Shown piece by piece: positions 1 through 64,000 of a stretch of 64,000 nucleotides of DNA. Source of the DNA: Aurantimonas aggregata (lineage in GTDB: Bacteria; Pseudomonadota; Alphaproteobacteria; Rhizobiales; Rhizobiaceae); NCBI RefSeq assembly GCF_010500835.1, contig NZ_JAAAMJ010000008.1:62001-126000 (forward strand), read 5' to 3'. Position numbers and translations under genes: made by a program. The stretch's first letter is position 1. Every line of letters begins with the position of its first letter. The notes below the pieces were generated by a model, which did not search any database, was not told where the DNA came from, and worked only from the letters and a program-made list of their open reading frames with translations.

Positions 1-706
1 GCTGGTTCGGCTTGATCGAGCCGGCCTGGATGCGGCCGGTGATCAGACGCCCGAGGAACGGGTTGGCCTCGAGGATCGTGCCGATCATCTTGAACGGCTC
101 GTCCTTGCCGGCGGTGTCCGGCTCCGGCACGTGCTTGAGGATCATGTCGAACAGCGGCGTCAGGCCCTGGTCCTGCGGGCCTTCCGGCTCGGTGGCCATC
201 CAGCCGGAGCGGCCGGAGCCGTAGAGCACCGGGAAGTCGAGCTGCTCTTCGGTGGCGTCGAGCGAGACGAACAGGTCGAAGATCTCGTTCAGGACTTCCT
301 GGTGGCGCTCGTCGGTGCGGTCGATCTTGTTGATCGCGACGATCGGCCGAAGCCCGACCTTCAGCGCCTTGCCGAGGACGAACTTGGTCTGCGGCATCGG
401 GCCTTCGGAGGCATCGACGAGGATGACCGCGCCGTCCACCATGTTGAGGATGCGCTCGACCTCGCCGCCGAAATCGGCGTGGCCCGGCGTGTCGACGATG
501 TTGATGCGGGTGTTGTTCCACTCCACCGACGTCGCCTTGGCCAGGATCGTGATGCCACGTTCCTTTTCGAGGTCGTTGGAATCCATGGCACGTTCGTCGT
601 GCCGCTCGTTGTCTCGAAACGTGCCGGACTGGGCGAGCAGATTGTCGACGAGGGTCGTCTTGCCATGATCGACATGCGCGATGATCGCGATGTTGCGGAG
701 TTTCAT
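1..706 (-). CDS. typA: GTP-binding protein TypA/BipA (3' end beyond the window)
   Basis: Translational GTPase that binds the ribosome and helps 50S assembly and stress adaptation. The first 235 codons are visible. Residues 9-18 carry the G1 P-loop (AHVDHGKTTL), followed by a switch I segment rich in TypA-type residues (DSNDLEKERGITI), the G3 motif DTPGHADFGG and the G4 motif NKIDR. The sequence after the G domain (the DEPFKMIGTILEANPFLGR stretch) matches TypA rather than EF-G or LepA. The ATG at 706-704 begins the usual MKLRNIAIIAHVDHG start and is preceded by a GGTGA-like ribosome site. The C-terminal beta-barrel and CTD lie outside the window. Confidence 0.95.
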   Translation of the reverse strand, partial: MKLRNIAIIAHVDHGKTTLVDNLLAQSGTFRDNERHDERAMDSNDLEKERGITILAKATSVEWNNTRINIVDTPGHADFGGEVERILNMVDGAVILVDASEGPMPQTKFVLGKALKVGLRPIVAINKIDRTDERHQEVLNEIFDLFVSLDATEEQLDFPVLYGSGRSGWMATEPEGPQDQGLTPLFDMILKHVPEPDTAGKDEPFKMIGTILEANPFLGRLITGRIQAGSIKPNQ

Positions 707-835
707 AAGGGTCACCGGAAACAAAGTAAGGCCGCGGTAGAACGTCGAAAACGCTCCGCCCGGCACTGATGCGGGTCTCTTACAACATTTTGTGCAGTTG
801 CGAAAGGGTTATCGCCCGCGACCGGAAGTGCAAGG

Positions 836-866
836 AAAGGCCGGCGATGAAATGCCGCCGGCCTTT
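836..866 (-). terminator. Hairpin terminator after the PhoD-type phosphatase gene
   Basis: An 11-bp perfect inverted repeat (arms 836-846 and 856-866, 9-base loop) lies 14 bases beyond the stop of the reverse-strand phosphatase gene. The downstream tract is only moderately T-rich. Confidence 0.6.
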
Positions 867-879
867 CTGGAACTCCGGA

Positions 880-2463
880 TCAGCCTTGGCGGATCGGATC
901 GAGCGTGGTCTTCCACAGTTCCTGGTCCTCGGCGTCCATCAGCCGGACGGTCATCTGCTCGCTGTCGCCATCGATGTCGACGATGCCGAAGAACTGCAGG
1001 CCCGAAGCCGGGCTGACGTTCTGCCCCTGTTCCTCGCTCGGCGCCTTCACGTAGCGCAGTTCCGGGCCGAAGGTCATGTCGAGGTCGTTGGGGCCGAAGC
1101 TGCCGGCGTGGATCGGGCCGGAGACGAATTCCCAGAACGGCTCGAAATCCTGGAAAGCCGCCCGGTCGGGGCTGTAGTGATGCGCGGCGGTGTAGTGGAC
1201 GTCGGCGGTGAGCCACACCGTGTTGGTGACGCCGGCCGACTTGATGAAGCGCAAAAGGTCGGCGAATTCCAGCTCGCGGCCCTTCGGCGCGCCGCCGTCC
1301 GACTGGGCGATCGCCTCGATGAAGCTCTTGTCGCCGACCTTGTCCCAGACGACGAGGCCGATCGGCATGTCGGAGGCGATGACCTTCCAGGTGGCCTGCG
1401 AACTGGCGAGTTCGCGCTTCAGCCAGGCGATCTGCTCGCGCCCCATCATCGTGGTGCCGTCGCCGGTCTCGGTCTGCATTCCCTCGTTGTTGGCATCGCG
1501 GTAGGACCGCAGATCCAGGAAGAACACGTCCAGCAGCGGGCCATAGGCGATCTTGCGATAGACCCGGCCGGGCTCCGCCGGCACGTAGCCGATCGGCGTC
1601 ATCTCGTGGAAGGCGCGCGCGGCACGGGCGGTGAGCAGGCCGATGTCCTTGACGCTGTAGCGGTCGTCGGCGGAGAGGTCCTTGCCCGAGGACCAGTTGT
1701 TGACGACCTCGTGGTCGTCCCACTGGAAGAAGGTCGGCAGGGCGGCATTCATCGCCTGCACGTTGGCGTCCATGAGGTTGTACTTCCACTGGCCGCGATA
1801 CTCAGCCAACGTCTCGGCGACCTTCTCCTTCTCGGGGATCAGGATGTTCTTCCACGTGCTGCCGTCGGGGAGCTCGACGCTCTCCTTCAGCGGCCCGTCG
1901 GCATAGATCGTGTCGCCGGAATGCAGGAAGAAGTCCGGCTCGTGGCGCGCCATGGTGGCGTAGGCCTTCATGCCGCCGCGGCTCTCGTCGATGCCCCAGC
2001 CCTGGCCGACCGTGTCGCCCGACCAGGTGAACTTCACCGAGCGGCGTCCTGCCGGCGCGGTGCGGAAGCGGCCGACGATCGGCTCGGCCGTGGCGTTGAC
2101 GTCACTGAGCTCGGTGGCGACGGCGCGCCAGAAGATCTCCTGGTCCGACGGCAGGCCGTCGATCAGGCGCTTCATGGTGAAGTCGGATTCCGGCAGCGTC
2201 GTCAGGCCGGAGAGCTTGCGGCTGTTGGCAAAGCTCTCGGTGGTCGCCCATTCGACGTCGATGCGCGACGGGCGGTCGACGCGGGTCCAGATCATGCCGG
2301 ACGTGGCGTCGACGTCGCCGGTCTGGACGCCGTGGGTGAAGCTCGGACGGCTGGCCGCGCGGCTGATCGCCGGCATGGCAAGACCGGAGCCGGCGACGAG
2401 GGCAGCGGCGCCGGACGAGGCGAGGAAGTGGCGGCGCGACAGGGGGAAGCGGGCAGATGACAT
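880..2463 (-). CDS. phoD: Alkaline phosphatase D family protein (PhoD-like), Tat-exported
   Basis: Predicted secreted phosphomonoesterase/phosphodiesterase of the PhoD superfamily (metallophosphatase acting in the periplasm). The N terminus has a twin-arginine signal (SRRHFLASSGAAALVAGS, residues 9-26), followed by the PhoD N-terminal domain (FTHGVQTGDVDATSGMIWTR). The metallophosphatase core shows WSGDTVGQGWG, the metal-binding FLHSGDTIYADGP, QWDDHEVVNNWS and ending motifs with WLTADVHYTAAHHY. The 527-residue length fits the family. The open frame continues far upstream, but the start at 2463 places the Tat motif at the N terminus. A second PhoD-family gene lies at the other end of the window. 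Confidence 0.92.
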   Translation of the reverse strand: MSSARFPLSRRHFLASSGAAALVAGSGLAMPAISRAASRPSFTHGVQTGDVDATSGMIWTRVDRPSRIDVEWATTESFANSRKLSGLTTLPESDFTMKRLIDGLPSDQEIFWRAVATELSDVNATAEPIVGRFRTAPAGRRSVKFTWSGDTVGQGWGIDESRGGMKAYATMARHEPDFFLHSGDTIYADGPLKESVELPDGSTWKNILIPEKEKVAETLAEYRGQWKYNLMDANVQAMNAALPTFFQWDDHEVVNNWSSGKDLSADDRYSVKDIGLLTARAARAFHEMTPIGYVPAEPGRVYRKIAYGPLLDVFFLDLRSYRDANNEGMQTETGDGTTMMGREQIAWLKRELASSQATWKVIASDMPIGLVVWDKVGDKSFIEAIAQSDGGAPKGRELEFADLLRFIKSAGVTNTVWLTADVHYTAAHHYSPDRAAFQDFEPFWEFVSGPIHAGSFGPNDLDMTFGPELRYVKAPSEEQGQNVSPASGLQFFGIVDIDGDSEQMTVRLMDAEDQELWKTTLDPIRQG

Positions 2464-2572
2464 CGACGCAGGCTCCGTTGGATCGAGGCCCTTACCATCG
2501 GCGGCTCGCATGGCAGTGCGATTGCAGCCATGCGAAGTTTTCGAGTCGTTCCAAACTGCGCTGCAGCCTGTC

Positions 2573-4651
2573 CTAACGCCCTTGCCGGCCCCTCCCGGCT
2601 GAGCCGGCGACGAAGCCGCGCTTGCGCAGAAGCGCCTCGGGGCTCGGCATCCGGCCCCGGAAGGCGGTGTAGAGCACGGCGGCGTCGCGGCTGTTGCCGG
2701 CCGAATAGACATGCTCGAGCAGCCGGCCGGCGGTTTCGGGGTCGAACGGATCGCCTGTTTCCCGGAAGGCCTCGAAGGCGTCGGCGTCGAGCACTTCCGA
2801 CCACATGTAGGAATAGTAGCCGGCCGAATAGCCGTCGCCGGCGAAGACATGGGCGAAGTGCGGCGAGCGGTGGCGCATGGCGATCTCGCGCGGCATGCCG
2901 AGGGCCTCCAGCATCGCCCGCTCGGCCGCCAGCGGATCCTGCGGCGGGCTCGCGGTCTCGTGCAGGCCGAGATCGACCAGCGCCGAGGACGTGTACTCCA
3001 CGGTGTCGAAGCCGGCATCGAAGGTCCGTGCCGCCAGCAACTTGTCGAGCAGGGCCCGCGGCAGGACCGCGCCGGTCGTGGCGTGGACCGCGTGCTTCTC
3101 GAGGATTTCCGGCACGGTCAGCCAGTGCTCGAAGAGCTGCGAGGGCAGCTCGACAAAGTCGCGCGAGACGGCGGTACCGGCAAGCGAGGGCCAGGTGACG
3201 TCGGAGAGGAGGCCGTGCAGCGCGTGGCCGAACTCGTGGAACAGCGTACGGGCATCGTCGAGCGACAGCAGTGCCGGCTCGCCATCGGCGGGTCGGGCGA
3301 AATTGCAGACATTGTAGATGACCGGCAGCTGCCCGCCCTCGAGCTTGTGCTGGCCGCGCAGCGCGCTCATCCAGGCGCCGGAGCGCTTCGAAGAGCGGGC
3401 GAAATAGTCGCCGATGAAGCGGCCGCGCTCCCGCCCGTCCCGCTCCCGGACGCGCCAGACGCGCGTATCGGGATGCCAGGCCCTGGCCTCCGGCATCGGC
3501 TCGAAGATCAGGCCGAACAGCCGCCCGGCGACGTCGAAGGCAGCGTCGATCATCCGGTCCAGCTGGAAATACGGCTTGAGTTCGGTCTCGTCGAGATCGA
3601 ACTCCGCCTGCCGGCGCCGCTCGGCGTAGAAGCGCCAGTCCCAGGGCTCGATCGGGCTGTTGTCGCCCTCGGCGACGGCGAGCGCCGCAAGCGCCTGTGC
3701 GTCCTGCAGCGCCCGTTCGCGGGCATGGGTCCAGACCGTTTCCAGGAGCCCGCGAACCGCTGCGGGCGTCTTCGCCATCTGGTCGTCGAGCTTGTAGGCG
3801 GCGTAGGAGGCAAAGCCGAGCAGCCGGGCCTTCTCGGCCCTGAGTGCCAGCATCTCGGCCATGATCCCGCGATTGTCCGACGGGCCGTCGTTCTCGCCGC
3901 GGCTGGTCCAGGCGCGGAAGGCGATCTCGCGCAGGTCGCGTCGCGTCGAAAAGCCGAGGAACGGCACCACGACCGAGCGCGACAGGGTGAGGGCATAGCC
4001 GTCGATGCCCTTCTCGGCTGCGATCGCCGACATGCCCGCGACGAGGTAGTCCGGCAGGCCCGCCAGATCGTCCGCGCCGAGCGGCATCACCCAGTCCCGC
4101 TCGTCGGCGAGGACGTTCTGCGAGAACTGCGTGCCGAGCGTCGAAAGCACCGCATCGATCTCGGCAAGGCGCTGGCGGTCGTCGCCGACCAGCCGGGCGC
4201 CGGCGCGCACGAAGCCGGCATGGGTCCGCTCGAGCAGCCGCCTGTCCTCGCCAGAGAGCCCTTCAAGCACGTCGCGGCGTTGGTAGAGATCGTCGACGCG
4301 CGCGAACAGTTCGGCATCGAGCGCGATCGCCGAGCTGTGGCGGGCGAGCGCAGGGGAGACGTCACGCTCCACCGTCTGCAGGGCGGCGTCGGTATGGGCG
4401 CCGGCCAGGGCGAAGAAGATCCGCGCCACTTCGCCCAAGCGCTCGCCGGCGTGCTCCAGCGCCCCCAGGGTGTTGTCGAAGGTCGGGGCGGCCCGATCAC
4501 CGGCGATGGCGGCGATCTCCGCGCGATGACTGGCCATGGCCGCCTCGAAGGCGGGCAGGAAGGCCTCCGGCCGGATCGCCACGAAATCGGGCAGGGCGCC
4601 ATCATCGCGGAAGGCGATGGCAGAAGCGGCGGCGGCGAGGGAAACGTTCAT
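2573..4651 (-). CDS. M3 family metallopeptidase (peptidyl-dipeptidase/oligopeptidase)
   Basis: Zinc oligopeptidase of family M3A, probably cytoplasmic, cleaving short peptides. The catalytic HEFGH motif lies at residues 472-476 and is followed by the Dcp/PrlC-type segment SRDFVELPSQLFEHW, which provides the downstream zinc ligand region. The C-terminal YSYMWSEVLDADAF and the AGNSRDA block are conserved in the peptidyl-dipeptidase Dcp/oligopeptidase A group. Length is 692 residues, as usual; there is no signal peptide. The features resemble Dcp slightly more than PrlC, but I cannot separate them firmly. It lies head to head with the MarR gene. Confidence 0.9.
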   Translation of the reverse strand: MNVSLAAAASAIAFRDDGALPDFVAIRPEAFLPAFEAAMASHRAEIAAIAGDRAAPTFDNTLGALEHAGERLGEVARIFFALAGAHTDAALQTVERDVSPALARHSSAIALDAELFARVDDLYQRRDVLEGLSGEDRRLLERTHAGFVRAGARLVGDDRQRLAEIDAVLSTLGTQFSQNVLADERDWVMPLGADDLAGLPDYLVAGMSAIAAEKGIDGYALTLSRSVVVPFLGFSTRRDLREIAFRAWTSRGENDGPSDNRGIMAEMLALRAEKARLLGFASYAAYKLDDQMAKTPAAVRGLLETVWTHARERALQDAQALAALAVAEGDNSPIEPWDWRFYAERRRQAEFDLDETELKPYFQLDRMIDAAFDVAGRLFGLIFEPMPEARAWHPDTRVWRVRERDGRERGRFIGDYFARSSKRSGAWMSALRGQHKLEGGQLPVIYNVCNFARPADGEPALLSLDDARTLFHEFGHALHGLLSDVTWPSLAGTAVSRDFVELPSQLFEHWLTVPEILEKHAVHATTGAVLPRALLDKLLAARTFDAGFDTVEYTSSALVDLGLHETASPPQDPLAAERAMLEALGMPREIAMRHRSPHFAHVFAGDGYSAGYYSYMWSEVLDADAFEAFRETGDPFDPETAGRLLEHVYSAGNSRDAAVLYTAFRGRMPSPEALLRKRGFVAGSAGRGRQGR

Positions 4652-4810
4652 GGAGCAAGCTTTCGTTTTCGCCGAGGCGCATTTCGGTTAGGTTGGTTCT
4701 AAACGAGCGTGTACTTACGGACAGCGGTACGATCGACTATTGATAGCCGTCCACCGATGGCGCGGCGACCGTTCTGCCGCTTCACGTGGTCAATGCGAGT
4801 GCTGACGACA

Positions 4811-5308
4811 ATGACCCAACTCCTCCCGAGCAACTCCCTGGGCTTCCTGCTGGTGGACGCGGCGCGGCTGTTTCGCCAGTCTTTCGAGAAGGCGGTCGTG
4901 GAGGCGGGCCTCGAGCTGACCCCGGGCGAGATCCGTGCGCTGGCCTATGTCGCCCGGTTCGAGGGAACCCGCCAGGCCGTGCTGGCCGAACGCATGGGTG
5001 TCGAGCCGATGACGCTGTCGGCCTATCTCGACAGGCTGGAGGCGCGCGGGCTGATCAGCCGCACGGTCGACCCGTCGGATCGCCGCGCCAAGGTGGTGCG
5101 CCCGACCGAGGCGGCGGACAAGGTGTTCACCGAGGTCCGGCCGGTGGCCATGGCGCTCTACGAGCAGACAGTGGACGGCTTCAGCGAGGACGAGCGGGTC
5201 TTGGTCGACACGCTGCTGCAGAAGATCCGCGCCAATCTGACGAACGATCCGCAGATCGTCGGTCCGACGGCCCCTGATCAGGCGCTCCCGCTTCCGCGCT
5301 CCGCTTAA
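4811..5308 (+). CDS. MarR family transcriptional regulator
   Basis: Winged-helix DNA-binding repressor of the MarR family. The core is visible: helices around GEIRALAYVARFEGTRQ, the recognition helix (LAERMGVEPMTLSAYLDRLEARGLI) and the wing (SRTVDPSDRRAKVVRPT). The protein is 165 residues from the ATG at 4811; in-frame ATGs at 4793 and further upstream are possible but would add a non-homologous arginine-rich tail. It is immediately upstream of, and co-directional with, a Bcr/CflA-type efflux gene, so regulation of that pump is a reasonable inference. The upstream region contains a short CTAT-TG-ATAG dyad near 4737-4746. Confidence 0.9.
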   Translation: MTQLLPSNSLGFLLVDAARLFRQSFEKAVVEAGLELTPGEIRALAYVARFEGTRQAVLAERMGVEPMTLSAYLDRLEARGLISRTVDPSDRRAKVVRPTEAADKVFTEVRPVAMALYEQTVDGFSEDERVLVDTLLQKIRANLTNDPQIVGPTAPDQALPLPRSA

Positions 5309-5333
5309 GACCCATCCGTTCCTGTGAGTCCGG

Positions 5334-5359
5334 CCGGCCCCCGCATCGCGGGGTGCCGG
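5334..5359 (+). terminator. Strong hairpin between marR and the efflux gene
   Basis: Arms 5334-5344 and 5348-5359 form 11 pairs with a single bulged T and a 3-base ATC loop. No clear T tract follows, so it may be a terminator, an attenuator or an mRNA-processing structure that reduces expression of the efflux gene relative to marR. Confidence 0.45.
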
Positions 5360-5423
5360 GTCGTTCGTCGCAGCAAACACCCGGAGCCTCGTCTTGCTCT
5401 CACCTTCCGCCCCGCCGGCGACC

Positions 5424-6656
5424 ATGTCGCAGCGCCGGACCGCCTTGATCGGCGGCTGCCTGGTGGCGATCGGGCCGATCTCGCTGGCCCTCTACACGCC
5501 GGCGATGCCGATCCTGGTCGACGAATTCGGCACCACCGAATCGATGATCAAGCTGACGCTGTCGGTGTATTTCGCCGGCTTCGCGCTGACCCAGCTGGTC
5601 TGCGGCCCGGTCTCCGACGCATTCGGGCGACGGTTCACGACGCTCGCCTTCATGGTCATCTATGTCGCCGGCTCGGCGCTGGCGGTGGCGGCGCCGAACG
5701 TCGAGACGCTGATCGCCGCGCGGCTCCTGCAGGGGATCGGCGCCTCCGTCGGCGTCACCACGGCGAGAGCCATCGTCCGCGACCAGTTCTCCGGCGAGAC
5801 TTCGTCGCAGATCATGAATGCCATCGGCATCATCCTGGCCATCGGCCCGGCGGTCTCGCCGACCCTGGGCGGCCTCACCCTGGCTCTGGCAGGCTGGAAC
5901 GCGATCTTCGTGCTGATGATGCTCTGCGGCCTCATCGTCGTCGGCGTGACGCTCGGCTTCATGCGCGAGACCGGAACGCCGGACCGCTCCCGCATCCGGC
6001 CCAAGGCGATCCTGTGGGCCTATGGGCGGCTCGCCACACACCGGCAGTTCCTGGCGACCAGCCTGACCGTCGCCGGTGCCGTCGGCGCGCTCTACACGCT
6101 GGCGACGGTGCTGCCCTTCGTGCTGATCGACCGTGCCGGGCTCTCGCCGACGCAGTTCGGCGTCGGAATGCTCGCCCAGTCCGGCATGTTCCTCGGCGGC
6201 TCCCTGGCGGTGCGCTACGCCATGACGCGGACCAGCGCCTACCGGCTGGTGCCGGTCGGCCTCGGCTTCATCGCGGCGGGCAGCGCGGGACTGGCGTTGT
6301 CGATCGCGCTCCTGCCGATCTCCTATCCGTCGATCATGATGCCGGTCGGGCTCTACGCCTTCGGCATCGCCTTCGTCATGCCTGCCATGACGACCGCCTC
6401 GCTGGCGCCATTTCCGGACATGGCGGGTGCCGCGGCGGCGATGATGGGCTTCATCCAGACCGGGGCGGGGCTGGCCGGCAGTACGCTCGCGGCGCTCATC
6501 GGCGAGCCTGTGCTGGCGACGCAGATCATCATTCCGTGCCTCGGATTGCTGGCGATCTCCGCCTATCTCGTGCATCGCAGCAGCGCCTCGGCGCTGTTGC
6601 CGGAGCCGCGGCCCCTGGTGCCGGCGCCGGAAATGCCGCGCAGCGATCGCGACTAG
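5424..6656 (+). CDS. Bcr/CflA family multidrug efflux MFS transporter
   Basis: Twelve-helix major facilitator drug:proton antiporter in the inner membrane. The sequence shows the family N-terminal segment LALYTPAMPILVDEF, the motif A-like loop GPVSDAFGRR between helices 2 and 3, and LQGIGASVGVTTARAIVRDQF, diagnostic of the Bcr/CflA (DHA1) group. Length is 410 residues from the ATG at 5424; a TTG at 5394 would add ten residues. It follows the MarR gene and its stop codon is shared with the converging protease gene (palindrome CTAG at 6653-6656). Confidence 0.9.
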   Translation: MSQRRTALIGGCLVAIGPISLALYTPAMPILVDEFGTTESMIKLTLSVYFAGFALTQLVCGPVSDAFGRRFTTLAFMVIYVAGSALAVAAPNVETLIAARLLQGIGASVGVTTARAIVRDQFSGETSSQIMNAIGIILAIGPAVSPTLGGLTLALAGWNAIFVLMMLCGLIVVGVTLGFMRETGTPDRSRIRPKAILWAYGRLATHRQFLATSLTVAGAVGALYTLATVLPFVLIDRAGLSPTQFGVGMLAQSGMFLGGSLAVRYAMTRTSAYRLVPVGLGFIAAGSAGLALSIALLPISYPSIMMPVGLYAFGIAFVMPAMTTASLAPFPDMAGAAAAMMGFIQTGAGLAGSTLAALIGEPVLATQIIIPCLGLLAISAYLVHRSSASALLPEPRPLVPAPEMPRSDRD

Positions 6657-7795
6657 CCCCGCCGCGGCGGGTCGAACGGCCCGGCTTGCGGCGTCGGCCG
6701 CAGCCGCCCGAGGCCGCCGGCTTTCGCCAGCATCATGTACTCGGCAATATTCTCCGGGGTGATGTAGGCGACGAGCCGTCCGTCGCGGTCGACGACCCCG
6801 AGGGCAGGGGCGTCGTGCTCACGCATCTTTTTCATCGCGAAGGAGAGCGCGGCATTCTCGCGGATGGTCGGCACGTCGCGCACCATGACCTCGACCACCG
6901 GCGTCTCGCGGCCGGTACGCGCCAGCGCCTGGATCAACGCCTTCTGGGTGAGGATGCCGCGCAACTGACCAGCGCCGTCGACCACGGGAAATTCGTGCTG
7001 CGTCGTGCGGATCAGGGCCTCGGCGGCATTCGCCAGCGTCGCCTGCGGCCCGAGCGTTTCGAAGCGCGTGATCATCGCCTCGCTGGCCGATACCGTCCGC
7101 CCGGCATCCTCGACGCCGACCTGGTAGCTCTCGCCGGCGGCGGCGAGATAGACGAACACCGCGATGAAGACGAGGAAGACGTTGCCGGTCGTCAGACCCC
7201 AGAAGCCGAACCCGAAGGCAAGCACCTGACCGGCACGCGCCGCGTAGCGGGTGGCGGTCGCCCGGTCGTAATGCATGGCCAGGAGGGCCCGCAGCACCCG
7301 CCCGCCGTCCATGGGAAAGGCCGGAATCAGGTTGAACAGGACGAGGAAGACGTTGACGGTGGCGATCCGCGCGAGGAAGCCGGCGGCGGGATTGTCCAGG
7401 GCCTCGATCGAGGCGGCGTCGAACCGCGCACCGAGCGCGAGAAACAGCACCGCCGCGATGACGACGTTGACCGCCGGGCCGGCCAGCGCGACGACGATCT
7501 CCTCGCGCGGCCGCTCCGGCATGCGCTCCAGCCGGGCGACGCCGCCGATCGGCAGGAGGGTGATGTCGGGCGTCGCGATGCCATAGCGCCGGGCGGCCAG
7601 TGCGTGCCCGAGTTCGTGGGCGACGACGCAGGCGAAGATCGCGACGATGAAGGCGATGCCCTCGATCGCCGCCGCCTGGCCGCCGCTCTGATAGGCGGAT
7701 ACGCCGATCCAGAGCAGCAGCAGCAGGAAGGTGAGGTGTATCCGGATCTCCGATCCGAACACGCGGCCGATGGTGAGGGACCAAGGCATAGGCAA
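6653..7795 (-). CDS. Site-2 protease family protein with C-terminal CBS domains
   Basis: Intramembrane zinc metalloprotease of family M50 (S2P/SpoIVFB-like). The catalytic HELGH is at residues 60-64 within a membrane segment, and the second active-site motif (NLIPAFPMDGG, residues 155-165) supplies the aspartate zinc ligand. Six or so hydrophobic segments fill residues 18-235. Residues about 240-365 form a pair of CBS domains (EFPVVDGAGQLRGILTQ; APALGVVDRDGRLVAYIT), which in other S2P proteins sense adenylates. The 380-residue length is usual. An alternative start two codons downstream is possible. Substrate unknown. Confidence 0.92.
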   Translation of the reverse strand: MPMPWSLTIGRVFGSEIRIHLTFLLLLLWIGVSAYQSGGQAAAIEGIAFIVAIFACVVAHELGHALAARRYGIATPDITLLPIGGVARLERMPERPREEIVVALAGPAVNVVIAAVLFLALGARFDAASIEALDNPAAGFLARIATVNVFLVLFNLIPAFPMDGGRVLRALLAMHYDRATATRYAARAGQVLAFGFGFWGLTTGNVFLVFIAVFVYLAAAGESYQVGVEDAGRTVSASEAMITRFETLGPQATLANAAEALIRTTQHEFPVVDGAGQLRGILTQKALIQALARTGRETPVVEVMVRDVPTIRENAALSFAMKKMREHDAPALGVVDRDGRLVAYITPENIAEYMMLAKAGGLGRLRPTPQAGPFDPPRRG

Positions 7796-7873
7796 CTCCC
7801 GGCGGGACGGGTCGGACAGGGTGTCCCAGGCCGGATATGGCGTCGCCCGCCACGTCTTGCATCGGCGGGAGGG

Positions 7874-8461
7874 TCAGAACACGCCGGGAATGATCCGTGC
7901 CGTTTTCTGCCGGTAGTCGCGATAGGCCTCGCCGAAGGTCTCTTCCATCATCCGCTCCTCCGGGCCGATGCGGAAGAAGAACAGGGTGCCGAAACCAACC
8001 AGCCCGGCGAGCCCGGCGATCCAGTTGGGCACCAGCAGCGCCTGCGCCAGCGCCATCGTCCAGAACGCCGTGTACATCGGATGACGAAGCCGCCGGTAGA
8101 TGCCCGAGGTCACCAGCTCGTGCTTCTCGCGGATGTCGAGCGACACCGACCACATGCGCCCGAGCGCCTTGTGGGTCTTGCGGAACAGGACGAGCGCCAG
8201 GACCATCGCGATGGCGCCGAGGCCGATCTGCCACCAGTATGGATCGAATCCGGCGAATTCCGGCCAGCCGGTCGCTACCGACACGCCCGGCAGAATACCG
8301 AGGCCGGTAAACGAGATCGCCATGCGGACGGTCTCGGCCGTGCCGCGGCGGGTCCGCTCGACGCGGCGGCGCTTGGCGCGCCGCTCGAACGGGTAGCGGA
8401 TGACGTACCAGCCGACGACCATCAGCACCCAGAGGATGCTGCCGGCGAGCGCCGGAGTCAT
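7874..8461 (-). CDS. Isoprenylcysteine carboxyl-methyltransferase-like membrane protein
   Basis: Integral membrane methyltransferase-like protein of the ICMT/PEMT superfamily. Five hydrophobic segments are visible and the C-terminal SAM-binding signature is present: VTSGIYRRLRHPMYTAFW (about residues 115-132) and GPEERMMEETFGEAYRDYRQ. Length 195 residues from the ATG at 8461, which overlaps the stop of the upstream hydrolase gene by four bases (ATGA), implying translational coupling. Bacteria do not prenylate proteins in the eukaryotic way, so the substrate is unknown; methylation of a lipid or small molecule is possible. Confidence 0.85.
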   Translation of the reverse strand: MTPALAGSILWVLMVVGWYVIRYPFERRAKRRRVERTRRGTAETVRMAISFTGLGILPGVSVATGWPEFAGFDPYWWQIGLGAIAMVLALVLFRKTHKALGRMWSVSLDIREKHELVTSGIYRRLRHPMYTAFWTMALAQALLVPNWIAGLAGLVGFGTLFFFRIGPEERMMEETFGEAYRDYRQKTARIIPGVF

Positions 8462-9672
8462 TGGACACCGCCGGACGCCGCGAGCGGCGTCGCCGGATGC
8501 CGGGCGCAGGGTGCTTCGGCGGCGAGCGGCGGCAGGGCGACGGTTCCGGCTTTTGCGAAATCGGCGAGCGGGCGGGGACCGAGGAGCAGCATGTGGAAGG
8601 AATAGGCGCAGCGCTGCTCGACGGCGAGCACGAACTGGCGATGCAGCCGGAAGAAATCGCGCTTGATCCGCTGGTAGGTCTCGGCCTTCACCAGGTGCTT
8701 GAAGCGGATCCGCACGACGACCGGGGTCCGCCCGTCGGTGATACCCAGCGAAGTGGCGGGGTTCGACTTGTAGAAATTGATGGGATCGGAGAGGCCCTGG
8801 CAGTCGGTCCATGGCAGCCGGTGATCGACGACCAGGCGCCGGACGCTTTCGCGCTGATCGCTTGCGGCAGGGTGCAGGGCGGTCTTGAGCAGGCTGGAGC
8901 CGACGGTGAGAATGTGCAGCCGGTCGACCGCGAGCCCGTCGCGGATCGCGCGGTCGATGGCAAGGATCGCCAAACTCGCCCCGAGGCTGTGAGCCGCCAG
9001 GACGATCTCCTGGGCGTCGCTCGCTTCGCTCAGCCGGCGGATTTCCGCCGCCTGGCACTCGATCCGAGCGAGGATCAGGGGATTGCGGCCGCGGCAGAAA
9101 TCGCGGGCCATCGCCCAGTCGTCCAGGGCGGTCAATAGATGCAGTTGGCGGTTGACCCACCACAGCAGGGCAAGGGCGACGCAGCCGCCTGCAGCCAGAC
9201 CCGCCAGGACGCCCAAGGCGCCGGGCATCAGCGCGGCCAGCGAGCTGAACACGAGCAGCGCCGGCACCAGCGCAAACAGCACCATGGCCAGCGGAAAAGC
9301 ATAGAAGAAGCCGTAGCGCCAGCTGGTCCGCAGATACCGGAACACCGTGCCGGTCAGGAAGAAATCGCCGAGAGCGACGAGGCCTGTGACGAGGCGAGTA
9401 ACGACGGGGCGTCCAGCGTAGGCGCGGATCAGGTCGCTCCAGTCGCAGACGACGATCTCGGTCTCGGTGCTGAAGCCCGGACGTGTAAGCGAGGCGTGAA
9501 AGGCGGCGAAAGGGGCGGCGTGACCGCCGCGGATTTCAGCGGCGTCCAGCGCGACCTCGGCATCCCATACGGCAGCCGAGCGTTTCGCCGCCCGATGGAA
9601 CCGCTCTACCTGGGCCTCGGCTCGCAAGGGCTCGAAACCCGGAAACAGGAATACGAGCCGCTTCTCAATCAT
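8458..9672 (-). CDS. Membrane-anchored alpha/beta-hydrolase-like protein, function unknown
   Basis: The 404-residue protein begins with an alpha/beta-hydrolase first strand (RLVFLFPGFEP), has two adjacent hydrophobic segments at about residues 122-147 and 150-173, and then a nucleophile-elbow-like AAHSLGAS with the serine at about residue 229. This deviates from GxSxG in the first glycine. Late conserved aspartate/histidine partners are not obvious, though DHRLPWTDCQGLSDPINFY is a distinctive block. It may be a lipase or esterase facing the cytoplasm or periplasm. It is translationally coupled (ATGA) to the ICMT-like gene, suggesting the two act on the same substrate. I do not recognise a named family. 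Confidence 0.75.
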   Translation of the reverse strand: MIEKRLVFLFPGFEPLRAEAQVERFHRAAKRSAAVWDAEVALDAAEIRGGHAAPFAAFHASLTRPGFSTETEIVVCDWSDLIRAYAGRPVVTRLVTGLVALGDFFLTGTVFRYLRTSWRYGFFYAFPLAMVLFALVPALLVFSSLAALMPGALGVLAGLAAGGCVALALLWWVNRQLHLLTALDDWAMARDFCRGRNPLILARIECQAAEIRRLSEASDAQEIVLAAHSLGASLAILAIDRAIRDGLAVDRLHILTVGSSLLKTALHPAASDQRESVRRLVVDHRLPWTDCQGLSDPINFYKSNPATSLGITDGRTPVVVRIRFKHLVKAETYQRIKRDFFRLHRQFVLAVEQRCAYSFHMLLLGPRPLADFAKAGTVALPPLAAEAPCARHPATPLAASGGVQ

Positions 9673-9888
9673 ACTCTATACCCATCCTGCCACAGCGGCA
9701 CGCGGGCCGATTTCCACTCGGCGATCCGCTCCAGCGGTATCCGCGCATCGGCTGCCTAGCCCAGCCTACCCGGCCTGAGAAGGTAACCGCTTAAACTTTC
9801 AAGGCTCAAGGCGCGAATTATTGGCAGGTGAGGCGTGTTTGCCAGACCGCAGGCCGGCAGCGCCGGGCTGCCAGGCACTGCGGTACCG

Positions 9889-10899
9889 CTACGCGGCGGC
9901 CTCTTGCGCGGCGCCGATCTGCCGCATCGCCTCGGCGGCGATCGTGAAGGAGCGCAGCCGCGCCGCGTGATCGTGGATCTGGCCGGTGAGGATCACCTCG
10001 TCGGGCTGATGAGTGTCGATCAGGCGGGCGAGTTCCGCCCTGACCGTGGCCGGCGAGCCGGTGGCGGAGACCGAGAGCGCGTCGTCGACCATCGCCTTGG
10101 CCATCGGATCGACCCGTTCCTCGAAATCCGTGACCGGGCGCGGCAGGGGGCCGGCCTGGCCGGTGCGCAGATTGACGAAGGCCTGCTGCATCGAGGATTT
10201 CAGGACCCGGCCCGCCTCGTCGGTGTCGGCGGCGAAGACGTTGATCGCCAGCATGAAATGCGGCTCCGGCGAGCGCTCGGACGGACGGTATGTGTCGCGA
10301 TAGACCTCGATCGCCTGTTCCAGGGCGGCCGGCGCGAAATGCGAGGCGAAGGCGTAGGGCAGGCCGAGATGAGCGGCGAGCTGCGCGCCGTAGAGGCTGG
10401 AGCCGAGGATCCAGACCGGTACCCTGGTGCCGGCGCCGGGGATCGCGCGAACCTTCTGGCCTGGCCCGGCGGGCTCGAAATAGCTGATCAGCTCGAAGAC
10501 GTCCTGCGGGAAGTTGTCGGAATTGTCGAGGCTGCGTCGCAGCGCCCGCGCCGTCAGCATGTCGGTGCCCGGCGCCCGGCCTAGGCCGAGATCGACGCGG
10601 TCGGGATAGAGCGTCGCCAGCGTGCCGAATTGCTCGGCGATCACCAGCGGCGCGTGGTTCGGCAGCATCACGCCGCCGGCGCCGACGCGGATCGAGGTGG
10701 TCTGGCTGGCGACGTAGCCCAACGCCACCGCCGTCGCGGCGCTGGCGATGCCGGTCATGTTGTGATGCTCGGCCATCCAGAAGCGGTCGTAGCCAAGCCC
10801 TTCGGCGTGGCGGGCGAGGGCGGCGGAGTTGCGCAGCGCCTCCGCGGCGGTGCCGCCTTCCGGAATCGGGGAGAGGTCGAGAACGCTATAGGGAACCAT
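9889..10899 (-). CDS. LLM class flavin-dependent oxidoreductase (bacterial luciferase-like)
   Basis: Flavin-dependent monooxygenase-like protein of the luciferase superfamily (MsnO8/YhbW-like subgroup). Diagnostic segments are [15 protein letters not shown] at the N terminus, [13 protein letters not shown], the [23 protein letters not shown] block and [23 protein letters not shown] is typical. The 336-residue length is standard. The ATG at 10899 gives the canonical start; the frame extends upstream without homology. The substrate cannot be inferred. It is divergent from the lactate permease gene. Confidence 0.92.
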
Positions 10900-11002
10900 G
10901 GCGACGGCCTTCGATGGTTGAACTTTGGTCTTACGTGGCGTCGAAACCCGCGTTTCACAAAGGGTATGAACGCAGATTGATCCGTAATGTGAACAATCAG
11001 GC

Positions 11003-11031
11003 TTGCATTGAAACCGCCGACCGGAAACTAG
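11003..11031 (+). promoter_or_regulatory. Possible sigma70-type promoter of the lactate permease gene
   Basis: A TTGCAT box at 11003-11008 and an AACTAG box at 11026-11031 are separated by 17 bases, with 34 bases to the ATG. The -10 match is weak. Confidence 0.25.
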
Positions 11032-11065
11032 GAAACCAGGTGAGGAACATTCTGGGAGGTTTGTG

Positions 11066-12859
11066 ATGGGCTCTGGTTTCCTGTTCGCGATGGCGCTGCT
11101 GCCGATCGCGATCGTCTTTCTGCTGCTCGTGGTCATGCGGCGATCGGCGAAACTGGCGATGCTGGTCGCCTATCTGGCAACCGCGGCGCTCGCCCTGACC
11201 GTCTGGGACCAGGCCGTCGGCACCGTCGCCGGCGCCACGATCAACGGCCTCGTCACCGCCCTCACGCTCCTCTTCATCATCTTTGGCGCCATCCTCGTCC
11301 TGCAGACCGTGCACGAGAGCGGCGCGATCCGTGCCATCCGCCGCGGCTTCACCGAACTCTCGCCGGACCGGCGCATCCAGGCGATCATCATCGCCTGGCT
11401 GTTCGGCTCGATGATCGAGGGCGCGTCCGGCTTCGGAACGCCTGCCGCCGTCGCGGCGCCGCTGCTGGTGGCGATCGGCTTCCCGGCGATGGCCGCCGTT
11501 CTGGTGACGCTGATCATCCAGTCGACGCCGGTGTCGTTCGGTGCCGTCGGCACGCCGATGCTCGTCGGCGTCAACACCGGCCTCGGCGGCAACGAGGGCG
11601 TGCTGGCGTCGATCGCCCCGATGTCGCTCATCGACTATGTCTATGCCGTCGCCGCCAATGTCGCGATGGTGCATGCCCTTGTCGGCTTCGTCATCCCGCT
11701 GATCATGGTCGGCATGCTGACCCGCTTCTTCGGCGCCAACCGCTCGTTCATGGAGGGCTTCCGGGTCTGGAAGTTCGCCCTGTTCGCCGGCCTGGCCTTC
11801 ACGGTCCCGTATTATCTCGTGGCCTGGCTGCTCGGCCCGGAATTCCCGTCGCTGCTCGGCGGCCTGATCGGCCTGTTGATCGTCGTGCCCGCCGCCCGCC
11901 GCGGCTTCCTGCTGCCAACGGACCGCTTCGAGTTTCCCGAGCGCGCCGGCTGGAACAGCCACTGGTTCGGCACGCTGAAGGCGGCAGAGGCCGAGGAGGT
12001 CATCGCGGCGCGGGACGGCAGCGCACAGATCTCGCTGCTACGGGCCTGGTCGCCGTATCTGATCATCGCGATCCTCCTGGTGCTCACCCGCGTGATCGCC
12101 CCGCTGAAGGCGGCGCTGACCTCGCCGGAGGCGACGCTCGCCTTCAACGACATGTTCGGCTCGGGGATCAACGCCACGGCGCAGCTGCTCTATTCGCCGG
12201 GAACGGTGCTGATCATCGCATCGCTGCTGTCGGTGCTGATCTTCAGGATGAGCGGCAAGGCCTATGCACGGGCCTGGGCAGGTTCGGCGAAGACCATGGT
12301 CGCCGCGGCCCCGGCGCTGCTGCTTGCGGTGCCGATGGTGCAGGTGTTCCTCAACACCGGCCGCGGGCCGATGGAGTCGATGCCGCTGGTGCTGGCCGAG
12401 GGCGTCTCCAGCGTCGCGGGCTCGGCCTGGCCGCTGTTCTCGCCGCTGCTCGGCGCGCTCGGCGCCTTCATCGCCGGCTCGAACACCGTGTCGAACATGA
12501 TGTTCTCACTGTTCCAGTTCTCCGCCGCCGAGCAGATCGGCCTCGGGGCTGCGGGCGCGATGATCGTCGTGACGCTGCAGGCCGTGGGCGGTGCCGCCGG
12601 CAACATGATCTGCGTCCACAACGTTGTCGCGGCTTCGGCGGTGGTCGGGCTGACCGACCGCGAGGGCGAGGTGATCCGCATGACGCTGATCCCGATGACC
12701 TATTACGTCGTTCAGGCAGGCCTGATCGGCATGGCCCTGATCTATGGCGGGTTCTGGGCGATCCTGGCGGTGGTGTGGCTGGTCGCGGTGATCGCCGCGA
12801 TGGCCTTCAACAAGGGCCGCCAGAAGGTCGCGACCGGCTCGGCCGTGCCAGCGGAATAG
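11066..12859 (+). CDS. lldP: L-lactate permease (LctP/LldP family)
   Basis: Inner-membrane lactate (and perhaps glycolate) proton symporter. Twelve or more hydrophobic segments span the 597 residues, and family blocks are present: [39 protein letters not shown], the FGAVGTPML segment and, near the end, [15 protein letters not shown] and [17 protein letters not shown]. The ATG at 11066 is 5 bases after a strong GGGAGGT ribosome site; the GTG one codon upstream is too close to it. The gene stands alone, divergent from the LLM oxidoreductase, with a strong terminator behind it. Confidence 0.95.
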
Positions 12860-12884
12860 GCTGCGGCCTCAGCAACCGACATGA

Positions 12885-12918
12885 AAAAGGCCCGGCGGAG
12901 CGATCGGCCGGGCCTTTT
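12885..12918 (+). terminator. Bidirectional intrinsic terminator between the lactate permease gene and argG
   Basis: Perfect 12-bp inverted repeat with A-tract and T-tract flanks (arms 12885-12896 and 12907-12918), 26 bases after the permease stop and 39 bases from the converging argG stop. The symmetrical A4/T4 ends suit termination in both directions. Confidence 0.9.
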
Positions 12919-12956
12919 CGTTTGAGTGATACCGCGACTGTGGACGCGGTTGGTGA

Positions 12957-14177
<1,221 letters not shown>

Positions 14178-14278
14178 GCTGTTGTCCCACGAGAGTGCGT
14201 TGCGGGCTCTATAGCAAGAGATGGCCGGGAACACAGCCGGGCGGGACAGGTCGTTCGCCTAGTCGGCAGCCAGAAGGC

Positions 14279-15121
14279 TCAGGCCGGGCTTACGTCGCTC
14301 GCTGCAGATACCGGTCGCCGGACGGCTCCGAAGCGCGCTTTGGCGATCCGCCATGCCTCCAAGCCAGATCCGGTCACCCTTTTGTCGATCACTGGCGCGG
14401 CAGCGGCGAAGACCGGCCAGATCAGCAGCATGACGATCGCGACGATCAGCCACGACAATACGACGTCCGAGAGAAAATGCCCGCCGAAGGCGATGCGGTT
14501 CAGCGAGATCGCCGCGGCCGGCAGGGCGATCGCGGCCAACACGACCGGACGCCAAGGCCTGGCGACAAGGAGGCCGACGGCCAGCATCGCCGCGGCGGAG
14601 GCGGCTTCGCCGGAGGTGAAGGAGCAGTTTCCGGCACAACCGCCAACGACCTGCCAGGGGGCGGAGAACGGCAGGTCGCCGCCAAATTCGAGGATCTCGC
14701 GCGGCCGTGCCCGCCCGAACAGCTCCTTCATGATGAGATTGACGACAAGGCCCGGGCCGACGGCAAAGACGGCGAACAGGAACAGCGCCTTGTACGGGCG
14801 CATCAGCCAGCGCGAGGGCCGGTCGGCAGCGGCCGACACCAGGCTGATCGTCGCGGTGGCAAGCAGCGCCAGGATCAAGGCGTCGTTCAGCGAACGCAGG
14901 AGGTTTAGCGCCGGGTCGGCTTCCAGGGGAAAGCCGCCCTGGGGGCCGGCGAACCAGCTGGAGACGGCGAGATCGATGCCGGGCAGCGCCATGAACAGGA
15001 AGCTGAAGACCAACAGGACCCGCGCCAGCAATCCGACCGGGGTCGTCTCCGCCATCCTGACCAGATCGGCCGCGCCGGCGCGGAACCCGTCTGCCGCATT
15101 CTCCAGGCCCCTGAGTGCCAT
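14279..15121 (-). CDS. PAP2 family phosphatase (LpxE/F-like or undecaprenyl-diphosphate phosphatase-like)
   Basis: Integral membrane phosphatase of the PAP2 superfamily. The three active-site motifs are recognisable: KELFGRARP (K-x6-R-P), CSFTSGEAS (in place of PSGH, with the serine kept and histidine replaced, as in several lipid A phosphatase-like proteins) and SLNRIAFGGHFLSD (N-R-x5-H-x3-D). Six hydrophobic segments. Two cysteines (GGCAGNC) just before motif 2 could form a disulfide in the periplasmic loop. Substrate, probably a lipid phosphate, cannot be assigned. 280 residues. Confidence 0.85.
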   Translation of the reverse strand: MALRGLENAADGFRAGAADLVRMAETTPVGLLARVLLVFSFLFMALPGIDLAVSSWFAGPQGGFPLEADPALNLLRSLNDALILALLATATISLVSAAADRPSRWLMRPYKALFLFAVFAVGPGLVVNLIMKELFGRARPREILEFGGDLPFSAPWQVVGGCAGNCSFTSGEAASAAAMLAVGLLVARPWRPVVLAAIALPAAAISLNRIAFGGHFLSDVVLSWLIVAIVMLLIWPVFAAAAPVIDKRVTGSGLEAWRIAKARFGAVRRPVSAASDVSPA

Positions 15122-15378
15122 TCGGCCCGCTTGCCTTGCCAGCGCGTCCGCCCCGAAGCCCCGGCCCCGTCTCCATCATGTAACCACTCCCCCGCCTGCT
15201 GTGTCGCAGGTCTGGGGCCTCTCGATGACCTGCAGATGATCGGCAGGTATCGTTCGGATGACAATCGCGCCGAGCCAGCCGACCCGGCCGGGCATCAGGC
15301 GGGCTGGCGGTTCGCCTCTGGTGGGAAGTCTTGCGGGCAGATAAGGAATCGCCAGTTCTGCTGGCAGGAAGCGACACC

Positions 15379-16023
15379 ATGGATTTCATCCCCGACCTTC
15401 CGACGATCCTCGCCTTCACGCTTGCTGGGCTCGTCCTGACCATCACGCCGGGGCCGGACATGACGCTGTTTCTCGGCCGAACGCTATCGGAGGGGCGGGC
15501 GGCCGGTCTTGCCGCCATGCTCGGCGCAACGACCGGCATCCTCATCCATACCAGCCTTGCAGCTCTCGGCATTTCCGCGCTGATCGCCGCATCGCCGGAC
15601 GCGTTCCTGGCGCTGAAGCTCGCCGGCGCGGCCTATCTGGTCTATCTCGCGATCCAGGCGATCCGCTCGGGGTCCCGCCTGCAGCTCGATGCGCGGGCCG
15701 GGGGCCGGCGCCACAGCATCGCGGCGAACTGGTTGACGGGGCTCGGCATCAACCTTCTCAATCCGAAGATCATCCTGTTCTTCGTGACGTTCCTGCCGCA
15801 ATTCGTCTCGGTGGGCGATCCGGACGCTGCGGCCAAGCTGTTCTTCCTGGGCGTCTACTTCATCGCCCTGGCGATCCCGATCGCGGTCGCGGTGATCCTG
15901 GCCGCCGACCGTTTCGCCGCGGCGCTGAAGCGTCGGCCGGCGGTGATGCGCGGCATCGACTGGCTGTTCGCCAGCGTCTTCTCGGCTTTCGCCATCAAGA
16001 TCCTGCTGACCCAAGGCCGCTGA
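15379..16023 (+). CDS. LysE/RhtB family amino-acid exporter
   Basis: Inner-membrane exporter of amino acids or related metabolites. The family start (FTLAGLVLTITPGPDMTLFLGRTL) with the TPGPD motif, then GLGINLLNPKIILFFVTFLPQF and about six hydrophobic segments, are all present. Length 214 residues from the ATG at 15379, which is preceded by an AGGAAG ribosome site. It converges on the GST gene with 22 bases between stops. Substrate unknown. Confidence 0.93.
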   Translation: MDFIPDLPTILAFTLAGLVLTITPGPDMTLFLGRTLSEGRAAGLAAMLGATTGILIHTSLAALGISALIAASPDAFLALKLAGAAYLVYLAIQAIRSGSRLQLDARAGGRRHSIAANWLTGLGINLLNPKIILFFVTFLPQFVSVGDPDAAAKLFFLGVYFIALAIPIAVAVILAADRFAAALKRRPAVMRGIDWLFASVFSAFAIKILLTQGR

Positions 16024-16045
16024 AGCGGCAGAGCCTGCTACGGCC

Positions 16046-16705
16046 TCAGGCGTAGGCGTAGGGCCCGCCGCGCTTCAGCCCCTGGCGGTAGGCAGGGCGC
16101 GCATGGATGCGCAGCAGGAACTCGCGCAGGCGCGGCCGGTCCTCGTAGCCGAAACGCTGGGCCGCGGCCTCGACCGGAAAGCTCATCATGATGTCGGCGA
16201 CGGACATCTGCGGGCCGGCGAACCAGCCGGTGGCACCCAGCGACTGCTCCCAGTGATCGAGATGCAGCTTGAGCTGCGGCAGAACCAGCAGCGTGTCGAC
16301 CTTCTGCATCGCGGATCTGAGGATCGGGCGCACGAGCATCGGCGCGCGGGCCGGGATCATCTGCAGCACCAGCATCAGGAACAGAGGTGGCATCGCCGAT
16401 CCCTCGGCATAATGCAGGAAATGCCGGGCCTGCCAGTAAGCCTCGGTGCCCGGCGGCGGCATCAGCCGGCCGTCGCCGTGGCGCTCAAGGATATATTCGA
16501 CGATGGCGCCGGTCTCCGCGATGGTGCGCTCGCCGTCGGTGAGGATCGGCGACTTGCCGAGCGGATGGATCTGCCGCATCGCCTTCGGCGCCTGCATGTC
16601 CTTGCCCCGCTCGTAGCGCTTCACTTCGTAAGGCACGCCAAGCTCTTCGAGCATCCAGAGGATGCGCTGGGAGCGGGAATTGTTGAGGTGGTGAACGGTG
16701 ATCAT
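16046..16705 (-). CDS. gst: Glutathione S-transferase family protein
   Basis: Cytosolic GST-like protein with an N-terminal thioredoxin-fold domain (ITVHHLNNSRSQRILWMLEELGVPYEV, and the cis-proline segment GKSPILTDGERTIAETGAIVEYI) and an all-helical C-terminal domain (WFAGPQMSVADIMMSFPVEAA). The serine in NNSRSQR resembles beta/theta-like bacterial GSTs. 219 residues from the ATG at 16705; a TTG three codons upstream is less likely. Confidence 0.93.
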   Translation of the reverse strand: MITVHHLNNSRSQRILWMLEELGVPYEVKRYERGKDMQAPKAMRQIHPLGKSPILTDGERTIAETGAIVEYILERHGDGRLMPPPGTEAYWQARHFLHYAEGSAMPPLFLMLVLQMIPARAPMLVRPILRSAMQKVDTLLVLPQLKLHLDHWEQSLGATGWFAGPQMSVADIMMSFPVEAAAQRFGYEDRPRLREFLLRIHARPAYRQGLKRGGPYAYA

Positions 16706-16780
16706 CGGCGCCAATCTGCCGCAAGGAACGATTTCAGCAAGGGAAGCAGGAGGAACTGCGAGGTCCGGTCCGCAGGAGGC

Positions 16781-17005
16781 TCAGAGCCCGGCGGCCTGGC
16801 GCAGCGCCGCATTCATCCGGTCCTGCCAGCCCGGCCCGTCGTCCTGGAAATGCGCCAGCACGTCGCGGTCGATCCGCAGCGAGACCATCTCCCGGCCAGC
16901 CGGGATCGCGCCGGGCGTTTCGCGTACGCGGCCGGTGGCGACCGGCTTTGTCGGCTTGAACATCGCCTCTGCGGCTTCGCGAGGGTCGAGCGGGCGTCTG
17001 GCCAA
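16781..17005 (-). CDS. BrnA-like antitoxin (DUF4415 family), no adjacent toxin
   Basis: A 74-residue protein whose C-terminal half has the BrnA/DUF4415 signature VSLRIDRDVLAHFQDDGPGWQDRMNAALRQA, a ribbon-helix-helix-like DNA-binding segment. The TTG start at 17005 is supported by an AAGGATAGG ribosome site; an ATG at 16963 would drop 14 residues. BrnA usually lies directly downstream of the toxin gene brnT; here the upstream neighbour (17011-17463) is a membrane protein, so this is an orphan antitoxin or a stand-alone regulator. Confidence 0.75.
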   Translation of the reverse strand: MARRPLDPREAAEAMFKPTKPVATGRVRETPGAIPAGREMVSLRIDRDVLAHFQDDGPGWQDRMNAALRQAAGL

Positions 17006-17010
17006 GTGAC

Positions 17011-17463
17011 CTATCCTTCTGAGGTGGGGGCGGGGAGTGGCCGCGTCTCACTGCTGCGCCATCGCCCGGCGCGGTGGCCGGCGATGATCCAGTAGACGAG
17101 GGCGAAACAGAGCGAGGCGACGAGGATCGCGGTCTGGACGCTCATATGCGGCACGTCGCGCCCGTAGGTGCCGAACAGCACCGCGACGCCGCCGAGCAGC
17201 CCGGCGGCGAGATGAAGCAAGATCGAGGAGAGCGCGAAGATTTCCGTTGCCAGCACGAACAGCGCGAAGGGCAGGAGGACGACCGAGCCGATCTGGGCGG
17301 ACTGGGCACCGAAGGCAACGGTGGCGTGGAACAGGAAGACCGGATCACCGATGCGGCCCGAGGGAAGCTCGAGAAACGGCCAGAGCATGGCGAAGGCCGC
17401 GACCAGGCAGGCCGCGATGAAGCCGAACGGAATCACGAAGAGAAAGCGCAGGACGGTGCTCAT
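17011..17463 (-). CDS. Four-helix membrane protein of unknown function
   Basis: A 150-residue protein with four clear hydrophobic segments (about residues 6-27, 45-70, 73-98 and 107-130) and a short basic, proline-rich cytoplasmic tail (GHRAGRWRSSETRPLPAP). No catalytic motif is visible. Five bases separate its stop from the start of the BrnA-like gene, so the two are probably co-transcribed. It follows rlmN by 82 bases on the same strand. I do not recognise the family. Confidence 0.75.
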   Translation of the reverse strand: MSTVLRFLFVIPFGFIAACLVAAFAMLWPFLELPSGRIGDPVFLFHATVAFGAQSAQIGSVVLLPFALFVLATEIFALSSILLHLAAGLLGGVAVLFGTYGRDVPHMSVQTAILVASLCFALVYWIIAGHRAGRWRSSETRPLPAPTSEG

Positions 17464-17545
17464 CGACGACGAATACCTTCAGCGGCGGCGCCGCGCGAGC
17501 CATGACGGACGAGAATAGATGACGCTCCCGCGCGCCGGGCGATCG

Positions 17546-18787
17546 TCAGCCGGCGGCGAGTTCGCTCGCGGGGGCGGATTCCATGGCGATACGGTCGCCC
17601 TTCTTCATGCGTTCCGATTCCGACTTCAGCTGGCCACAGGCGGCGAAGATGTCGCGGCCGCGGGGGGTGCGGATCGGCGAGGCGTAGCCGGCCTGGTTCA
17701 CCACCTCGGCAAAGCGCTCGATCTGGTCCCAGTCGGAGCATTCGTAGGCGCTGCCGGGCCAGGGGTTGAACGGGATGAGGTTGATCTTGGCCGGAATGCC
17801 GTGGAGCAGGCGGACGAGCTCCCGCGCGTCGACGAGGCTGTCGTTGACGTCCTTCAGCATCACGTATTCGAAGGTGATGCGGCGGGCATTGGAGACGCCC
17901 GGATAGGTGCGGCAGGCCTCCAGCAGCTGGGCCAGCGGGTATTTCTTGTTGATCGGCACCAGCACGTCGCGCAATTCGTCGCGGACCGCATGCAGCGAGA
18001 TGGCGAGGCCGACGCCCATGTCCTCGCCGGTCGGCGCGATCATCGGCACGACGCCGGACGTCGAGAGCGTGATGCGCCGCTTCGACAAAGCGAGGCCCTC
18101 GCCGTCGGAAACGACGGCCAATGCGGCGCGGACATTGTCGAAATTGTAGAGCGGCTCGCCCATGCCCATCATCACCACATTGGAGACGAGGCGCCCCTCC
18201 GACGGCAGGATGCCGCCTTCCGGCGTCGCGGCGTCGGGAAAATCGCCGAGCCGGTCGCGCGCGACCATGACCTGGCCGACGATCTCGTCCGGCGTCAGGT
18301 TGCGCACCAGGCGCTGCGTGCCGGTGTGGCAGAAGGTGCAGGTGAGGGTGCAGCCGACCTGGCTGGAGACGCAGAGCGTGCCGCGGCCTTCCTCGGGAAT
18401 GTAGACGGTCTCGATCTCGACCGGCCGGCCGGCGCCGCGGGCGGGGAAGCGGAACAGCCATTTGCGGGTGCCGTCGACGGAAATCTGCTCCTCGACGATT
18501 TCCGGCCGGGCGATCGTGTACGCGGCATCCAGCGCCTGCCGGAGCGTGCCGGCGATGTTGGCCATCTGGCCGAAGTCGGCGACGCCGCGCACATAGAGCC
18601 AGTGCCAGAGCTGCGCGACGCGCATCCGGATCTGCCGCTCAGGGACGCCCAGCGAGCGCAGCGCCGTGGCAAGGCTCTCGCGATCCAAGCCGATCAGCGA
18701 CGGCTTCTCGCCGGACGTTGCCGGGATCGTCGCGGCAGGCACGCGGGGCCGCGTATCAGGCGAAGCGAGGTCGAGCGAAAAGGCCAT
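17546..18787 (-). CDS. rlmN: Dual-specificity 23S rRNA A2503 / tRNA A37 C2-methyltransferase
   Basis: Radical-SAM methyltransferase that methylates C2 of A2503 in 23S rRNA and A37 in some tRNAs. The [4Fe-4S] motif [11 protein letters not shown] is complete, with the catalytic C-terminal cysteine expected in the [24 protein letters not shown] to [16 protein letters not shown] region (the final ACGQL cysteine). [17 protein letters not shown] and [14 protein letters not shown] are RlmN-specific. Length 413 residues from the ATG at 18787; about 20-30 residues of proline-rich N-terminal extension precede the conserved core, normal in rhizobia. Confidence 0.97.
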
Positions 18788-18893
18788 AGGTTCCTCGGCC
18801 GGGTTGCCGGCCAGTCTCGTCACAAGGGGAATGATCCCGTCACATGACGCTTTCCGGCCGGTTTCGCAAGGTTTAGGCCACTTCGAGCAGCAA

Positions 18894-18917
18894 AACGCCG
18901 GGCCCGGGCCCGGCGTT
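18894..18917 (-). terminator. Intrinsic terminator after ialB-family gene
   Basis: A 10-bp perfect GC-rich stem (arms 18894-18903, 18908-18917; loop CCGG) lies 31 bases past the stop at 18948 and runs into a TTTTG tract on the reverse strand. Confidence 0.8.
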
Positions 18918-18947
18918 GCCGTCACTTCTTCGCTGCAGAAGCGTCGA

Positions 18948-19454
18948 CTAGCGGCACTCGTTGATCGAGTTCAGCGCGGCGGTCACGCCGGCGAGCGAAT
19001 AGGTGTAGCTGGTTGCCGTGCCGCGCTGCGAGGTCGCGTCGACCTTCATGCTGCGGCCGGCCTTGAGGGCGGCTACGAGCTGCGGCTCCTCGGCGGCGTT
19101 CTCCATCCAGGCGGACTCGCCCTTGACGAACATCGAATAGTCCTTGCCGTCGATGTCGACGACGACCTTCGAGCCTTCGCGCAGCGGATAGCCCATCACC
19201 ACCTGCGGCTCGTAGGAAACGCCCTGGCCTGGCTTCTGCGACACCAGGAAGAAGATGTCGCCGTGGTTGACGCTGGCCGGGGTCATCGCGGTCGGTGTCG
19301 ACAAAATGTAACAGACCTTCCCGGCGGAATCGTCGTAGGAATAGGTGCCCCAGGCGTTGAATTGGCTGATCCGTGTCGGGGTCTGTGCGGCGCCCGCGGC
19401 GCTCGAGAAGATCAGAATGGCCGCCGTAGCCGTCAGGACGTTCTTGAGTTGCAT
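18948..19454 (-). CDS. Invasion associated locus B family protein
   Basis: Exported 168-residue protein of the IalB family, named for a Bartonella erythrocyte-invasion factor but common as a periplasmic or surface protein in many non-pathogenic alphaproteobacteria. The signal peptide is residues 1-23 (cleavage after AAGAA). The mature part carries the family pattern [37 protein letters not shown]-like strands and a C-terminal NECR with a cysteine that probably pairs with the one in VCYI. No role in invasion can be inferred here. Confidence 0.88.
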
Positions 19455-19499
19455 GGTTCCCCGCTCGTTTGTGCGTGCGTCATTGGCGATTGGTCGCGG

Positions 19500-19521
19500 C
19501 CGGCGCCGATATCGGCGCCGG
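19500..19521. repeat. 22-bp perfect palindrome upstream of the IalB-family gene
   Basis: The 20 bases 19501-19520 are an exact palindrome centred on GAT|ATC, extended by a further C-G pair on each side. It lies 46-67 bases 5' of the IalB-family start. It may be an operator for a dimeric regulator or a 5'-UTR hairpin. Confidence 0.7.
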
Positions 19522-19589
19522 TCCCGGTGGCGAATGTCCCGGCAAACTAGACCGAAGCCCGTTTATCCTTGGTTAACGAAAGCCGAATG

Positions 19590-19609
19590 CCCGCAAGACG
19601 TTTTGCGGG
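19590..19609. repeat. Inverted repeat (7-bp stem, 6-base loop)
   Basis: Arms CCCGCAA (19590-19596) and TTGCGGG (19603-19609) are perfect. There is no following T tract and no nearby gene end; function unknown. Confidence 0.5.
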
Positions 19610-19778
19610 AAGGGTTCGCTGTCGCAAACATGCGGCCGGGACAGCCGGAAGATACCCATCGCTGAATGAGGGACAAAATCGGGCGACAGTTTGGCGGCAG
19701 GACGGCAACGGAGGTTACGGTCTCGTAAGGTCGCCTTTCGCGGGCAAAAAAGCAGGGCAGCCGCCGAAGCCGTCAGGG

Positions 19779-20153
19779 CTACATTTCCCCGAGTGTCTCA
19801 CGTGCCTTCACATAATGCTCCGGCTTGATGTTGCCGCGCACGGCTCGGAACGCCGCCCACATCACCGCGATGTCGTCGGTGAACCCGATCCCGAACAGGA
19901 AGTCCGGTATGATGTCGAACGGCAGCACGAAATAGGCGAGCGCCGCCAGCAGCACGCCGCGGCTGGCGCTGGGCGTCTTTGGGTCGATGGCGCAGTAATA
20001 GGCGGCGATCACGTCCTCCATGAAGGGGACGTAACGCAGCGCCCGGCGGGCGGTGTCGAAGAACGACGCGCGGACCCGCTGTTCCTGCCGCGCCTGCTCC
20101 TCTTCGGTGCCCGGCTGCAGTACCGCGTCGATATCGAGAATGTCGCGCGCCAT
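19779..20153 (-). CDS. DUF1232 (YkvA) family membrane protein
   Basis: A 124-residue protein with the DUF1232 core: VPFMEDVIAAYYCAIDPKTPSASRGVLLAALAYFVLPFDIIPDFLFGIGFTDD contains the conserved DLIPD-like DIIPD motif within an amphipathic/hydrophobic stretch. Function of the family is unknown. The ATG at 20153 is preceded by GGAGGA at good spacing; an ATG five codons upstream lacks a ribosome site. Confidence 0.9.
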   Translation of the reverse strand: MARDILDIDAVLQPGTEEEQARQEQRVRASFFDTARRALRYVPFMEDVIAAYYCAIDPKTPSASRGVLLAALAYFVLPFDIIPDFLFGIGFTDDIAVMWAAFRAVRGNIKPEHYVKARETLGEM

Positions 20154-20217
20154 CAGTTCCTCCGCCATCTGTCGACAGCTAGATGGATCGCGACGGCCGC
20201 CGGCTCAAGTGGCGAGG

Positions 20218-20817
20218 TCAGCCATACTGGCCGGCGAACGCGCCCGAAGCGAAGGAACTGTATCCCTCGTCGGCGCGGGGCGTCGATCCGAGCGGAAACG
20301 CTTCCTCGAGCAGATAGGGGCCGCCACCGACCGAATCGCGCGCCGAGAACAGGCCGAAACGGGCGACCTTGATCGCCGGGGTGCGGAAACCGGCATTCCT
20401 TGCCAGATAGCGCGCGACGTCCTCGGGCTTGGGCTGGCGCAGCCGCGCCAGGGTGACATGCGGCGAAAACTTGCGCTGGTCGGCGGGCAGACCGAGCCGG
20501 CGGCAGATCCGGTCGATCTCGAGCTGCAGGTCGGCCAGCGCCGGCGAAGCCTCGATTTCGGCGTGGATCGAGCGGGGCTTCTTGCTGCCGAAAGCGGCAA
20601 GGCCGCGCAGCGCGATCGAAAAACCCGGCCGTTCGATCCGGTCCAGCGCCGCGACGATCTCGTCGGCGAGGCGGGGCTCGACGTCGCCGATGAAGCGCAA
20701 TGTGAGGTGATAGTTCTCTGGGTCGGTCCAGCGCGCCGACGGCAGGCCGCCGCGGAGCAGGGACAAGGGGAAGGCGAGAGCCTGGGGGATTTCGAGGGCG
20801 GTGAACAGTCTCGGCAT
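20218..20817 (-). CDS. thpR: RNA 2',3'-cyclic phosphodiesterase (2'-5' RNA ligase family)
   Basis: 2H phosphoesterase that opens 2',3'-cyclic phosphates on RNA ends. Two HxTx motifs are present, HLTL at residues 37-40 and HVTL at 120-123, at the spacing expected for the 2H fold. MPRLFTALEIP is the canonical N terminus, so the ATG at 20817 is chosen over an upstream one. 199 residues. Physiological substrate in bacteria uncertain. Confidence 0.93.
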   Translation of the reverse strand: MPRLFTALEIPQALAFPLSLLRGGLPSARWTDPENYHLTLRFIGDVEPRLADEIVAALDRIERPGFSIALRGLAAFGSKKPRSIHAEIEASPALADLQLEIDRICRRLGLPADQRKFSPHVTLARLRQPKPEDVARYLARNAGFRTPAIKVARFGLFSARDSVGGGPYLLEEAFPLGSTPRADEGYSSFASGAFAGQYG

Positions 20818-21001
20818 CGGATGGTCCTTCCGTGCGTCATTGCCTTCACCCCGGAAGACTCTCATCCCGGGAGCCATGTTTCAAGGACAGGGCAGCCCTG
20901 CAGCGGCGCATTCACGGTTGTCCGTTGCGCAATGCACAATTATCTTCGGTGGCGAATGGGGAGGCCCACTCCGGGGAGGACGAAACGAAGGCGCCGACCC
21001 C

Positions 21002-21673
21002 ATGTCGTATCTGGCTATCCCCGGCGATGCCGTCGCAGCGACGAAAGCTGCCAACGACGCACCCACTCTGTCGATCCGCCGCCTGCATCCCCAGGAGCGT
21101 GATCTCCTGCTGGCGCATCTGATGCGCCTCGATGCCGAGGCGCGGCGGCTGCGCTTCGGCAATCCCGTCAACGATCACTTCCTGGAGCGCTACGCCGCGC
21201 TGGCACTCGGCGCCGATGCGCTGATCATGGGCCTGTTCGCCGACGGCGTGCTGCGCGGCGTTGCGGAGTTGCGCTATCTTATCGGTTCCCGCAACGAGGC
21301 CGAAGGCGCCTTTTCGATCGAGAAGGCGTTTCAGGGCCTTGGTTTCGGCGACCGTCTCTTCGGCCGGCTGATCGCGTCGGCGCGCAATCGCGGCGTGCGG
21401 CGGCTGTTCCTGACCTGCCTGCGCGAGAACCGCCGGATGCAGGCGATCGCCGCCAAGCACGGCGCCGACCTCAGCTTCGTCGCCGGCGACGTGACGGCGG
21501 AAATTCGCCGCCCCTACGCCGATGCCGCCAGCATCACCGAGGAATGGGCCGACGAAAGCGAAGCCTTCGTCTTCGCGATGATCGACTGGCGGCGCAACGG
21601 GTTTGATTTCGTGACCTGGCCGCTGCAGCGGCTGGCCGAAAGCCTCAATCCGTCGTCTCTCGCCGGGCGATGA
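21002..21673 (+). CDS. GNAT family N-acetyltransferase
   Basis: Acetyl-CoA-dependent acyltransferase fold. LSIRRLHPQERDLLLAHLMRLDAEARRLRF is the N-terminal GNAT segment of the group fused in protein acetyltransferases, and the acetyl-CoA loop is visible as KAFQGLGFGDRLFGRLIASARNRGVRRLFLTCLRENRRM (the Q/RxxGxG/A-like Q-G-L-G-F-G). 223 residues from the ATG at 21002. Its last 29 bases overlap the end of the converging esterase gene. Substrate unknown. Confidence 0.88.
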   Translation: MSYLAIPGDAVAATKAANDAPTLSIRRLHPQERDLLLAHLMRLDAEARRLRFGNPVNDHFLERYAALALGADALIMGLFADGVLRGVAELRYLIGSRNEAEGAFSIEKAFQGLGFGDRLFGRLIASARNRGVRRLFLTCLRENRRMQAIAAKHGADLSFVAGDVTAEIRRPYADAASITEEWADESEAFVFAMIDWRRNGFDFVTWPLQRLAESLNPSSLAGR

Positions 21674-22325
21674 TTGCATCGAGGCTCGCGGTGACCGTCG
21701 GCAGCATGCGCTCGACGATGATCGCGACGCCCGCCGGATTGGGATGCATCGCATCGTCCTGGTTCAGGGCGGTTTCGGCCGCGACGCCGTCGAGAAAGAA
21801 CGGATAGAGCGCGACGTCGTATTTCTCGGCAAGCCGCGGGTAGATCGTATCGAACGTGGCCTGATAGTCGCGGCCCATGTTCGGCGGCGCCATCATCCCG
21901 GCGAGGATCATCTTCTGGCCACGTTTCTTCAGCGTCGCGACGATCTGGTCGAGATTGTCCGCAGCGATCTGCGGCGACACGCCGCGCAGCGCGTCGTTGG
22001 CGCCGAATTCGACGATGACGAGATCGGCGCTTTCCGGCACCGACCAGTCGAGCCGGGCGAGCCCGCCCGTCGTGGTGTCGCCCGAAACCCCCGCATTCGT
22101 CACCGCAACATCGTAGCCTGCCGAGCGAAGCGCTGCCTCAAGCTGCGCCGGGAAAGCTTCGTCGGGCCCGACTCCGTAGCCCGCGACGAGGCTGTCGCCG
22201 AAGGCCACGACCTCGATCGTCTCCTGGCCAGCGGGCGATTCCGGCTGTTGCGCGGAAGCGGCGAGCGGCACCGCCAGCCATGACAACAGCGTGAGGGTGG
22301 CAAGGATCGGTTGGAAGCGCTGCAT
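21645..22325 (-). CDS. tesA: Arylesterase / acyl-CoA thioesterase I-like GDSL hydrolase
   Basis: Periplasmic SGNH/GDSL hydrolase. A signal peptide (residues 1-25, cleavage near AASAQ) precedes block I AFGDSLVAGYGVG, block II TNAGVSGDTTTGGLARLDW, block III EFGANDALRG and block V DAMHPNPAG, giving the Ser-Asp-His triad. About 226 residues. The start may be this ATG or another four codons upstream. The gene is divergent from an ABC transporter of the YbbA/YbbP type, an arrangement (tesA beside ybbAP) conserved in many proteobacteria. Confidence 0.93.
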   Translation of the reverse strand: MQRFQPILATLTLLSWLAVPLAASAQQPESPAGQETIEVVAFGDSLVAGYGVGPDEAFPAQLEAALRSAGYDVAVTNAGVSGDTTTGGLARLDWSVPESADLVIVEFGANDALRGVSPQIAADNLDQIVATLKKRGQKMILAGMMAPPNMGRDYQATFDTIYPRLAEKYDVALYPFFLDGVAAETALNQDDAMHPNPAGVAIIVERMLPTVTASLDAIIARRETTD

Positions 22326-22392
22326 TGCACACCCCATATAGCGCGAGCCCCGGAAGCGGCCCTTTGAGGGGCGGATCTAGGAACGAGCGATC

Positions 22393-23127
22393 TTGACGGA
22401 ACCGGCAGTACGATTACGAAACGTTCATCTGACCCTGGGGGCCGGGCGCAGCGCGGTACATGTGCTGAAAGGCGTCGATCTGTTCGTCGAGCGTGGCGAG
22501 TCGGTCGGCATCGTCGGGCCGTCCGGCTCCGGCAAGTCGACGCTGCTGATGGTGCTTGCCGGGCTGGAACGGGCCGATGCGGGCGAGGTCGAGATTGCCG
22601 GCCAGTCGCTGGTCGGGCTGAGCGAAGACCAGTTGGCTGCGTTTCGTGGCCGCAATGTCGGCATCGTCTTCCAGTCCTTCCATCTCATACCCAACATGAC
22701 GGCGCTGGAAAACGTCGCGGTGCCGCTGGAGCTGGCCGGCCACCCCGACGCGTTCGAGCGGGCCGAACGCGAGCTCGGCCAGGTCGGCCTTGCCGACCGT
22801 ATCGCGCATTATCCGGGCGAACTTTCCGGTGGCGAGCAGCAGCGCGTCGCCATGGCGCGGGCGCTGGCGCCGGAGCCGGCGATCCTGATCGCCGACGAGC
22901 CCACGGGCAATCTCGATCAGGAGACCGGCCGGCAGGTGGCGGACCTGTTGTTCGCCGAGCGCGAGAAGCGCGGCATGACGCTGGTGCTGGTCACCCACGA
23001 TCCGAACCTCGCGCATCGCTGCGAACGCGAGATCGCGGTCCGCTCCGGCGAGATCCACGATGACCGCATGCGCTCGGGCATGGCGTCGGCACACCTCGGA
23101 GAGACGCTGGAAAGCCGGCCGGCATGA
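22393..23127 (+). CDS. ABC transporter ATP-binding protein (YbbA/LolD-like)
   Basis: ATPase of a MacB/LolD-type ABC system. Walker [11 protein letters not shown]-loop [17 protein letters not shown], signature [15 protein letters not shown], Walker [13 protein letters not shown] and the H-loop VTHDP are intact. The only plausible start is the TTG at 22393. Its stop overlaps the ATG of the permease gene by four bases (ATGA), so the two proteins are translationally coupled subunits. Mechanotransmission across the envelope or lipoprotein/lipid handling is likely from the family; the substrate is unknown. Confidence 0.95.
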
Positions 23128-25721
23128 CCGTGGTGGATACGGCCACGGCCGCTGCCCGGGTGCGGCCGGAGCCGGTCGGCCGGCGCGGCCGGCTGGCGCT
23201 CGCCTTCCGCTTCGCCCTGCGCGAGATGCGCGGCGGCCTGTCGGGTTTCTACATCTTCCTTGCCTGCATCACGCTCGGCGTCGCGGCGATCGCGGCGGTC
23301 AATTCCGTGGCGACGATGATGACCACCGGCATCGCCGAGCAGGGCCGCACCATTCTCGGCGGCGACCTGCGCTTCGAGCTGACACAGCGGGAGGTGACGC
23401 CGGAAGAGGCGCAGTATCTCGAGGGGCTGGGCACGGTAGCCCGGTCGGCGGACCTGCGGTCGATGGTGCGGCTGACCGACGGCAGCGACCAGTCGCTCAC
23501 CCAAGTGAAGGCCGTCGACGGCGCCTATCCGCTCTACGGCTCGCTCGACACGACGCCCGACGCGCCGCTGGCGACGCTGCTCGGCGAAGAGGACGGGCGC
23601 TTCGGCGCCATCGCCGCGCCGGAACTGTTCGACCGCCTCGGTATCGAGCCCGGCGCCATCGTGCGGCTCGGCGATGCCGATATCGTGCTGCGCGGCGTCC
23701 TCGATCGGGAGCCGGATGTCCTATCTGACGGTTTCAACTTCGCGCCGCGGCTGATGCTGTCGCTGGACGGACTTGCGGCGAGCGGGCTGGTGCAGCCCGG
23801 CAGCCTGGTCGAGTACCAGTACAAGGTCCGGCTGAATCCGGACCGCGCCGGCGACGCCGAGGCGGTAATGGAAGCTGCCAACGAGCGGTATCCCGATGCC
23901 GGCTTCAGCATCCGCACCTCGGCCGAGGCGGCGCCTTCTCTCCAGCGCAATATCGAGCGCTTCTCGCAGTTCCTGACGCTGGTCGGGCTGACCGCGCTGA
24001 TCGTCGGCGGGGTGGGGGTGGCGAATGCCGTGAACGCCTATCTCGATTCCAAGCGGCCGGTGATCGCCACCTTCAAGAGCCTCGGGGCGGGCGGCAATTT
24101 CGTCGTCGCCGTCTATCTCATCCAGATCATGACGCTGGCAGCGCTCGGTATCGTGATCGGGCTGCTGCTGGGCGCCATCGCGCCCTTCGTCACGGCGCAG
24201 TTCCTCGAAGCCGTCGTCCCGGTCGCGGCGAGCGCCTCGGTGTATCCGCTCGATCTGGCGCTGGCGGCCCTGTTCGGGGCGCTGACGGCGCTGGCTTTCG
24301 CGCTGCTGCCGCTGGGGCGCACCCGCGACGTCGCGGCGGCCGCGCTGTTCCGCGAGGCCGGCACCGCCGGCTTCACCCGCATGCGCTGGACCTATCTCGC
24401 GGCAGCGCTCGGCCTCGCCGCGCTGATCGGCGTGCTGGCGCTTGTCATGGCCGGCGACAAGCGGGTGGCACTGGTCTTCCTGATCGGCACGGCCGCGGCC
24501 TTCCTGATCCTGCGCTTCGTCGCGACCGGCATCGAATGGCTGGCGGCGCGGGCGCCGCGCGTGCGCTCGACGCCGCTGCGGCTCGCCCTCGGCAACATTC
24601 ACCGGCCGGGCTCGCTGACCGGCTCGGTCGTCCTGTCGCTGGGGCTCGGGCTGACGCTGCTCGTGACGCTCGCGACGATCGACTATAATCTGCGCCAGGA
24701 GATCGGTACCGGCATCGCATCGCGGGCGCCGGACTTCTTCTTCGTCGACATCCAGAACGGCGAGGTCGATGCCTTCCGCGATACCATCGAGACCCTCGCC
24801 CCGGGCTCGACGCTGAACGCCGCGCCGATGCTGCGCGGCCGGATCACCCGCCTCAACGAGCAGGATGTCGCCACGATGGAGATCCCGCCGGAAGGCGGCT
24901 GGGTGCTGCGCGGCGACCGCGGCATCACCTATTCCGCGACATTGCCGGAGAACTCGACGATCTCGGCTGGCGAATGGTGGCCCGAGGACTACGACGGCGA
25001 GCCGCTGGTGTCGTTCTCGGCGGAAGAGGGCGGCGAACTCGGCCTGTCGGTCGGCGACACGCTGACGGTCAACGTGCTCGGCCGCAACATCACCGCCCGC
25101 ATTGCCAACTTCCGCAGCGTCGAATGGGAATCGCTGTCGATCAATTTCGTCATGGTGTTCTCGCCCAACGCCTTTGCCGGGGCGCCGCATGCCTGGCTCG
25201 CCACGCTGACGATGCCCGAAGGCGGCGAGGCCGCCGAGAAGTCGGTGCTCAACGGCGTCACCAACGCCTTTCCGGCGGTGACCAGCGTCCGGGTCAAGGA
25301 GGCGCTGGACGCGGTTAACGGCCTGATCGCGCAGCTGGCGCTGGCGATCCGCGTCGCCGCCGCCGTGGCGCTCGTCGCCTCGGTGCTGGTGCTGTCCGGT
25401 GCGCTGGCCGCCGGCAACCGCGGGCGCGTCCACGATGCGGTGGTGCTGAAGACGCTGGGGGCGACGCGCATGACGCTGATCCGCGCCTTCGCGACGGAAT
25501 ACCTGCTGCTCGGCCTTGCCACCGGCGTCTTCGCCATCGCGGCCGGGGCGCTGGCCGCCTGGTTCGTGGTCGCGCAGATCATGCAGTTGCCTTACGTGTT
25601 CGACTGGACCGTCGCGCTCACGACCCTGGTCGTGTCGCTGGTGCTGACCGTCGGCTTCGGCCTCGCCGGCACATGGCGCATCCTCGGCCAGAAGGCCGCG
25701 CCGGTGCTTCGCAATCTGTGA
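23124..25721 (+). CDS. ABC transporter permease, FtsX/YbbP family
   Basis: An 865-residue membrane protein with the double-FtsX layout of YbbP: an N-terminal helix (about residues 45-70), a large periplasmic domain, three helices with an FtsX core (about 285-430), a central helix pair, a second periplasmic domain (about 530-690) and a second FtsX core at the C terminus (GALAAGNRGRVHDAVVLKTLGATR is the typical coupling-helix segment). It partners the upstream ATPase through an ATGA overlap. Family members are proposed to move or present hydrophobic substrates, and the adjacent esterase may act on them. Confidence 0.93.
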   Translation: MTVVDTATAAARVRPEPVGRRGRLALAFRFALREMRGGLSGFYIFLACITLGVAAIAAVNSVATMMTTGIAEQGRTILGGDLRFELTQREVTPEEAQYLEGLGTVARSADLRSMVRLTDGSDQSLTQVKAVDGAYPLYGSLDTTPDAPLATLLGEEDGRFGAIAAPELFDRLGIEPGAIVRLGDADIVLRGVLDREPDVLSDGFNFAPRLMLSLDGLAASGLVQPGSLVEYQYKVRLNPDRAGDAEAVMEAANERYPDAGFSIRTSAEAAPSLQRNIERFSQFLTLVGLTALIVGGVGVANAVNAYLDSKRPVIATFKSLGAGGNFVVAVYLIQIMTLAALGIVIGLLLGAIAPFVTAQFLEAVVPVAASASVYPLDLALAALFGALTALAFALLPLGRTRDVAAAALFREAGTAGFTRMRWTYLAAALGLAALIGVLALVMAGDKRVALVFLIGTAAAFLILRFVATGIEWLAARAPRVRSTPLRLALGNIHRPGSLTGSVVLSLGLGLTLLVTLATIDYNLRQEIGTGIASRAPDFFFVDIQNGEVDAFRDTIETLAPGSTLNAAPMLRGRITRLNEQDVATMEIPPEGGWVLRGDRGITYSATLPENSTISAGEWWPEDYDGEPLVSFSAEEGGELGLSVGDTLTVNVLGRNITARIANFRSVEWESLSINFVMVFSPNAFAGAPHAWLATLTMPEGGEAAEKSVLNGVTNAFPAVTSVRVKEALDAVNGLIAQLALAIRVAAAVALVASVLVLSGALAAGNRGRVHDAVVLKTLGATRMTLIRAFATEYLLLGLATGVFAIAAGALAAWFVVAQIMQLPYVFDWTVALTTLVVSLVLTVGFGLAGTWRILGQKAAPVLRNL

Positions 25722-25854
25722 TGCGGAGCGCCGTCGGGCCGGTTGATGGTAAGTCTTGATTGGTAATGTCCGGCGGGCCGGCCAATGTCCGCGACGGATA
25801 ACGCAGAATTAATCCCGATCGGGCTCTATTTTGCGGCAGTGCGGCGTCGGCGAC

Positions 25855-25883
25855 TTGTGCAAAAGCACGTCGATCCGCATATT
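25855..25883 (+). promoter_or_regulatory. Candidate sigma70-type promoter for the Bax-inhibitor-1 family gene
   Basis: TTGTGC (25855-25860) and CATATT (25878-25883) are separated by 17 bases, giving a 5' leader of about 100 bases. A GTGC-AAAA-GCAC dyad overlaps the -35 box. Confidence 0.4.
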
Positions 25884-25989
25884 ATCCTCAGGATCGCTGG
25901 GCGTCCCGCCAGCGGCGCCTCACCGTGCGAAGCCTTCGGGCCAGAGCGGTGGACACCGGACGGGACACGCAGAAAAGGATTGCTACTCA

Positions 25990-26760
25990 ATGGCTGACTA
26001 TCGGAATCCCGGGGTACGGACCGTACCCGCGGCCGGTGCTAGGGCGGACATCGACCAGGGTCTCCGCACCTACATGCTGAAGGTGTACAACCTGATGGCA
26101 GCCGGCCTCGCCCTCACGGGCGTTGCTGCCTATGCTCTCTATGCGCTGTCCGTCACGGTCGAGCCGACCGCCTACCAGGTGCGTCCGGACCTCTATCTGA
26201 CGGATCTCGGCTATACGGTGTTCGTGTCGCCGCTGAAGTGGGTGCTGATGCTGGCGCCGCTGGCGATGGTGTTCTTCCTGTCGTTCCGCGTTCACAAGAT
26301 GAGCGTCGCGGCAGCCCAGACGACCTTCTGGGTCTACGCCACGATGGTCGGCCTGTCGCTCGCGACGATCTTCCTCGTCTACACGCAGGAGTCGATCACC
26401 CGGGTGTTCTTCATCACGGCCGCCTCGTTCGGCGCGCTGTCGCTCTGGGGCTACACCACCAAGCGGGACATCTCGGCCTGGGGCTCGTTCCTGTTCATGG
26501 GCGTGATCGGCCTGGTCATCGCCATGGTCGTGAACATCTTCCTCGCCTCGCCGGCGCTGACCTTCGCCATCTCGGCGATCGGCGTCCTGGTGTTCGCCGG
26601 CCTCACCGCCTACGACACCCAGCAGATCAAGGAAATGTACTACGAGGGTGACGGCTCGGCCGTCATGGGCCGCAAGGCCGTGATGGGTGCCCTGCGCCTC
26701 TATCTCGACTTCCTGAACATGTTCCTCTTCATGCTGCAGCTGTTCGGCAACCGCGAATAG
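25990..26760 (+). CDS. Bax inhibitor-1/YccA family membrane protein
   Basis: Seven-helix inner-membrane protein of the BI-1 (UPF0005) family, related to YccA/YbhL and to pH-sensitive calcium-leak channels. Hydrophobic segments are regularly spaced from residue about 35, and the conserved C-terminal part is present (VFAGLTAYDTQQIKEMY, then ALRLYLDFLNMFLFMLQLFGNRE), including the paired aspartates typical of the family. 256 residues from the ATG at 25990 with an AAAAGGA ribosome site. A terminator follows; monocistronic. Confidence 0.95.
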   Translation: MADYRNPGVRTVPAAGARADIDQGLRTYMLKVYNLMAAGLALTGVAAYALYALSVTVEPTAYQVRPDLYLTDLGYTVFVSPLKWVLMLAPLAMVFFLSFRVHKMSVAAAQTTFWVYATMVGLSLATIFLVYTQESITRVFFITAASFGALSLWGYTTKRDISAWGSFLFMGVIGLVIAMVVNIFLASPALTFAISAIGVLVFAGLTAYDTQQIKEMYYEGDGSAVMGRKAVMGALRLYLDFLNMFLFMLQLFGNRE

Positions 26761-26782
26761 GCTTCACGCCAGAGACGGACGG

Positions 26783-26808
26783 AAAGGGCGGCCCTCGGGT
26801 CGCCCTTT
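26783..26808 (+). terminator. Intrinsic terminator after the Bax-inhibitor-1 family gene
   Basis: 11-bp stem with one G-T pair (arms 26783-26793 and 26798-26808) followed by a TTTTCTTT tract, 22 bases after the stop. Confidence 0.88.
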
Positions 26809-26914
26809 TCTTTGGCCGCTGCTTCTGCAACATCGGCAGCCGGCGGGCGAATTTATCGTCTGCCGTGGCCTCGCTTTCGCGCGGCGGCAGACCCCTCTTT
26901 CGATGCAGTTGCAG

Positions 26915-27478
26915 ATGAGCGCCCACACGATCCGCCCCGCCCACGCCGACGATGTCCCCGCCTTGCGCGACATCTACGAGGAAGCCGTCCTCAACGGCAC
27001 CGCCACCTACGAGCTGGTGCCCCCGGATGTCGACGAGATGCGCGCCCGCTTCGCCGCGATCACCGGCGTCGGCTACCCGTTCATCGTCGCCGAGGATCAT
27101 CACGGCACTGTGCTCGGCTACGCCTATGCCAGTGCCTTCCGGCACAGGCCCGCCTATCGCTGGTCGGTGGAGGACTCGATCTATCTCGCGCCCGAAGCCA
27201 GGGGACGCGGCATCGGCCGGGATCTCCTGACACGGCTCGTCGAGCTCTGCAGCGAAAGCGGCTTTCGCCAGATGGTCGCGGTGATCGGCGGGGCCGACAA
27301 CGAAGCCTCGATCCGGGTGCACCGGCGCGCCGGCTTCCGCATGATCGGAACGTTCGAGGGTTCGGGCTTCAAGTTCGGTCGCTGGATCGATACCGTACAG
27401 ATGCAGATGCAGCTCGGCGACGGCAACGCGTCGCTGCCGGACGAGACGGTGTTCCCGGGAACGCTGTACGGCGGGTGA
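26915..27478 (+). CDS. GNAT acetyltransferase, phosphinothricin acetyltransferase-like
   Basis: N-acetyltransferase of the PAT/Bar-like group, which acetylates phosphinothricin, methionine sulfoximine or related amino acids. Signature pieces: TIRPAHADDVPALRDIYEEAVLNGTATYEL, YAYASAFRHRPAYRWSVEDSIYLAPEARGRGIGRDLL (acetyl-CoA loop R-G-R-G-I-G) and AVIGGADNEASIRVHRRAGF. About 187 residues; an ATG four codons upstream is equally possible. It converges on the DUF2794 gene. Confidence 0.93.
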   Translation: MSAHTIRPAHADDVPALRDIYEEAVLNGTATYELVPPDVDEMRARFAAITGVGYPFIVAEDHHGTVLGYAYASAFRHRPAYRWSVEDSIYLAPEARGRGIGRDLLTRLVELCSESGFRQMVAVIGGADNEASIRVHRRAGFRMIGTFEGSGFKFGRWIDTVQMQMQLGDGNASLPDETVFPGTLYGG

Positions 27479-27493
27479 GACCGGAACCGGCGC

Positions 27494-27916
27494 TCAGGCC
27501 TTGTCGGCGAGCGCCAGCGCCTTGTCGAAGACCTGCAGCACATTGGCGAGATCCTGGCCGCGCTTCATGATCAGCCCGCCGGCCGCGACGACCTGGTAGG
27601 CGCCCTGCTTGCGGGCGAGCTTGGGGTTCTTCTCGATCCGGTAGAGCGGCATCTCGCTGGTGCGGCGGAACACCGAGAAGACGGCCCGGTCCTTCAGCAT
27701 GTCGATCGCGTAGTCGCGCCATTCGCCGGCGGAGACCATGCGCCCGTAGATGCGCAGGATCTGCGACAGCTCGGCGCGATCGAAGCTGACCACGGGACTT
27801 CGCGAACGGTTGTCGGGGAAGGCTAGGAGATTCGCCGCCGCGTCGCCGTTCGTCCTGAAATCCTGCAAGATGAGACCCCTCGTCCGATCTGTCGGCGCCG
27901 TCCGAAAGGCGCGCAT
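27494..27916 (-). CDS. DUF2794 domain-containing protein
   Basis: A 140-residue soluble protein conserved across alphaproteobacteria. The DUF2794 core spans about residues 40-130: VVSFDRAELSQILRIYGRMVSAGEWRDYAIDMLKDRAVFSVFRRTSEMPLYRIEKNPKLARKQGAY is recognisable. Function unknown. The ATG at 27916 is chosen because the upstream extension is not conserved-looking. The stop is 15 bases from the converging GNAT gene. Confidence 0.9.
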   Translation of the reverse strand: MRAFRTAPTDRTRGLILQDFRTNGDAAANLLAFPDNRSRSPVVSFDRAELSQILRIYGRMVSAGEWRDYAIDMLKDRAVFSVFRRTSEMPLYRIEKNPKLARKQGAYQVVAAGGLIMKRGQDLANVLQVFDKALALADKA

Positions 27917-28021
27917 GGTTCTCCCAAGATAAGCGCCGGGCGACGCGATGCAACCGGAAGCGTCCACCCGTCACGGCAAGACGGCGGCAAGCCGGCGCCG
28001 CCCTCGCAGCACCGCAGAAGG

Positions 28022-28819
28022 CTATTCGGCGGGAAATTCCAGCTGGGCGGCGGCAAGAATCGGGCCGGGCGCGCCGTCGGCCGTCACCGACTGCAGGATG
28101 GCGGCGCAGCCGGCCTTCCGCGTGTCCGGACCGAACAGCGTCACCAGCGGCAGGTCGATCTCCATCGTCTCGCCGGTCCACATGCCCAGCACCCGCCAGT
28201 CCTTGACCGCATGGGTGTTGGCCAGCGTGTGGCCGCTGTTCTCGCCCCGCTCGATGGCGACCGGCGCTTCGTCGACGAAGGTAACGAGCATCAGCACCGG
28301 CGTCTGGCCGCCGGGGCTTGCCGCCGCGCCCTTGGCGGTGATGTGCAGCCGGTCGGCGACGACCGACAGATCGATCTTCGCCGCCGAGGCCCGCGAGGAC
28401 AGCGCGTCGCCGTCGATCAGGCGGCGCAACTTGGCCTCGTGCGAGCCGACGACGGCGGCCTTGCCGTTCACCACCGCCTGCGGCGTGTAGATCGTCGTCG
28501 TGTCGAAGGACTTGGCATAGGCACGCTGGCGATCGGTGTTGGCCGCCGAGCCGAACGTGTCGCGCCAGCCGATATAGTCCCAGTAGTCGACATGATAGGC
28601 GAGGGCGAGGATGCCCGGCTCGTCGGCGAGTTTCGCCAGCAGCGCGTCGGCCGGCGGGCAGGACGAGCAGCCCTGGCTGGTGAACATCTCGATGACGTGG
28701 GTGATCTGCTTGGCGATGGGCTCGCCGGCGACGGCCGGGCGAGCCGCCCCGCCGGCGAGCAGCATCGCCAGGAACGCGAGGGCACAACGCCCGGGGGCGA
28801 TCCTGCTCACGCGAGCCAC
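28022..28819 (-). CDS. DUF1223 domain-containing exported protein (thioredoxin-like)
   Basis: Secreted protein of the DUF1223 family, which has a thioredoxin-like fold and a CxxC site. A signal peptide covers residues 1-31 (cleavage near AVA-GE). The mature start VIEMFTSQGCSSCPPADALLAKLAD holds the CSSC pair, followed by YHVDYWDYIGWRDTFGS and the cis-proline-like IYTPQAVVNGK. Its exact role, presumably envelope redox or metal handling, is unknown. 265 residues. It lies downstream of acnA on the same strand, beyond the acnA terminator. Confidence 0.92.
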   Translation of the reverse strand: MARVSRIAPGRCALAFLAMLLAGGAARPAVAGEPIAKQITHVIEMFTSQGCSSCPPADALLAKLADEPGILALAYHVDYWDYIGWRDTFGSAANTDRQRAYAKSFDTTTIYTPQAVVNGKAAVVGSHEAKLRRLIDGDALSSRASAAKIDLSVVADRLHITAKGAAASPGGQTPVLMLVTFVDEAPVAIERGENSGHTLANTHAVKDWRVLGMWTGETMEIDLPLVTLFGPDTRKAGCAAILQSVTADGAPGPILAAAQLEFPAE

Positions 28820-28943
28820 GGCAGTTTGCCGCTCGCCCGCGTGGTGTCCGGGCGCAGAGCTGTCTCGTCGGCTGTCATCATGGACGCGAACCTACCGACG
28901 GAGGCGAACACCCTCCAGTCAATTGCGGGTGAGAAAGCAGCGC

Positions 28944-28969
28944 GCCGCCGGTCGCTCGGGACCGGCGGC
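28944..28969 (-). terminator. Hairpin terminator after acnA
   Basis: A 10-bp perfect stem (arms 28944-28953 and 28960-28969, 6-base loop) begins 34 bases past the acnA stop. The following tract on the reverse strand holds only a short TTT run. Confidence 0.6.
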
Positions 28970-29003
28970 CACAGGGCGGCGCGGGGAGCGCCGCCATCGA
29001 CGT

Positions 29004-31760
<2,757 letters not shown>

Positions 31761-32114
31761 GTGGCTTCGTTCCTTCTCGAACCAGGATGGAGTCCGAAGG
31801 GCGAACGGCCTTGAGCGCAGCGGAAAAGCGCTCGAAGATGCGGGTGCGACCATTTCCGCTAGTCCGCCCCGGTTCCGCTGGTGCCAGGCGGGAACCTTGA
31901 GATCGGCGCTGAAAAATTCCACTCCGGTCGCTGGCGTGGTTGCCGTCCTCATAACGAAGTTTGTAACGCCTATAAAGGCGTGTCGGACGGTGATGGTGAA
32001 TTTGTGCCGTGACCGCCGCGGCGAGGGGATGCGAGGGCGGATGATCAGGGCGGGGACGCGCGGCACGACGAGGCCGCAGCCGGCGGCAAGGGCTAAAACG
32101 ACGGGCGGCGCCGC
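31761..32114. other. 354-base divergent promoter region between acnA and ccmA
   Basis: No gene is visible. It must hold the acnA promoter (reverse) and the ccmA promoter (forward). A short dyad ACGCC-TATAAA-GGCGT sits at 31966-31981; its AT-rich centre resembles a -10 box, but no matching -35 is present at 17 bases on either strand. Confidence 0.5.
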
Positions 32115-32813
32115 GTGAGCGGCCTTGCCGTCACCGTATCCGGCCTGACCATCGGGCGCGGCAGCACGGCGGTCGCCGGCCCGCTGGATCTGTCGCTTGG
32201 CGGCGGCGAGGCGCTGATCGTCACCGGCCCGAACGGCGCCGGCAAGTCGACGCTGCTGCGCACGCTGGCCGGGCTGCTGCGGCCGCTCGCCGGGCGAATC
32301 ACCGTCGCCGGCGCGATGGCACCGGACGGCGAGCCGGCACGGAGCCTCGCCGAGATCGCCCATTATGTCGGCCATCGCAACGCCATGAAGCCGTCGGTCA
32401 GCGTCGCCGACAATCTCGGCTTCTGGGCGCGCTTCCTCGGCGGGGCGGGGCTTTCGGCCGACGCCGCGCTGGAATCAGTGGGGCTGCCCGGCCTCGCGCA
32501 TCTGCCCTTCGCCTATCTCTCGGCCGGCCAGCAGCGCCGCGTCTCGCTGGCGCGGCTTCTCGTCGCCCACCGGCCGGTGTGGATCCTCGACGAGCCGACC
32601 GCGGCGCTCGACACCGCCTCGCAGGCGCGCTTCGCGGGACTGATGGCGGGCCATCTCGATGCGGGCGGCAGCGTCATCGCAGCGACGCACCAGCCGCTTG
32701 GGCTGGGTGGGGCGCGCGAGCTGAGCATGGTGCCGGCGCCGGCGGAACATCTCACGGACAAGGGGCAGGCGATCGCCGATGCGGACCTTGCCGCAGCCGA
32801 GGGCTGGCTGTGA
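32115..32813 (+). CDS. ccmA: Heme ABC exporter ATP-binding protein CcmA
   Basis: ATPase of the CcmABCD complex that releases holo-CcmE during cytochrome c maturation. Walker [11 protein letters not shown], signature [16 protein letters not shown] (a CcmA-type variant with AGQQRR), and Walker [13 protein letters not shown] are present. The gene starts with GTG at 32115, gives 232 residues, and its stop overlaps the GTG of ccmB. First gene of ccmABCDG. Confidence 0.96.
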
Positions 32814-33469
32814 CGGCGGTATTCTGGCGCGACCTGAAGCTCGCGGTCTCCGGCGGTGGCGGCGCGATGACGGCGGTGATCTTCTTTCTCGCCGTCGTCG
32901 CGACGGTGCCGTTCGGCGTCGGCCCCGACCTCAACCTGTTGTCGCGGATCGGGCCGGCGATCCTCTGGATCGGGGCGCTGCTGTCGACCCTCCTGACCCT
33001 CGACCGGCTGTTCCAAGCCGACCGCGAGGACGGCACGCTCGACCTGATGCTCACCGGCCCGACGCCGATGCCGCTGGTGGTGCTGGGCAAATGCCTGGCG
33101 CTGTGGGCGGCCTCCGGCCTGCCGCTGGTGCTGGCGGCGCCGGCGCTCGGCCTGTTCCTGGCGCTGGAGCCGACGGCCATCGGCGCCGTCACGCTGACGC
33201 TGCTGGCCGGCACGCCGGCCATCACCTTCATCGGCGCCGTCGGCGCGGCGGTCGCCGTGGCGCTGCCGCGCGGCGGGCTGCTGGTGTCCGTGCTGGTGCT
33301 GCCGCTGGCGATCCCGGTGCTGATCTTCGGCGTCTCGGCCACCTATGGCGCGGTAAACGATCCGGACCCGTTCCTGTCGCCCTTCCTGATCCTCGTCGCC
33401 CTGACGCTGTTCTTCGGGGCGCTCGGCCCGATCGCGGCGGCCGCGGCGCTCAAGGCGGGCGGGGATTGA
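32810..33469 (+). CDS. ccmB: Heme exporter protein CcmB
   Basis: Six-helix inner-membrane subunit of the CcmABCD heme-handling ABC complex. The start (FWRDLKLAVSGGGGAMTAVIFFL) and the coupling segment (LDRLFQADREDGTLDLMLTGPTP, which contacts CcmA) are typical. 219 residues from the GTG at 32810, overlapping the ccmA stop by four bases (GTGA). The reading frame is open far upstream inside ccmA, but only this start is in keeping with the family. Confidence 0.96.
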   Translation: MTAVFWRDLKLAVSGGGGAMTAVIFFLAVVATVPFGVGPDLNLLSRIGPAILWIGALLSTLLTLDRLFQADREDGTLDLMLTGPTPMPLVVLGKCLALWAASGLPLVLAAPALGLFLALEPTAIGAVTLTLLAGTPAITFIGAVGAAVAVALPRGGLLVSVLVLPLAIPVLIFGVSATYGAVNDPDPFLSPFLILVALTLFFGALGPIAAAAALKAGGD

Positions 33470-33549
33470 GCGCGACGATCGGCCGGTTCTTCCTTTGGCC
33501 GGAATCGTGGTGTTTACGGCTTGGTTCGAACCATCCTAAACTCGGGACC

Positions 33550-34308
33550 ATGACCGACCTCTCCGCCACCAAGCCGTCGCGCTTCACGATCCTCGCCAAC
33601 CCGACCCGGTTCCTCGAACTGTCGGGCCGGCTGCAGCCGTGGCTCTATGCGGCGGCGCTGGTCGCGCTGGTCGTCGGCCTGACGCTCGGCTTCATGGCGC
33701 CGCCGGACTACCAGCAGGGCGCCACGGTGCAGATCATGTTCATCCACGTGCCGTTCGCGTGGCTGTCGATGATGGTCTGGACGGTGATGAGCCTGTCGGC
33801 GCTCGGCACGCTGGTCTGGCGTCATCCGCTCGCCGACGTCGCGGTCAAGGCGGCGGCGCCGATCGGCGCGGTGTTCACCGCGCTGGCGCTGATCACCGGC
33901 TCGATCTGGGGCCGGCCGATGTGGGGCACCTGGTGGGTCTGGGACGCGCGGCTGACCTCGGTCTTCGTCTTGTTCCTGATGTATCTCGGGCTGATCGCGC
34001 TGACCCGGGCGCTCGACGATCCCGGCAAGAGCGCCAGGGCCGCTGCGATCCTCGTCCTCGTCGGCTTCGTCAACATCCCGATCATTAAGTTCTCGGTGGA
34101 CTGGTGGAACACGCTGCACCAGTCGGCCAGCGTCATCCGCGCCGACGGGCCGGCGATGCCGGCGGTGTTCCTGACGCCGCTGCTCGTCTCGGCGCTCGGC
34201 TTCACGCTCTTGTTCTTTGCCTTGCATCTGACGGCGATGCGCAGCGAGATCCTGCGCCGGCGCGTCGCCGCCCTGTCGCGGCTCGCCGCCCGCCGCGCGG
34301 AGGCCTGA
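33550..34308 (+). CDS. ccmC: Heme lyase/exporter subunit CcmC
   Basis: Six-helix membrane protein that loads heme onto CcmE. The tryptophan-rich heme-handling motif GTWWVWDARLTS is present in a periplasmic loop, flanked by the conserved histidines (MFIHVPFAW and WWNTLHQSASV). 252 residues from the ATG at 33550, 80 bases after ccmB. The longer open frame upstream overlaps ccmB and is not real. Confidence 0.97.
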   Translation: MTDLSATKPSRFTILANPTRFLELSGRLQPWLYAAALVALVVGLTLGFMAPPDYQQGATVQIMFIHVPFAWLSMMVWTVMSLSALGTLVWRHPLADVAVKAAAPIGAVFTALALITGSIWGRPMWGTWWVWDARLTSVFVLFLMYLGLIALTRALDDPGKSARAAAILVLVGFVNIPIIKFSVDWWNTLHQSASVIRADGPAMPAVFLTPLLVSALGFTLLFFALHLTAMRSEILRRRVAALSRLAARRAEA

Positions 34309-34315
34309 GGCTCGC

Positions 34316-34492
34316 ATGCAGAACGACTATTTCGGCTTCATCGCCGCGGCCTACGGGATCTCCGCGCTGCTCCTGGCAGGCCTGGCGCTGTGGATCGTGC
34401 TCGACGCGCGGGCGCAGCGCCGGGCACTCGCGGGGCTGGAGGAAAAGGGCGTGCGCCGCCGCTCATCGGCACGCCCGGAGACCTCGTCATGA
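34316..34492 (+). CDS. ccmD: Heme exporter protein CcmD
   Basis: A 58-residue single-pass protein, readily missed by length cut-offs. It starts MQNDYFGFIAAAYGISALLL, contains one hydrophobic helix (about residues 8-30) and a charged cytoplasmic tail with ARAQRRALAGLE, the usual CcmD pattern (Y-x2-Y-x-W/alpha helix then basic tail). It begins 7 bases after the ccmC stop and its own stop overlaps the ccmG ATG by four bases (ATGA). CcmD stabilises the CcmC-CcmE-heme complex. Confidence 0.95.
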   Translation: MQNDYFGFIAAAYGISALLLAGLALWIVLDARAQRRALAGLEEKGVRRRSSARPETSS

Positions 34493-35112
34493 CCGAGCCG
34501 ACCGTCCCGACGCCGCGGCCGCGGCGCAATGTCTTCGTGCTCCTGCCGCTGCTGCTGTTCGGCGGGCTCGCGTCGGTGTTCCTCTACCAGCTGGTTTCCG
34601 GCCACGACCCGCAGCAGATCCCCTCGGTGCTGGTCGGCAAGACCGCGCCGCAGACGACGCTGCCGCCGCTCGAGGGCGTCTCTGGCCCGGACGGGCGGGC
34701 GATGCCCGGTCTCGATCTTTCCGGATTCGGCGACGGAAGGCCGGTGCTGGTCAACGTCTTCGCCTCCTGGTGTGGCCCCTGCCGCGAGGAGCACCCGCTG
34801 CTGATGGAACTTGCCCGGGATCCGCGCCTCGCCATCGTCGCCATCAACTACAAGGACAAGCCGGAGAATGCCCGGCGCTTCCTCGCCACGCTCGGCAATC
34901 CCTATGCGGCGATCGGCGTCGACCAGACCGGGACGACGACGATCGACTGGGGCGTCTATGGCGTACCGGAGAGCTTCCTCGTCGCCGCCGACGGCGAGAT
35001 CCTGTTCAAGCAGACCGGGCCGTTCACCCTCGAGTCCGTGGCCGGTGGGCTGCTGCCGGCGCTGGAACGGGCGCTTTCGCCAGATGCCCGCGGCAAGCCG
35101 CCGACGAGCTGA
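34489..35112 (+). CDS. ccmG: Thiol:disulfide interchange protein CcmG/DsbE
   Basis: Periplasmic membrane-anchored thioredoxin that keeps apocytochrome c cysteines reduced. An N-terminal anchor (residues about 14-33) is followed by the thioredoxin domain with WCGPC at residues 94-98 and the DsbE-type loop GVYGVPESFLVAADGEILFKQTGP. 207 residues; ATG overlaps the ccmD stop. Last recognisable gene of the ccm operon; ccmE, F and H are not in the window. Confidence 0.96.
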   Translation: MTEPTVPTPRPRRNVFVLLPLLLFGGLASVFLYQLVSGHDPQQIPSVLVGKTAPQTTLPPLEGVSGPDGRAMPGLDLSGFGDGRPVLVNVFASWCGPCREEHPLLMELARDPRLAIVAINYKDKPENARRFLATLGNPYAAIGVDQTGTTTIDWGVYGVPESFLVAADGEILFKQTGPFTLESVAGGLLPALERALSPDARGKPPTS

Positions 35113-35169
35113 CGCGAAAGCTGCCCTCCGCTACCCGATGTCGCCATTTCCGGACGGCGATCGCGGACC

Positions 35170-35745
35170 ATGTTTGCCAGCATGAACCAGCCATCCTTCT
35201 CCCTGCGCCTCCCCGAGGGCGACGACCTGCCGCGCAAGGTCTGCGACAATTGCGGCTTCGTCGCCTACGAGAACCCCAAGATCGTCGTCGGCTCGGTGGT
35301 CCGGCACGAGGGGCGGATCCTTCTCTGCCGCCGGGCGATCGAGCCGCGAAGCGGCTTCTGGACCATCCCGGCCGGCTATCTGGAGCTGAACGAGACCCCG
35401 GAGGAGGGGGCGCGGCGCGAGGCGCGGGAGGAGGCGACCGCCACGCTTGCCATCGAGCGGCTGCTGGCGGTCTATTCTGTGCCGCGTATCAGCCAGGTGC
35501 AGCTGATCTACCGCGCGCGGCTGGCCGTGCCGGAATTTTCGGCGGGGCCCGAAAGCCTCGAGGTTGCGCTGTTCGACTGGGATGACATTCCATGGGACGA
35601 TCTGGCGTTTCCGACGGTGCATTGGGCGCTTGCCCATGACCGGGAGGCCGAGACGGGCGCCACGACCGTGCCCTTCGGAAACCCGGCCGGCGCGTCCGGC
35701 GATGCCATGCCGGACGGCCGTTCCCTGAAGCCGGGTGAGTTCTGA
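35170..35745 (+). CDS. NUDIX hydrolase with N-terminal zinc-ribbon remnant
   Basis: Nucleotide-diphosphate hydrolase of the NudC/YfcD-like ADP-ribose type. The Nudix box GYLELNETPEEGARREAREEATATL fits GX5EX7REUXEEXGU except for alanine at the last glycine. Before it, KVCDNCGFVAYENPKIVVGSVV contains a single CxxC, i.e. half of the zinc ribbon found in NudC; the second cysteine pair is absent. 191 residues from the ATG at 35170; a second ATG at 35182 is also possible. Substrate not determined. Confidence 0.9.
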   Translation: MFASMNQPSFSLRLPEGDDLPRKVCDNCGFVAYENPKIVVGSVVRHEGRILLCRRAIEPRSGFWTIPAGYLELNETPEEGARREAREEATATLAIERLLAVYSVPRISQVQLIYRARLAVPEFSAGPESLEVALFDWDDIPWDDLAFPTVHWALAHDREAETGATTVPFGNPAGASGDAMPDGRSLKPGEF

Positions 35746-35761
35746 AGCGCTGCGAGGAGCG

Positions 35762-36565
35762 TCAGGCCTGGACTTCGCTCGTCGTCCGCCGGATTTCTGC
35801 GGCGAGTTCGGGCGGTAGCTTGAGCTGCGCCGCCAGCCGGTCGAGATAGGCGCGCTCGGCCGGGTGGTCGGCGTCGATCGCCAGCACCGAGGCCGTGTAG
35901 ACCTCCATGGCGATCTCTGGCGTGGAGGTGCGGGAGGCCAGCTGCTCGGGGGTCATCGGCCGGCGCATCTCGTCGACCAGGAAACCCTTCTCCTCGGCGT
36001 CGAGATCGAGTTCGTCGATCCGGCCGAAGATCGCCTGCTCCTCGTTGGCGTCGATGTAGCCGTCGGCCTTGGCGGCGGCGATCATCGCCGACAGCATCAG
36101 GCGCGAGCGGACCTCCTCCTCGCCCGCCGGCAGGAAGGCCGTGCCCTTGGGCTCGGGAATCTCGCCGGCCGTGGTGGCCGCGGGAAGCTGGCGGAGCGGC
36201 TCGGCGCCGGGCAGGGCGGTCTGACCCTGCTGCGCCTGGTAGGACTGATAGGCCTTGTAGGCGAGGCCGGCGACGAGCGCCGCGCCACCGAGCTTCAGCG
36301 CCGTGCCGCCCAGCTTGCCGACGCCCTTGCCGCGGAACAGGCTGGTGGCGAGACCGCCGGCCAGTGCGCCACCAAGCGCCGATCCGGCGCCGCCCTGGAG
36401 CATGCCGCCGAGGCCGGAGCCGGAACCACCGCCCTGCAGCATGCCGCCCAGCTGATCGACCAGCGACCCACCGCCCTGTCCGGGGCGGTTCTGGCCGGGC
36501 TGCGAGCCTGTCGTTCCCTGTCCGTTGGTGCCGAGGAATTGGCCGAGTAGCTTCTGAATGTCCAT
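35762..36565 (-). CDS. DUF533 / TerB-like tellurite-resistance-type protein
   Basis: A 267-residue protein with an N-terminal glycine- and glutamine-rich disordered part (repeated GGMLQGG, residues about 35-65), a glycine-rich hydrophobic segment (LGGTALKLGGAALVAGLAYKAYQSYQ, about 85-112) that may be membrane-associated, and a C-terminal TerB/DUF533 helical domain (LMLSAMIAAAKADGYIDANEEQAIFGRIDELDLDAEEKGFL with acidic, metal-binding-like residues). YebE-like family of unknown function. ATG at 36565; the preceding TTG is less likely. Confidence 0.9.
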   Translation of the reverse strand: MDIQKLLGQFLGTNGQGTTGSQPGQNRPGQGGGSLVDQLGGMLQGGGSGSGLGGMLQGGAGSALGGALAGGLATSLFRGKGVGKLGGTALKLGGAALVAGLAYKAYQSYQAQQGQTALPGAEPLRQLPAATTAGEIPEPKGTAFLPAGEEEVRSRLMLSAMIAAAKADGYIDANEEQAIFGRIDELDLDAEEKGFLVDEMRRPMTPEQLASRTSTPEIAMEVYTASVLAIDADHPAERAYLDRLAAQLKLPPELAAEIRRTTSEVQA

Positions 36566-36824
36566 CAATACGAGGTCCCTGGTTGCGTTGCTGCTTGCGA
36601 TATCGGCACCGAACCGGCCGATCGCAATGGCGCGATTGTTTTGAAAAGCCGTGGTTGCCGGGACCGTTCCCGAAATCGGTGGCGATTGTTAACCCGCGCT
36701 TCATCATCCGGGCGGATCGCACCGAGGCGAGGGCCGGTGTGACATCGTCGCTCTCGCGTGACGTATGATAGTCGGCTATTGACCTTTTACCGGGATCGAG
36801 ATCCCCTTGCGAGAAGTAGCCTTC

Positions 36825-37358
36825 GTGCCCTCTGCCATCATTCCGCGCCGTCGCTTGCTTCAGCTGGTGGTCGCTGTTGCGGCCCTGTCGCTCGGCAGCC
36901 TAACCAATACAGCCAGCGGCGCCGAGCGGGTTCGTGTCGACACCGCGGGCCTGGAGGCCGGGGCGATCATGGTCAGGACTTCCGAGCGCCGGCTTTATCT
37001 GGTGGTCGGACCGGGCAAGGCCATCGGCTACGACGTCGGCGTCGGACGCGCAGACCGGCAGTGGACGGGTACTGCGGCGATCACCGGAAAATACATTCGC
37101 CCGAACTGGGCCCCGCCGCTCGCGGTGCTCAAGGACCGGCCCGATCTTCCCGCGATGATCCCGAGCGGTGCGCCGAACAATCCGATGGGCGAGGCGGCGA
37201 TGACGCTGTCCGGCGGAGAATACGCCATTCACGGGACCAACCGGCCGGGATCCATAGGCGGCTTCGTGTCCTATGGCTGCATCCGCATGCACAACGCCGA
37301 CATATTGGACCTCTACGCCCGCGTCGCCGTCGGCACGCCGGTCACGGTCATGCGCTGA
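36825..37358 (+). CDS. L,D-transpeptidase (YkuD domain), exported
   Basis: Peptidoglycan cross-linking enzyme forming 3-3 links or attaching lipoprotein. From the GTG at 36825 (preceded by GAGAAG at 8 bases) the 177-residue protein has a signal peptide (residues 1-33, RRRLLQLVVAVAALSLG core) and a single YkuD domain: the catalytic motif is H136 of IHGTN and C152 of SYGCIRMHN. The IRPNWAPP segment matches the family. A TTG at 36807 would add six residues. Monocistronic, converging on the Crp/Fnr gene. Confidence 0.93.
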   Translation: MPSAIIPRRRLLQLVVAVAALSLGSLTNTASGAERVRVDTAGLEAGAIMVRTSERRLYLVVGPGKAIGYDVGVGRADRQWTGTAAITGKYIRPNWAPPLAVLKDRPDLPAMIPSGAPNNPMGEAAMTLSGGEYAIHGTNRPGSIGGFVSYGCIRMHNADILDLYARVAVGTPVTVMR

Positions 37359-37426
37359 GCTGCAGCAGTATGACCACCGAGGCCGTGTGCGGCACGTTCG
37401 TCAGAGAGGTTTCGTGTCGCCCCACA

Positions 37427-38092
37427 TCAGGGATGCGTCCCGTCATGCGGGACGTCGGCATCCACGACGCTACGCAGCGAAGGATGCACGATCAACTGAT
37501 CACTGTAGCTGATGAAGCCCAGACGGCGGAACTTGTTCATGAAATAACAGACGCGCGAGCGGGTCGTGCCGACCATTTCCGCCAGCACTTCCTGGCTGAC
37601 TTTCACCGCCGCTCCATCCTGGTCAACTTCGGCGAGAAGCAACAGCAGGCGCGCAAGCCGTTTCTCGCTGGAGTTGAGGATGTGATCGATCAGATCTTCC
37701 TCCATGCGGCCAGCACGGGCCGCAAGGCGGGAAACGACGGTCGCGGCAAATTCCGGGTCATGCTGCAGCAATTGCAGGAAGGCCGTCCTGTCCCATCGGG
37801 TGATCCTGCTGTCGACCAAGGCTGTCGCGGTAGCGTTGCGCACTGGCTGCGGCTCGGCGAGGCACGTCTCGCCGCAGAATACGCCATCCGGCAGAACCGC
37901 GATGACGGCTCCCTTGCCATTGGGGGAGAGGGCGGAAATCTTGACGAGTCCACGCCGGATGAAGAAAACCGCGTCGCCTTCATCGCCCTGGACGAAGATC
38001 CGCTCTCCCTTGGCATAATCGCAGAGGGTCCCTCCCTCCGGGGCCAACAGATGACCCGGGGATAGCGATGACGAGACGACGCAGCCTGTCAT
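37427..38092 (-). CDS. Crp/Fnr family transcriptional regulator
   Basis: Regulator with an N-terminal cyclic-nucleotide-binding-like beta barrel (residues about 25-120; IFVQGDEGDAVFFIRRGLVKIS) and a C-terminal helix-turn-helix (VKVSQEVLAEMVGTTRSRVCYFMNKFRRLGFI). The barrel lacks the RxS cAMP-phosphate motif of CRP at the expected place and there is no FNR-type N-terminal cysteine cluster, so the effector is unknown. The CYFMNKFRRLGFI recognition helix resembles a rhizobial subgroup. 221 residues. Divergent from, and 115 bases from, the autotransporter gene. Confidence 0.93.
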   Translation of the reverse strand: MTGCVVSSSLSPGHLLAPEGGTLCDYAKGERIFVQGDEGDAVFFIRRGLVKISALSPNGKGAVIAVLPDGVFCGETCLAEPQPVRNATATALVDSRITRWDRTAFLQLLQHDPEFAATVVSRLAARAGRMEEDLIDHILNSSEKRLARLLLLLAEVDQDGAAVKVSQEVLAEMVGTTRSRVCYFMNKFRRLGFISYSDQLIVHPSLRSVVDADVPHDGTHP

Positions 38093-38163
38093 TTGCGTAT
38101 CCGATCAGCAACGGCAAGCGACACAATTACACGTTGTTCAATATAGCTCAGATTCCCGTCGGG

Positions 38164-38181
38164 AAAGCGATTAAACGCTTT
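38164..38181. promoter_or_regulatory. 18-base dyad in the Crp/Fnr - autotransporter intergenic region
   Basis: Arms AAAGCG (38164-38169) and CGCTTT (38176-38181) flank an AT-rich ATTAAA centre, 27 bases before the autotransporter ATG. A CRP-type regulator normally binds a two-fold site with a 6-base centre; this dyad is a candidate for it, though the sequence does not match CRP or FNR consensus. Confidence 0.35.
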
Positions 38182-38207
38182 GTGATAGGGGAAATTCAGG
38201 GGTTCGC

Positions 38208-40316
38208 ATGATGAAGGTACTCGCTGGGGTAAAACTGACCATGGCCGCTTTGGCGGTCATTGGCGCAGGGGAAACGCGGTCGCTGGCACAGAGTCTCGAC
38301 AGCTTCGGTGTGCTGGCGGGATCCACGGTCACCAATACCGGGTCCACCGTTATCAACGGCAATGTCGGCGTCAGCCCAGGCACCGCGGTCGTCGGTTTTC
38401 CGCCAGGCATTGTGAACGCACCCTACGCGACGTTCCTCAATGATGGTGTCGCGGTTCAGGCGCAGATCGACCTGACGAACCGGTATGTCGACCTATTCAA
38501 TCGGCCGGCAACGATCAATCTCTCCGGGCGGGATCTAGCCGGGCTGACCCTGTCACCCGGCGTGTTCAAGTACGATACCTCGGCGCAGCTCTCTGGGACG
38601 CTGACCCTCGACGCGCAGTTCAATCCGAACGCCGTCTTCATCATCAATATCGGCAGCACGCTGACGACGGCGAGCACCTCGACGGTATCGCTGATCAACG
38701 GTGCGCAGGGTGCTAATGTATTCTTCGTGGTCGGAAGCTCGGCGACGCTCGGCACCGAGACGACGCTGGCCGGGCAAATCCTCGCCCTGACGAGCATCAC
38801 GCTCAACACCGGCGCCGACATCCTCTGCGGTGCCGCTTTGGCCCGCAACGGCGCGGTAACACTGGACACCAACAGGATCACGGTGTGCCCGGCAGTGACC
38901 GTGCCGGTGGTTCCGGTGGTGACGCCGCCGGTCGTGACCCTGCCCGATGGCACGCCCGTCGTCGTGGTTCCGCCCGGCACGCCGGTGGCGACGCCCCCGG
39001 ATGGCACCCCCATAATCACCCTCCCAGACGGCACGCCGGTGTTCATCCTGCCCGACGGCAGTATTGCGATCGTGGCTCCCGTGGTCCTGCCGACTCCCGC
39101 GGCCGTCTCCGTCGCTGACGGCATCGATTCGTTCGTTGCCGGCGGCGGCGAGTTGCCGCTGGTCTTCCGCCTGTTGACGCCCGCGCAGACCGTCCTGGTC
39201 CTCGAGCAGTTGACCGGCGAGGTCGCCACGTCGGTAGCGCCGGCCGGCCGGCAGGCGATGAACTCGTTCATGAACGAGGTCTTCGACCGCATGAACGAGG
39301 GACCCTACGCCCCCGAGACCGTCCCTGAACAGCCGGCGCCGCCGGCCACGGTCCGGGTTCTCGGCTATGGCCCGGAGGCCGGCACGACCCTGCAGATGCT
39401 GGGCGGCGTCGCCATGTACGGCGCGCCGGTCGCAGCCCCGCCGCCTCAGACGAAACCCTGGAATGGCTGGATTGCCGGCTACGGCCAGGAGACCCGGACC
39501 GACGGCGACAGCTATTGGGGATCGCATGACCGCGAAATCGACACGGTGGGCGTCGCCGTCGGCATCGATTACGCGCTGACCCCCGACACGATTGCCGGCT
39601 TTGCCGTCGGTCTCGGCCGGAGCACTTTCGGGCTCGACGGCGCCAGCGGTTCCGGCGAAAGCGACATGGTGCATGCGGCGATCTACGGTCGGACCAATTT
39701 CGATGCCGCCTATGTCGCGGCCTCGATCGCGGTCGGCTACAGCGACGTGTCGACGGAACGCGACCTGACGATCGGCATAACCGAGCGCTTCGATGCCGAC
39801 TTTTCCGCCTGGAATCTCGCCGGCCGGGTGGAAACCGGCTATCGCTTCGATGTCCCCGAGATCGCTGTGATACCGGGCCGCGGGTGGTTCACGCCTTATG
39901 CCAGTCTGCAGGTCCAGCAGTATTATACGCCGGACTACAGCGAGACGTCGGACAGCAATTCGGTCTTCGTCCTCGACGTCGACTCGAGCGACTCGACCGG
40001 CGTGCGGACCGAACTCGGCGCCCGGTTCGGCCAGATCATCCCGCTCTCCGACGATGCCACGCTCAAGCTGCGCAGCCGTCTTGCCTGGGCCCACGACGAA
40101 GTGTCGGGACAGACCCTCGACGCGAGTTTCCGGGCGCTGCCGGGGTCGGACTTCCAGATCAAGGGTGCCGACGAGTCCGGCGATTACCTGCTCGCCTCGG
40201 CGGGAGCGGAAGTGGCCTGGTCCAATGGGCTGGCGGTGGGTGCCACCTTCGACAGCGAACTCTCCAGCGACTCCACCACGCTCTCCGGCATCGGACGGGT
40301 CAGCTACCGCTGGTAG
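38208..40316 (+). CDS. Autotransporter with ice-binding-like (DUF3494) passenger domain
   Basis: Surface protein of 702 residues. Signal peptide residues 1-28. Residues about 30-228 are a DUF3494 ice-binding-like beta-solenoid: LDSFGVLAGSTVTNTGSTVINGNVGVSPG, then LSPGVFKYDTSAQLSGTLTLDAQ and VFFVVGSSATLGTETTLAGQILALTSITLNTGADI; C207 and C227 could form a disulfide. A stalk at 229-298 holds imperfect proline-rich PDGTP repeats. About 305-365 is the pre-barrel segment (LTGEVATSVAPAGRQAMNSFMNEVFDRM) and 415-702 an autotransporter beta-barrel ending in the terminal aromatic residue W. This passenger type mostly serves as adhesion or ice-contact domain; here it is a predicted adhesin. Upstream AGGGG ribosome site supports the first ATG; a second ATG follows directly. 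Confidence 0.9.
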   Translation: MMKVLAGVKLTMAALAVIGAGETRSLAQSLDSFGVLAGSTVTNTGSTVINGNVGVSPGTAVVGFPPGIVNAPYATFLNDGVAVQAQIDLTNRYVDLFNRPATINLSGRDLAGLTLSPGVFKYDTSAQLSGTLTLDAQFNPNAVFIINIGSTLTTASTSTVSLINGAQGANVFFVVGSSATLGTETTLAGQILALTSITLNTGADILCGAALARNGAVTLDTNRITVCPAVTVPVVPVVTPPVVTLPDGTPVVVVPPGTPVATPPDGTPIITLPDGTPVFILPDGSIAIVAPVVLPTPAAVSVADGIDSFVAGGGELPLVFRLLTPAQTVLVLEQLTGEVATSVAPAGRQAMNSFMNEVFDRMNEGPYAPETVPEQPAPPATVRVLGYGPEAGTTLQMLGGVAMYGAPVAAPPPQTKPWNGWIAGYGQETRTDGDSYWGSHDREIDTVGVAVGIDYALTPDTIAGFAVGLGRSTFGLDGASGSGESDMVHAAIYGRTNFDAAYVAASIAVGYSDVSTERDLTIGITERFDADFSAWNLAGRVETGYRFDVPEIAVIPGRGWFTPYASLQVQQYYTPDYSETSDSNSVFVLDVDSSDSTGVRTELGARFGQIIPLSDDATLKLRSRLAWAHDEVSGQTLDASFRALPGSDFQIKGADESGDYLLASAGAEVAWSNGLAVGATFDSELSSDSTTLSGIGRVSYRW
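38934..39069 (+). repeat. Imperfect tandem repeats encoding the PDGTP stalk
   Basis: Within the autotransporter gene the segment encodes four to five degenerate copies of a roughly 10-residue unit (LPDGTPV, PPGTPV, PPDGTPI, LPDGTPV, LPDGSI). Copy number is likely to vary among strains and makes assembly error-prone. Confidence 0.8.
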
Positions 40317-40324
40317 GAACAACT

Positions 40325-40349
40325 GCCGGCGGGGGCGACCCCGGCCGGC
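40325..40349 (+). terminator. Hairpin after the autotransporter gene
   Basis: 10 base pairs with one bulged G (arms 40325-40334 and 40339-40349, GCGA loop) start 8 bases after the stop. No T tract follows, so it may be a weak terminator or 3' stabiliser. Confidence 0.45.
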
Positions 40350-40371
40350 ACAGACCGGCGGCGCGGGTGCC

Positions 40372-41031
40372 TTAGCTCTTGCCCGCGTCCGCGACCTTCG
40401 GCTCCAGCGCATGCCGCTTCAGCAGCGGGATCTGCGTCAGCATGAAGACGATGGTGATCGGCATCGTCCCCCACACCTTGAATGCCACCCACGCATCGGT
40501 CGAGAAATTCCGCCAGACGACCTCGTTCAGCACCGCGAGGAACAGGAAGAACAGGCCCCAGCGCAGCGTCATCTTGCGCCAGCCTTCGGCATCGAGCTTG
40601 AAGGCCTGGTCGAAGACGTAGCCGAGCAGCGACTTGCCGAAGGCAAGGCCGCCGAGCAGGACCGCCCCGAACAAGGCGTTGACGATGGTCGGCTTCATCT
40701 TGATGAAGGTCTCGTCCTGCAGCCACAGGGTCAGCGTCCCGAACACCAGCACCACGGCGCCGGACACCAGCGGCATGATCGGCAGGCTGCGGGTAATCGC
40801 CCACGAGACCGACAGCGAGATCGCCATCGCGGCCATGAACAGGCCGGTCGCGATGAACAGCGGTCCGCCGAGTTCATGCAGGACGGGAAACGCTTCGGCC
40901 AGCTGGTCGCCGCGCGAATTGGCGAAGAAGAAGACCAGCAGCGGCCCGAGCTCCAGCGCGAATTTCAGGAGCGGGTTCATCTCCTTGCGGGCAGGACTGT
41001 TCGGGTCTTCTTCGAGGATGTGGTCGCGCAT
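40372..41031 (-). CDS. yciB: Septation protein A (YciB family)
   Basis: Five-helix inner-membrane protein (YciB/IspZ) involved in cell-envelope synthesis and septation. Family segments: [44 protein letters not shown] and [31 protein letters not shown]. 219 residues from the ATG at 41031; the frame continues upstream without homology. It ends the dapF-mtaB-ftsY-yciB gene row, 89 bases downstream of ftsY. Confidence 0.95.
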
Positions 41032-41120
41032 GGAAACTCCGTGTTCGGCGTGGCTATCGGCGCGGAAGCCGGCAAATGCGAGGCATCGCCGGAACAATCC
41101 TGCGTGCGTCGTCGCCGGCG

Positions 41121-42793
41121 CTACGCGTCGGCCGTCGTGCCGGCAATGGCGTCGGCAAAATCCTTCGCCCTGAACGGCTCCAGATCGTCGATCCCTTCGC
41201 CAACGCCGATGAAATACACCGGCAACTTGTGCTTGGCGGCAATGGCCACGAGGATGCCGCCGCGGGCCGTGCCATCCAGCTTGGTCATCACCAGGCCGTT
41301 CACCCCCGCGACGTTGCGGAAGATCTCCACCTGCTGCAGGGCGTTCTGGCCGGTAGTGGCGTCGAGCGTCTGCAGGACGGTGTGCGGTGCGTCCGGCTCG
41401 CGCTTCTGCAGGACGCGGACGATCTTCTCGAGCTCGGCCATCAGCTCGGTCTTGTTCTGCAGCCGGCCGGCCGTGTCGATGATCAACACGTCGGAATCGT
41501 TCTCGATGGCCCGGTCATAGGCCTCGTAGGCAAGGCCAGCCGCATCGGCGCCGATCGCCTTGGCAACGACCTCCGATCCGGTGCGCTCGCCCCAGATGTT
41601 CAGCTGCTCGACGGCGGCGGCCCGGAACGTGTCGCCGGCGCAGAGCGTCACCTTGAGCCCGGCGCGCGTCAGCTTGGCGGCGAGCTTGCCGATCGTTGTC
41701 GTCTTGCCGGTGCCGTTGACGCCGACGACGAGGATCACGTGCGGCTTCTTCTCGAGGTCGAGTTCCAGCGGCACCGCCACAGCCGTGAGCGTCTTCTCGA
41801 CCTCCTGGGCGAGGATGCCGCGGACTTCGGCCCCCGAGACCGTCCGGCCGAAGCGGCCTTCCGACAGCCGGTCGGTGATGCGCAGCGCCGTCTCGAGGCC
41901 GAGATCGGCGCGGATCAGCACGTCCTCGAAATCCTGCAGCGTCTCCTCGTCGAGCTTGCGGGCGGTGAAGATCGAACCGATCGACCCGGACAGCTGGTTG
42001 GACGAGCGCGACAGGCCTTCGCGCAGGCGCAGCAGCCAGGGTGCCCGCACCGGCTCGGCGGGTGCCGCCGGCGCGGGTGCCTGCCGCAGCCGGAAGCCCG
42101 CGTCGGGATCGATGGTCGGACGGGCAGCGGGCGGCGCGAGCGGCGTGGCGGCTGCCGGCTCGTCGAAGCTCGGCTCAATCCGCTCGACGTCGGTCGGGAC
42201 GGTCTCGTCGTCCTCGGGCGGCAGGTCTTCGTCGAGCCAGGAAAAGTCCGCCTCTTCCGCGTCCTCCTCCGGTTCGTGACCGTCGAGATGATCCGCGTCG
42301 GATGCCGGCGCAACGGGCGGCGCGACGGCCTCAGCCTCATCCGAGGGCTCCCGCGTCTCGCCTTCGACCGGGGGCACGCCCGGCTCAAGGAAGGAGAAGT
42401 CGACCTCGGCCGGCTCCGGCTCGGGCGACTCGAGGAAGGAGAAATCCGCGCCGTCCTTCTCGTCTTCGGGAAGTTCAGTCAGCCAATCGGAGTTTTTTTT
42501 TGAGCCGGGCCCGAGTGATCGTCGGATTTCGCGTCTGCCGCCGCCGCCATCTCGGCCAGCGGCGTGATGCCGCCGCCATCGTCGCCGGCACCCCCGTCGT
42601 TGGCGGCGCCGGCCTCGTCGTCGGCGACGGAACTGGCGGCCGCGACCGGGCGTACTTCCGGATCGGGCGATCCCGGCCGGCCATATTCGCTGTCCGAAGC
42701 GCGCGGCGTCGTGCCATGCTCGGGCGTGCGCTCTGCCTCCGTATCGGAGCCGAAGGAGAAGACGCGCCGAAAGAAGCTCTTTTTGTCAGCCAT
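41121..42793 (-). CDS. ftsY: Signal recognition particle receptor FtsY, interrupted by a frameshift at an A9 run
   Basis: SRP receptor GTPase that docks the Ffh-ribosome complex at the membrane. The start (42793) gives [16 protein letters not shown], a typical FtsY lipid-binding N terminus, and an acidic A domain. That frame stops at 42479-42481. The rest, in the -1 frame, begins exactly at the nine-A run and continues with an acidic region with repeated DFSFLE/DFSFLE/DFSWLD, then the NG domain: [18 protein letters not shown]1 [33 protein letters not shown] and [10 protein letters not shown]. No good ATG opens the second frame (GTG at 42377 is the first). The combined protein would be about 555 residues. 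The start overlaps the mtaB stop by eight bases. Because ftsY is essential, either slippage restores the frame, the GTG-initiated NG form suffices, or the sequence has lost a base. Confidence 0.9.
42493..42501 (-). other. A9 homopolymer, putative slippery site in ftsY
   Basis: Nine T on the plus strand (nine A in the coding strand). Upstream frame reads GCT-CAA-AAA-AAA-ACT and ends eight codons later; shifting -1 on AAA-AAA gives AAC-TCC-GAT, which enters the FtsY body. One added A (transcriptional slippage) has the same effect. Homopolymers of this length also cause sequencing error. Confidence 0.85.
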
Positions 42794-44111
42794 GGATCCC
42801 GTTCTCGGCTTGTGCAGCCAGTGTGGCGCGGGGAACATCGCCGTTCCACGGTCGCGCCTGCAGTTTTCCGTTCTCTTGTGCCGCAATGATAGCGTCGACG
42901 ACGTCGCCGGGGAGGCCTGCGTCGATGCGGCAGTGGGTAAAGTCCTCGCAGCGGCCGCCGCCGCCGCGCTCGACGAGCACCGATTGGCGGGTGCCGACCA
43001 GGCGCCCCTGATGAGCCTTCAGCGCCGCGTCGCCCGTCGCGCGCAGCCGCGCGGCGCGTTCCTTGATCACCGGTCGCGGTAGTTGCGGCATGCGCGCCGC
43101 CGGCGTTCCCTCGCGCGGCGAGAAGGGGAAGACGTGAAGATGCGTCAGGCCGCAATCCTGGACCAGCGCAAGCGTGTTCTGAAACATCGCCTCGGTCTCG
43201 GTCGGGAAGCCGGTGATCAGGTCGGCGCCGTAGATGATCTCCGGGCGGCGCCCCCGCATTGTGGCGCAGAAATCGATCGCGTCCTGGCGCGTGTGGCGGC
43301 GCTTCATGCGCTTCAGGATCATGTCGTCGCCGGCCTGCAGCGACAGGTGCAGATGCGGCATGACCCGCCGGTCCGAGCCGATCGCCTCGACCAGCGCGTC
43401 GTCGGCCTCGACGGAATCGATCGAGGAAAGCCGCAGGCGGCGCAGCGCCGGCACGTGAACGAGGATCGCCTGCACCAGATCACCGAGCCGTGGCCGGCCC
43501 GGCAGGTCGGCGCCCCAGCTGGTCATGTCGACGCCGGAGAGGACGATCTCGTTGTAGCCGCTGTCGACAAGGCGCCGGATCTGGTCGACCGCCGCGCCCA
43601 TCGGCACGGAGCGGGAATTGCCGCGCCCGAACGGGATGATGCAGAAGGTGCAGCGATGGTCGCAGCCGTTCTGGATCTGGACGATGGCGCGGGCGCGACC
43701 CTCGATCGCGTCGACCATATGGCCGGCGGTCTCGGTGATGCTCATGATGTCGTTGACGCGGATCTTTTCCTCGGTGCCGACGCCGAAATCCGGCAGCGCG
43801 CGATAGGCGTCCGCCGAAAGCTTGTCGGCGTTGCCGATCACTGCGTCCACTTCGGCCATCGCCGCGAAGCGGCCGGGCTCGGTCTGCGCGGCGCAGCCGG
43901 TAACGACGATCCGGGCCTCAGGGTTGTCGCGGCGGGCGCGGCGGATCTGCTGGCGCGCCTGGCGGACGGCTTCCTCGGTGACGGCGCAGGTGTTGAAGAG
44001 GATGGCCGGGCGCGCGTCGCCGCCAAGGCCGGCGGCCTCGGCCTCGCGCCGCATCACCTCCGCCTCGTAGGTGTTGAGGCGGCAGCCGAAGGAGACGATC
44101 TCGACCCCCAT
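42786..44111 (-). CDS. mtaB: tRNA (N6-threonylcarbamoyladenosine37-C2)-methylthiotransferase MtaB
   Basis: Radical-SAM methylthiotransferase that converts t6A37 to ms2t6A37 in tRNA. The UPF0004 domain has the three cluster cysteines (SFGCRLN, FNTCAV and VTGCAAQ), and the radical-SAM motif is CDHRCTFCIIPFGRGNSRS. LTGFPTETEAMF-like ITGFPTETE and FPFSPREGTPAARMP complete it. The 441-residue protein starts at the ATG overlapping the dapF stop by one base (TGATG) and its stop overlaps the ftsY start by eight bases. Confidence 0.97.
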   Translation of the reverse strand: MGVEIVSFGCRLNTYEAEVMRREAEAAGLGGDARPAILFNTCAVTEEAVRQARQQIRRARRDNPEARIVVTGCAAQTEPGRFAAMAEVDAVIGNADKLSADAYRALPDFGVGTEEKIRVNDIMSITETAGHMVDAIEGRARAIVQIQNGCDHRCTFCIIPFGRGNSRSVPMGAAVDQIRRLVDSGYNEIVLSGVDMTSWGADLPGRPRLGDLVQAILVHVPALRRLRLSSIDSVEADDALVEAIGSDRRVMPHLHLSLQAGDDMILKRMKRRHTRQDAIDFCATMRGRRPEIIYGADLITGFPTETEAMFQNTLALVQDCGLTHLHVFPFSPREGTPAARMPQLPRPVIKERAARLRATGDAALKAHQGRLVGTRQSVLVERGGGGRCEDFTHCRIDAGLPGDVVDAIIAAQENGKLQARPWNGDVPRATLAAQAENGIHG

Positions 44112-45019
44112 CAGGCCGGCACCGGCTCGCCGTCGCGTTCGAAGACACCGGTCGCCGGGTCGAGCCTGCCTGACCATTCCCATTCGGCCGGACCGGTCAT
44201 CATCACGTGGTCGTCGTCGCGCCACTCGATCAAGAGGTCGCCGCCGGGGACGGTGACGGTGACGGTCCGGTCGGTCCGGCGGGTGCGCGCGGCCGAGATG
44301 GCTGCGGCGCAAGCCGCCGAGCCGCAGGCGCGGGTGAGGCCGACGCCGCGTTCCCAGGTGCGCAGCGTCAGCGCGTCGCGGCCGGTGACCCGGGCGATGG
44401 AAATGTTGGCGCGCTCGGGAAAGATCGGGTGGTTCTCGAGGATCGGCCCGAACCGGTCGAGCTCGTAATCCCAGACGTCGCGGTCGACCCAGAAGATCGC
44501 GTGCGGATTGCCCATCGAGGCGACGGAGGGCGAATGCAGCACCGGCGCGTCGATCGGCCCGATCTGCAGCTCGATCGCCCGCGTGTCGCGGAATTCCTCG
44601 GCCAGCGGGATCTCGTTCCAGGCGAAGTGGGGAATACCCATGTCGACGGCGATCAGCCCGTCCGGGCGTTCGCTGGCGGAGAGGATTCCGGCGCGGGTCT
44701 CGAAGGTGAAGTCGTGCCGGCCGGTCTCGGCGGACAGCGCCTGGACGACGCAGCGCGTTCCGTTGCCGCAGGCCTGGGCCTCGGACCCGTCGCGATTGAT
44801 GATCCGGATATAGGCGTCGGTGCCTGGCGTCAGCGGATCGTGGATCGCCATGATCTGGTCGAAACGCGTCGCATCGACGGCGGCCAGAGTGCGCGCGGCA
44901 TCGGCAGCAATGCGCGCCTTGCTGCCGCGCAGATCGGCGACGATGATCTCGTTTCCGAGCCCGTTCATCCGGGCGAACGGGACGAAACGCCCGTCAGTGG
45001 TTTCGGCACTCTCGGTCAT
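44111..45019 (-). CDS. dapF: Diaminopimelate epimerase
   Basis: Converts LL- to meso-diaminopimelate for lysine and peptidoglycan synthesis. The two catalytic cysteines are in [11 protein letters not shown] and RACGSAAC, with the N-terminal [18 protein letters not shown] and PHAIFWVDR segments. 302 residues from the ATG at 45019; a TTG seven codons upstream is less likely. First gene of dapF-mtaB-ftsY-yciB, with overlapping or nearly overlapping junctions. Confidence 0.97.
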
Positions 45020-45091
45020 CACGGCTATATGGCCGATCAACCCCGGAATTGAAAGGATCGGGACGCAGGGTCCCGATCCTTGGAGTATCGA

Positions 45092-45388
45092 TCAGTTGGC
45101 CGGTGCCGGAGCGGGCGCTGCATTGCCACCTTCGGGAGTGACGTCGACGTCGGGCATGTCGACGTCCGGCACGTTGACGTCCGGCGCGTCGATCGTGACG
45201 TTGGTGTCGCCGCCGCCAGCGCCGCCGGTGAGACGGTCACCGAAGAGGAAGTAGCCGCCGACGACGATGACAACGATGAGCAGACCGGCGATCAGCCAGC
45301 CGGAGCCGCCGCCACCACCGCCGCCGCGGTCGTTGTTGACGATGACGGTGCGGTCGCGCTCGGGGCGCGTGTCGTGGGGGTCGGTCAT
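45092..45388 (-). CDS. Small single-pass membrane protein with aspartate-rich tail
   Basis: A 98-residue protein of unknown function. A charged N terminus (TDPHDTRPERDRTVIV) and a run of seven glycines precede one hydrophobic helix (GWLIAGLLIVVIVVGGYFLF, about residues 29-49); the external tail is VDVP-rich, with tandem DVNVPDVDMPDVDV, then PAPAPAN. The 15-bp repeats that encode it are listed separately. Topology suggests a C-out protein with an acidic periplasmic tail. I do not recognise a named family. Confidence 0.7.
   Translation of the reverse strand: MTDPHDTRPERDRTVIVNNDRGGGGGGGSGWLIAGLLIVVIVVGGYFLFGDRLTGGAGGGDTNVTIDAPDVNVPDVDMPDVDVTPEGGNAAPAPAPAN
45143..45187 (-). repeat. Three 15-bp tandem repeats
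   Basis: Units 45143-45157, 45158-45172 and 45173-45187 differ at a few bases and a fourth copy is partly recognisable; they encode the VDVP/VDMP five-residue repeats of the small membrane protein. Confidence 0.7.
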
Positions 45389-45596
45389 GGAAATGGTCCT
45401 TGCGAGAAGCGGACCGGCGAGCCCGGATGCGGCCGAGACCCGCTGGCGTGATCCACAGAGGTCACGGCAAGGGGCGATGGTAACGCAACCCGGACGCGCC
45501 CGTTGCCGCGGCGTTCCTTCGGCGACAGAATGCCGTAGCCGGGCTATCGTTCCGCCAGCGACCTTTGCATTCTGCAACGATTGTCAGCGGCCACGA

Positions 45597-46685
45597 TCAC
45601 TTCTCCCAGTCGACGCCGATCGCGTCGCGATCGAGCTCCCTGGCTTCCTCGCGAATCTCGCGGCTTTCTTCCAGATCGGTCTCGTCCTTTTCCGGCGGCG
45701 GCGCCGAGTCGCCGGTCGACTGGGTCAGCGCCAGGCTGAAATACATCGGGAAATGATCCGAGCCGGTATAAGGCAGCCGACGCATCGACACGAGACGGAA
45801 GCGGGCATCGTGGAACAGGTGATCGAGCGGCCAGCGCAGGAACCAGAAGCGCGCGTCGAAGGAGCTGTAGAAGCCACGCCCGATGCGCGGGTCGAGCAGC
45901 CCGGAGAGCCGCTGGAAGAGGCGTGTCGTGTGCGACCAGGCGACGTCGTTGAGGTCGCCGCAGACCACCGCCGGCATCTCGTCCTTATCGACGAGATGCG
46001 CGACCTGCATGAGTTCACCATCGCGGCCGGCGGAATCGATGTGGGGGACCGGCGGTTCGGGGTGGACGCAGTAGAGTCGGAAGCTCCGGCCGTCGCGAAG
46101 CGTCACCGTGGCGATGATCGAGGGCACCTCGTCCATGATCAGGTCCTGCACCTGCACGTCCGCCAGTTCGAGGCGCGAATAGAGCGCCATCCCGTAAGCG
46201 TTATCCAGGGGTTGCACGACCTGGTGCGGCCGCCCTTCGCCGATCGGGGCGAGCGCATCGGTCCAGGCCTGGTCGACTTCCATGAAAAGCGCGATGTCGG
46301 GATTTGCGTCCCGCGCGATCTGGACGGTCCGGCCATAGTCGCGGTTCGACATTTTAACGTTGGAGGAGAGGATCGAGACGACGTTGGGGGCGTCGTCCGG
46401 GCCATCGAAGCGTTCCGACTGGCGCGGCCGGAGCGGGGTGAACTGCAGGATGCAGGCGGCCTGGACGATGGCGACGATCGCCTGGCCGGCCAGCAGGGTC
46501 CACAGCCATTGCGGGTCGTCGACCAGCCAGATCGTGAAGCCCGCGAGGACGACAGTCAGGGCGAGGATCTGCAATCGCGGGAAGGAGAAGGAGCGCACAA
46601 AGCCGTGCGCGATCCGAACGAAGGAAATGCCGGTCGCGGCGAGGAAGAGAACCGTGAGGACGGCAAGAACCAGGTGGGCGGTCAC
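45597..46685 (-). CDS. Endonuclease/exonuclease/phosphatase family protein, membrane-anchored
   Basis: Metal-dependent phosphodiesterase of the EEP superfamily (DNase I-like fold). Three hydrophobic segments (residues about 1-85) form the N-terminal membrane anchor; the EEP domain follows with LSSNVKMSNRDYGRTVQIARDANPDIALFMEV, CGDLNDVAWSHTTRLFQRL and the catalytic C-terminal TGSDHFPMYFSLAL. A GTG start at 46685 with an AAGGAA site is chosen; the upstream open frame is arginine-rich and unlike coding. The substrate could be a lipid or nucleotide; unknown. 362 residues. Confidence 0.88.
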   Translation of the reverse strand: MTAHLVLAVLTVLFLAATGISFVRIAHGFVRSFSFPRLQILALTVVLAGFTIWLVDDPQWLWTLLAGQAIVAIVQAACILQFTPLRPRQSERFDGPDDAPNVVSILSSNVKMSNRDYGRTVQIARDANPDIALFMEVDQAWTDALAPIGEGRPHQVVQPLDNAYGMALYSRLELADVQVQDLIMDEVPSIIATVTLRDGRSFRLYCVHPEPPVPHIDSAGRDGELMQVAHLVDKDEMPAVVCGDLNDVAWSHTTRLFQRLSGLLDPRIGRGFYSSFDARFWFLRWPLDHLFHDARFRLVSMRRLPYTGSDHFPMYFSLALTQSTGDSAPPPEKDETDLEESREIREEARELDRDAIGVDWEK

Positions 46686-47147
46686 GTTCAGTTCCTTGCG
46701 CGGGGCGGGGGGGACGGCCCGCCGATGGGGATGGCTGCTGGACCGGCTGAACCGTCGCCTGCGATGCTCCGGGATGCCGCCCGGCCGGCCCGCTACGGTG
46801 CGAGACGGACGCTCTTGCGATCGGCCGGGTGTCGGCGAAGGGCTGCAGTCCCACCAGCAGCCGAAGTAGCGTAGACGCGTGACGGTTCCATTGCGGTCGC
46901 AGCCGGCGCGCGCAATGCCGACGAAATTTGACAATTGCCACCCGTTGGTGTTTCTGCCGACCCATATCCGCGACTAGCCGTCCGCGACACGCCGACCGGG
47001 TCCCTCTTTACGAGAGCCGCCCGGAGGTCACCATCCGCCAGCGATATTCGCCCGCGGATGACGCCTTGCTTTGTGCATGGTCCGTGTCGGGGAGGGCGAG
47101 CCGCACCACCTTCCGGTGAGACACCGGAAGGACGGAAGGAAGCCTCG
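46686..47147. other. 462-base intergenic region upstream of ffh
   Basis: No convincing gene. It should hold the promoters of the reverse EEP gene and of ffh. The one clear structure is the 8-bp inverted repeat at 47111-47129. Purine-rich GGAAGGAAG near 47132-47141 is the ffh ribosome site. Confidence 0.5.
47111..47129 (+). repeat. Short hairpin just upstream of ffh
   Basis: TTCCGGTG (47111-47118), loop AGA, CACCGGAA (47122-47129): 8 perfect pairs, ending 18 bases before the ffh ATG. It may hold the ribosome site open or mark a regulatory leader. Confidence 0.6.
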
Positions 47148-48716
47148 ATGTTCGATTCACTCCAGGACCGCCTCGGGTCCATCCTGAACGGCCTCACCGG
47201 CCGCGGCGCGCTGTCCGACAAGGATGTCGCCGCCGCGCTGCGCGAGGTCCGTCGGGCATTGCTCGAGGCCGACGTCGCGCTGGAAGTCGTCCGGGACTTC
47301 ACCGACCGGGTGCGTGCCAAGGCCGTCGGCGCCGAGATCCTGAAGTCGATCAAGCCCGGCCAGATGGTCGTCAAGATCGTCCATGACGAGCTGATCGCGA
47401 CGCTCGGCGAGACGCAGGTCCCGATCGATCTGAACGCGCCGTCGCCGGTCGTCGTCATGATGGTCGGCCTGCAGGGCTCGGGCAAGACGACGACGTCCGG
47501 TAAGATCGCCAAGCGGCTCACCGAGAAGCAGCGCAAGAAGGTCCTGATGGCCTCGCTGGATACGCGCCGGCCGGCCGCCCAGGAGCAGCTGAAGGTGCTC
47601 GGCGAGCAGACCGGCGTTGCGACGCTGCCGATCATCGCCGGCCAGGGCCCGGTCGAGATCGCCATCCGGGCCGAGCAGGCGGCCCGTCTCGGCGGCTACG
47701 ACGTCGTCATCCTCGATACCGCCGGCCGCACGCATATCGACGAGCCGCTGATGGCCGAGATGGCCGAGATCAAGGCGCGCGCCAAGCCGCACGAGATCCT
47801 GCTCGTCGCCGACAGCCTGACCGGCCAGGACGCGGTGAACCTCGCCCGCTCCTTCGACGAGCGCGTCGGCATCACCGGCATCGTCTTGACCCGCGTCGAT
47901 GGCGACGGGCGCGGCGGCGCGGCGCTGTCCATGCGCGCCGTCACCGGCAAGCCGATCAAGCTGATCGGTACCGGCGAGAAGATGGACGCGCTGGAGGATT
48001 TCCATCCGGCCCGCATCGCCGACCGGATTCTCGGCATGGGCGACATCGTCTCGCTGGTCGAGAAGGCTGCCGAGAACATCGACGCGGAACAGGCCGCGGC
48101 GATGGCCAAGCGGATGCAGTCCGGCAAGTTCGACCTCAACGATCTCGCCGACCAGATCCGCCAGATGCAGAAGATGGGCGGCATGGGCGGCATGATGGGC
48201 ATGATGCCCGGCATGGGGAAGATGAAGGACCAGATGTCGGCGGCCGGGCTCGACGACAAGATGCTGAAGCGCCAGCTCGCGGTGATCGGCTCGATGACGC
48301 CGAAGGAGCGGGCCAATCCCGATATCCTCAAGCACTCGCGCAAGAAGCGCATCGCCGCCGGTTCCGGCACCTCGTCCGCCGAGATCAACAAGCTCCTGAA
48401 GATGCACCGCCAGATGGCCGACGTCATGAAGTCTATGGGCAAGGGCAAGGGCGGCATGATGCAGAAGATGATGGGCGGCCTCGCCGGCAAGATGGGTCTT
48501 GGCGGCATGCCGGGCGGCATGGGCGGCGGGATGCCGGACCTGTCGAAGATGGACCCCAAGGAACTCGAGGCGATGGCCCGCGCGGCGCAGGGCGGTGGCG
48601 GGATGCCCGGAATGCCCCGCGGCATGCCGCCCGGCTTCGGTGGCATGGGCGGCGGCCTGCCGGGACTGCCTAGCGGCGCGCCGCGGCTTCCCGGCCTGCC
48701 GGGGAAGAAGAAATGA
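47148..48716 (+). CDS. ffh: Signal recognition particle protein Ffh
   Basis: GTPase of the SRP that binds signal peptides and 4.5S RNA. N domain (residues about 1-85), G domain with GLQGSGKTTTSGKIAKRL, ASLDTRRPAAQEQL, DTAGRTHID, and TRVDGDGRGGAALS, and the methionine-rich M domain (MQKMGGMGGMMGMMPGM; the RNA-binding helix SMTPKERANPDIL ... RKKRIAAGSGTS). The 522-residue length includes an unusually long glycine/methionine/proline-rich tail after residue about 445. The ATG at 47148 follows a GGAAGGAAG site. Followed, by ATGA overlap, by chorismate mutase. Confidence 0.98.
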   Translation: MFDSLQDRLGSILNGLTGRGALSDKDVAAALREVRRALLEADVALEVVRDFTDRVRAKAVGAEILKSIKPGQMVVKIVHDELIATLGETQVPIDLNAPSPVVVMMVGLQGSGKTTTSGKIAKRLTEKQRKKVLMASLDTRRPAAQEQLKVLGEQTGVATLPIIAGQGPVEIAIRAEQAARLGGYDVVILDTAGRTHIDEPLMAEMAEIKARAKPHEILLVADSLTGQDAVNLARSFDERVGITGIVLTRVDGDGRGGAALSMRAVTGKPIKLIGTGEKMDALEDFHPARIADRILGMGDIVSLVEKAAENIDAEQAAAMAKRMQSGKFDLNDLADQIRQMQKMGGMGGMMGMMPGMGKMKDQMSAAGLDDKMLKRQLAVIGSMTPKERANPDILKHSRKKRIAAGSGTSSAEINKLLKMHRQMADVMKSMGKGKGGMMQKMMGGLAGKMGLGGMPGGMGGGMPDLSKMDPKELEAMARAAQGGGGMPGMPRGMPPGFGGMGGGLPGLPSGAPRLPGLPGKKK

Positions 48717-49057
48717 CCGTCCTGCCGACATCCGGCTGGGACGAGGCCGACCCGAAGGCCCGGCTCGCCACGCTGCGCCGCTCGATCGATAATATCGACG
48801 CCGCGCTGATTCACATCCTGGCCGAGCGCTTCCGCTGCACGAAGGTGGTGGGCGCGCTGAAGGCCGAGAACGATTTGCCCCCGGCCGATCCGGCCCGGGA
48901 GCGAGAACAGATCGAACGGCTGCGCCGGCTCGCCCTCGAGGCCGAACTCGATCCGGAATTCGCGGAGAAATTCCTGAACTTCATCGTGAAGGAAGTCATC
49001 CGCCACCACGAAGCCATCGCCGCCGCGCGCGGCATGCCATCATCGACAGGAGAATGA
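48713..49057 (+). CDS. Chorismate mutase (AroQ type)
   Basis: Converts chorismate to prephenate for phenylalanine and tyrosine synthesis. The 114-residue protein has the all-helical AroQ pattern: [64 protein letters not shown], with the catalytic R/K residues of the family in RR, K and ER positions. Four-base overlap with ffh and one base before rpsP. This ffh-aroQ-rpsP order is common in Rhizobiales. Confidence 0.95.
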
Positions 49058-49058
49058 A

Positions 49059-49490
49059 ATGCCACTGAAAATGCGTCTTGCCCGGGCCGGCTCGAAGAAG
49101 CGCCCCTACTATCACATCGTCGTCGCCGACGCACGCAGCCCGCGCGACGGCCGCTTCGTCGAGCAGCTGGGTTCGTGGAACCCGCTGCTGCCGAAGGACG
49201 CGCAGCGCGTCACGCTCAAGGAAGACCGCATCAAGCATTGGCTCGGCGAAGGCGCGCAGCCGACCGACCGGGTGCTGCGCTTCCTCGACCAGGCGGGCAT
49301 CGCCAACCGTCCCGAGCGCAAGAACCTGACCAAGGGCCTGCCGGGCAAGAAGGCGCAGGAGCGCGAGGCCGAGCGCAAGCAGCGCGAGGAAGACGCCGCG
49401 ACCGCCGCTGCCGAGGCCGAAGCCGCCAAGAATGCGCCGGTCGAGGAAGAGGCGCCTGCCGCCGAGGAAGAGACCGCTTCCGCCGAGTAA
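49059..49490 (+). CDS. rpsP: 30S ribosomal protein S16
   Basis: Small ribosomal subunit protein. The canonical [45 protein letters not shown] opening is present. The 143 residues exceed the typical 80-90 because of an alpha-rich C-terminal extension (residues about 86-143) of lysine/glutamate/alanine-rich sequence, as in many alphaproteobacteria. It ends with an acidic [14 protein letters not shown] tail. Confidence 0.98.
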
Positions 49491-49530
49491 GCGTCGGACC
49501 AGTTTCGGCTGCAAGTTGACGGATGTGAGT

Positions 49531-49554
49531 GGACGGCGCCCCAGGGCGCCGTTC
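49531..49554 (+). terminator. Hairpin between rpsP and the diguanylate cyclase gene
   Basis: A 10-pair stem with one G-T pair (arms 49531-49540 and 49545-49554, CCAG loop), 40 bases past the rpsP stop. No T tract; may be an attenuating structure. Confidence 0.6.
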
Positions 49555-49600
49555 CCGTAAGTGGGCCTGCGTCATGCGGGCCTGGCGTGAGGGTGCGAAC

Positions 49601-51103
49601 ATGCCGCCTGCCGAGACCCCTTCGGGGCATCTTCCCGGAACCGATGCCTTCGAGCTGGCTCCCGTGCCGCTCTGGCTGGAGGATTTCAGCGGCGTCAAGG
49701 CGCTGCTCGACGACTGGCGGGCAAGCGGCGTCACCGACCTTCGGGAGCATCTCGCCGCCGATCCCGAGCGGGTCCGGGAGGCCGCCCGCCGCATCCGCGT
49801 CATCGCCGTCAATCAGCGAACCCTCGAGCTCTTCGAGGCCAAGAGTTTCGCTGAACTGTCGGATAATCTCGACCAGGTGTTTTCCGGCGACATGCTGTCG
49901 ACCCATGTCGACGAGCTTGCGCAGCTCTGGGAGGGGCGCGACGCCTTCACCAGCCTGGCCGTCAACTACACGCTCTCCGGCCGCCGCCTCGACGTGCAGC
50001 TGAAGGCGCGCATCCTGCCGGGTCACGAGGCCGACTGGGGCCGTGTCCTGATTGCCACCGAGGACGTTACCGAGCGCGAGTCCGGCCGCCGGCGGGTCGC
50101 CGAAAGCGCGGCTTTCGCCCGCGGCCTGTTCGAGCATTCGCCGATCTCCCTCTGGGTCGAGGATTTCAGCGTCGTCAAGCGGCTGATCGACGAGGTGCGC
50201 GAGCGCGGCGTCGTCGATTTCCGCACCTTTCTCGACGTGCATCCGGATTTCGTGACCCGCTGCATGAGCGAGATCAGGGTCATCGACGTCAACCGGCACA
50301 CGCTCGAACTGTTCAAGGCGCCGGACAAGGCGACGCTGCTCGCCCGTCTTGCCGACGTGTTCCGCGACGCGATGGAGCAGCATTTCCGCGAACAGCTGGT
50401 GGATCTGTGGCAGGGCAAATTGTTCCAGCAGCGCGAGGTGGTGAACTACTCGCTGGAGAACGAGGAACTGCATGTCCACATGCAGTTCTCCGTGTTTCCG
50501 GGCTACGAGTCCGACTGGTCGCTGGTGCAGGTGGCGCTCGCCGACATCACCGCCCGCAAGAAGGCCGAGGCCTATCTCGAATATCTCGGCAAGCACGACA
50601 TCCTGACGCGGCTCTACAACCGCTCGTTCTTCGTCGACGAACTCAATCGTCTGGAGCGCAAGGGTCCGGAGCCGATCACGCTGGTCGTGGCCGACCTCAA
50701 CGGCCTGAAGGACGTCAACGACACGCTGGGCCATGCCGCGGGCGACGCGCTGCTGCGGCGGGCCGGCGAAGTGCTGAACGAGGCGGTGGCCAAGCCGAGC
50801 CACGCCGCCCGGATCGGCGGCGACGAGTTCGTGGTGATGATGCCGGCCAGCGGCGCCGAGGAAGGCGCCAGGATGATCGAGTCGATCCACGAGCTGGTGG
50901 AGGTGAACAACCAGTTCTACCCCGGCACGCCGCTGTCCTTCTCGCTCGGCATGGCGACCGCCGAGCCCGGCGAGCGGCTCGAGGACGCGGTCCGCCGCGC
51001 CGACCAGCAGATGTATGCTGCCAAGCGGGAGCATTATGCCAACGCCGACCGCAACCGGCGTCAGGACGGGTCGGGAGAGCTTCCCGCGGCGGCGTCGGGA
51101 TAA
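49601..51103 (+). CDS. Diguanylate cyclase with two tandem W-x-EDFS sensor modules
   Basis: Makes cyclic di-GMP from two GTP. Residues about 20-160 and 178-320 are two homologous modules; each carries (P)(V/I)(P/S)LW(L/V)EDFS-x-VK..L.(D).VR..GV.D.R..L (WLEDFS at 25-30, WVEDFS at 185-190), ends IRVI-x-VNxxTLELF, and resembles a PAS-like fold. The C-terminal GGDEF domain (residues 330-490) has the intact GGDEF at 406-410 and VADLNGLKDVNDTLGHAAGD; no RxxD product-inhibition site sits five residues before it. No membrane segment, so cytoplasmic. ATG at 49601 follows GAGGG. The ligand is unknown. Confidence 0.93.
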   Translation: MPPAETPSGHLPGTDAFELAPVPLWLEDFSGVKALLDDWRASGVTDLREHLAADPERVREAARRIRVIAVNQRTLELFEAKSFAELSDNLDQVFSGDMLSTHVDELAQLWEGRDAFTSLAVNYTLSGRRLDVQLKARILPGHEADWGRVLIATEDVTERESGRRRVAESAAFARGLFEHSPISLWVEDFSVVKRLIDEVRERGVVDFRTFLDVHPDFVTRCMSEIRVIDVNRHTLELFKAPDKATLLARLADVFRDAMEQHFREQLVDLWQGKLFQQREVVNYSLENEELHVHMQFSVFPGYESDWSLVQVALADITARKKAEAYLEYLGKHDILTRLYNRSFFVDELNRLERKGPEPITLVVADLNGLKDVNDTLGHAAGDALLRRAGEVLNEAVAKPSHAARIGGDEFVVMMPASGAEEGARMIESIHELVEVNNQFYPGTPLSFSLGMATAEPGERLEDAVRRADQQMYAAKREHYANADRNRRQDGSGELPAAASG

Positions 51104-51179
51104 GCCCGCCATGCCGGACTTGCCGAAACCGCGCGATCCCGGCATGGATCGGCGCCTGCCACCAGGATAGCCGAGCCCG

Positions 51180-51761
51180 ATGCCGAACCAACCGTCCGCC
51201 CCCGTCAATCCCGTGCTGCTTGCCGTCGTCGGCGGGGCACACGGCATCAAGGGCGAATGCCGCGTCCGCTCGCTCACCGAGGATCCGACGGCGCTCGGGG
51301 CCTACGGGCCGCTCTTCGACGCTTCGGGCAACCGCTACACCGTCGAGTCGGCGCGGCCGCAGAAGAACGTCGTCGTGGTGCGCTTCGCGGAGGTCCAGGA
51401 TCGCAACCACGCCGAGCGCATCAACGGCCGCGAGCTCTTCGTCGACCGCTCGGTGCTGCCCGAGCCCGAGGACGACGACGAGTTCTATCTCGGCGACCTG
51501 GTGGGTCTCGCGGTGCAGACGATCGCCGGCGAGCCGGTGGGCAAGGTCGTCGCCTTCCATGACTTCGGGGCCGGCGACATCGTCGAGATCCAGCCGCCGG
51601 GCGGGCCGACGGTGATGATCCCGTTCTCGGCCGCCGCGGTGCCGGAGCTCGACGTCGAGGCCGGCGTGATGATCGTCGATCCTGTGGCTGCCGGGCTGGT
51701 GGAGACCGAAGACGACGACGCGCCGGGTCCGGAAGAAGCCGAGCCCTCCGGCGGCAGCTGA
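51180..51761 (+). CDS. rimM: Ribosome maturation factor RimM
   Basis: 16S rRNA-processing factor that binds S19. The N-terminal RimM domain starts VLLAVVGGAHGIKGECRVRSLTEDP, and the PRC-barrel domain is EFYLGDLVGLAVQTIAGEPVGKVVAFHDFGAGDIVEIQPPGG, then VMIPFSAAAVPELDVEAGVMIVDP. 193 residues with an acidic tail. 76 bases downstream of the diguanylate cyclase; upstream AGGAT site. Confidence 0.97.
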   Translation: MPNQPSAPVNPVLLAVVGGAHGIKGECRVRSLTEDPTALGAYGPLFDASGNRYTVESARPQKNVVVVRFAEVQDRNHAERINGRELFVDRSVLPEPEDDDEFYLGDLVGLAVQTIAGEPVGKVVAFHDFGAGDIVEIQPPGGPTVMIPFSAAAVPELDVEAGVMIVDPVAAGLVETEDDDAPGPEEAEPSGGS

Positions 51762-51852
51762 GCCGAATCCCCCGGCGGGTTTGCCTTCGCGACCGCGCCG
51801 ACCTATCCCGTGACGGGAAGCGGGCCAGCCCGCGCAATCATCGGGAGCCATC

Positions 51853-52155
51853 ATGATCATCGTCGCCGGAACCCTTCGCCTGTCGCAGCAGGACCTCGAA
51901 TCGGTGCGCGCCGACGCGGTCGCGGTCGTCTCGGCGACGCGCGCGGAACAGGGCTGCCTCGTCTACGCCTTCGCCGAGGATCTGCTCGAGCCGGGCCTGG
52001 TGCGGATCTACGAGGAGTGGGAAAGCCGCGAGGATCTCGCGCGCCACGGCAAGGCCGAGCACATCGCCGCCTGGCACGCCGCGCTGAAGCGCGTGACGGT
52101 GCTTGCTCGCGATCTGAAGATCATCGAGGTGGCCAGCAGCGAGCCGCTGGCCTGA
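51853..52155 (+). CDS. Antibiotic biosynthesis monooxygenase (ABM) family protein
   Basis: A 100-residue ferredoxin-like ABM protein, similar to YgiN-type quinol monooxygenases. Typical pattern [17 protein letters not shown] ... [51 protein letters not shown], including the E-W-E-S-R and H-x-x-A-x-H region. The ATG at 51853 follows a GGGAG site. It sits between rimM and trmD with only 7 bases to trmD, so it is presumably in the same transcript. Substrate unknown. Confidence 0.92.
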
Positions 52156-52162
52156 GACGACC

Positions 52163-52846
52163 ATGAGCTTTCGCGCGAGCATCCTGACGCTCTATCCGGA
52201 GATGTTTCCGGGCCCGCTCGGCGTCTCGCTGGCCGGCCGCGCGCTGGAGCGCGGCGACGTCGCATTGGAGACCGTCCAGATCCGCGATTTCGGCGTCGGC
52301 CGCCATCGCATGGTCGACGACACGCCGTCCGGCGGCGGTGCCGGCATGGTGATGCGGGCCGACGTGCTGGCCGCGGCGATCGACCATGCGGCGCCGGCGG
52401 GCGATACAAGGCCGCGCCTTCTGATGAGCCCGCGCGGCCGGCCGCTCGACCAGCGCCGCGTCCGTGAACTTGCCGTCGGCGAGGGCGCGGTGATCGTCTG
52501 CGGCCGCTTCGAGGGCGTGGACGAGCGGGTCATCGCGGGCCGCGGGCTCGAGGAAGTGTCGATTGGCGACTACATCCTCTCGGGCGGCGAGATCGCCGCC
52601 CTGGTGCTGCTCGACGCTGTTGTGCGGCTCCTGCCGGGCGTCATGGGCAACGCCCTGTCCGGCGAGGCCGAGAGCTTCGAGGCGGGCCTCCTGGAGCACC
52701 CGCATTATACCCGCCCCGCCGAATGGGAAGGCCAGACGATCCCGGCGGTGCTGACCTCCGGCGACCACGGCGCGGTGGAACGCTGGCGACGGGCCGAGGC
52801 GGAGCGGATCACCGCGGCGCGCCGGCCGGACCTGCTGAAGCGCTGA
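52163..52846 (+). CDS. trmD: tRNA (guanosine(37)-N1)-methyltransferase
   Basis: SPOUT methyltransferase forming m1G37 in tRNAs. Family blocks: [58 protein letters not shown] and the trefoil-knot [29 protein letters not shown]-like segment. 227 residues. The gene runs directly after the ABM gene; two reverse-strand genes separate it from rplS. Confidence 0.97.
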
Positions 52847-52871
52847 CGACAAGGCGGGACGCCGCCTCGGC

Positions 52872-54143
52872 TTAACGCTTGTCGAGCACGTCGTGCCACT
52901 CGGCATGGCGGTCGAACTGCGCCTTGGCGAATGGGCAGAGCGGCAGGATCAGGCGCCCGGCGGCCCGCGCGTCCTCCACCGCCCGCCGCACCAGATGTTC
53001 GCCGACCTTGCGGCCGCGCCAGGCGTCCGGAACGCTGGTGTGGTCGATGATCAGCAGGCGCGCGCCGGCGCGGCTGTAGCTCATCTCCGCCTCCAGCCCG
53101 TCGCCCCGCAGCAGATAGCGGCCCTTGGCCGGACCTTCCTCGCGCTGGATGCCGGCCGGGTCGATCGGCGTCGGCTCCGGCGCGTCCTCGGCAGCCGGGG
53201 CGGGGCTAGCCGCGATTTCGCGCGGCTGGCCGGCAATGCCCGGCGCGCATTCCAGCGCATCGCGGTCCCAGCGGCCAAGGCTGGCCGCCGCGAGATAGGT
53301 TGATTCCAGGAAGGCCAGCAGCGTCGCGTCCGGGTCGTCGGCACCCTGCACGGCGTCGTAGGGCAGGATGAACTCGCCGAGCCCGCTCGCCCAGAACGCC
53401 GCTTCCGGCTCGACCGTGGCAGCCGCGTAGCCGCCGGGTGTCGGATAGGCATAGGCGTAGAAGGCGGGATAATCGATGCCGCCACCGCCCGGCCAGAAGC
53501 CGGCCGAGGCGACCTCGTGGTCATAGGCCTCGCGGGTGACGCTGTCGGGCAGGGCGGGGATGCCGCCGGGATGCAGCGGGGCCCTCTGGCCCGAGAAGCG
53601 GGTCACCGCCAGGTCGAAGCTGCCCCAGAAGAGATGCGAGGGGCTCTGCTTGCCGAGAAACGACGTGCGGAAAGCCTTGAACACCCGGTCGGCGGCGGCG
53701 GTCGCCCGGAAGAAGCGGGTGACGGCGTCGGCGTCATAGGGTCGGTCGCGGTGGTCGTCGACGAAGGCGAGCGGATCGGCGACCTCGTTGGGTCGGCCGT
53801 GGAAACGCGGCGTGCCGCCGAGCTCGTCGATCAGCGCGACGAATCGGGCGTGGAACCCGGCGACCGTCATCGGCTCCAGCGCGAAGCTGACGATGCCACC
53901 GTCGCTGCTCGTGGCGATGACGCGGTGGTCGATGAGGTCGAAGACGATCTCGATGCCCGGCCCGTCCGGAACCGGCGACGTCGTCAGGCCGCGGGCCGTG
54001 ACGTAGAAGGTGGCGGTCCAGGAATGGTTGAGCCACGGCGTGTGGGCCAGCCGGTACTTGCCGACGATCTGCAGATAGAGCTGCAGCGCCTGGCAGGTCT
54101 CCCGCCAGGCGAGATAGGGAATGTCAGGCCAGTGCCGCGCCAT
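52872..54143 (-). CDS. DUF5996 domain fused to a C-terminal GNAT-like acetyltransferase domain
   Basis: A 423-residue protein. Residues about 1-300 form DUF5996: WPDIPYLAWRETCQALQLYLQIVGKYRLAHTPWLNHSWTATFYVTARGLTTSPVPD, and YDHEVASAGFWPGGGGIDYPAFYAYAYPTPGGY are family hallmarks. A proline-rich linker (about 310-335) leads to residues 335-423, a YjdJ-like GNAT fold (AEMSYSRAGARLLIIDHTSVPDAWRGRKVGEHLVRRAVEDARAAGRLILPLCPFAKAQFDRHAEWHDVL). DUF5996 function is unknown; the fusion partner suggests it acts on or near a small acetylated molecule. It lies on the opposite strand within the ribosomal-protein region. Confidence 0.88.
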   Translation of the reverse strand: MARHWPDIPYLAWRETCQALQLYLQIVGKYRLAHTPWLNHSWTATFYVTARGLTTSPVPDGPGIEIVFDLIDHRVIATSSDGGIVSFALEPMTVAGFHARFVALIDELGGTPRFHGRPNEVADPLAFVDDHRDRPYDADAVTRFFRATAAADRVFKAFRTSFLGKQSPSHLFWGSFDLAVTRFSGQRAPLHPGGIPALPDSVTREAYDHEVASAGFWPGGGGIDYPAFYAYAYPTPGGYAAATVEPEAAFWASGLGEFILPYDAVQGADDPDATLLAFLESTYLAAASLGRWDRDALECAPGIAGQPREIAASPAPAAEDAPEPTPIDPAGIQREEGPAKGRYLLRGDGLEAEMSYSRAGARLLIIDHTSVPDAWRGRKVGEHLVRRAVEDARAAGRLILPLCPFAKAQFDRHAEWHDVLDKR

Positions 54144-54223
54144 GGGTCATCTCCGGTCTCCATCCGGGAAGCCTAGCACCAGCCGCCGCGCGCCGCAGCC
54201 AGGACGCGGCACTGTCCACGGTT

Positions 54224-54976
54224 TCAGCCGGTGACGAAGTAATAGCCGGCGAGGAAAAGGCCGACGGCGACGACGAAGCAGCGCACCGCGATCTGCGGCA
54301 CGCGCCGGGCGATCCAGACACCGGCATAGCCGCCCAGCGCGACGCCGGGAATCATCGCCAGCGCGCCGACCCAGTAGACGACCCCGCCTGAGACGAAGAC
54401 GACGATGGCGACGATCGCGATGACGTTGGCCAGGACGTTCTTCAGCGCGTTGAGCCGATGGTAGTCGCCGCTTTCGGTGAGACCGAGCGTCGCCAGCATC
54501 ATGATGCCCATGCCGGCGCCGAAGAAGCCGCCATAGATCGCGGTGAGGAACTGCACGATCGGGCCGGCGATGCGGCTGCGGGGCGCCGTCTCGTCGCGGT
54601 CGCGCGACGGCGCGATCCAGGGACCCGCCGCGAAAAGGGCGGTGGCGGCGAGCAGCAGCCAGGGGACCAGCGCCGCGAACTCCTCGTTGTCGAGATAGAG
54701 CAGGAACAGCGCGCCGCCGAGCGAACCGACGATGGACACCGCCGCCAGCACCAGCGCGCCGCGCCAGAACTTCTTGATATCCTTCAGATAGGCGAGCGAC
54801 GACGTGAAATAGCCTGGAAGCTGCGCGATGGAGGCGGTGGCGTTGGCCACGATCGGCGGAACCCCGATCAGGCTGAGCGTGCCGAAGGTGATGAAGGTGC
54901 CGCCGCCGGCCACGGCGTTGATCGCTCCCGACAGGAAGCCGGCCACGAAAAGAAGGGCGATCATCAGAAGCGACAT
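54224..54976 (-). CDS. Sulfite exporter TauE/SafE (TSUP) family transporter
   Basis: Inner-membrane protein with about eight hydrophobic segments and the two-repeat pattern of TSUP proteins. Starts FVAGFLSGAINAVAGGGTFITFGTLSLIGVPPIVANATASIAQLPGYF, the TSUP N-terminal repeat (GAINAVAGGGTF motif), repeated as YGGFFGAGMGIMMLATLGLTESGDYHRLNALKNVLA. 250 residues from the ATG at 54976; the upstream open frame is not coding-like. Substrate (sulfite, sulfoacetate or another anion) unassigned. Confidence 0.93.
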   Translation of the reverse strand: MSLLMIALLFVAGFLSGAINAVAGGGTFITFGTLSLIGVPPIVANATASIAQLPGYFTSSLAYLKDIKKFWRGALVLAAVSIVGSLGGALFLLYLDNEEFAALVPWLLLAATALFAAGPWIAPSRDRDETAPRSRIAGPIVQFLTAIYGGFFGAGMGIMMLATLGLTESGDYHRLNALKNVLANVIAIVAIVVFVSGGVVYWVGALAMIPGVALGGYAGVWIARRVPQIAVRCFVVAVGLFLAGYYFVTG

Positions 54977-55255
54977 GGCAGGCTTTCGGGAGATATGCGA
55001 AGACCGGCGCGAGCAGGCAGATTCCGCGGCGGTTGAGGCGGGAAGCACTGCGCCATCGCATGATCGGCAGCAAAAGTGCAAGCGCCCGGGCCGCCAAGCA
55101 GGACATTGCCAACGGTTTTTGCGCGCTCTTCCTAGTGACAATCGGCCCGAAGCCGTGTAAGGGCCAGTCCGATTTCCTCAGAATAACTTGACCGTCACGG
55201 CGGCCATGTCGGGGTTAAGACGCCTTTCCGGCATGAAACGAATTGAGGCTATGCC

Positions 55256-55723
55256 ATGAACATTATTTCCGAACTCGATGCGGCCGAAGCTGCTCGCATC
55301 AATGCCATCCGCCAGATCCCCGAATTCTCGGCTGGCGACACGCTGCGGGTGAACGTCCGCGTGACCGAGGGCACGCGCACGCGCGTCCAGGCCTATGAGG
55401 GCGTCTGCATCGCCCGCGCCGGTGCCGGCTTCCAGGAAAGCTTCACCGTCCGCAAGATTTCCTACGGCGAGGGCGTCGAGCGCGTCTTCCCGGTGTATTC
55501 GCCGATGCTCGATTCGGTCGAAGTCGTGCGGCGCGGCAAGGTGCGGCGCGCCAAGCTCTATTACCTGCGCGATCGCCGCGGCAAGTCGGCCCGTATCGTC
55601 GAGGCGACCAATGCCCGCGCGCGCAAGCTGAACGACGACGCCCGCCAGATCGCCACCGAGGCGCGCGACAAGGCGAAGGCGGACAAGGAAGCCGCGAAGA
55701 CGGCGCCTGCCGCCGCCGAATAA
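55256..55723 (+). CDS. rplS: 50S ribosomal protein L19
   Basis: Large-subunit ribosomal protein at the interface with the 30S subunit. Typical opening and core: [94 protein letters not shown]. The 155 residues include a 40-residue lysine/alanine-rich tail ([16 protein letters not shown]-like) absent from short L19s. The ATG at 55256 has GAGG seven bases upstream. Strong terminator behind. Confidence 0.98.
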
Positions 55724-55748
55724 GTCTCGAACTGTTCGAGATGACGCG

Positions 55749-55773
55749 AAAGCGGCCCTTGTGGCCGCTTTTT
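55749..55773 (+). terminator. Intrinsic terminator after rplS
   Basis: Nine-bp GC-rich stem (AAAGCGGCC/GGCCGCTTT, arms 55749-55757 and 55763-55771) followed by a T run, 26 bases past the stop. Confidence 0.88.
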
Positions 55774-55845
55774 GCGTTCGGGGAAGAGGAATTCAGTTGG
55801 GGGTCAGGCGGGGGGTGGACCGTGTCGCTCCTGACGCGCCGCCAA

Positions 55846-56088
55846 TCAACCGCCGCGATCGCCTTGCGCTGCCGTGGCGCGGACTGCCGAGGACCAGCCC
55901 CAGCCGATGCCGGCCCAGAGCCGCTCATGCGCCAGGTAGGTGAAGAAGCCGAGCAGGCAGGAGGCGAGCGCGAGGCCGCCGCCGGTGGTGAGCGAGCCGG
56001 TGAAGAGGAAGCCGAGCAGCGACATGGTCACGAGGCCGAGCGCTTGCCAGGATGCGGCCTTGGCGAGGCTCCGGCTGCGTGTCTCCAT
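55846..56088 (-). CDS. DUF2061 family membrane protein
   Basis: An 80-residue two-helix membrane protein with the DUF2061 core RSLAKAASWQALGLVTMSLLGFLFTG and CLLGFFTYLAHERLWAGIGWG. Family of unknown function common in alphaproteobacteria, sometimes fused to sulfate-activation proteins. The ATG at 56088 is chosen over one six codons upstream. The first residues (METRSRSLAKAASW) match the usual start. Confidence 0.88.
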   Translation of the reverse strand: METRSRSLAKAASWQALGLVTMSLLGFLFTGSLTTGGGLALASCLLGFFTYLAHERLWAGIGWGWSSAVRATAAQGDRGG

Positions 56089-56308
56089 TGTGCTGACTCC
56101 TGGCAAGCCGAAACCGCCCGCGCGGCACGCGGCCGGCGGCGAAATCGATGGTGATGTTCGAAGTGCGGGACGAAGGCCGCGTAGGGCTCGTCGCTCGCGA
56201 GTGACACTGATCTTTTAGGCCAGGACCGCGTCATGCGGAATCCCGCGAATATTCATGCCGAGAGTCACGTTTGCAGATATTATTCTGGAATCGTGATAAT
56301 CATCATCA

Positions 56309-57154
56309 ATGGACAAGAGAGATCGATCGAGGCTGTTCCGCGAGCGGCTGACTGCAGCCATGGCATCCCGCGGCATCTCCAAGAGCGCGCTGGCCCGCGC
56401 GACGCAGGCCGACCGCTCGACGGTCTCGCTGATTCTCTCCTCCGATGACGGCAGGTTGCCCAATGCGCAGTTCGCGGCGGAAGCGGCATTCGCCCTTGGC
56501 GTTTCCTGCGACTGGCTGCTCGGCCTGACCGACCGGCGCGAGCGCGGCGCCGACATGCTGGAAGCGGCGATGCGCATAGAGGAAGCGGCGCGGGCGCCGT
56601 CGGACGAATCGATGTATCGCTGGCATGAGGAGGCGCGCGGCTACAAGATCAGGCACGTGCCGGCGACGCTGCCGGACATGCTGAAATCGGAAGACGTGCT
56701 CCGCTTCGAGTATGGCGACTTTCTCGGCCGCACCTCTGACCAGGCCATCGCCGACATGCGCCAGCGCCTCGCCTATCTGCAGGCGCCCGACACCGACTAC
56801 GAGATCGCCATGCCGATCGACTCGCTGGAGGCTTTTGCTGCCGGGGAAGGTTACTGGCGGGGGCTGCCGGCAGCCGAACGCCGGGCGCAGCTGGAGCGGA
56901 TGCGGCGCCTGAGCGAGGAGCTCTACCCCTCGCTCAGGCTCTATCTGTTCGACCGCAAGAAGGTCTTCTCGGCGCCGGTGACGATCTTTGGTCCGCTGCA
57001 GGCCGCGGTCTATGTCGGCCGTTTCTACATGGCGTTCCGCGAGCGGCGCCAGGTGCAGGAACTGACCCGGCATTTCGACGGGCTGGTGCGCGAGGCCGAT
57101 TTCGAGGCCAAGCACACGCCCCGCTTCATCGAGGGCCTCGCGGTGCCGGACTGA
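56309..57154 (+). CDS. XRE-type helix-turn-helix transcriptional regulator
   Basis: A 281-residue protein with an N-terminal Cro/C1-type HTH (residues about 8-75; LFRERLTAAMASRGISKSALARATQADRSTVSLILSSDDGRLPNAQFAAEAAFALGVSCDWLLGLTDRRE), then a C-terminal domain with no known ligand-binding motif, though the SIRSLEAFAAGEGYWRGLPAAERRAQLERM-like region is conserved-looking. It resembles the rhizobial XRE family with a C-terminal sensor. The upstream region (56262-56308) is AT-rich with TTATTCTGGAATCGTGATAATC, probably its promoter/operator. Confidence 0.88.
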   Translation: MDKRDRSRLFRERLTAAMASRGISKSALARATQADRSTVSLILSSDDGRLPNAQFAAEAAFALGVSCDWLLGLTDRRERGADMLEAAMRIEEAARAPSDESMYRWHEEARGYKIRHVPATLPDMLKSEDVLRFEYGDFLGRTSDQAIADMRQRLAYLQAPDTDYEIAMPIDSLEAFAAGEGYWRGLPAAERRAQLERMRRLSEELYPSLRLYLFDRKKVFSAPVTIFGPLQAAVYVGRFYMAFRERRQVQELTRHFDGLVREADFEAKHTPRFIEGLAVPD

Positions 57155-57157
57155 TCC

Positions 57158-57646
57158 TCAGCCAGCCGGCATCGTCGGCGGCGCGAACACGATGTACGGC
57201 GTCGTCGGTTCCTCGCCGGGCGGGACATACGCCGGTGCCGGCTCACCCGGCTCGCCCAGCGACCGGATGTAGAGAAAGAGCGACCTTATGTCGGTCTCCG
57301 GCATGGCATGCAGGTTGAAATACGGCATCGGCGGCAGCGTCTTCAGCGTACTGAGATGCTTGACGAAGCCGGCCTCGTCCCGCTCGGCCGCGACGAGGCG
57401 AAGATTGCTGGGGTAGGTCGTGCCCCACGGGCCGCGAAATCCGACACCCGATCCGGCGAGGGCCGTTGCCGGGTCGAGAATGCCGCCGGACTCGGGATAG
57501 CCGGCACTATGGCAGTCGTGGCAGCCGCTGACGACGGCGACGACGTGGCCGCGCTCGGCCGATGGGACGGCGTCGTCGCCGAAGGCCGGCAGCGCGGTAA
57601 GGGCGGCGCATGCTGCCGCGAGCGTGACAATGAAGCTGTGTCGCAT
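57158..57646 (-). CDS. Cytochrome c family protein (class I-like)
   Basis: Exported heme protein. Signal peptide residues 1-23 (cleavage after AFG-DD). The heme-binding CHDCH is at residues 42-46; LPPMPYF (about residue 100-106) offers the axial methionine, and the ETDIRSLFLYIRSLG helix is the C-terminal helix of a class I fold. 162 residues. Proline-rich end (PPGEEPTTPYIVFAPPTMPAG). Partner proteins are not nearby; a role in electron transfer to an unknown dehydrogenase is likely. It converges on the XRE gene with 3 bases between stops. Confidence 0.93.
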   Translation of the reverse strand: MRHSFIVTLAAACAALTALPAFGDDAVPSAERGHVVAVVSGCHDCHSAGYPESGGILDPATALAGSGVGFRGPWGTTYPSNLRLVAAERDEAGFVKHLSTLKTLPPMPYFNLHAMPETDIRSLFLYIRSLGEPGEPAPAYVPPGEEPTTPYIVFAPPTMPAG

Positions 57647-57750
57647 GGTGAATCCCTGTGAAGTACAGATGAGCCGGCTGTTTCCGGCCCGGGCGGGCGG
57701 AATGCAGCATCGGTGTTTCATGCGTATTTCATGCCGGCATCGACGTGCGA

Positions 57751-57779
57751 TTGTCCGGCGTCACACCTGTTGCTATATT
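57751..57779 (+). promoter_or_regulatory. Sigma70-type promoter upstream of leuC
   Basis: TTGTCC (57751-57756), 17-base spacer, TATATT (57774-57779). The -10 box is nearly consensus and the expected start is near 57786. This gives leuC a 237-base leader containing a 42-codon frame. Confidence 0.6.
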
Positions 57780-57785
57780 GAGGCC

Positions 57786-57914
57786 ATGTTCCGGATCGCA
57801 AAACCGCGGGCGCGGCCGCTGCTGCCGACGAGCGAGGGCTTCGCCAAGCTCTCCGATCGCGCGCGCCTGCCCGGCCGGTTCTTCTACCGTCTGGTCGTCG
57901 CCGGCGGCCAGTAG
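57786..57914 (+). CDS. Small arginine-rich open reading frame in the leuC leader
   Basis: 42-residue frame (MFRIAKPRARPLLPTSEGF ... FYRLVVAGGQ) whose ATG coincides with the predicted transcription start of the promoter at 57751-57779, which would make it leaderless or nearly so; GAGG sits two bases before the ATG, too close for a normal site. No leucine run is present, so a classical leucine attenuator peptide is unlikely. It may be a real small protein, or an incidental frame. Low confidence. Confidence 0.35.
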   Translation: MFRIAKPRARPLLPTSEGFAKLSDRARLPGRFFYRLVVAGGQ

Positions 57915-58022
57915 CCGGACCCGTGCCGTCGCCTCGCCGCGACGCGACACCGATGCTTTCGCCGATTGCCATCCGACCCTTCGCGCTCGGCCGGGACCTT
58001 CCCGCCGACAAGGACGACCAAC

Positions 58023-59438
58023 ATGAGCCAGACCACACCGCGTACCCTCTACGACAAGATCTGGGACGACCATCTGGTCGCCGAGCAGGAGGGCGGCACC
58101 TGCCTGATCTACATCGATCGCCATCTCGTCCACGAGGTCACCAGCCCGCAGGCCTTCGAGGGGCTGCGCCTGACCGACCGCAAGGTGCGCCAGCCGGAGA
58201 AGACGCTGGCCGTCGTCGATCATAACGTGCCGACCTCGCCGGACCGCGTGCTCGGCATCAAGAACGAGGAAAGCCGCATCCAGGTCGAGGCGCTGGCGCA
58301 GAACGCCGCGGATTTCGGTATCGAGTACTATGACGCGGCGGACCGCCGGCAGGGCATCGTCCACATCATCGGGCCGGAGCAGGGCTTCACCCTGCCGGGC
58401 ACGACGATCGTCTGCGGCGACAGCCACACCTCGACGCATGGCGCCTTCGGCGCGCTGGCGCACGGCATCGGCACGTCTGAGGTCGAGCACGTGCTCGCCA
58501 CCCAGACGCTGATCCAGGCCAAGGCCAAGAACATGCTGGTCGAGGTGAACGGCCAGATTCCTGACGGCGTCACCTCCAAGGACATCATCCTGGCGATCAT
58601 CGGCGAGATCGGCACGGCGGGCGGCACCGGCTACGTCATCGAATATGCCGGCGAAGCGATCCGCGCGCTGTCGATGGAAGGCCGGATGACCGTCTGCAAC
58701 ATGTCGATCGAGGGCGGCGCGCGCGCCGGGCTGATCGCGCCGGACGAAAAGACCTTCGCCTATATCGCCGGCCGGCCCCGTGCGCCGAAGGGCGAGGCGT
58801 TCGACCAGGCGGTCGAATACTGGCGCACGCTCGTTTCCGATCCGGGGGCGCATTACGACAAGATCGTGCGGCTCGACGCGGCGAGCCTGCCGCCGATCGT
58901 CTCCTGGGGTTCCTCGCCCGAGGACGTCGTCGCCGTCGACGGCGTCGTGCCGGATCCGGCCGCGATCGACGACGAGGGCAAGCGCCGCTCCAAGCAGCGG
59001 GCGCTGGAATACATGGGGCTGACGCCGGGTACGCCGATGACCGACATCACCATCGACCGGGTGTTCATCGGCTCCTGCACCAACGGCCGCATCGAGGATT
59101 TGCGCGCCGTTGCCGGCATCGTCGAGGGCCGCAGGGTCGCCGATACCGTCTCGGCGATGATCGTGCCGGGCTCGGGCCTGGTGAAGGCGCAGGCCGAAGC
59201 CGAAGGCCTCGACGCGATCTTCAAGGCCGCCGGCTTCGACTGGCGCGAGCCCGGCTGTTCCATGTGCCTCGGGATGAACGAGGATCGCCTGGCGCCCTAC
59301 GAGCGCTGCGCCTCCACCTCGAACCGCAATTTCGAGGGCCGTCAGGGCCATCGCGGGCGGACGCACCTTGTCTCGCCGGCGATGGCCGCCGCGGCCGCGA
59401 TCGCCGGCCGCTTCGTCGACGTGCGCCACTGGCGCTGA
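58023..59438 (+). CDS. leuC: 3-isopropylmalate dehydratase large subunit
   Basis: Leucine biosynthesis; isomerises 2- to 3-isopropylmalate with the LeuD small subunit (leuD is not in the window). Aconitase-fold with [4Fe-4S] cysteines in [11 protein letters not shown] and [43 protein letters not shown] and [14 protein letters not shown] are LeuC-typical. 471 residues. The ATG at 58023 follows AAGGA at eight bases; a frame open upstream contains no further homology. Confidence 0.98.
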
Positions 59439-59459
59439 GGCTTTCGGGCTTCCGCAAGC

Positions 59460-59494
59460 AAAACCCCGCGCCGGCAGGACCGACGCGGGTTTTT
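59460..59494 (+). terminator. Intrinsic terminator after leuC
   Basis: Stem of AAAACCC(C)GCG with CGCGGGTTTT (one bulged C) followed by TTTTT; 22 bases after the leuC stop. The following reverse gene stops at 59517, so it may also serve that strand. Confidence 0.8.
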
Positions 59495-59516
59495 CGTCGA
59501 ATGGGACCGGCGTCCC

Positions 59517-59729
59517 TCAGTAGTTGCGCCAGTCCTCGTCCCTGGCTTCCTCTTCTTCCGCTTCCTGCACGTCGAGCGGAATGTCGCGGCCGATCAGGCT
59601 CTCGTCATCCTTGCGGCCATGGAAGGCGTTGTCGGTGCGCTCGATGGCGTTGTCGAGCAGGCCGTCGTCTTCGGTCTCTGCGTCCCGTGGTGGCGGCTTG
59701 CCCTCGGGCTTCGGATCGGGGTCTGGCAT
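59517..59729 (-). CDS. Small acidic protein of unknown function
   Basis: A 70-residue, very acidic and hydrophilic protein: a proline-rich N terminus (PDPDPKPEGKPPPRDAETEDDG) then IERTDNAFHGRKDDESLIGRDIPLDVQEAEEEEARDEDWRNY. The ATG at 59729 follows GGGAGA at six bases, supporting translation. The gene sits just downstream of thiC on the same strand, 55 bases past its stop. No family recognised. Confidence 0.65.
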   Translation of the reverse strand: MPDPDPKPEGKPPPRDAETEDDGLLDNAIERTDNAFHGRKDDESLIGRDIPLDVQEAEEEEARDEDWRNY

Positions 59730-59784
59730 GTGGATCTCCCTTCTTCGTTCGCAGAAGAACCCGCCTCGCGCCCGGCTGTTCCCT

Positions 59785-61716
<1,932 letters not shown>

Positions 61717-61754
61717 TCATCAGATGACGATTTTGTCCATCGTTCGCGGCTTTC

Positions 61755-61860
61755 CCATCCCTACGCCAGTATGAACTGGATCAGGTTCACAGGGTCGCCG
61801 CGCGCTGCGCCTTTCGGCGGCCGTCAGCCTCTCAGTTCCTTGCCGGAACTCCCCTTGGAT
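61755..61860 (-). promoter_or_regulatory. TPP (THI-box) riboswitch controlling thiC
   Basis: On the reverse strand the element shows the conserved pieces in order: GGGGAG, CTGAGA, ACCCT, GAACCTGATC, then GTTCATACTGGCGTAGGGA. Its 3' end lies 140 bases upstream of the thiC ATG. TPP binding should repress thiC by sequestering its ribosome site or ending transcription; no obvious terminator hairpin with T-run is seen in the 140-base gap, so translational control is likelier. Confidence 0.97.
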
Positions 61861-62120
61861 GGGCGCGACGGTAGCAGCGGCGTGCCGGCTGTCAAGCGTC
61901 GGAGATGCCAGCGTAGCGGATAGAACGGGGTTCTTGCGCCGCGAGGGTATCGTCGCAGGCGATGGGCAGGGCAGGAAGAAAAGGCTGAAGGCCGCCTCGG
62001 GCGGCATGACAGGCAGGACAGCCGCAGCGTGTCCTCGCCCCCCTCAGTATCGACGGATCGCCGTAAAGGCGCCGTCTCCCCGACCGCCGATGGCGGTCCC
62101 CCAGGTCGCGAGCCGAAGGC

Positions 62121-62510
62121 TCAGAGGACGTTCAGGCTGACGTTCGCGACACCGGAGCTGATCATGCCGATCTGCGACGCGGCGCCCTGCGACAGGTCGA
62201 TGATCCGGTTGCCGTGGAACGGCCCGCGATCGTTGATGCGCACGACGACAGACTTGCCGTTGTTGCGGTTGGTGACCTTCACCTTGGTGCCGAAAGGCAG
62301 CGTGCGGTGGGCAGCGGTCATCGAGTTCATGTTGAAGCGTTCGCCATTGGCGGTGGTGCGGCCGTGGAAACGCTTGCCGTAATAGGATGCGGCGCCTGAT
62401 GCCGCGTGGCGTGATTGTGCGACGACCTCGTCCGTCCCGACAGCGTAGCCACCGGCAAGCGTGCCGGCAAAGAGGGCCGCGGTCAGGGCGGTTCTCAGAA
62501 GAAGCTTCAT
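62121..62510 (-). CDS. rlpA: RlpA-family septal ring lytic transglycosylase
   Basis: Exported double-psi beta-barrel protein of the RlpA/expansin type. Signal peptide residues 1-31 ([10 protein letters not shown] region). The core [78 protein letters not shown] is complete; no SPOR domain follows, so it lacks denuded-glycan targeting seen in E. coli RlpA. 129 residues; AGGAAA ribosome site upstream. Standing alone on the strand. Confidence 0.95.
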
Positions 62511-62745
62511 TCAATTTTTCCTGCGATGAATTCGACAGGGCCTCTCTCGGCAACTCCTGTGACGAAAACTTGAAGGGAATAGGGTCATTCTAAGATCGTG
62601 GAACTTTTCGCCGGTTTGCCGCAAGACATGGGCGACACGGAGAATTTTCGTCCTGAGACTGGCGCAATTGCGTCAAAATCGTCGCATTCATGCCATGGTT
62701 CATCGGCTCGCCGGGCCGATAAGTTAACCTCGGCGGCATGCCGGA

Positions 62746-64000
62746 TCAGATCGCCAGCGGTGGCGTCCGGCCGCTGCGCTCGAGTTCCCACTCGGCCGCC
62801 ACGGCTTCCTCGTCGAACGACAGCACGAGGTAATTTCGCTCCGCCGCGTAAGTCCTGCGCTGTCCCGGCAGCGGCCGCAGCTGGATCGGATAGCCCGGCA
62901 CCGGCGACTCGCCCCACTGCGCCAGGAGGCCGAGCATTGCCGGATAGGCCCGCGACGGCGCCGGATGGGAGATGCCGGAGGCGACCAGCTGGTGCAGCAG
63001 CGACTCGTCGGCGAGGAGCATCTCGCCCCGTGTCGCCAGATGGATCTCGCCGGAGACGAGGGTGAGCGGCTGGTCGGCGTTTTCCTGTCGCTCGGCCAGG
63101 AGGAGAGGAAGCGGACCCATTCGTCGCGATGGACGCGGCTCTGCCACTGGTCGCGCATGTCGTCTTCGTACTTGTTGCGCACCGGCAGCATGTCGGCCAG
63201 TGCCTCCAGCCAGCTGAGCCGTGGGCCAAGCGCCGGCACGCTGGACATCAGGAGGACGCGGTCCCAAGGGGGCGTTGCCGCCAATGCCGCTTCGAAATGA
63301 GCCCAGCCCGCCGGGCCCATTACACGATCCGGGCGCCGTTCGCTGCGAAGATCCGGCGCGAGGAGCGCCAGGTCCGGATAGCGCAGCACAAGGCCGAGCG
63401 TCTCGCCGCTCTGGTCCATGACGGTCGACGGCAGGGCCGCATCGGTCGCGGCGACCTGGAAGAGCAGGAACATGTCGCGGGCTGCGGCGAAGAGGCCGCG
63501 GCCGATGGGGCTGTCGAGCAGCGTTGCCGGATGGCTGCCCCAGCCGTCGATGATGTCGTGGTCGTCCCACATCATCACCGACGGGATCTCGGCAGCAACG
63601 GTCCGCATCGCCGCGCGGCCGAAATTGCCGATATAGCGCTCGAAATAGAAGCGCCGGACGGCGTCGTCCGCCGCCGGCTCGAAGGCGATGTCGCCGCGCG
63701 CGTCGCGCGGTGCGGTCGCCCAGCGCTCGACGCTCGGATGGGCATGGAGGACGTCGTCGGCATAGAGCTGGTCGCCGCCCTGCAGCATCAGCGCGAAGGG
63801 CGTCCGCCGGTGCTCGGCGGCAAGGCGCGTCCACATCGCGTCGCGCTCGCCATCCTCGCGGTCGAGATCGCCGGTCTCCTGGCCGTTGCAGGAGACATAG
63901 ACGATGCGCCGGTCGCTGGCGGCCGGCGAGGCGACGGTGAACTGCTGGTCGCCCAGCCGATAGGTGGCAGTGCGGTCGGCCGGCAACGCGAAATCGTAGC
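62746..64000 (-). pseudogene. PhoD-family alkaline phosphatase/metallophosphatase, frameshifted; 5' end beyond the window
   Basis: Metallophosphatase of the PhoD family without a visible Tat region (the 5' end is cut by the window). Motifs seen: VYVSCNGQETG, FALMLQGGDQLYADDVL, VMMWDDHDIIDGWGSHP. After VRFL (about 63110) the frame shifts; the remainder (LLAERQENADQPLTLVSGEIHLATRGEMLLADESLLHQLVASGISHPAPS ... YLVLSFDEEAVAAEWELERSG, ending at 62746) is in another frame. One inserted base near 63095-63110 would restore it. It could be a disrupted gene or a sequencing error. It is distinct from the Tat-exported PhoD at 880-2463. Confidence 0.8.

Follow-up and report, generated by a model that had tools for sequence, protein, structure and literature searches.

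Introduction

Most work on proteins with a DUF3494 domain has dealt with antifreezes that polar microbes secrete. Among the described proteins closest to the one reported here, the head-less ice-binding proteins (IBPs) EfcIBP (6eio) and nIBP of Nostoc are either free or of the PEP-CTERM type, whereas the domain in our sequence is the passenger of an autotransporter. The Nostoc protein has been modelled on the 6eio template, and in the head-less subgroup two rows of Thr/Ser residues on the b side form the ice-binding site (PMC7783341). An ice-binding module that is likewise held on the cell is found in the RTX ice adhesin MpIBP (PMC5014055) and in the tandem beta-sandwich protein SfIBP of Shewanella (PMC7783341). 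Their tethers are of the type I RTX or Ig-like kind and not a type V barrel as in our protein, and the ice-binding region of MpIBP, unlike our passenger, is not a DUF3494 domain.

The union of an ice-binding domain (PF11999) and an autotransporter barrel (PF03797) is already on record. Table 1 of an Arctic metagenome survey includes pfam11999_pfam03797 ('Autotransporter beta-domain', 'Secretion') at 24.83 RPKM (PMC9957290), the same two-domain architecture as that of our protein. That table gives abundance only; in the text covered, the organism, the stalk, an L,D-transpeptidase (LDT), a Crp/Fnr regulator and an operator are not described, and YkuD is missing from the families that the survey lists as frequent neighbours. 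We found no account in the open-licence literature of the LDT and Crp/Fnr gene context presented below, in which the linkage is statistically strong. Agrobacterium and Brucella, which belong to the same order as our host, have YkuD LDTs that tether outer-membrane beta-barrels to peptidoglycan, and LD cross-links have been shown (PMC11527210, PMC12729407). E. coli became cold-tolerant when it received an LDT cloned from the DNA of an Antarctic rhizosphere (PMC9717686), and the level of E. coli LdtD goes up during cold shock (PMC12729407).

Results

The window, that is, the whole stretch of 64,000 nucleotides analysed, carries a DUF3494-autotransporter fusion gene (IBAT) on the plus strand (38208-40316) that encodes 702 aa. 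The host genome is Aurantimonas-like: the protein of A. endophytica DSM 103570 (L007), the sole locus from a scan of genome contigs, is 95% identical across residues 2-702. The passenger matches PF11999 (Ice_binding) at residues 35-225 (38310-38882; E 1.3e-53, 182.2 bits against a cut-off of 28.7) over the entire profile (1-208 of 208). PF03797 (Autotransporter) is called at residues 421-681 (E 6.5e-48, 164.1 bits against a cut-off of 26), within a barrel that extends to the C-terminal Trp (residues 421-702, 39468-40313), and there is no other Pfam-A family in the protein at E up to 1. As in type Va barrels, PF03797 is C-terminal and the protein terminates in an aromatic residue (SYRW). In NCBIfam, the barrel model TIGR01414 scored above its cut-off and the ice-binding equivalog under its own.

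The remaining parts of the protein were read from the sequence. A signal-peptide-like N-terminus (residues 1-28, 38208-38291) precedes the passenger, and a degenerate PDGTP/PPGTP stalk (residues about 229-290, 38892-39077) follows it, in which Tandem Repeats Finder reported no DNA tandem array at score 30. Cys207 and Cys227 (38826-38888) probably form a disulphide that closes the last coil, and a pair of this type at spacing 20 is present in 17 of 19 relatives. Between stalk and barrel lies a conserved linker (VADGID...LTGEVAT..., residues about 302-414, 39111-39449) common to the 16 proteins of the barrel lineage IBAT1 described below, whose alignments begin at query position about 304. Single-sequence structure prediction of residues 29-307 gave a mean pLDDT of 37.5; a solenoid fold of the passenger is predicted from homology to solved structures. 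An earlier note on this DNA had proposed an autotransporter that displays a DUF3494-like domain (residues 30-228) on a degenerate proline-rich stalk, with C207 and C227 framing the end of the solenoid, in a rhizobium-like host. The note had named a failure of HMMs to call DUF3494 at residues 30-228 as a refutation, and the PF11999 call at 35-225 goes against it. The reading frame, both domains, the stalk, the cysteine pair and the host all stand; its premise about other anchors does not (see below), and it overlooked the neighbouring LDT and Crp/Fnr genes.

The nearest solved chain to the passenger is the antifreeze protein EfcIBP (6eio; E 1.5e-43), with 92 of 195 aligned residues identical (47%); fungal and other bacterial DUF3494 IBPs come next. 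The two proteins share the same Thr rows. Over five successive coils, the EfcIBP alignment places Thr133, 151, 180, 198 and 218 in row 1 and Ala136 followed by Thr154, 183, 201 and 221 in row 2, and the b-side face was assigned by this alignment. Among 19 fusions, row 1 is Thr/Ser at 93 of 95 positions, and row 2 is Thr/Ser at 70 of 76 positions in coils 2-5, the rest being 4 Asn, 1 Ala and 1 Gly. Because these rows fall on the side that forms the ice-binding site in head-less IBPs (PMC7783341) and are kept in the 19 fusions, they support a competent ice-binding face. They might instead be kept for the fold. Taken together, homology and the Thr rows make adhesion to ice or to a surface plausible for the passenger.

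Within the genus, 3 of 8 genomes contain PF11999 at E up to 0.001. The family sample gave 5 of 297 and the order sample 13 of 397; in the class and phylum samples the counts were 5 of 385 (3 above the cut-off) and 23 of 398 (21 above the cut-off), respectively. For genus g185 the count was 7 of 14 genomes. In total, 19 distinct Hyphomicrobiales genomes with PF11999 were collected. Each has one DUF3494 gene, and each of the 19 genes is followed in frame by a barrel, as detected with the window's barrel as query; both Pfam domains were confirmed in the window and in the 7 more fusions that were scanned. The earlier note's premise that DUF3494 domains are usually held by other anchors fails in this order, where every DUF3494 gene found was a barrel fusion. 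At the phylum-level DUF3494 loci outside the order (L161-L189), an HMM built from the fusion barrels detected no barrel at E 1e-3, a search that a distant barrel could escape. No relative turned up when viral contigs were scanned. The plasmid collection has 63 records that match part of the fusion protein, not one of which reaches 80% coverage; its closest free DUF3494 domains come from actinobacteria (Streptomyces, Rhodococcus and Embleya), at up to 59% identity.

The fusion barrels belong to separate autotransporter lineages, IBAT1 (n=16; support 99/96) and IBAT2 (n=3; L030, L033 and L037; 100/99), and the IBAT2 barrels are sister to the barrels of 3,370-aa proteins. A single barrel origin for all fusions was rejected (p-AU 2.6e-18). 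In the passenger tree, a branch (95/92) parts the 19 fused domains from 5 actinobacterial ones, and the free alphaproteobacterial domain of L020 is not resolved from the fused domains. Two barrel lineages together with this passenger grouping indicate either that the passenger was joined to a barrel on two occasions or that a barrel was exchanged. In the fusion tree, moreover, Aurantimonas clusters with some members of genus g185 (100/99), and monophyly is rejected both for family f1 (p 0.0044) and for g185 as a whole (p 0.0006). The FtsY tree, on the other hand, retains the f1 and g185 clades and rejects sub-clade A of the fusions (p-AU 1.6e-6), which consists of the window, L025, L026, L031, L035, L039 and L040 (100/99). 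Either the genes were transferred horizontally or the conflict stems from hidden paralogy followed by losses; none of the 19 genomes has two fusions.

A YkuD LDT gene lies close to the fusion gene on the same strand (36807-37358; PF03734, 83 bits against a cut-off of 23.4). Its catalytic motif (HGTN...SYGCIRM), including Cys158, is invariant in an alignment of the 16 linked enzymes. When all open reading frames of at least 90 aa in the 12-14 kb surrounding each of the 19 fusions were clustered, with antisense frames set aside, only three families recurred in at least three genera: the fusion itself at 19 loci from 10 genera, the LDT at 16 loci from 7 genera, and the Crp/Fnr regulator at 8 loci from 3 genera. 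Sixteen of the 19 fusions have the LDT gene as a neighbour. It invariably has the orientation of the fusion (16/16), is equally often upstream (8) and downstream (8), and accompanies IBAT1 only (16/16 versus 0/3 for IBAT2). As a control, 20 of 30 non-fusion autotransporter places in the same genomes were taken, in one of which (L140) the barrel HMM missed the barrel. The LDT was present at none of the 20 within 11-20 kb (Fisher p 2.6e-8 against 16/19, a value that ignores the relatedness of the fusion loci, whose counts are non-independent). The idea that this LDT is a general companion of autotransporters was rejected by these control loci. The genomes have 7-21 YkuD genes each (24 genomes counted), and from their density a YkuD gene inside 5 kb is predicted for only 0.61 of the 19 loci.

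The presence of a close LDT also follows that of the fusion. In a search of 394 genomes of the order, with at most 8 candidates scored per genome, each of the 10 fusion genomes of families f1, f16 and f40 had an LDT matching at E 1.1e-50 or better; among the candidates scored in 34 fusion-less genomes of these families no match was better than 9.7e-39. The association is not exclusive, in that other families have LDT homologues of 54-60% identity without the fusion. A tree built from 57 LDTs groups the linked enzymes and the close unlinked ones apart from paralogues (98). In it the 16 linked enzymes fall on one side of a branch whose support is only 35. A narrower LDT tree has too little resolution to tell co-inheritance from independent histories, as sub-clade A is neither recovered nor rejected (p-AU 0.15). 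A second LDT, 62% identical to that of the window and distant from the fusion gene, was observed at G361:C1:1413412-1413912.

Divergent from the fusion gene is a Crp/Fnr-type regulator gene (37427-38092, minus strand) with a cNMP-binding fold (PF00027, 71 bits) and a Crp-type HTH (PF13545, 43 bits). The stretch covering the recognition helix (GTTRSR...FMNKFRRLG) is invariant in 8 regulators. All seven members of sub-clade A have a divergent Crp/Fnr gene, a long stalk and the gene order LDT, crp, fusion; from the last Cys to the LxGE motif, their stalks measure 96-135 residues, against 56-64 in sub-clade B (n=9). In six of the seven (all but the window), an exact TGAGC-N6-GCTCA palindrome lies upstream, 74-98 bp before the start used; some fusion starts are approximate and these distances depend on them, so that a later start in L040 would give about 69 bp. 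The window has the operator-like TGTTC-AATATA-GCTCA (38135-38150), two mismatches from this palindrome and 73 bp before the fusion gene, which is not significant alone, as 17 such sites occur in the window against 43 expected. Shuffled sequences contain TGAGC-N6-GCTCA at 0.01-0.04 per kb, and its ten bases are kept across genera while the flanks differ. With up to one mismatch allowed, it is absent upstream of the other 12 of 12 fusion loci. One of these, L041, belongs to sub-clade B; a Crp/Fnr gene is divergent there as well, and the locus has a TGTGC-N6-GCACA palindrome. Two perfect inverted repeats between crp and fusion, TTCCCGTCGGGAA (38152-38164) and AAAGCGATTAAACGCTTT (38163-38182), occur in the window only and were set aside. 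Scans of the block for sigma-70-like promoters and for terminators gave nothing above chance.

In the window, the LDT-crp-fusion block (36569-40371) lies between a DUF533 gene (35762-36568, minus strand) and ispZ (IspA/IspZ; 40372-41097, minus strand), which is followed by ftsY (41121-42377, minus strand). The three genes are present together in 3 of 8 Aurantimonas genomes and are all missing from the ispZ site in the other 5. In four of these five, the homologues of DUF533 and ispZ are direct neighbours whose alignments are 76-105 bp apart; in the fifth (L055), another gene follows ispZ and then the contig ends.

Discussion

We propose, with about an even chance of being right, that the fusion and its neighbours form a horizontally spread envelope cassette, in which an ice-binding-type DUF3494 head is displayed on the cell and the LDT remodels the wall beneath it, joined by a regulator in sub-clade A. 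The domains, the gene linkage, the conserved palindrome, the presence or absence of the block and the gene-tree conflict are the computed components of this reading. The fusion gene would encode a type Va autotransporter with an EfcIBP-like DUF3494 beta-solenoid of the ice-binding type as its passenger. Because the barrel belongs to the PF03797 family, we infer surface display, in which the passenger would stay uncleaved. The barrel and the proline-rich stalk would then hold it outside the outer membrane and allow contact with ice, its presumed ligand, or with another ordered surface. The periplasmic YkuD LDT would act jointly with the adhesin by altering, under the same conditions, how peptidoglycan is cross-linked or how the outer membrane is attached. 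In sub-clade A, the divergent Crp/Fnr-type regulator is predicted to bind TGAGC-N6-GCTCA before the fusion gene. The cassette itself may have spread horizontally between Hyphomicrobiales families.

A bolder reading is that of a mobile cassette by which alphaproteobacteria of leaves, roots and soil anchor themselves to ice. Here a Crp/Fnr-type switch would turn on both a stalked ice adhesin on its autotransporter barrel and an LDT that fastens the outer membrane or the barrel to the wall, which would keep growing ice from tearing apart a cell in its grip; the passenger would have been captured by barrels twice. We consider this version improbable. As for the LDT, we favour a role in strengthening the wall by LD cross-links, like that of E. 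coli LdtD in cold shock and in keeping with the cold-tolerance clone, over the barrel tethering of the bolder case, for which Agrobacterium and Brucella are the models, because an autotransporter would offer no free periplasmic N-terminus to accept the link, its N-terminus ending outside.

The envelope cassette has to be weighed against other functions of the passenger. It could be a surface adhesin for a non-ice target such as a plant surface, a polysaccharide or other cells, for which the DUF3494 solenoid is a scaffold. The relatives of the host are not known psychrophiles, PF11999 is present in many ice-free environments (PMC12337378), and the nearest free plasmid domains are those of Streptomyces, Rhodococcus and Embleya, all of which agree with such a target. 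However, both Thr rows are nearly invariant in the 19 fusions and the closest relatives of known structure go by the name of antifreeze or ice-binding proteins, and we regard a non-ice adhesin as somewhat unlikely. Many type Va passengers are cleaved, which counts for the idea that the passenger is released as a soluble inhibitor of ice recrystallisation and that the barrel is merely a secretion device. Most characterised IBPs are secreted too (PMC9957290), but the two conserved classes of stalk length better suit a tethered head, and release seems very unlikely to us.

The linkage of the LDT could also be a matter of hitch-hiking, in which the genes moved jointly once and were kept by descent without a joint function. 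That the 16 loci are related and that the LDT family exists elsewhere without the fusion would fit this account. Nevertheless, the position of the LDT varies while its direction never does, apart from the Crp/Fnr gene no further neighbour recurs in several genera, and the close LDT tracks the fusion in three families among the candidates scored (10/10 versus 0/34). We therefore judge hitch-hiking unlikely, and the envelope cassette remains our preferred reading.

The recurrence of the LDT linkage over 7 genera and 3 families, in one branch with an operator-like palindrome of its own, leads to a testable idea: that a non-marine Gram-negative cell uses a DUF3494 domain as an anchor and survives the load. 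The fusion is also a natural partner gene for asking what roles individual LDTs have in the Hyphomicrobiales.

Several DUF3494 loci differ from this pattern or vary it. The fusion gene at L058:5775-7664 (G1063) has an in-frame TAG within the barrel, and this copy may be broken or mis-sequenced. Alphaproteobacterial DUF3494 proteins outside the order (L020 of G908, L175 and L176) have a PEP-CTERM-like hydrophobic tail and no barrel. The actinobacterial plasmid proteins (L061:1854-4126, L062:1821-3710, L060:1851-3308, L059 and L064), the closest free domains in the plasmid collection, bear long low-complexity tails of the PGVPG, GSPGAP and TTAG types; having no barrel, they would be displayed, if at all, by another route. 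A class F sortase gene (NCBIfam, above the cut-off) follows the DUF3494 gene in L061, and a neighbour in L062 is annotated as a class F sortase, yet has no NCBIfam match. Finally, paired adjacent DUF3494 genes were seen in phylum-level genomes, at L168/L183 (G1086) and L171/L184 (G1083).
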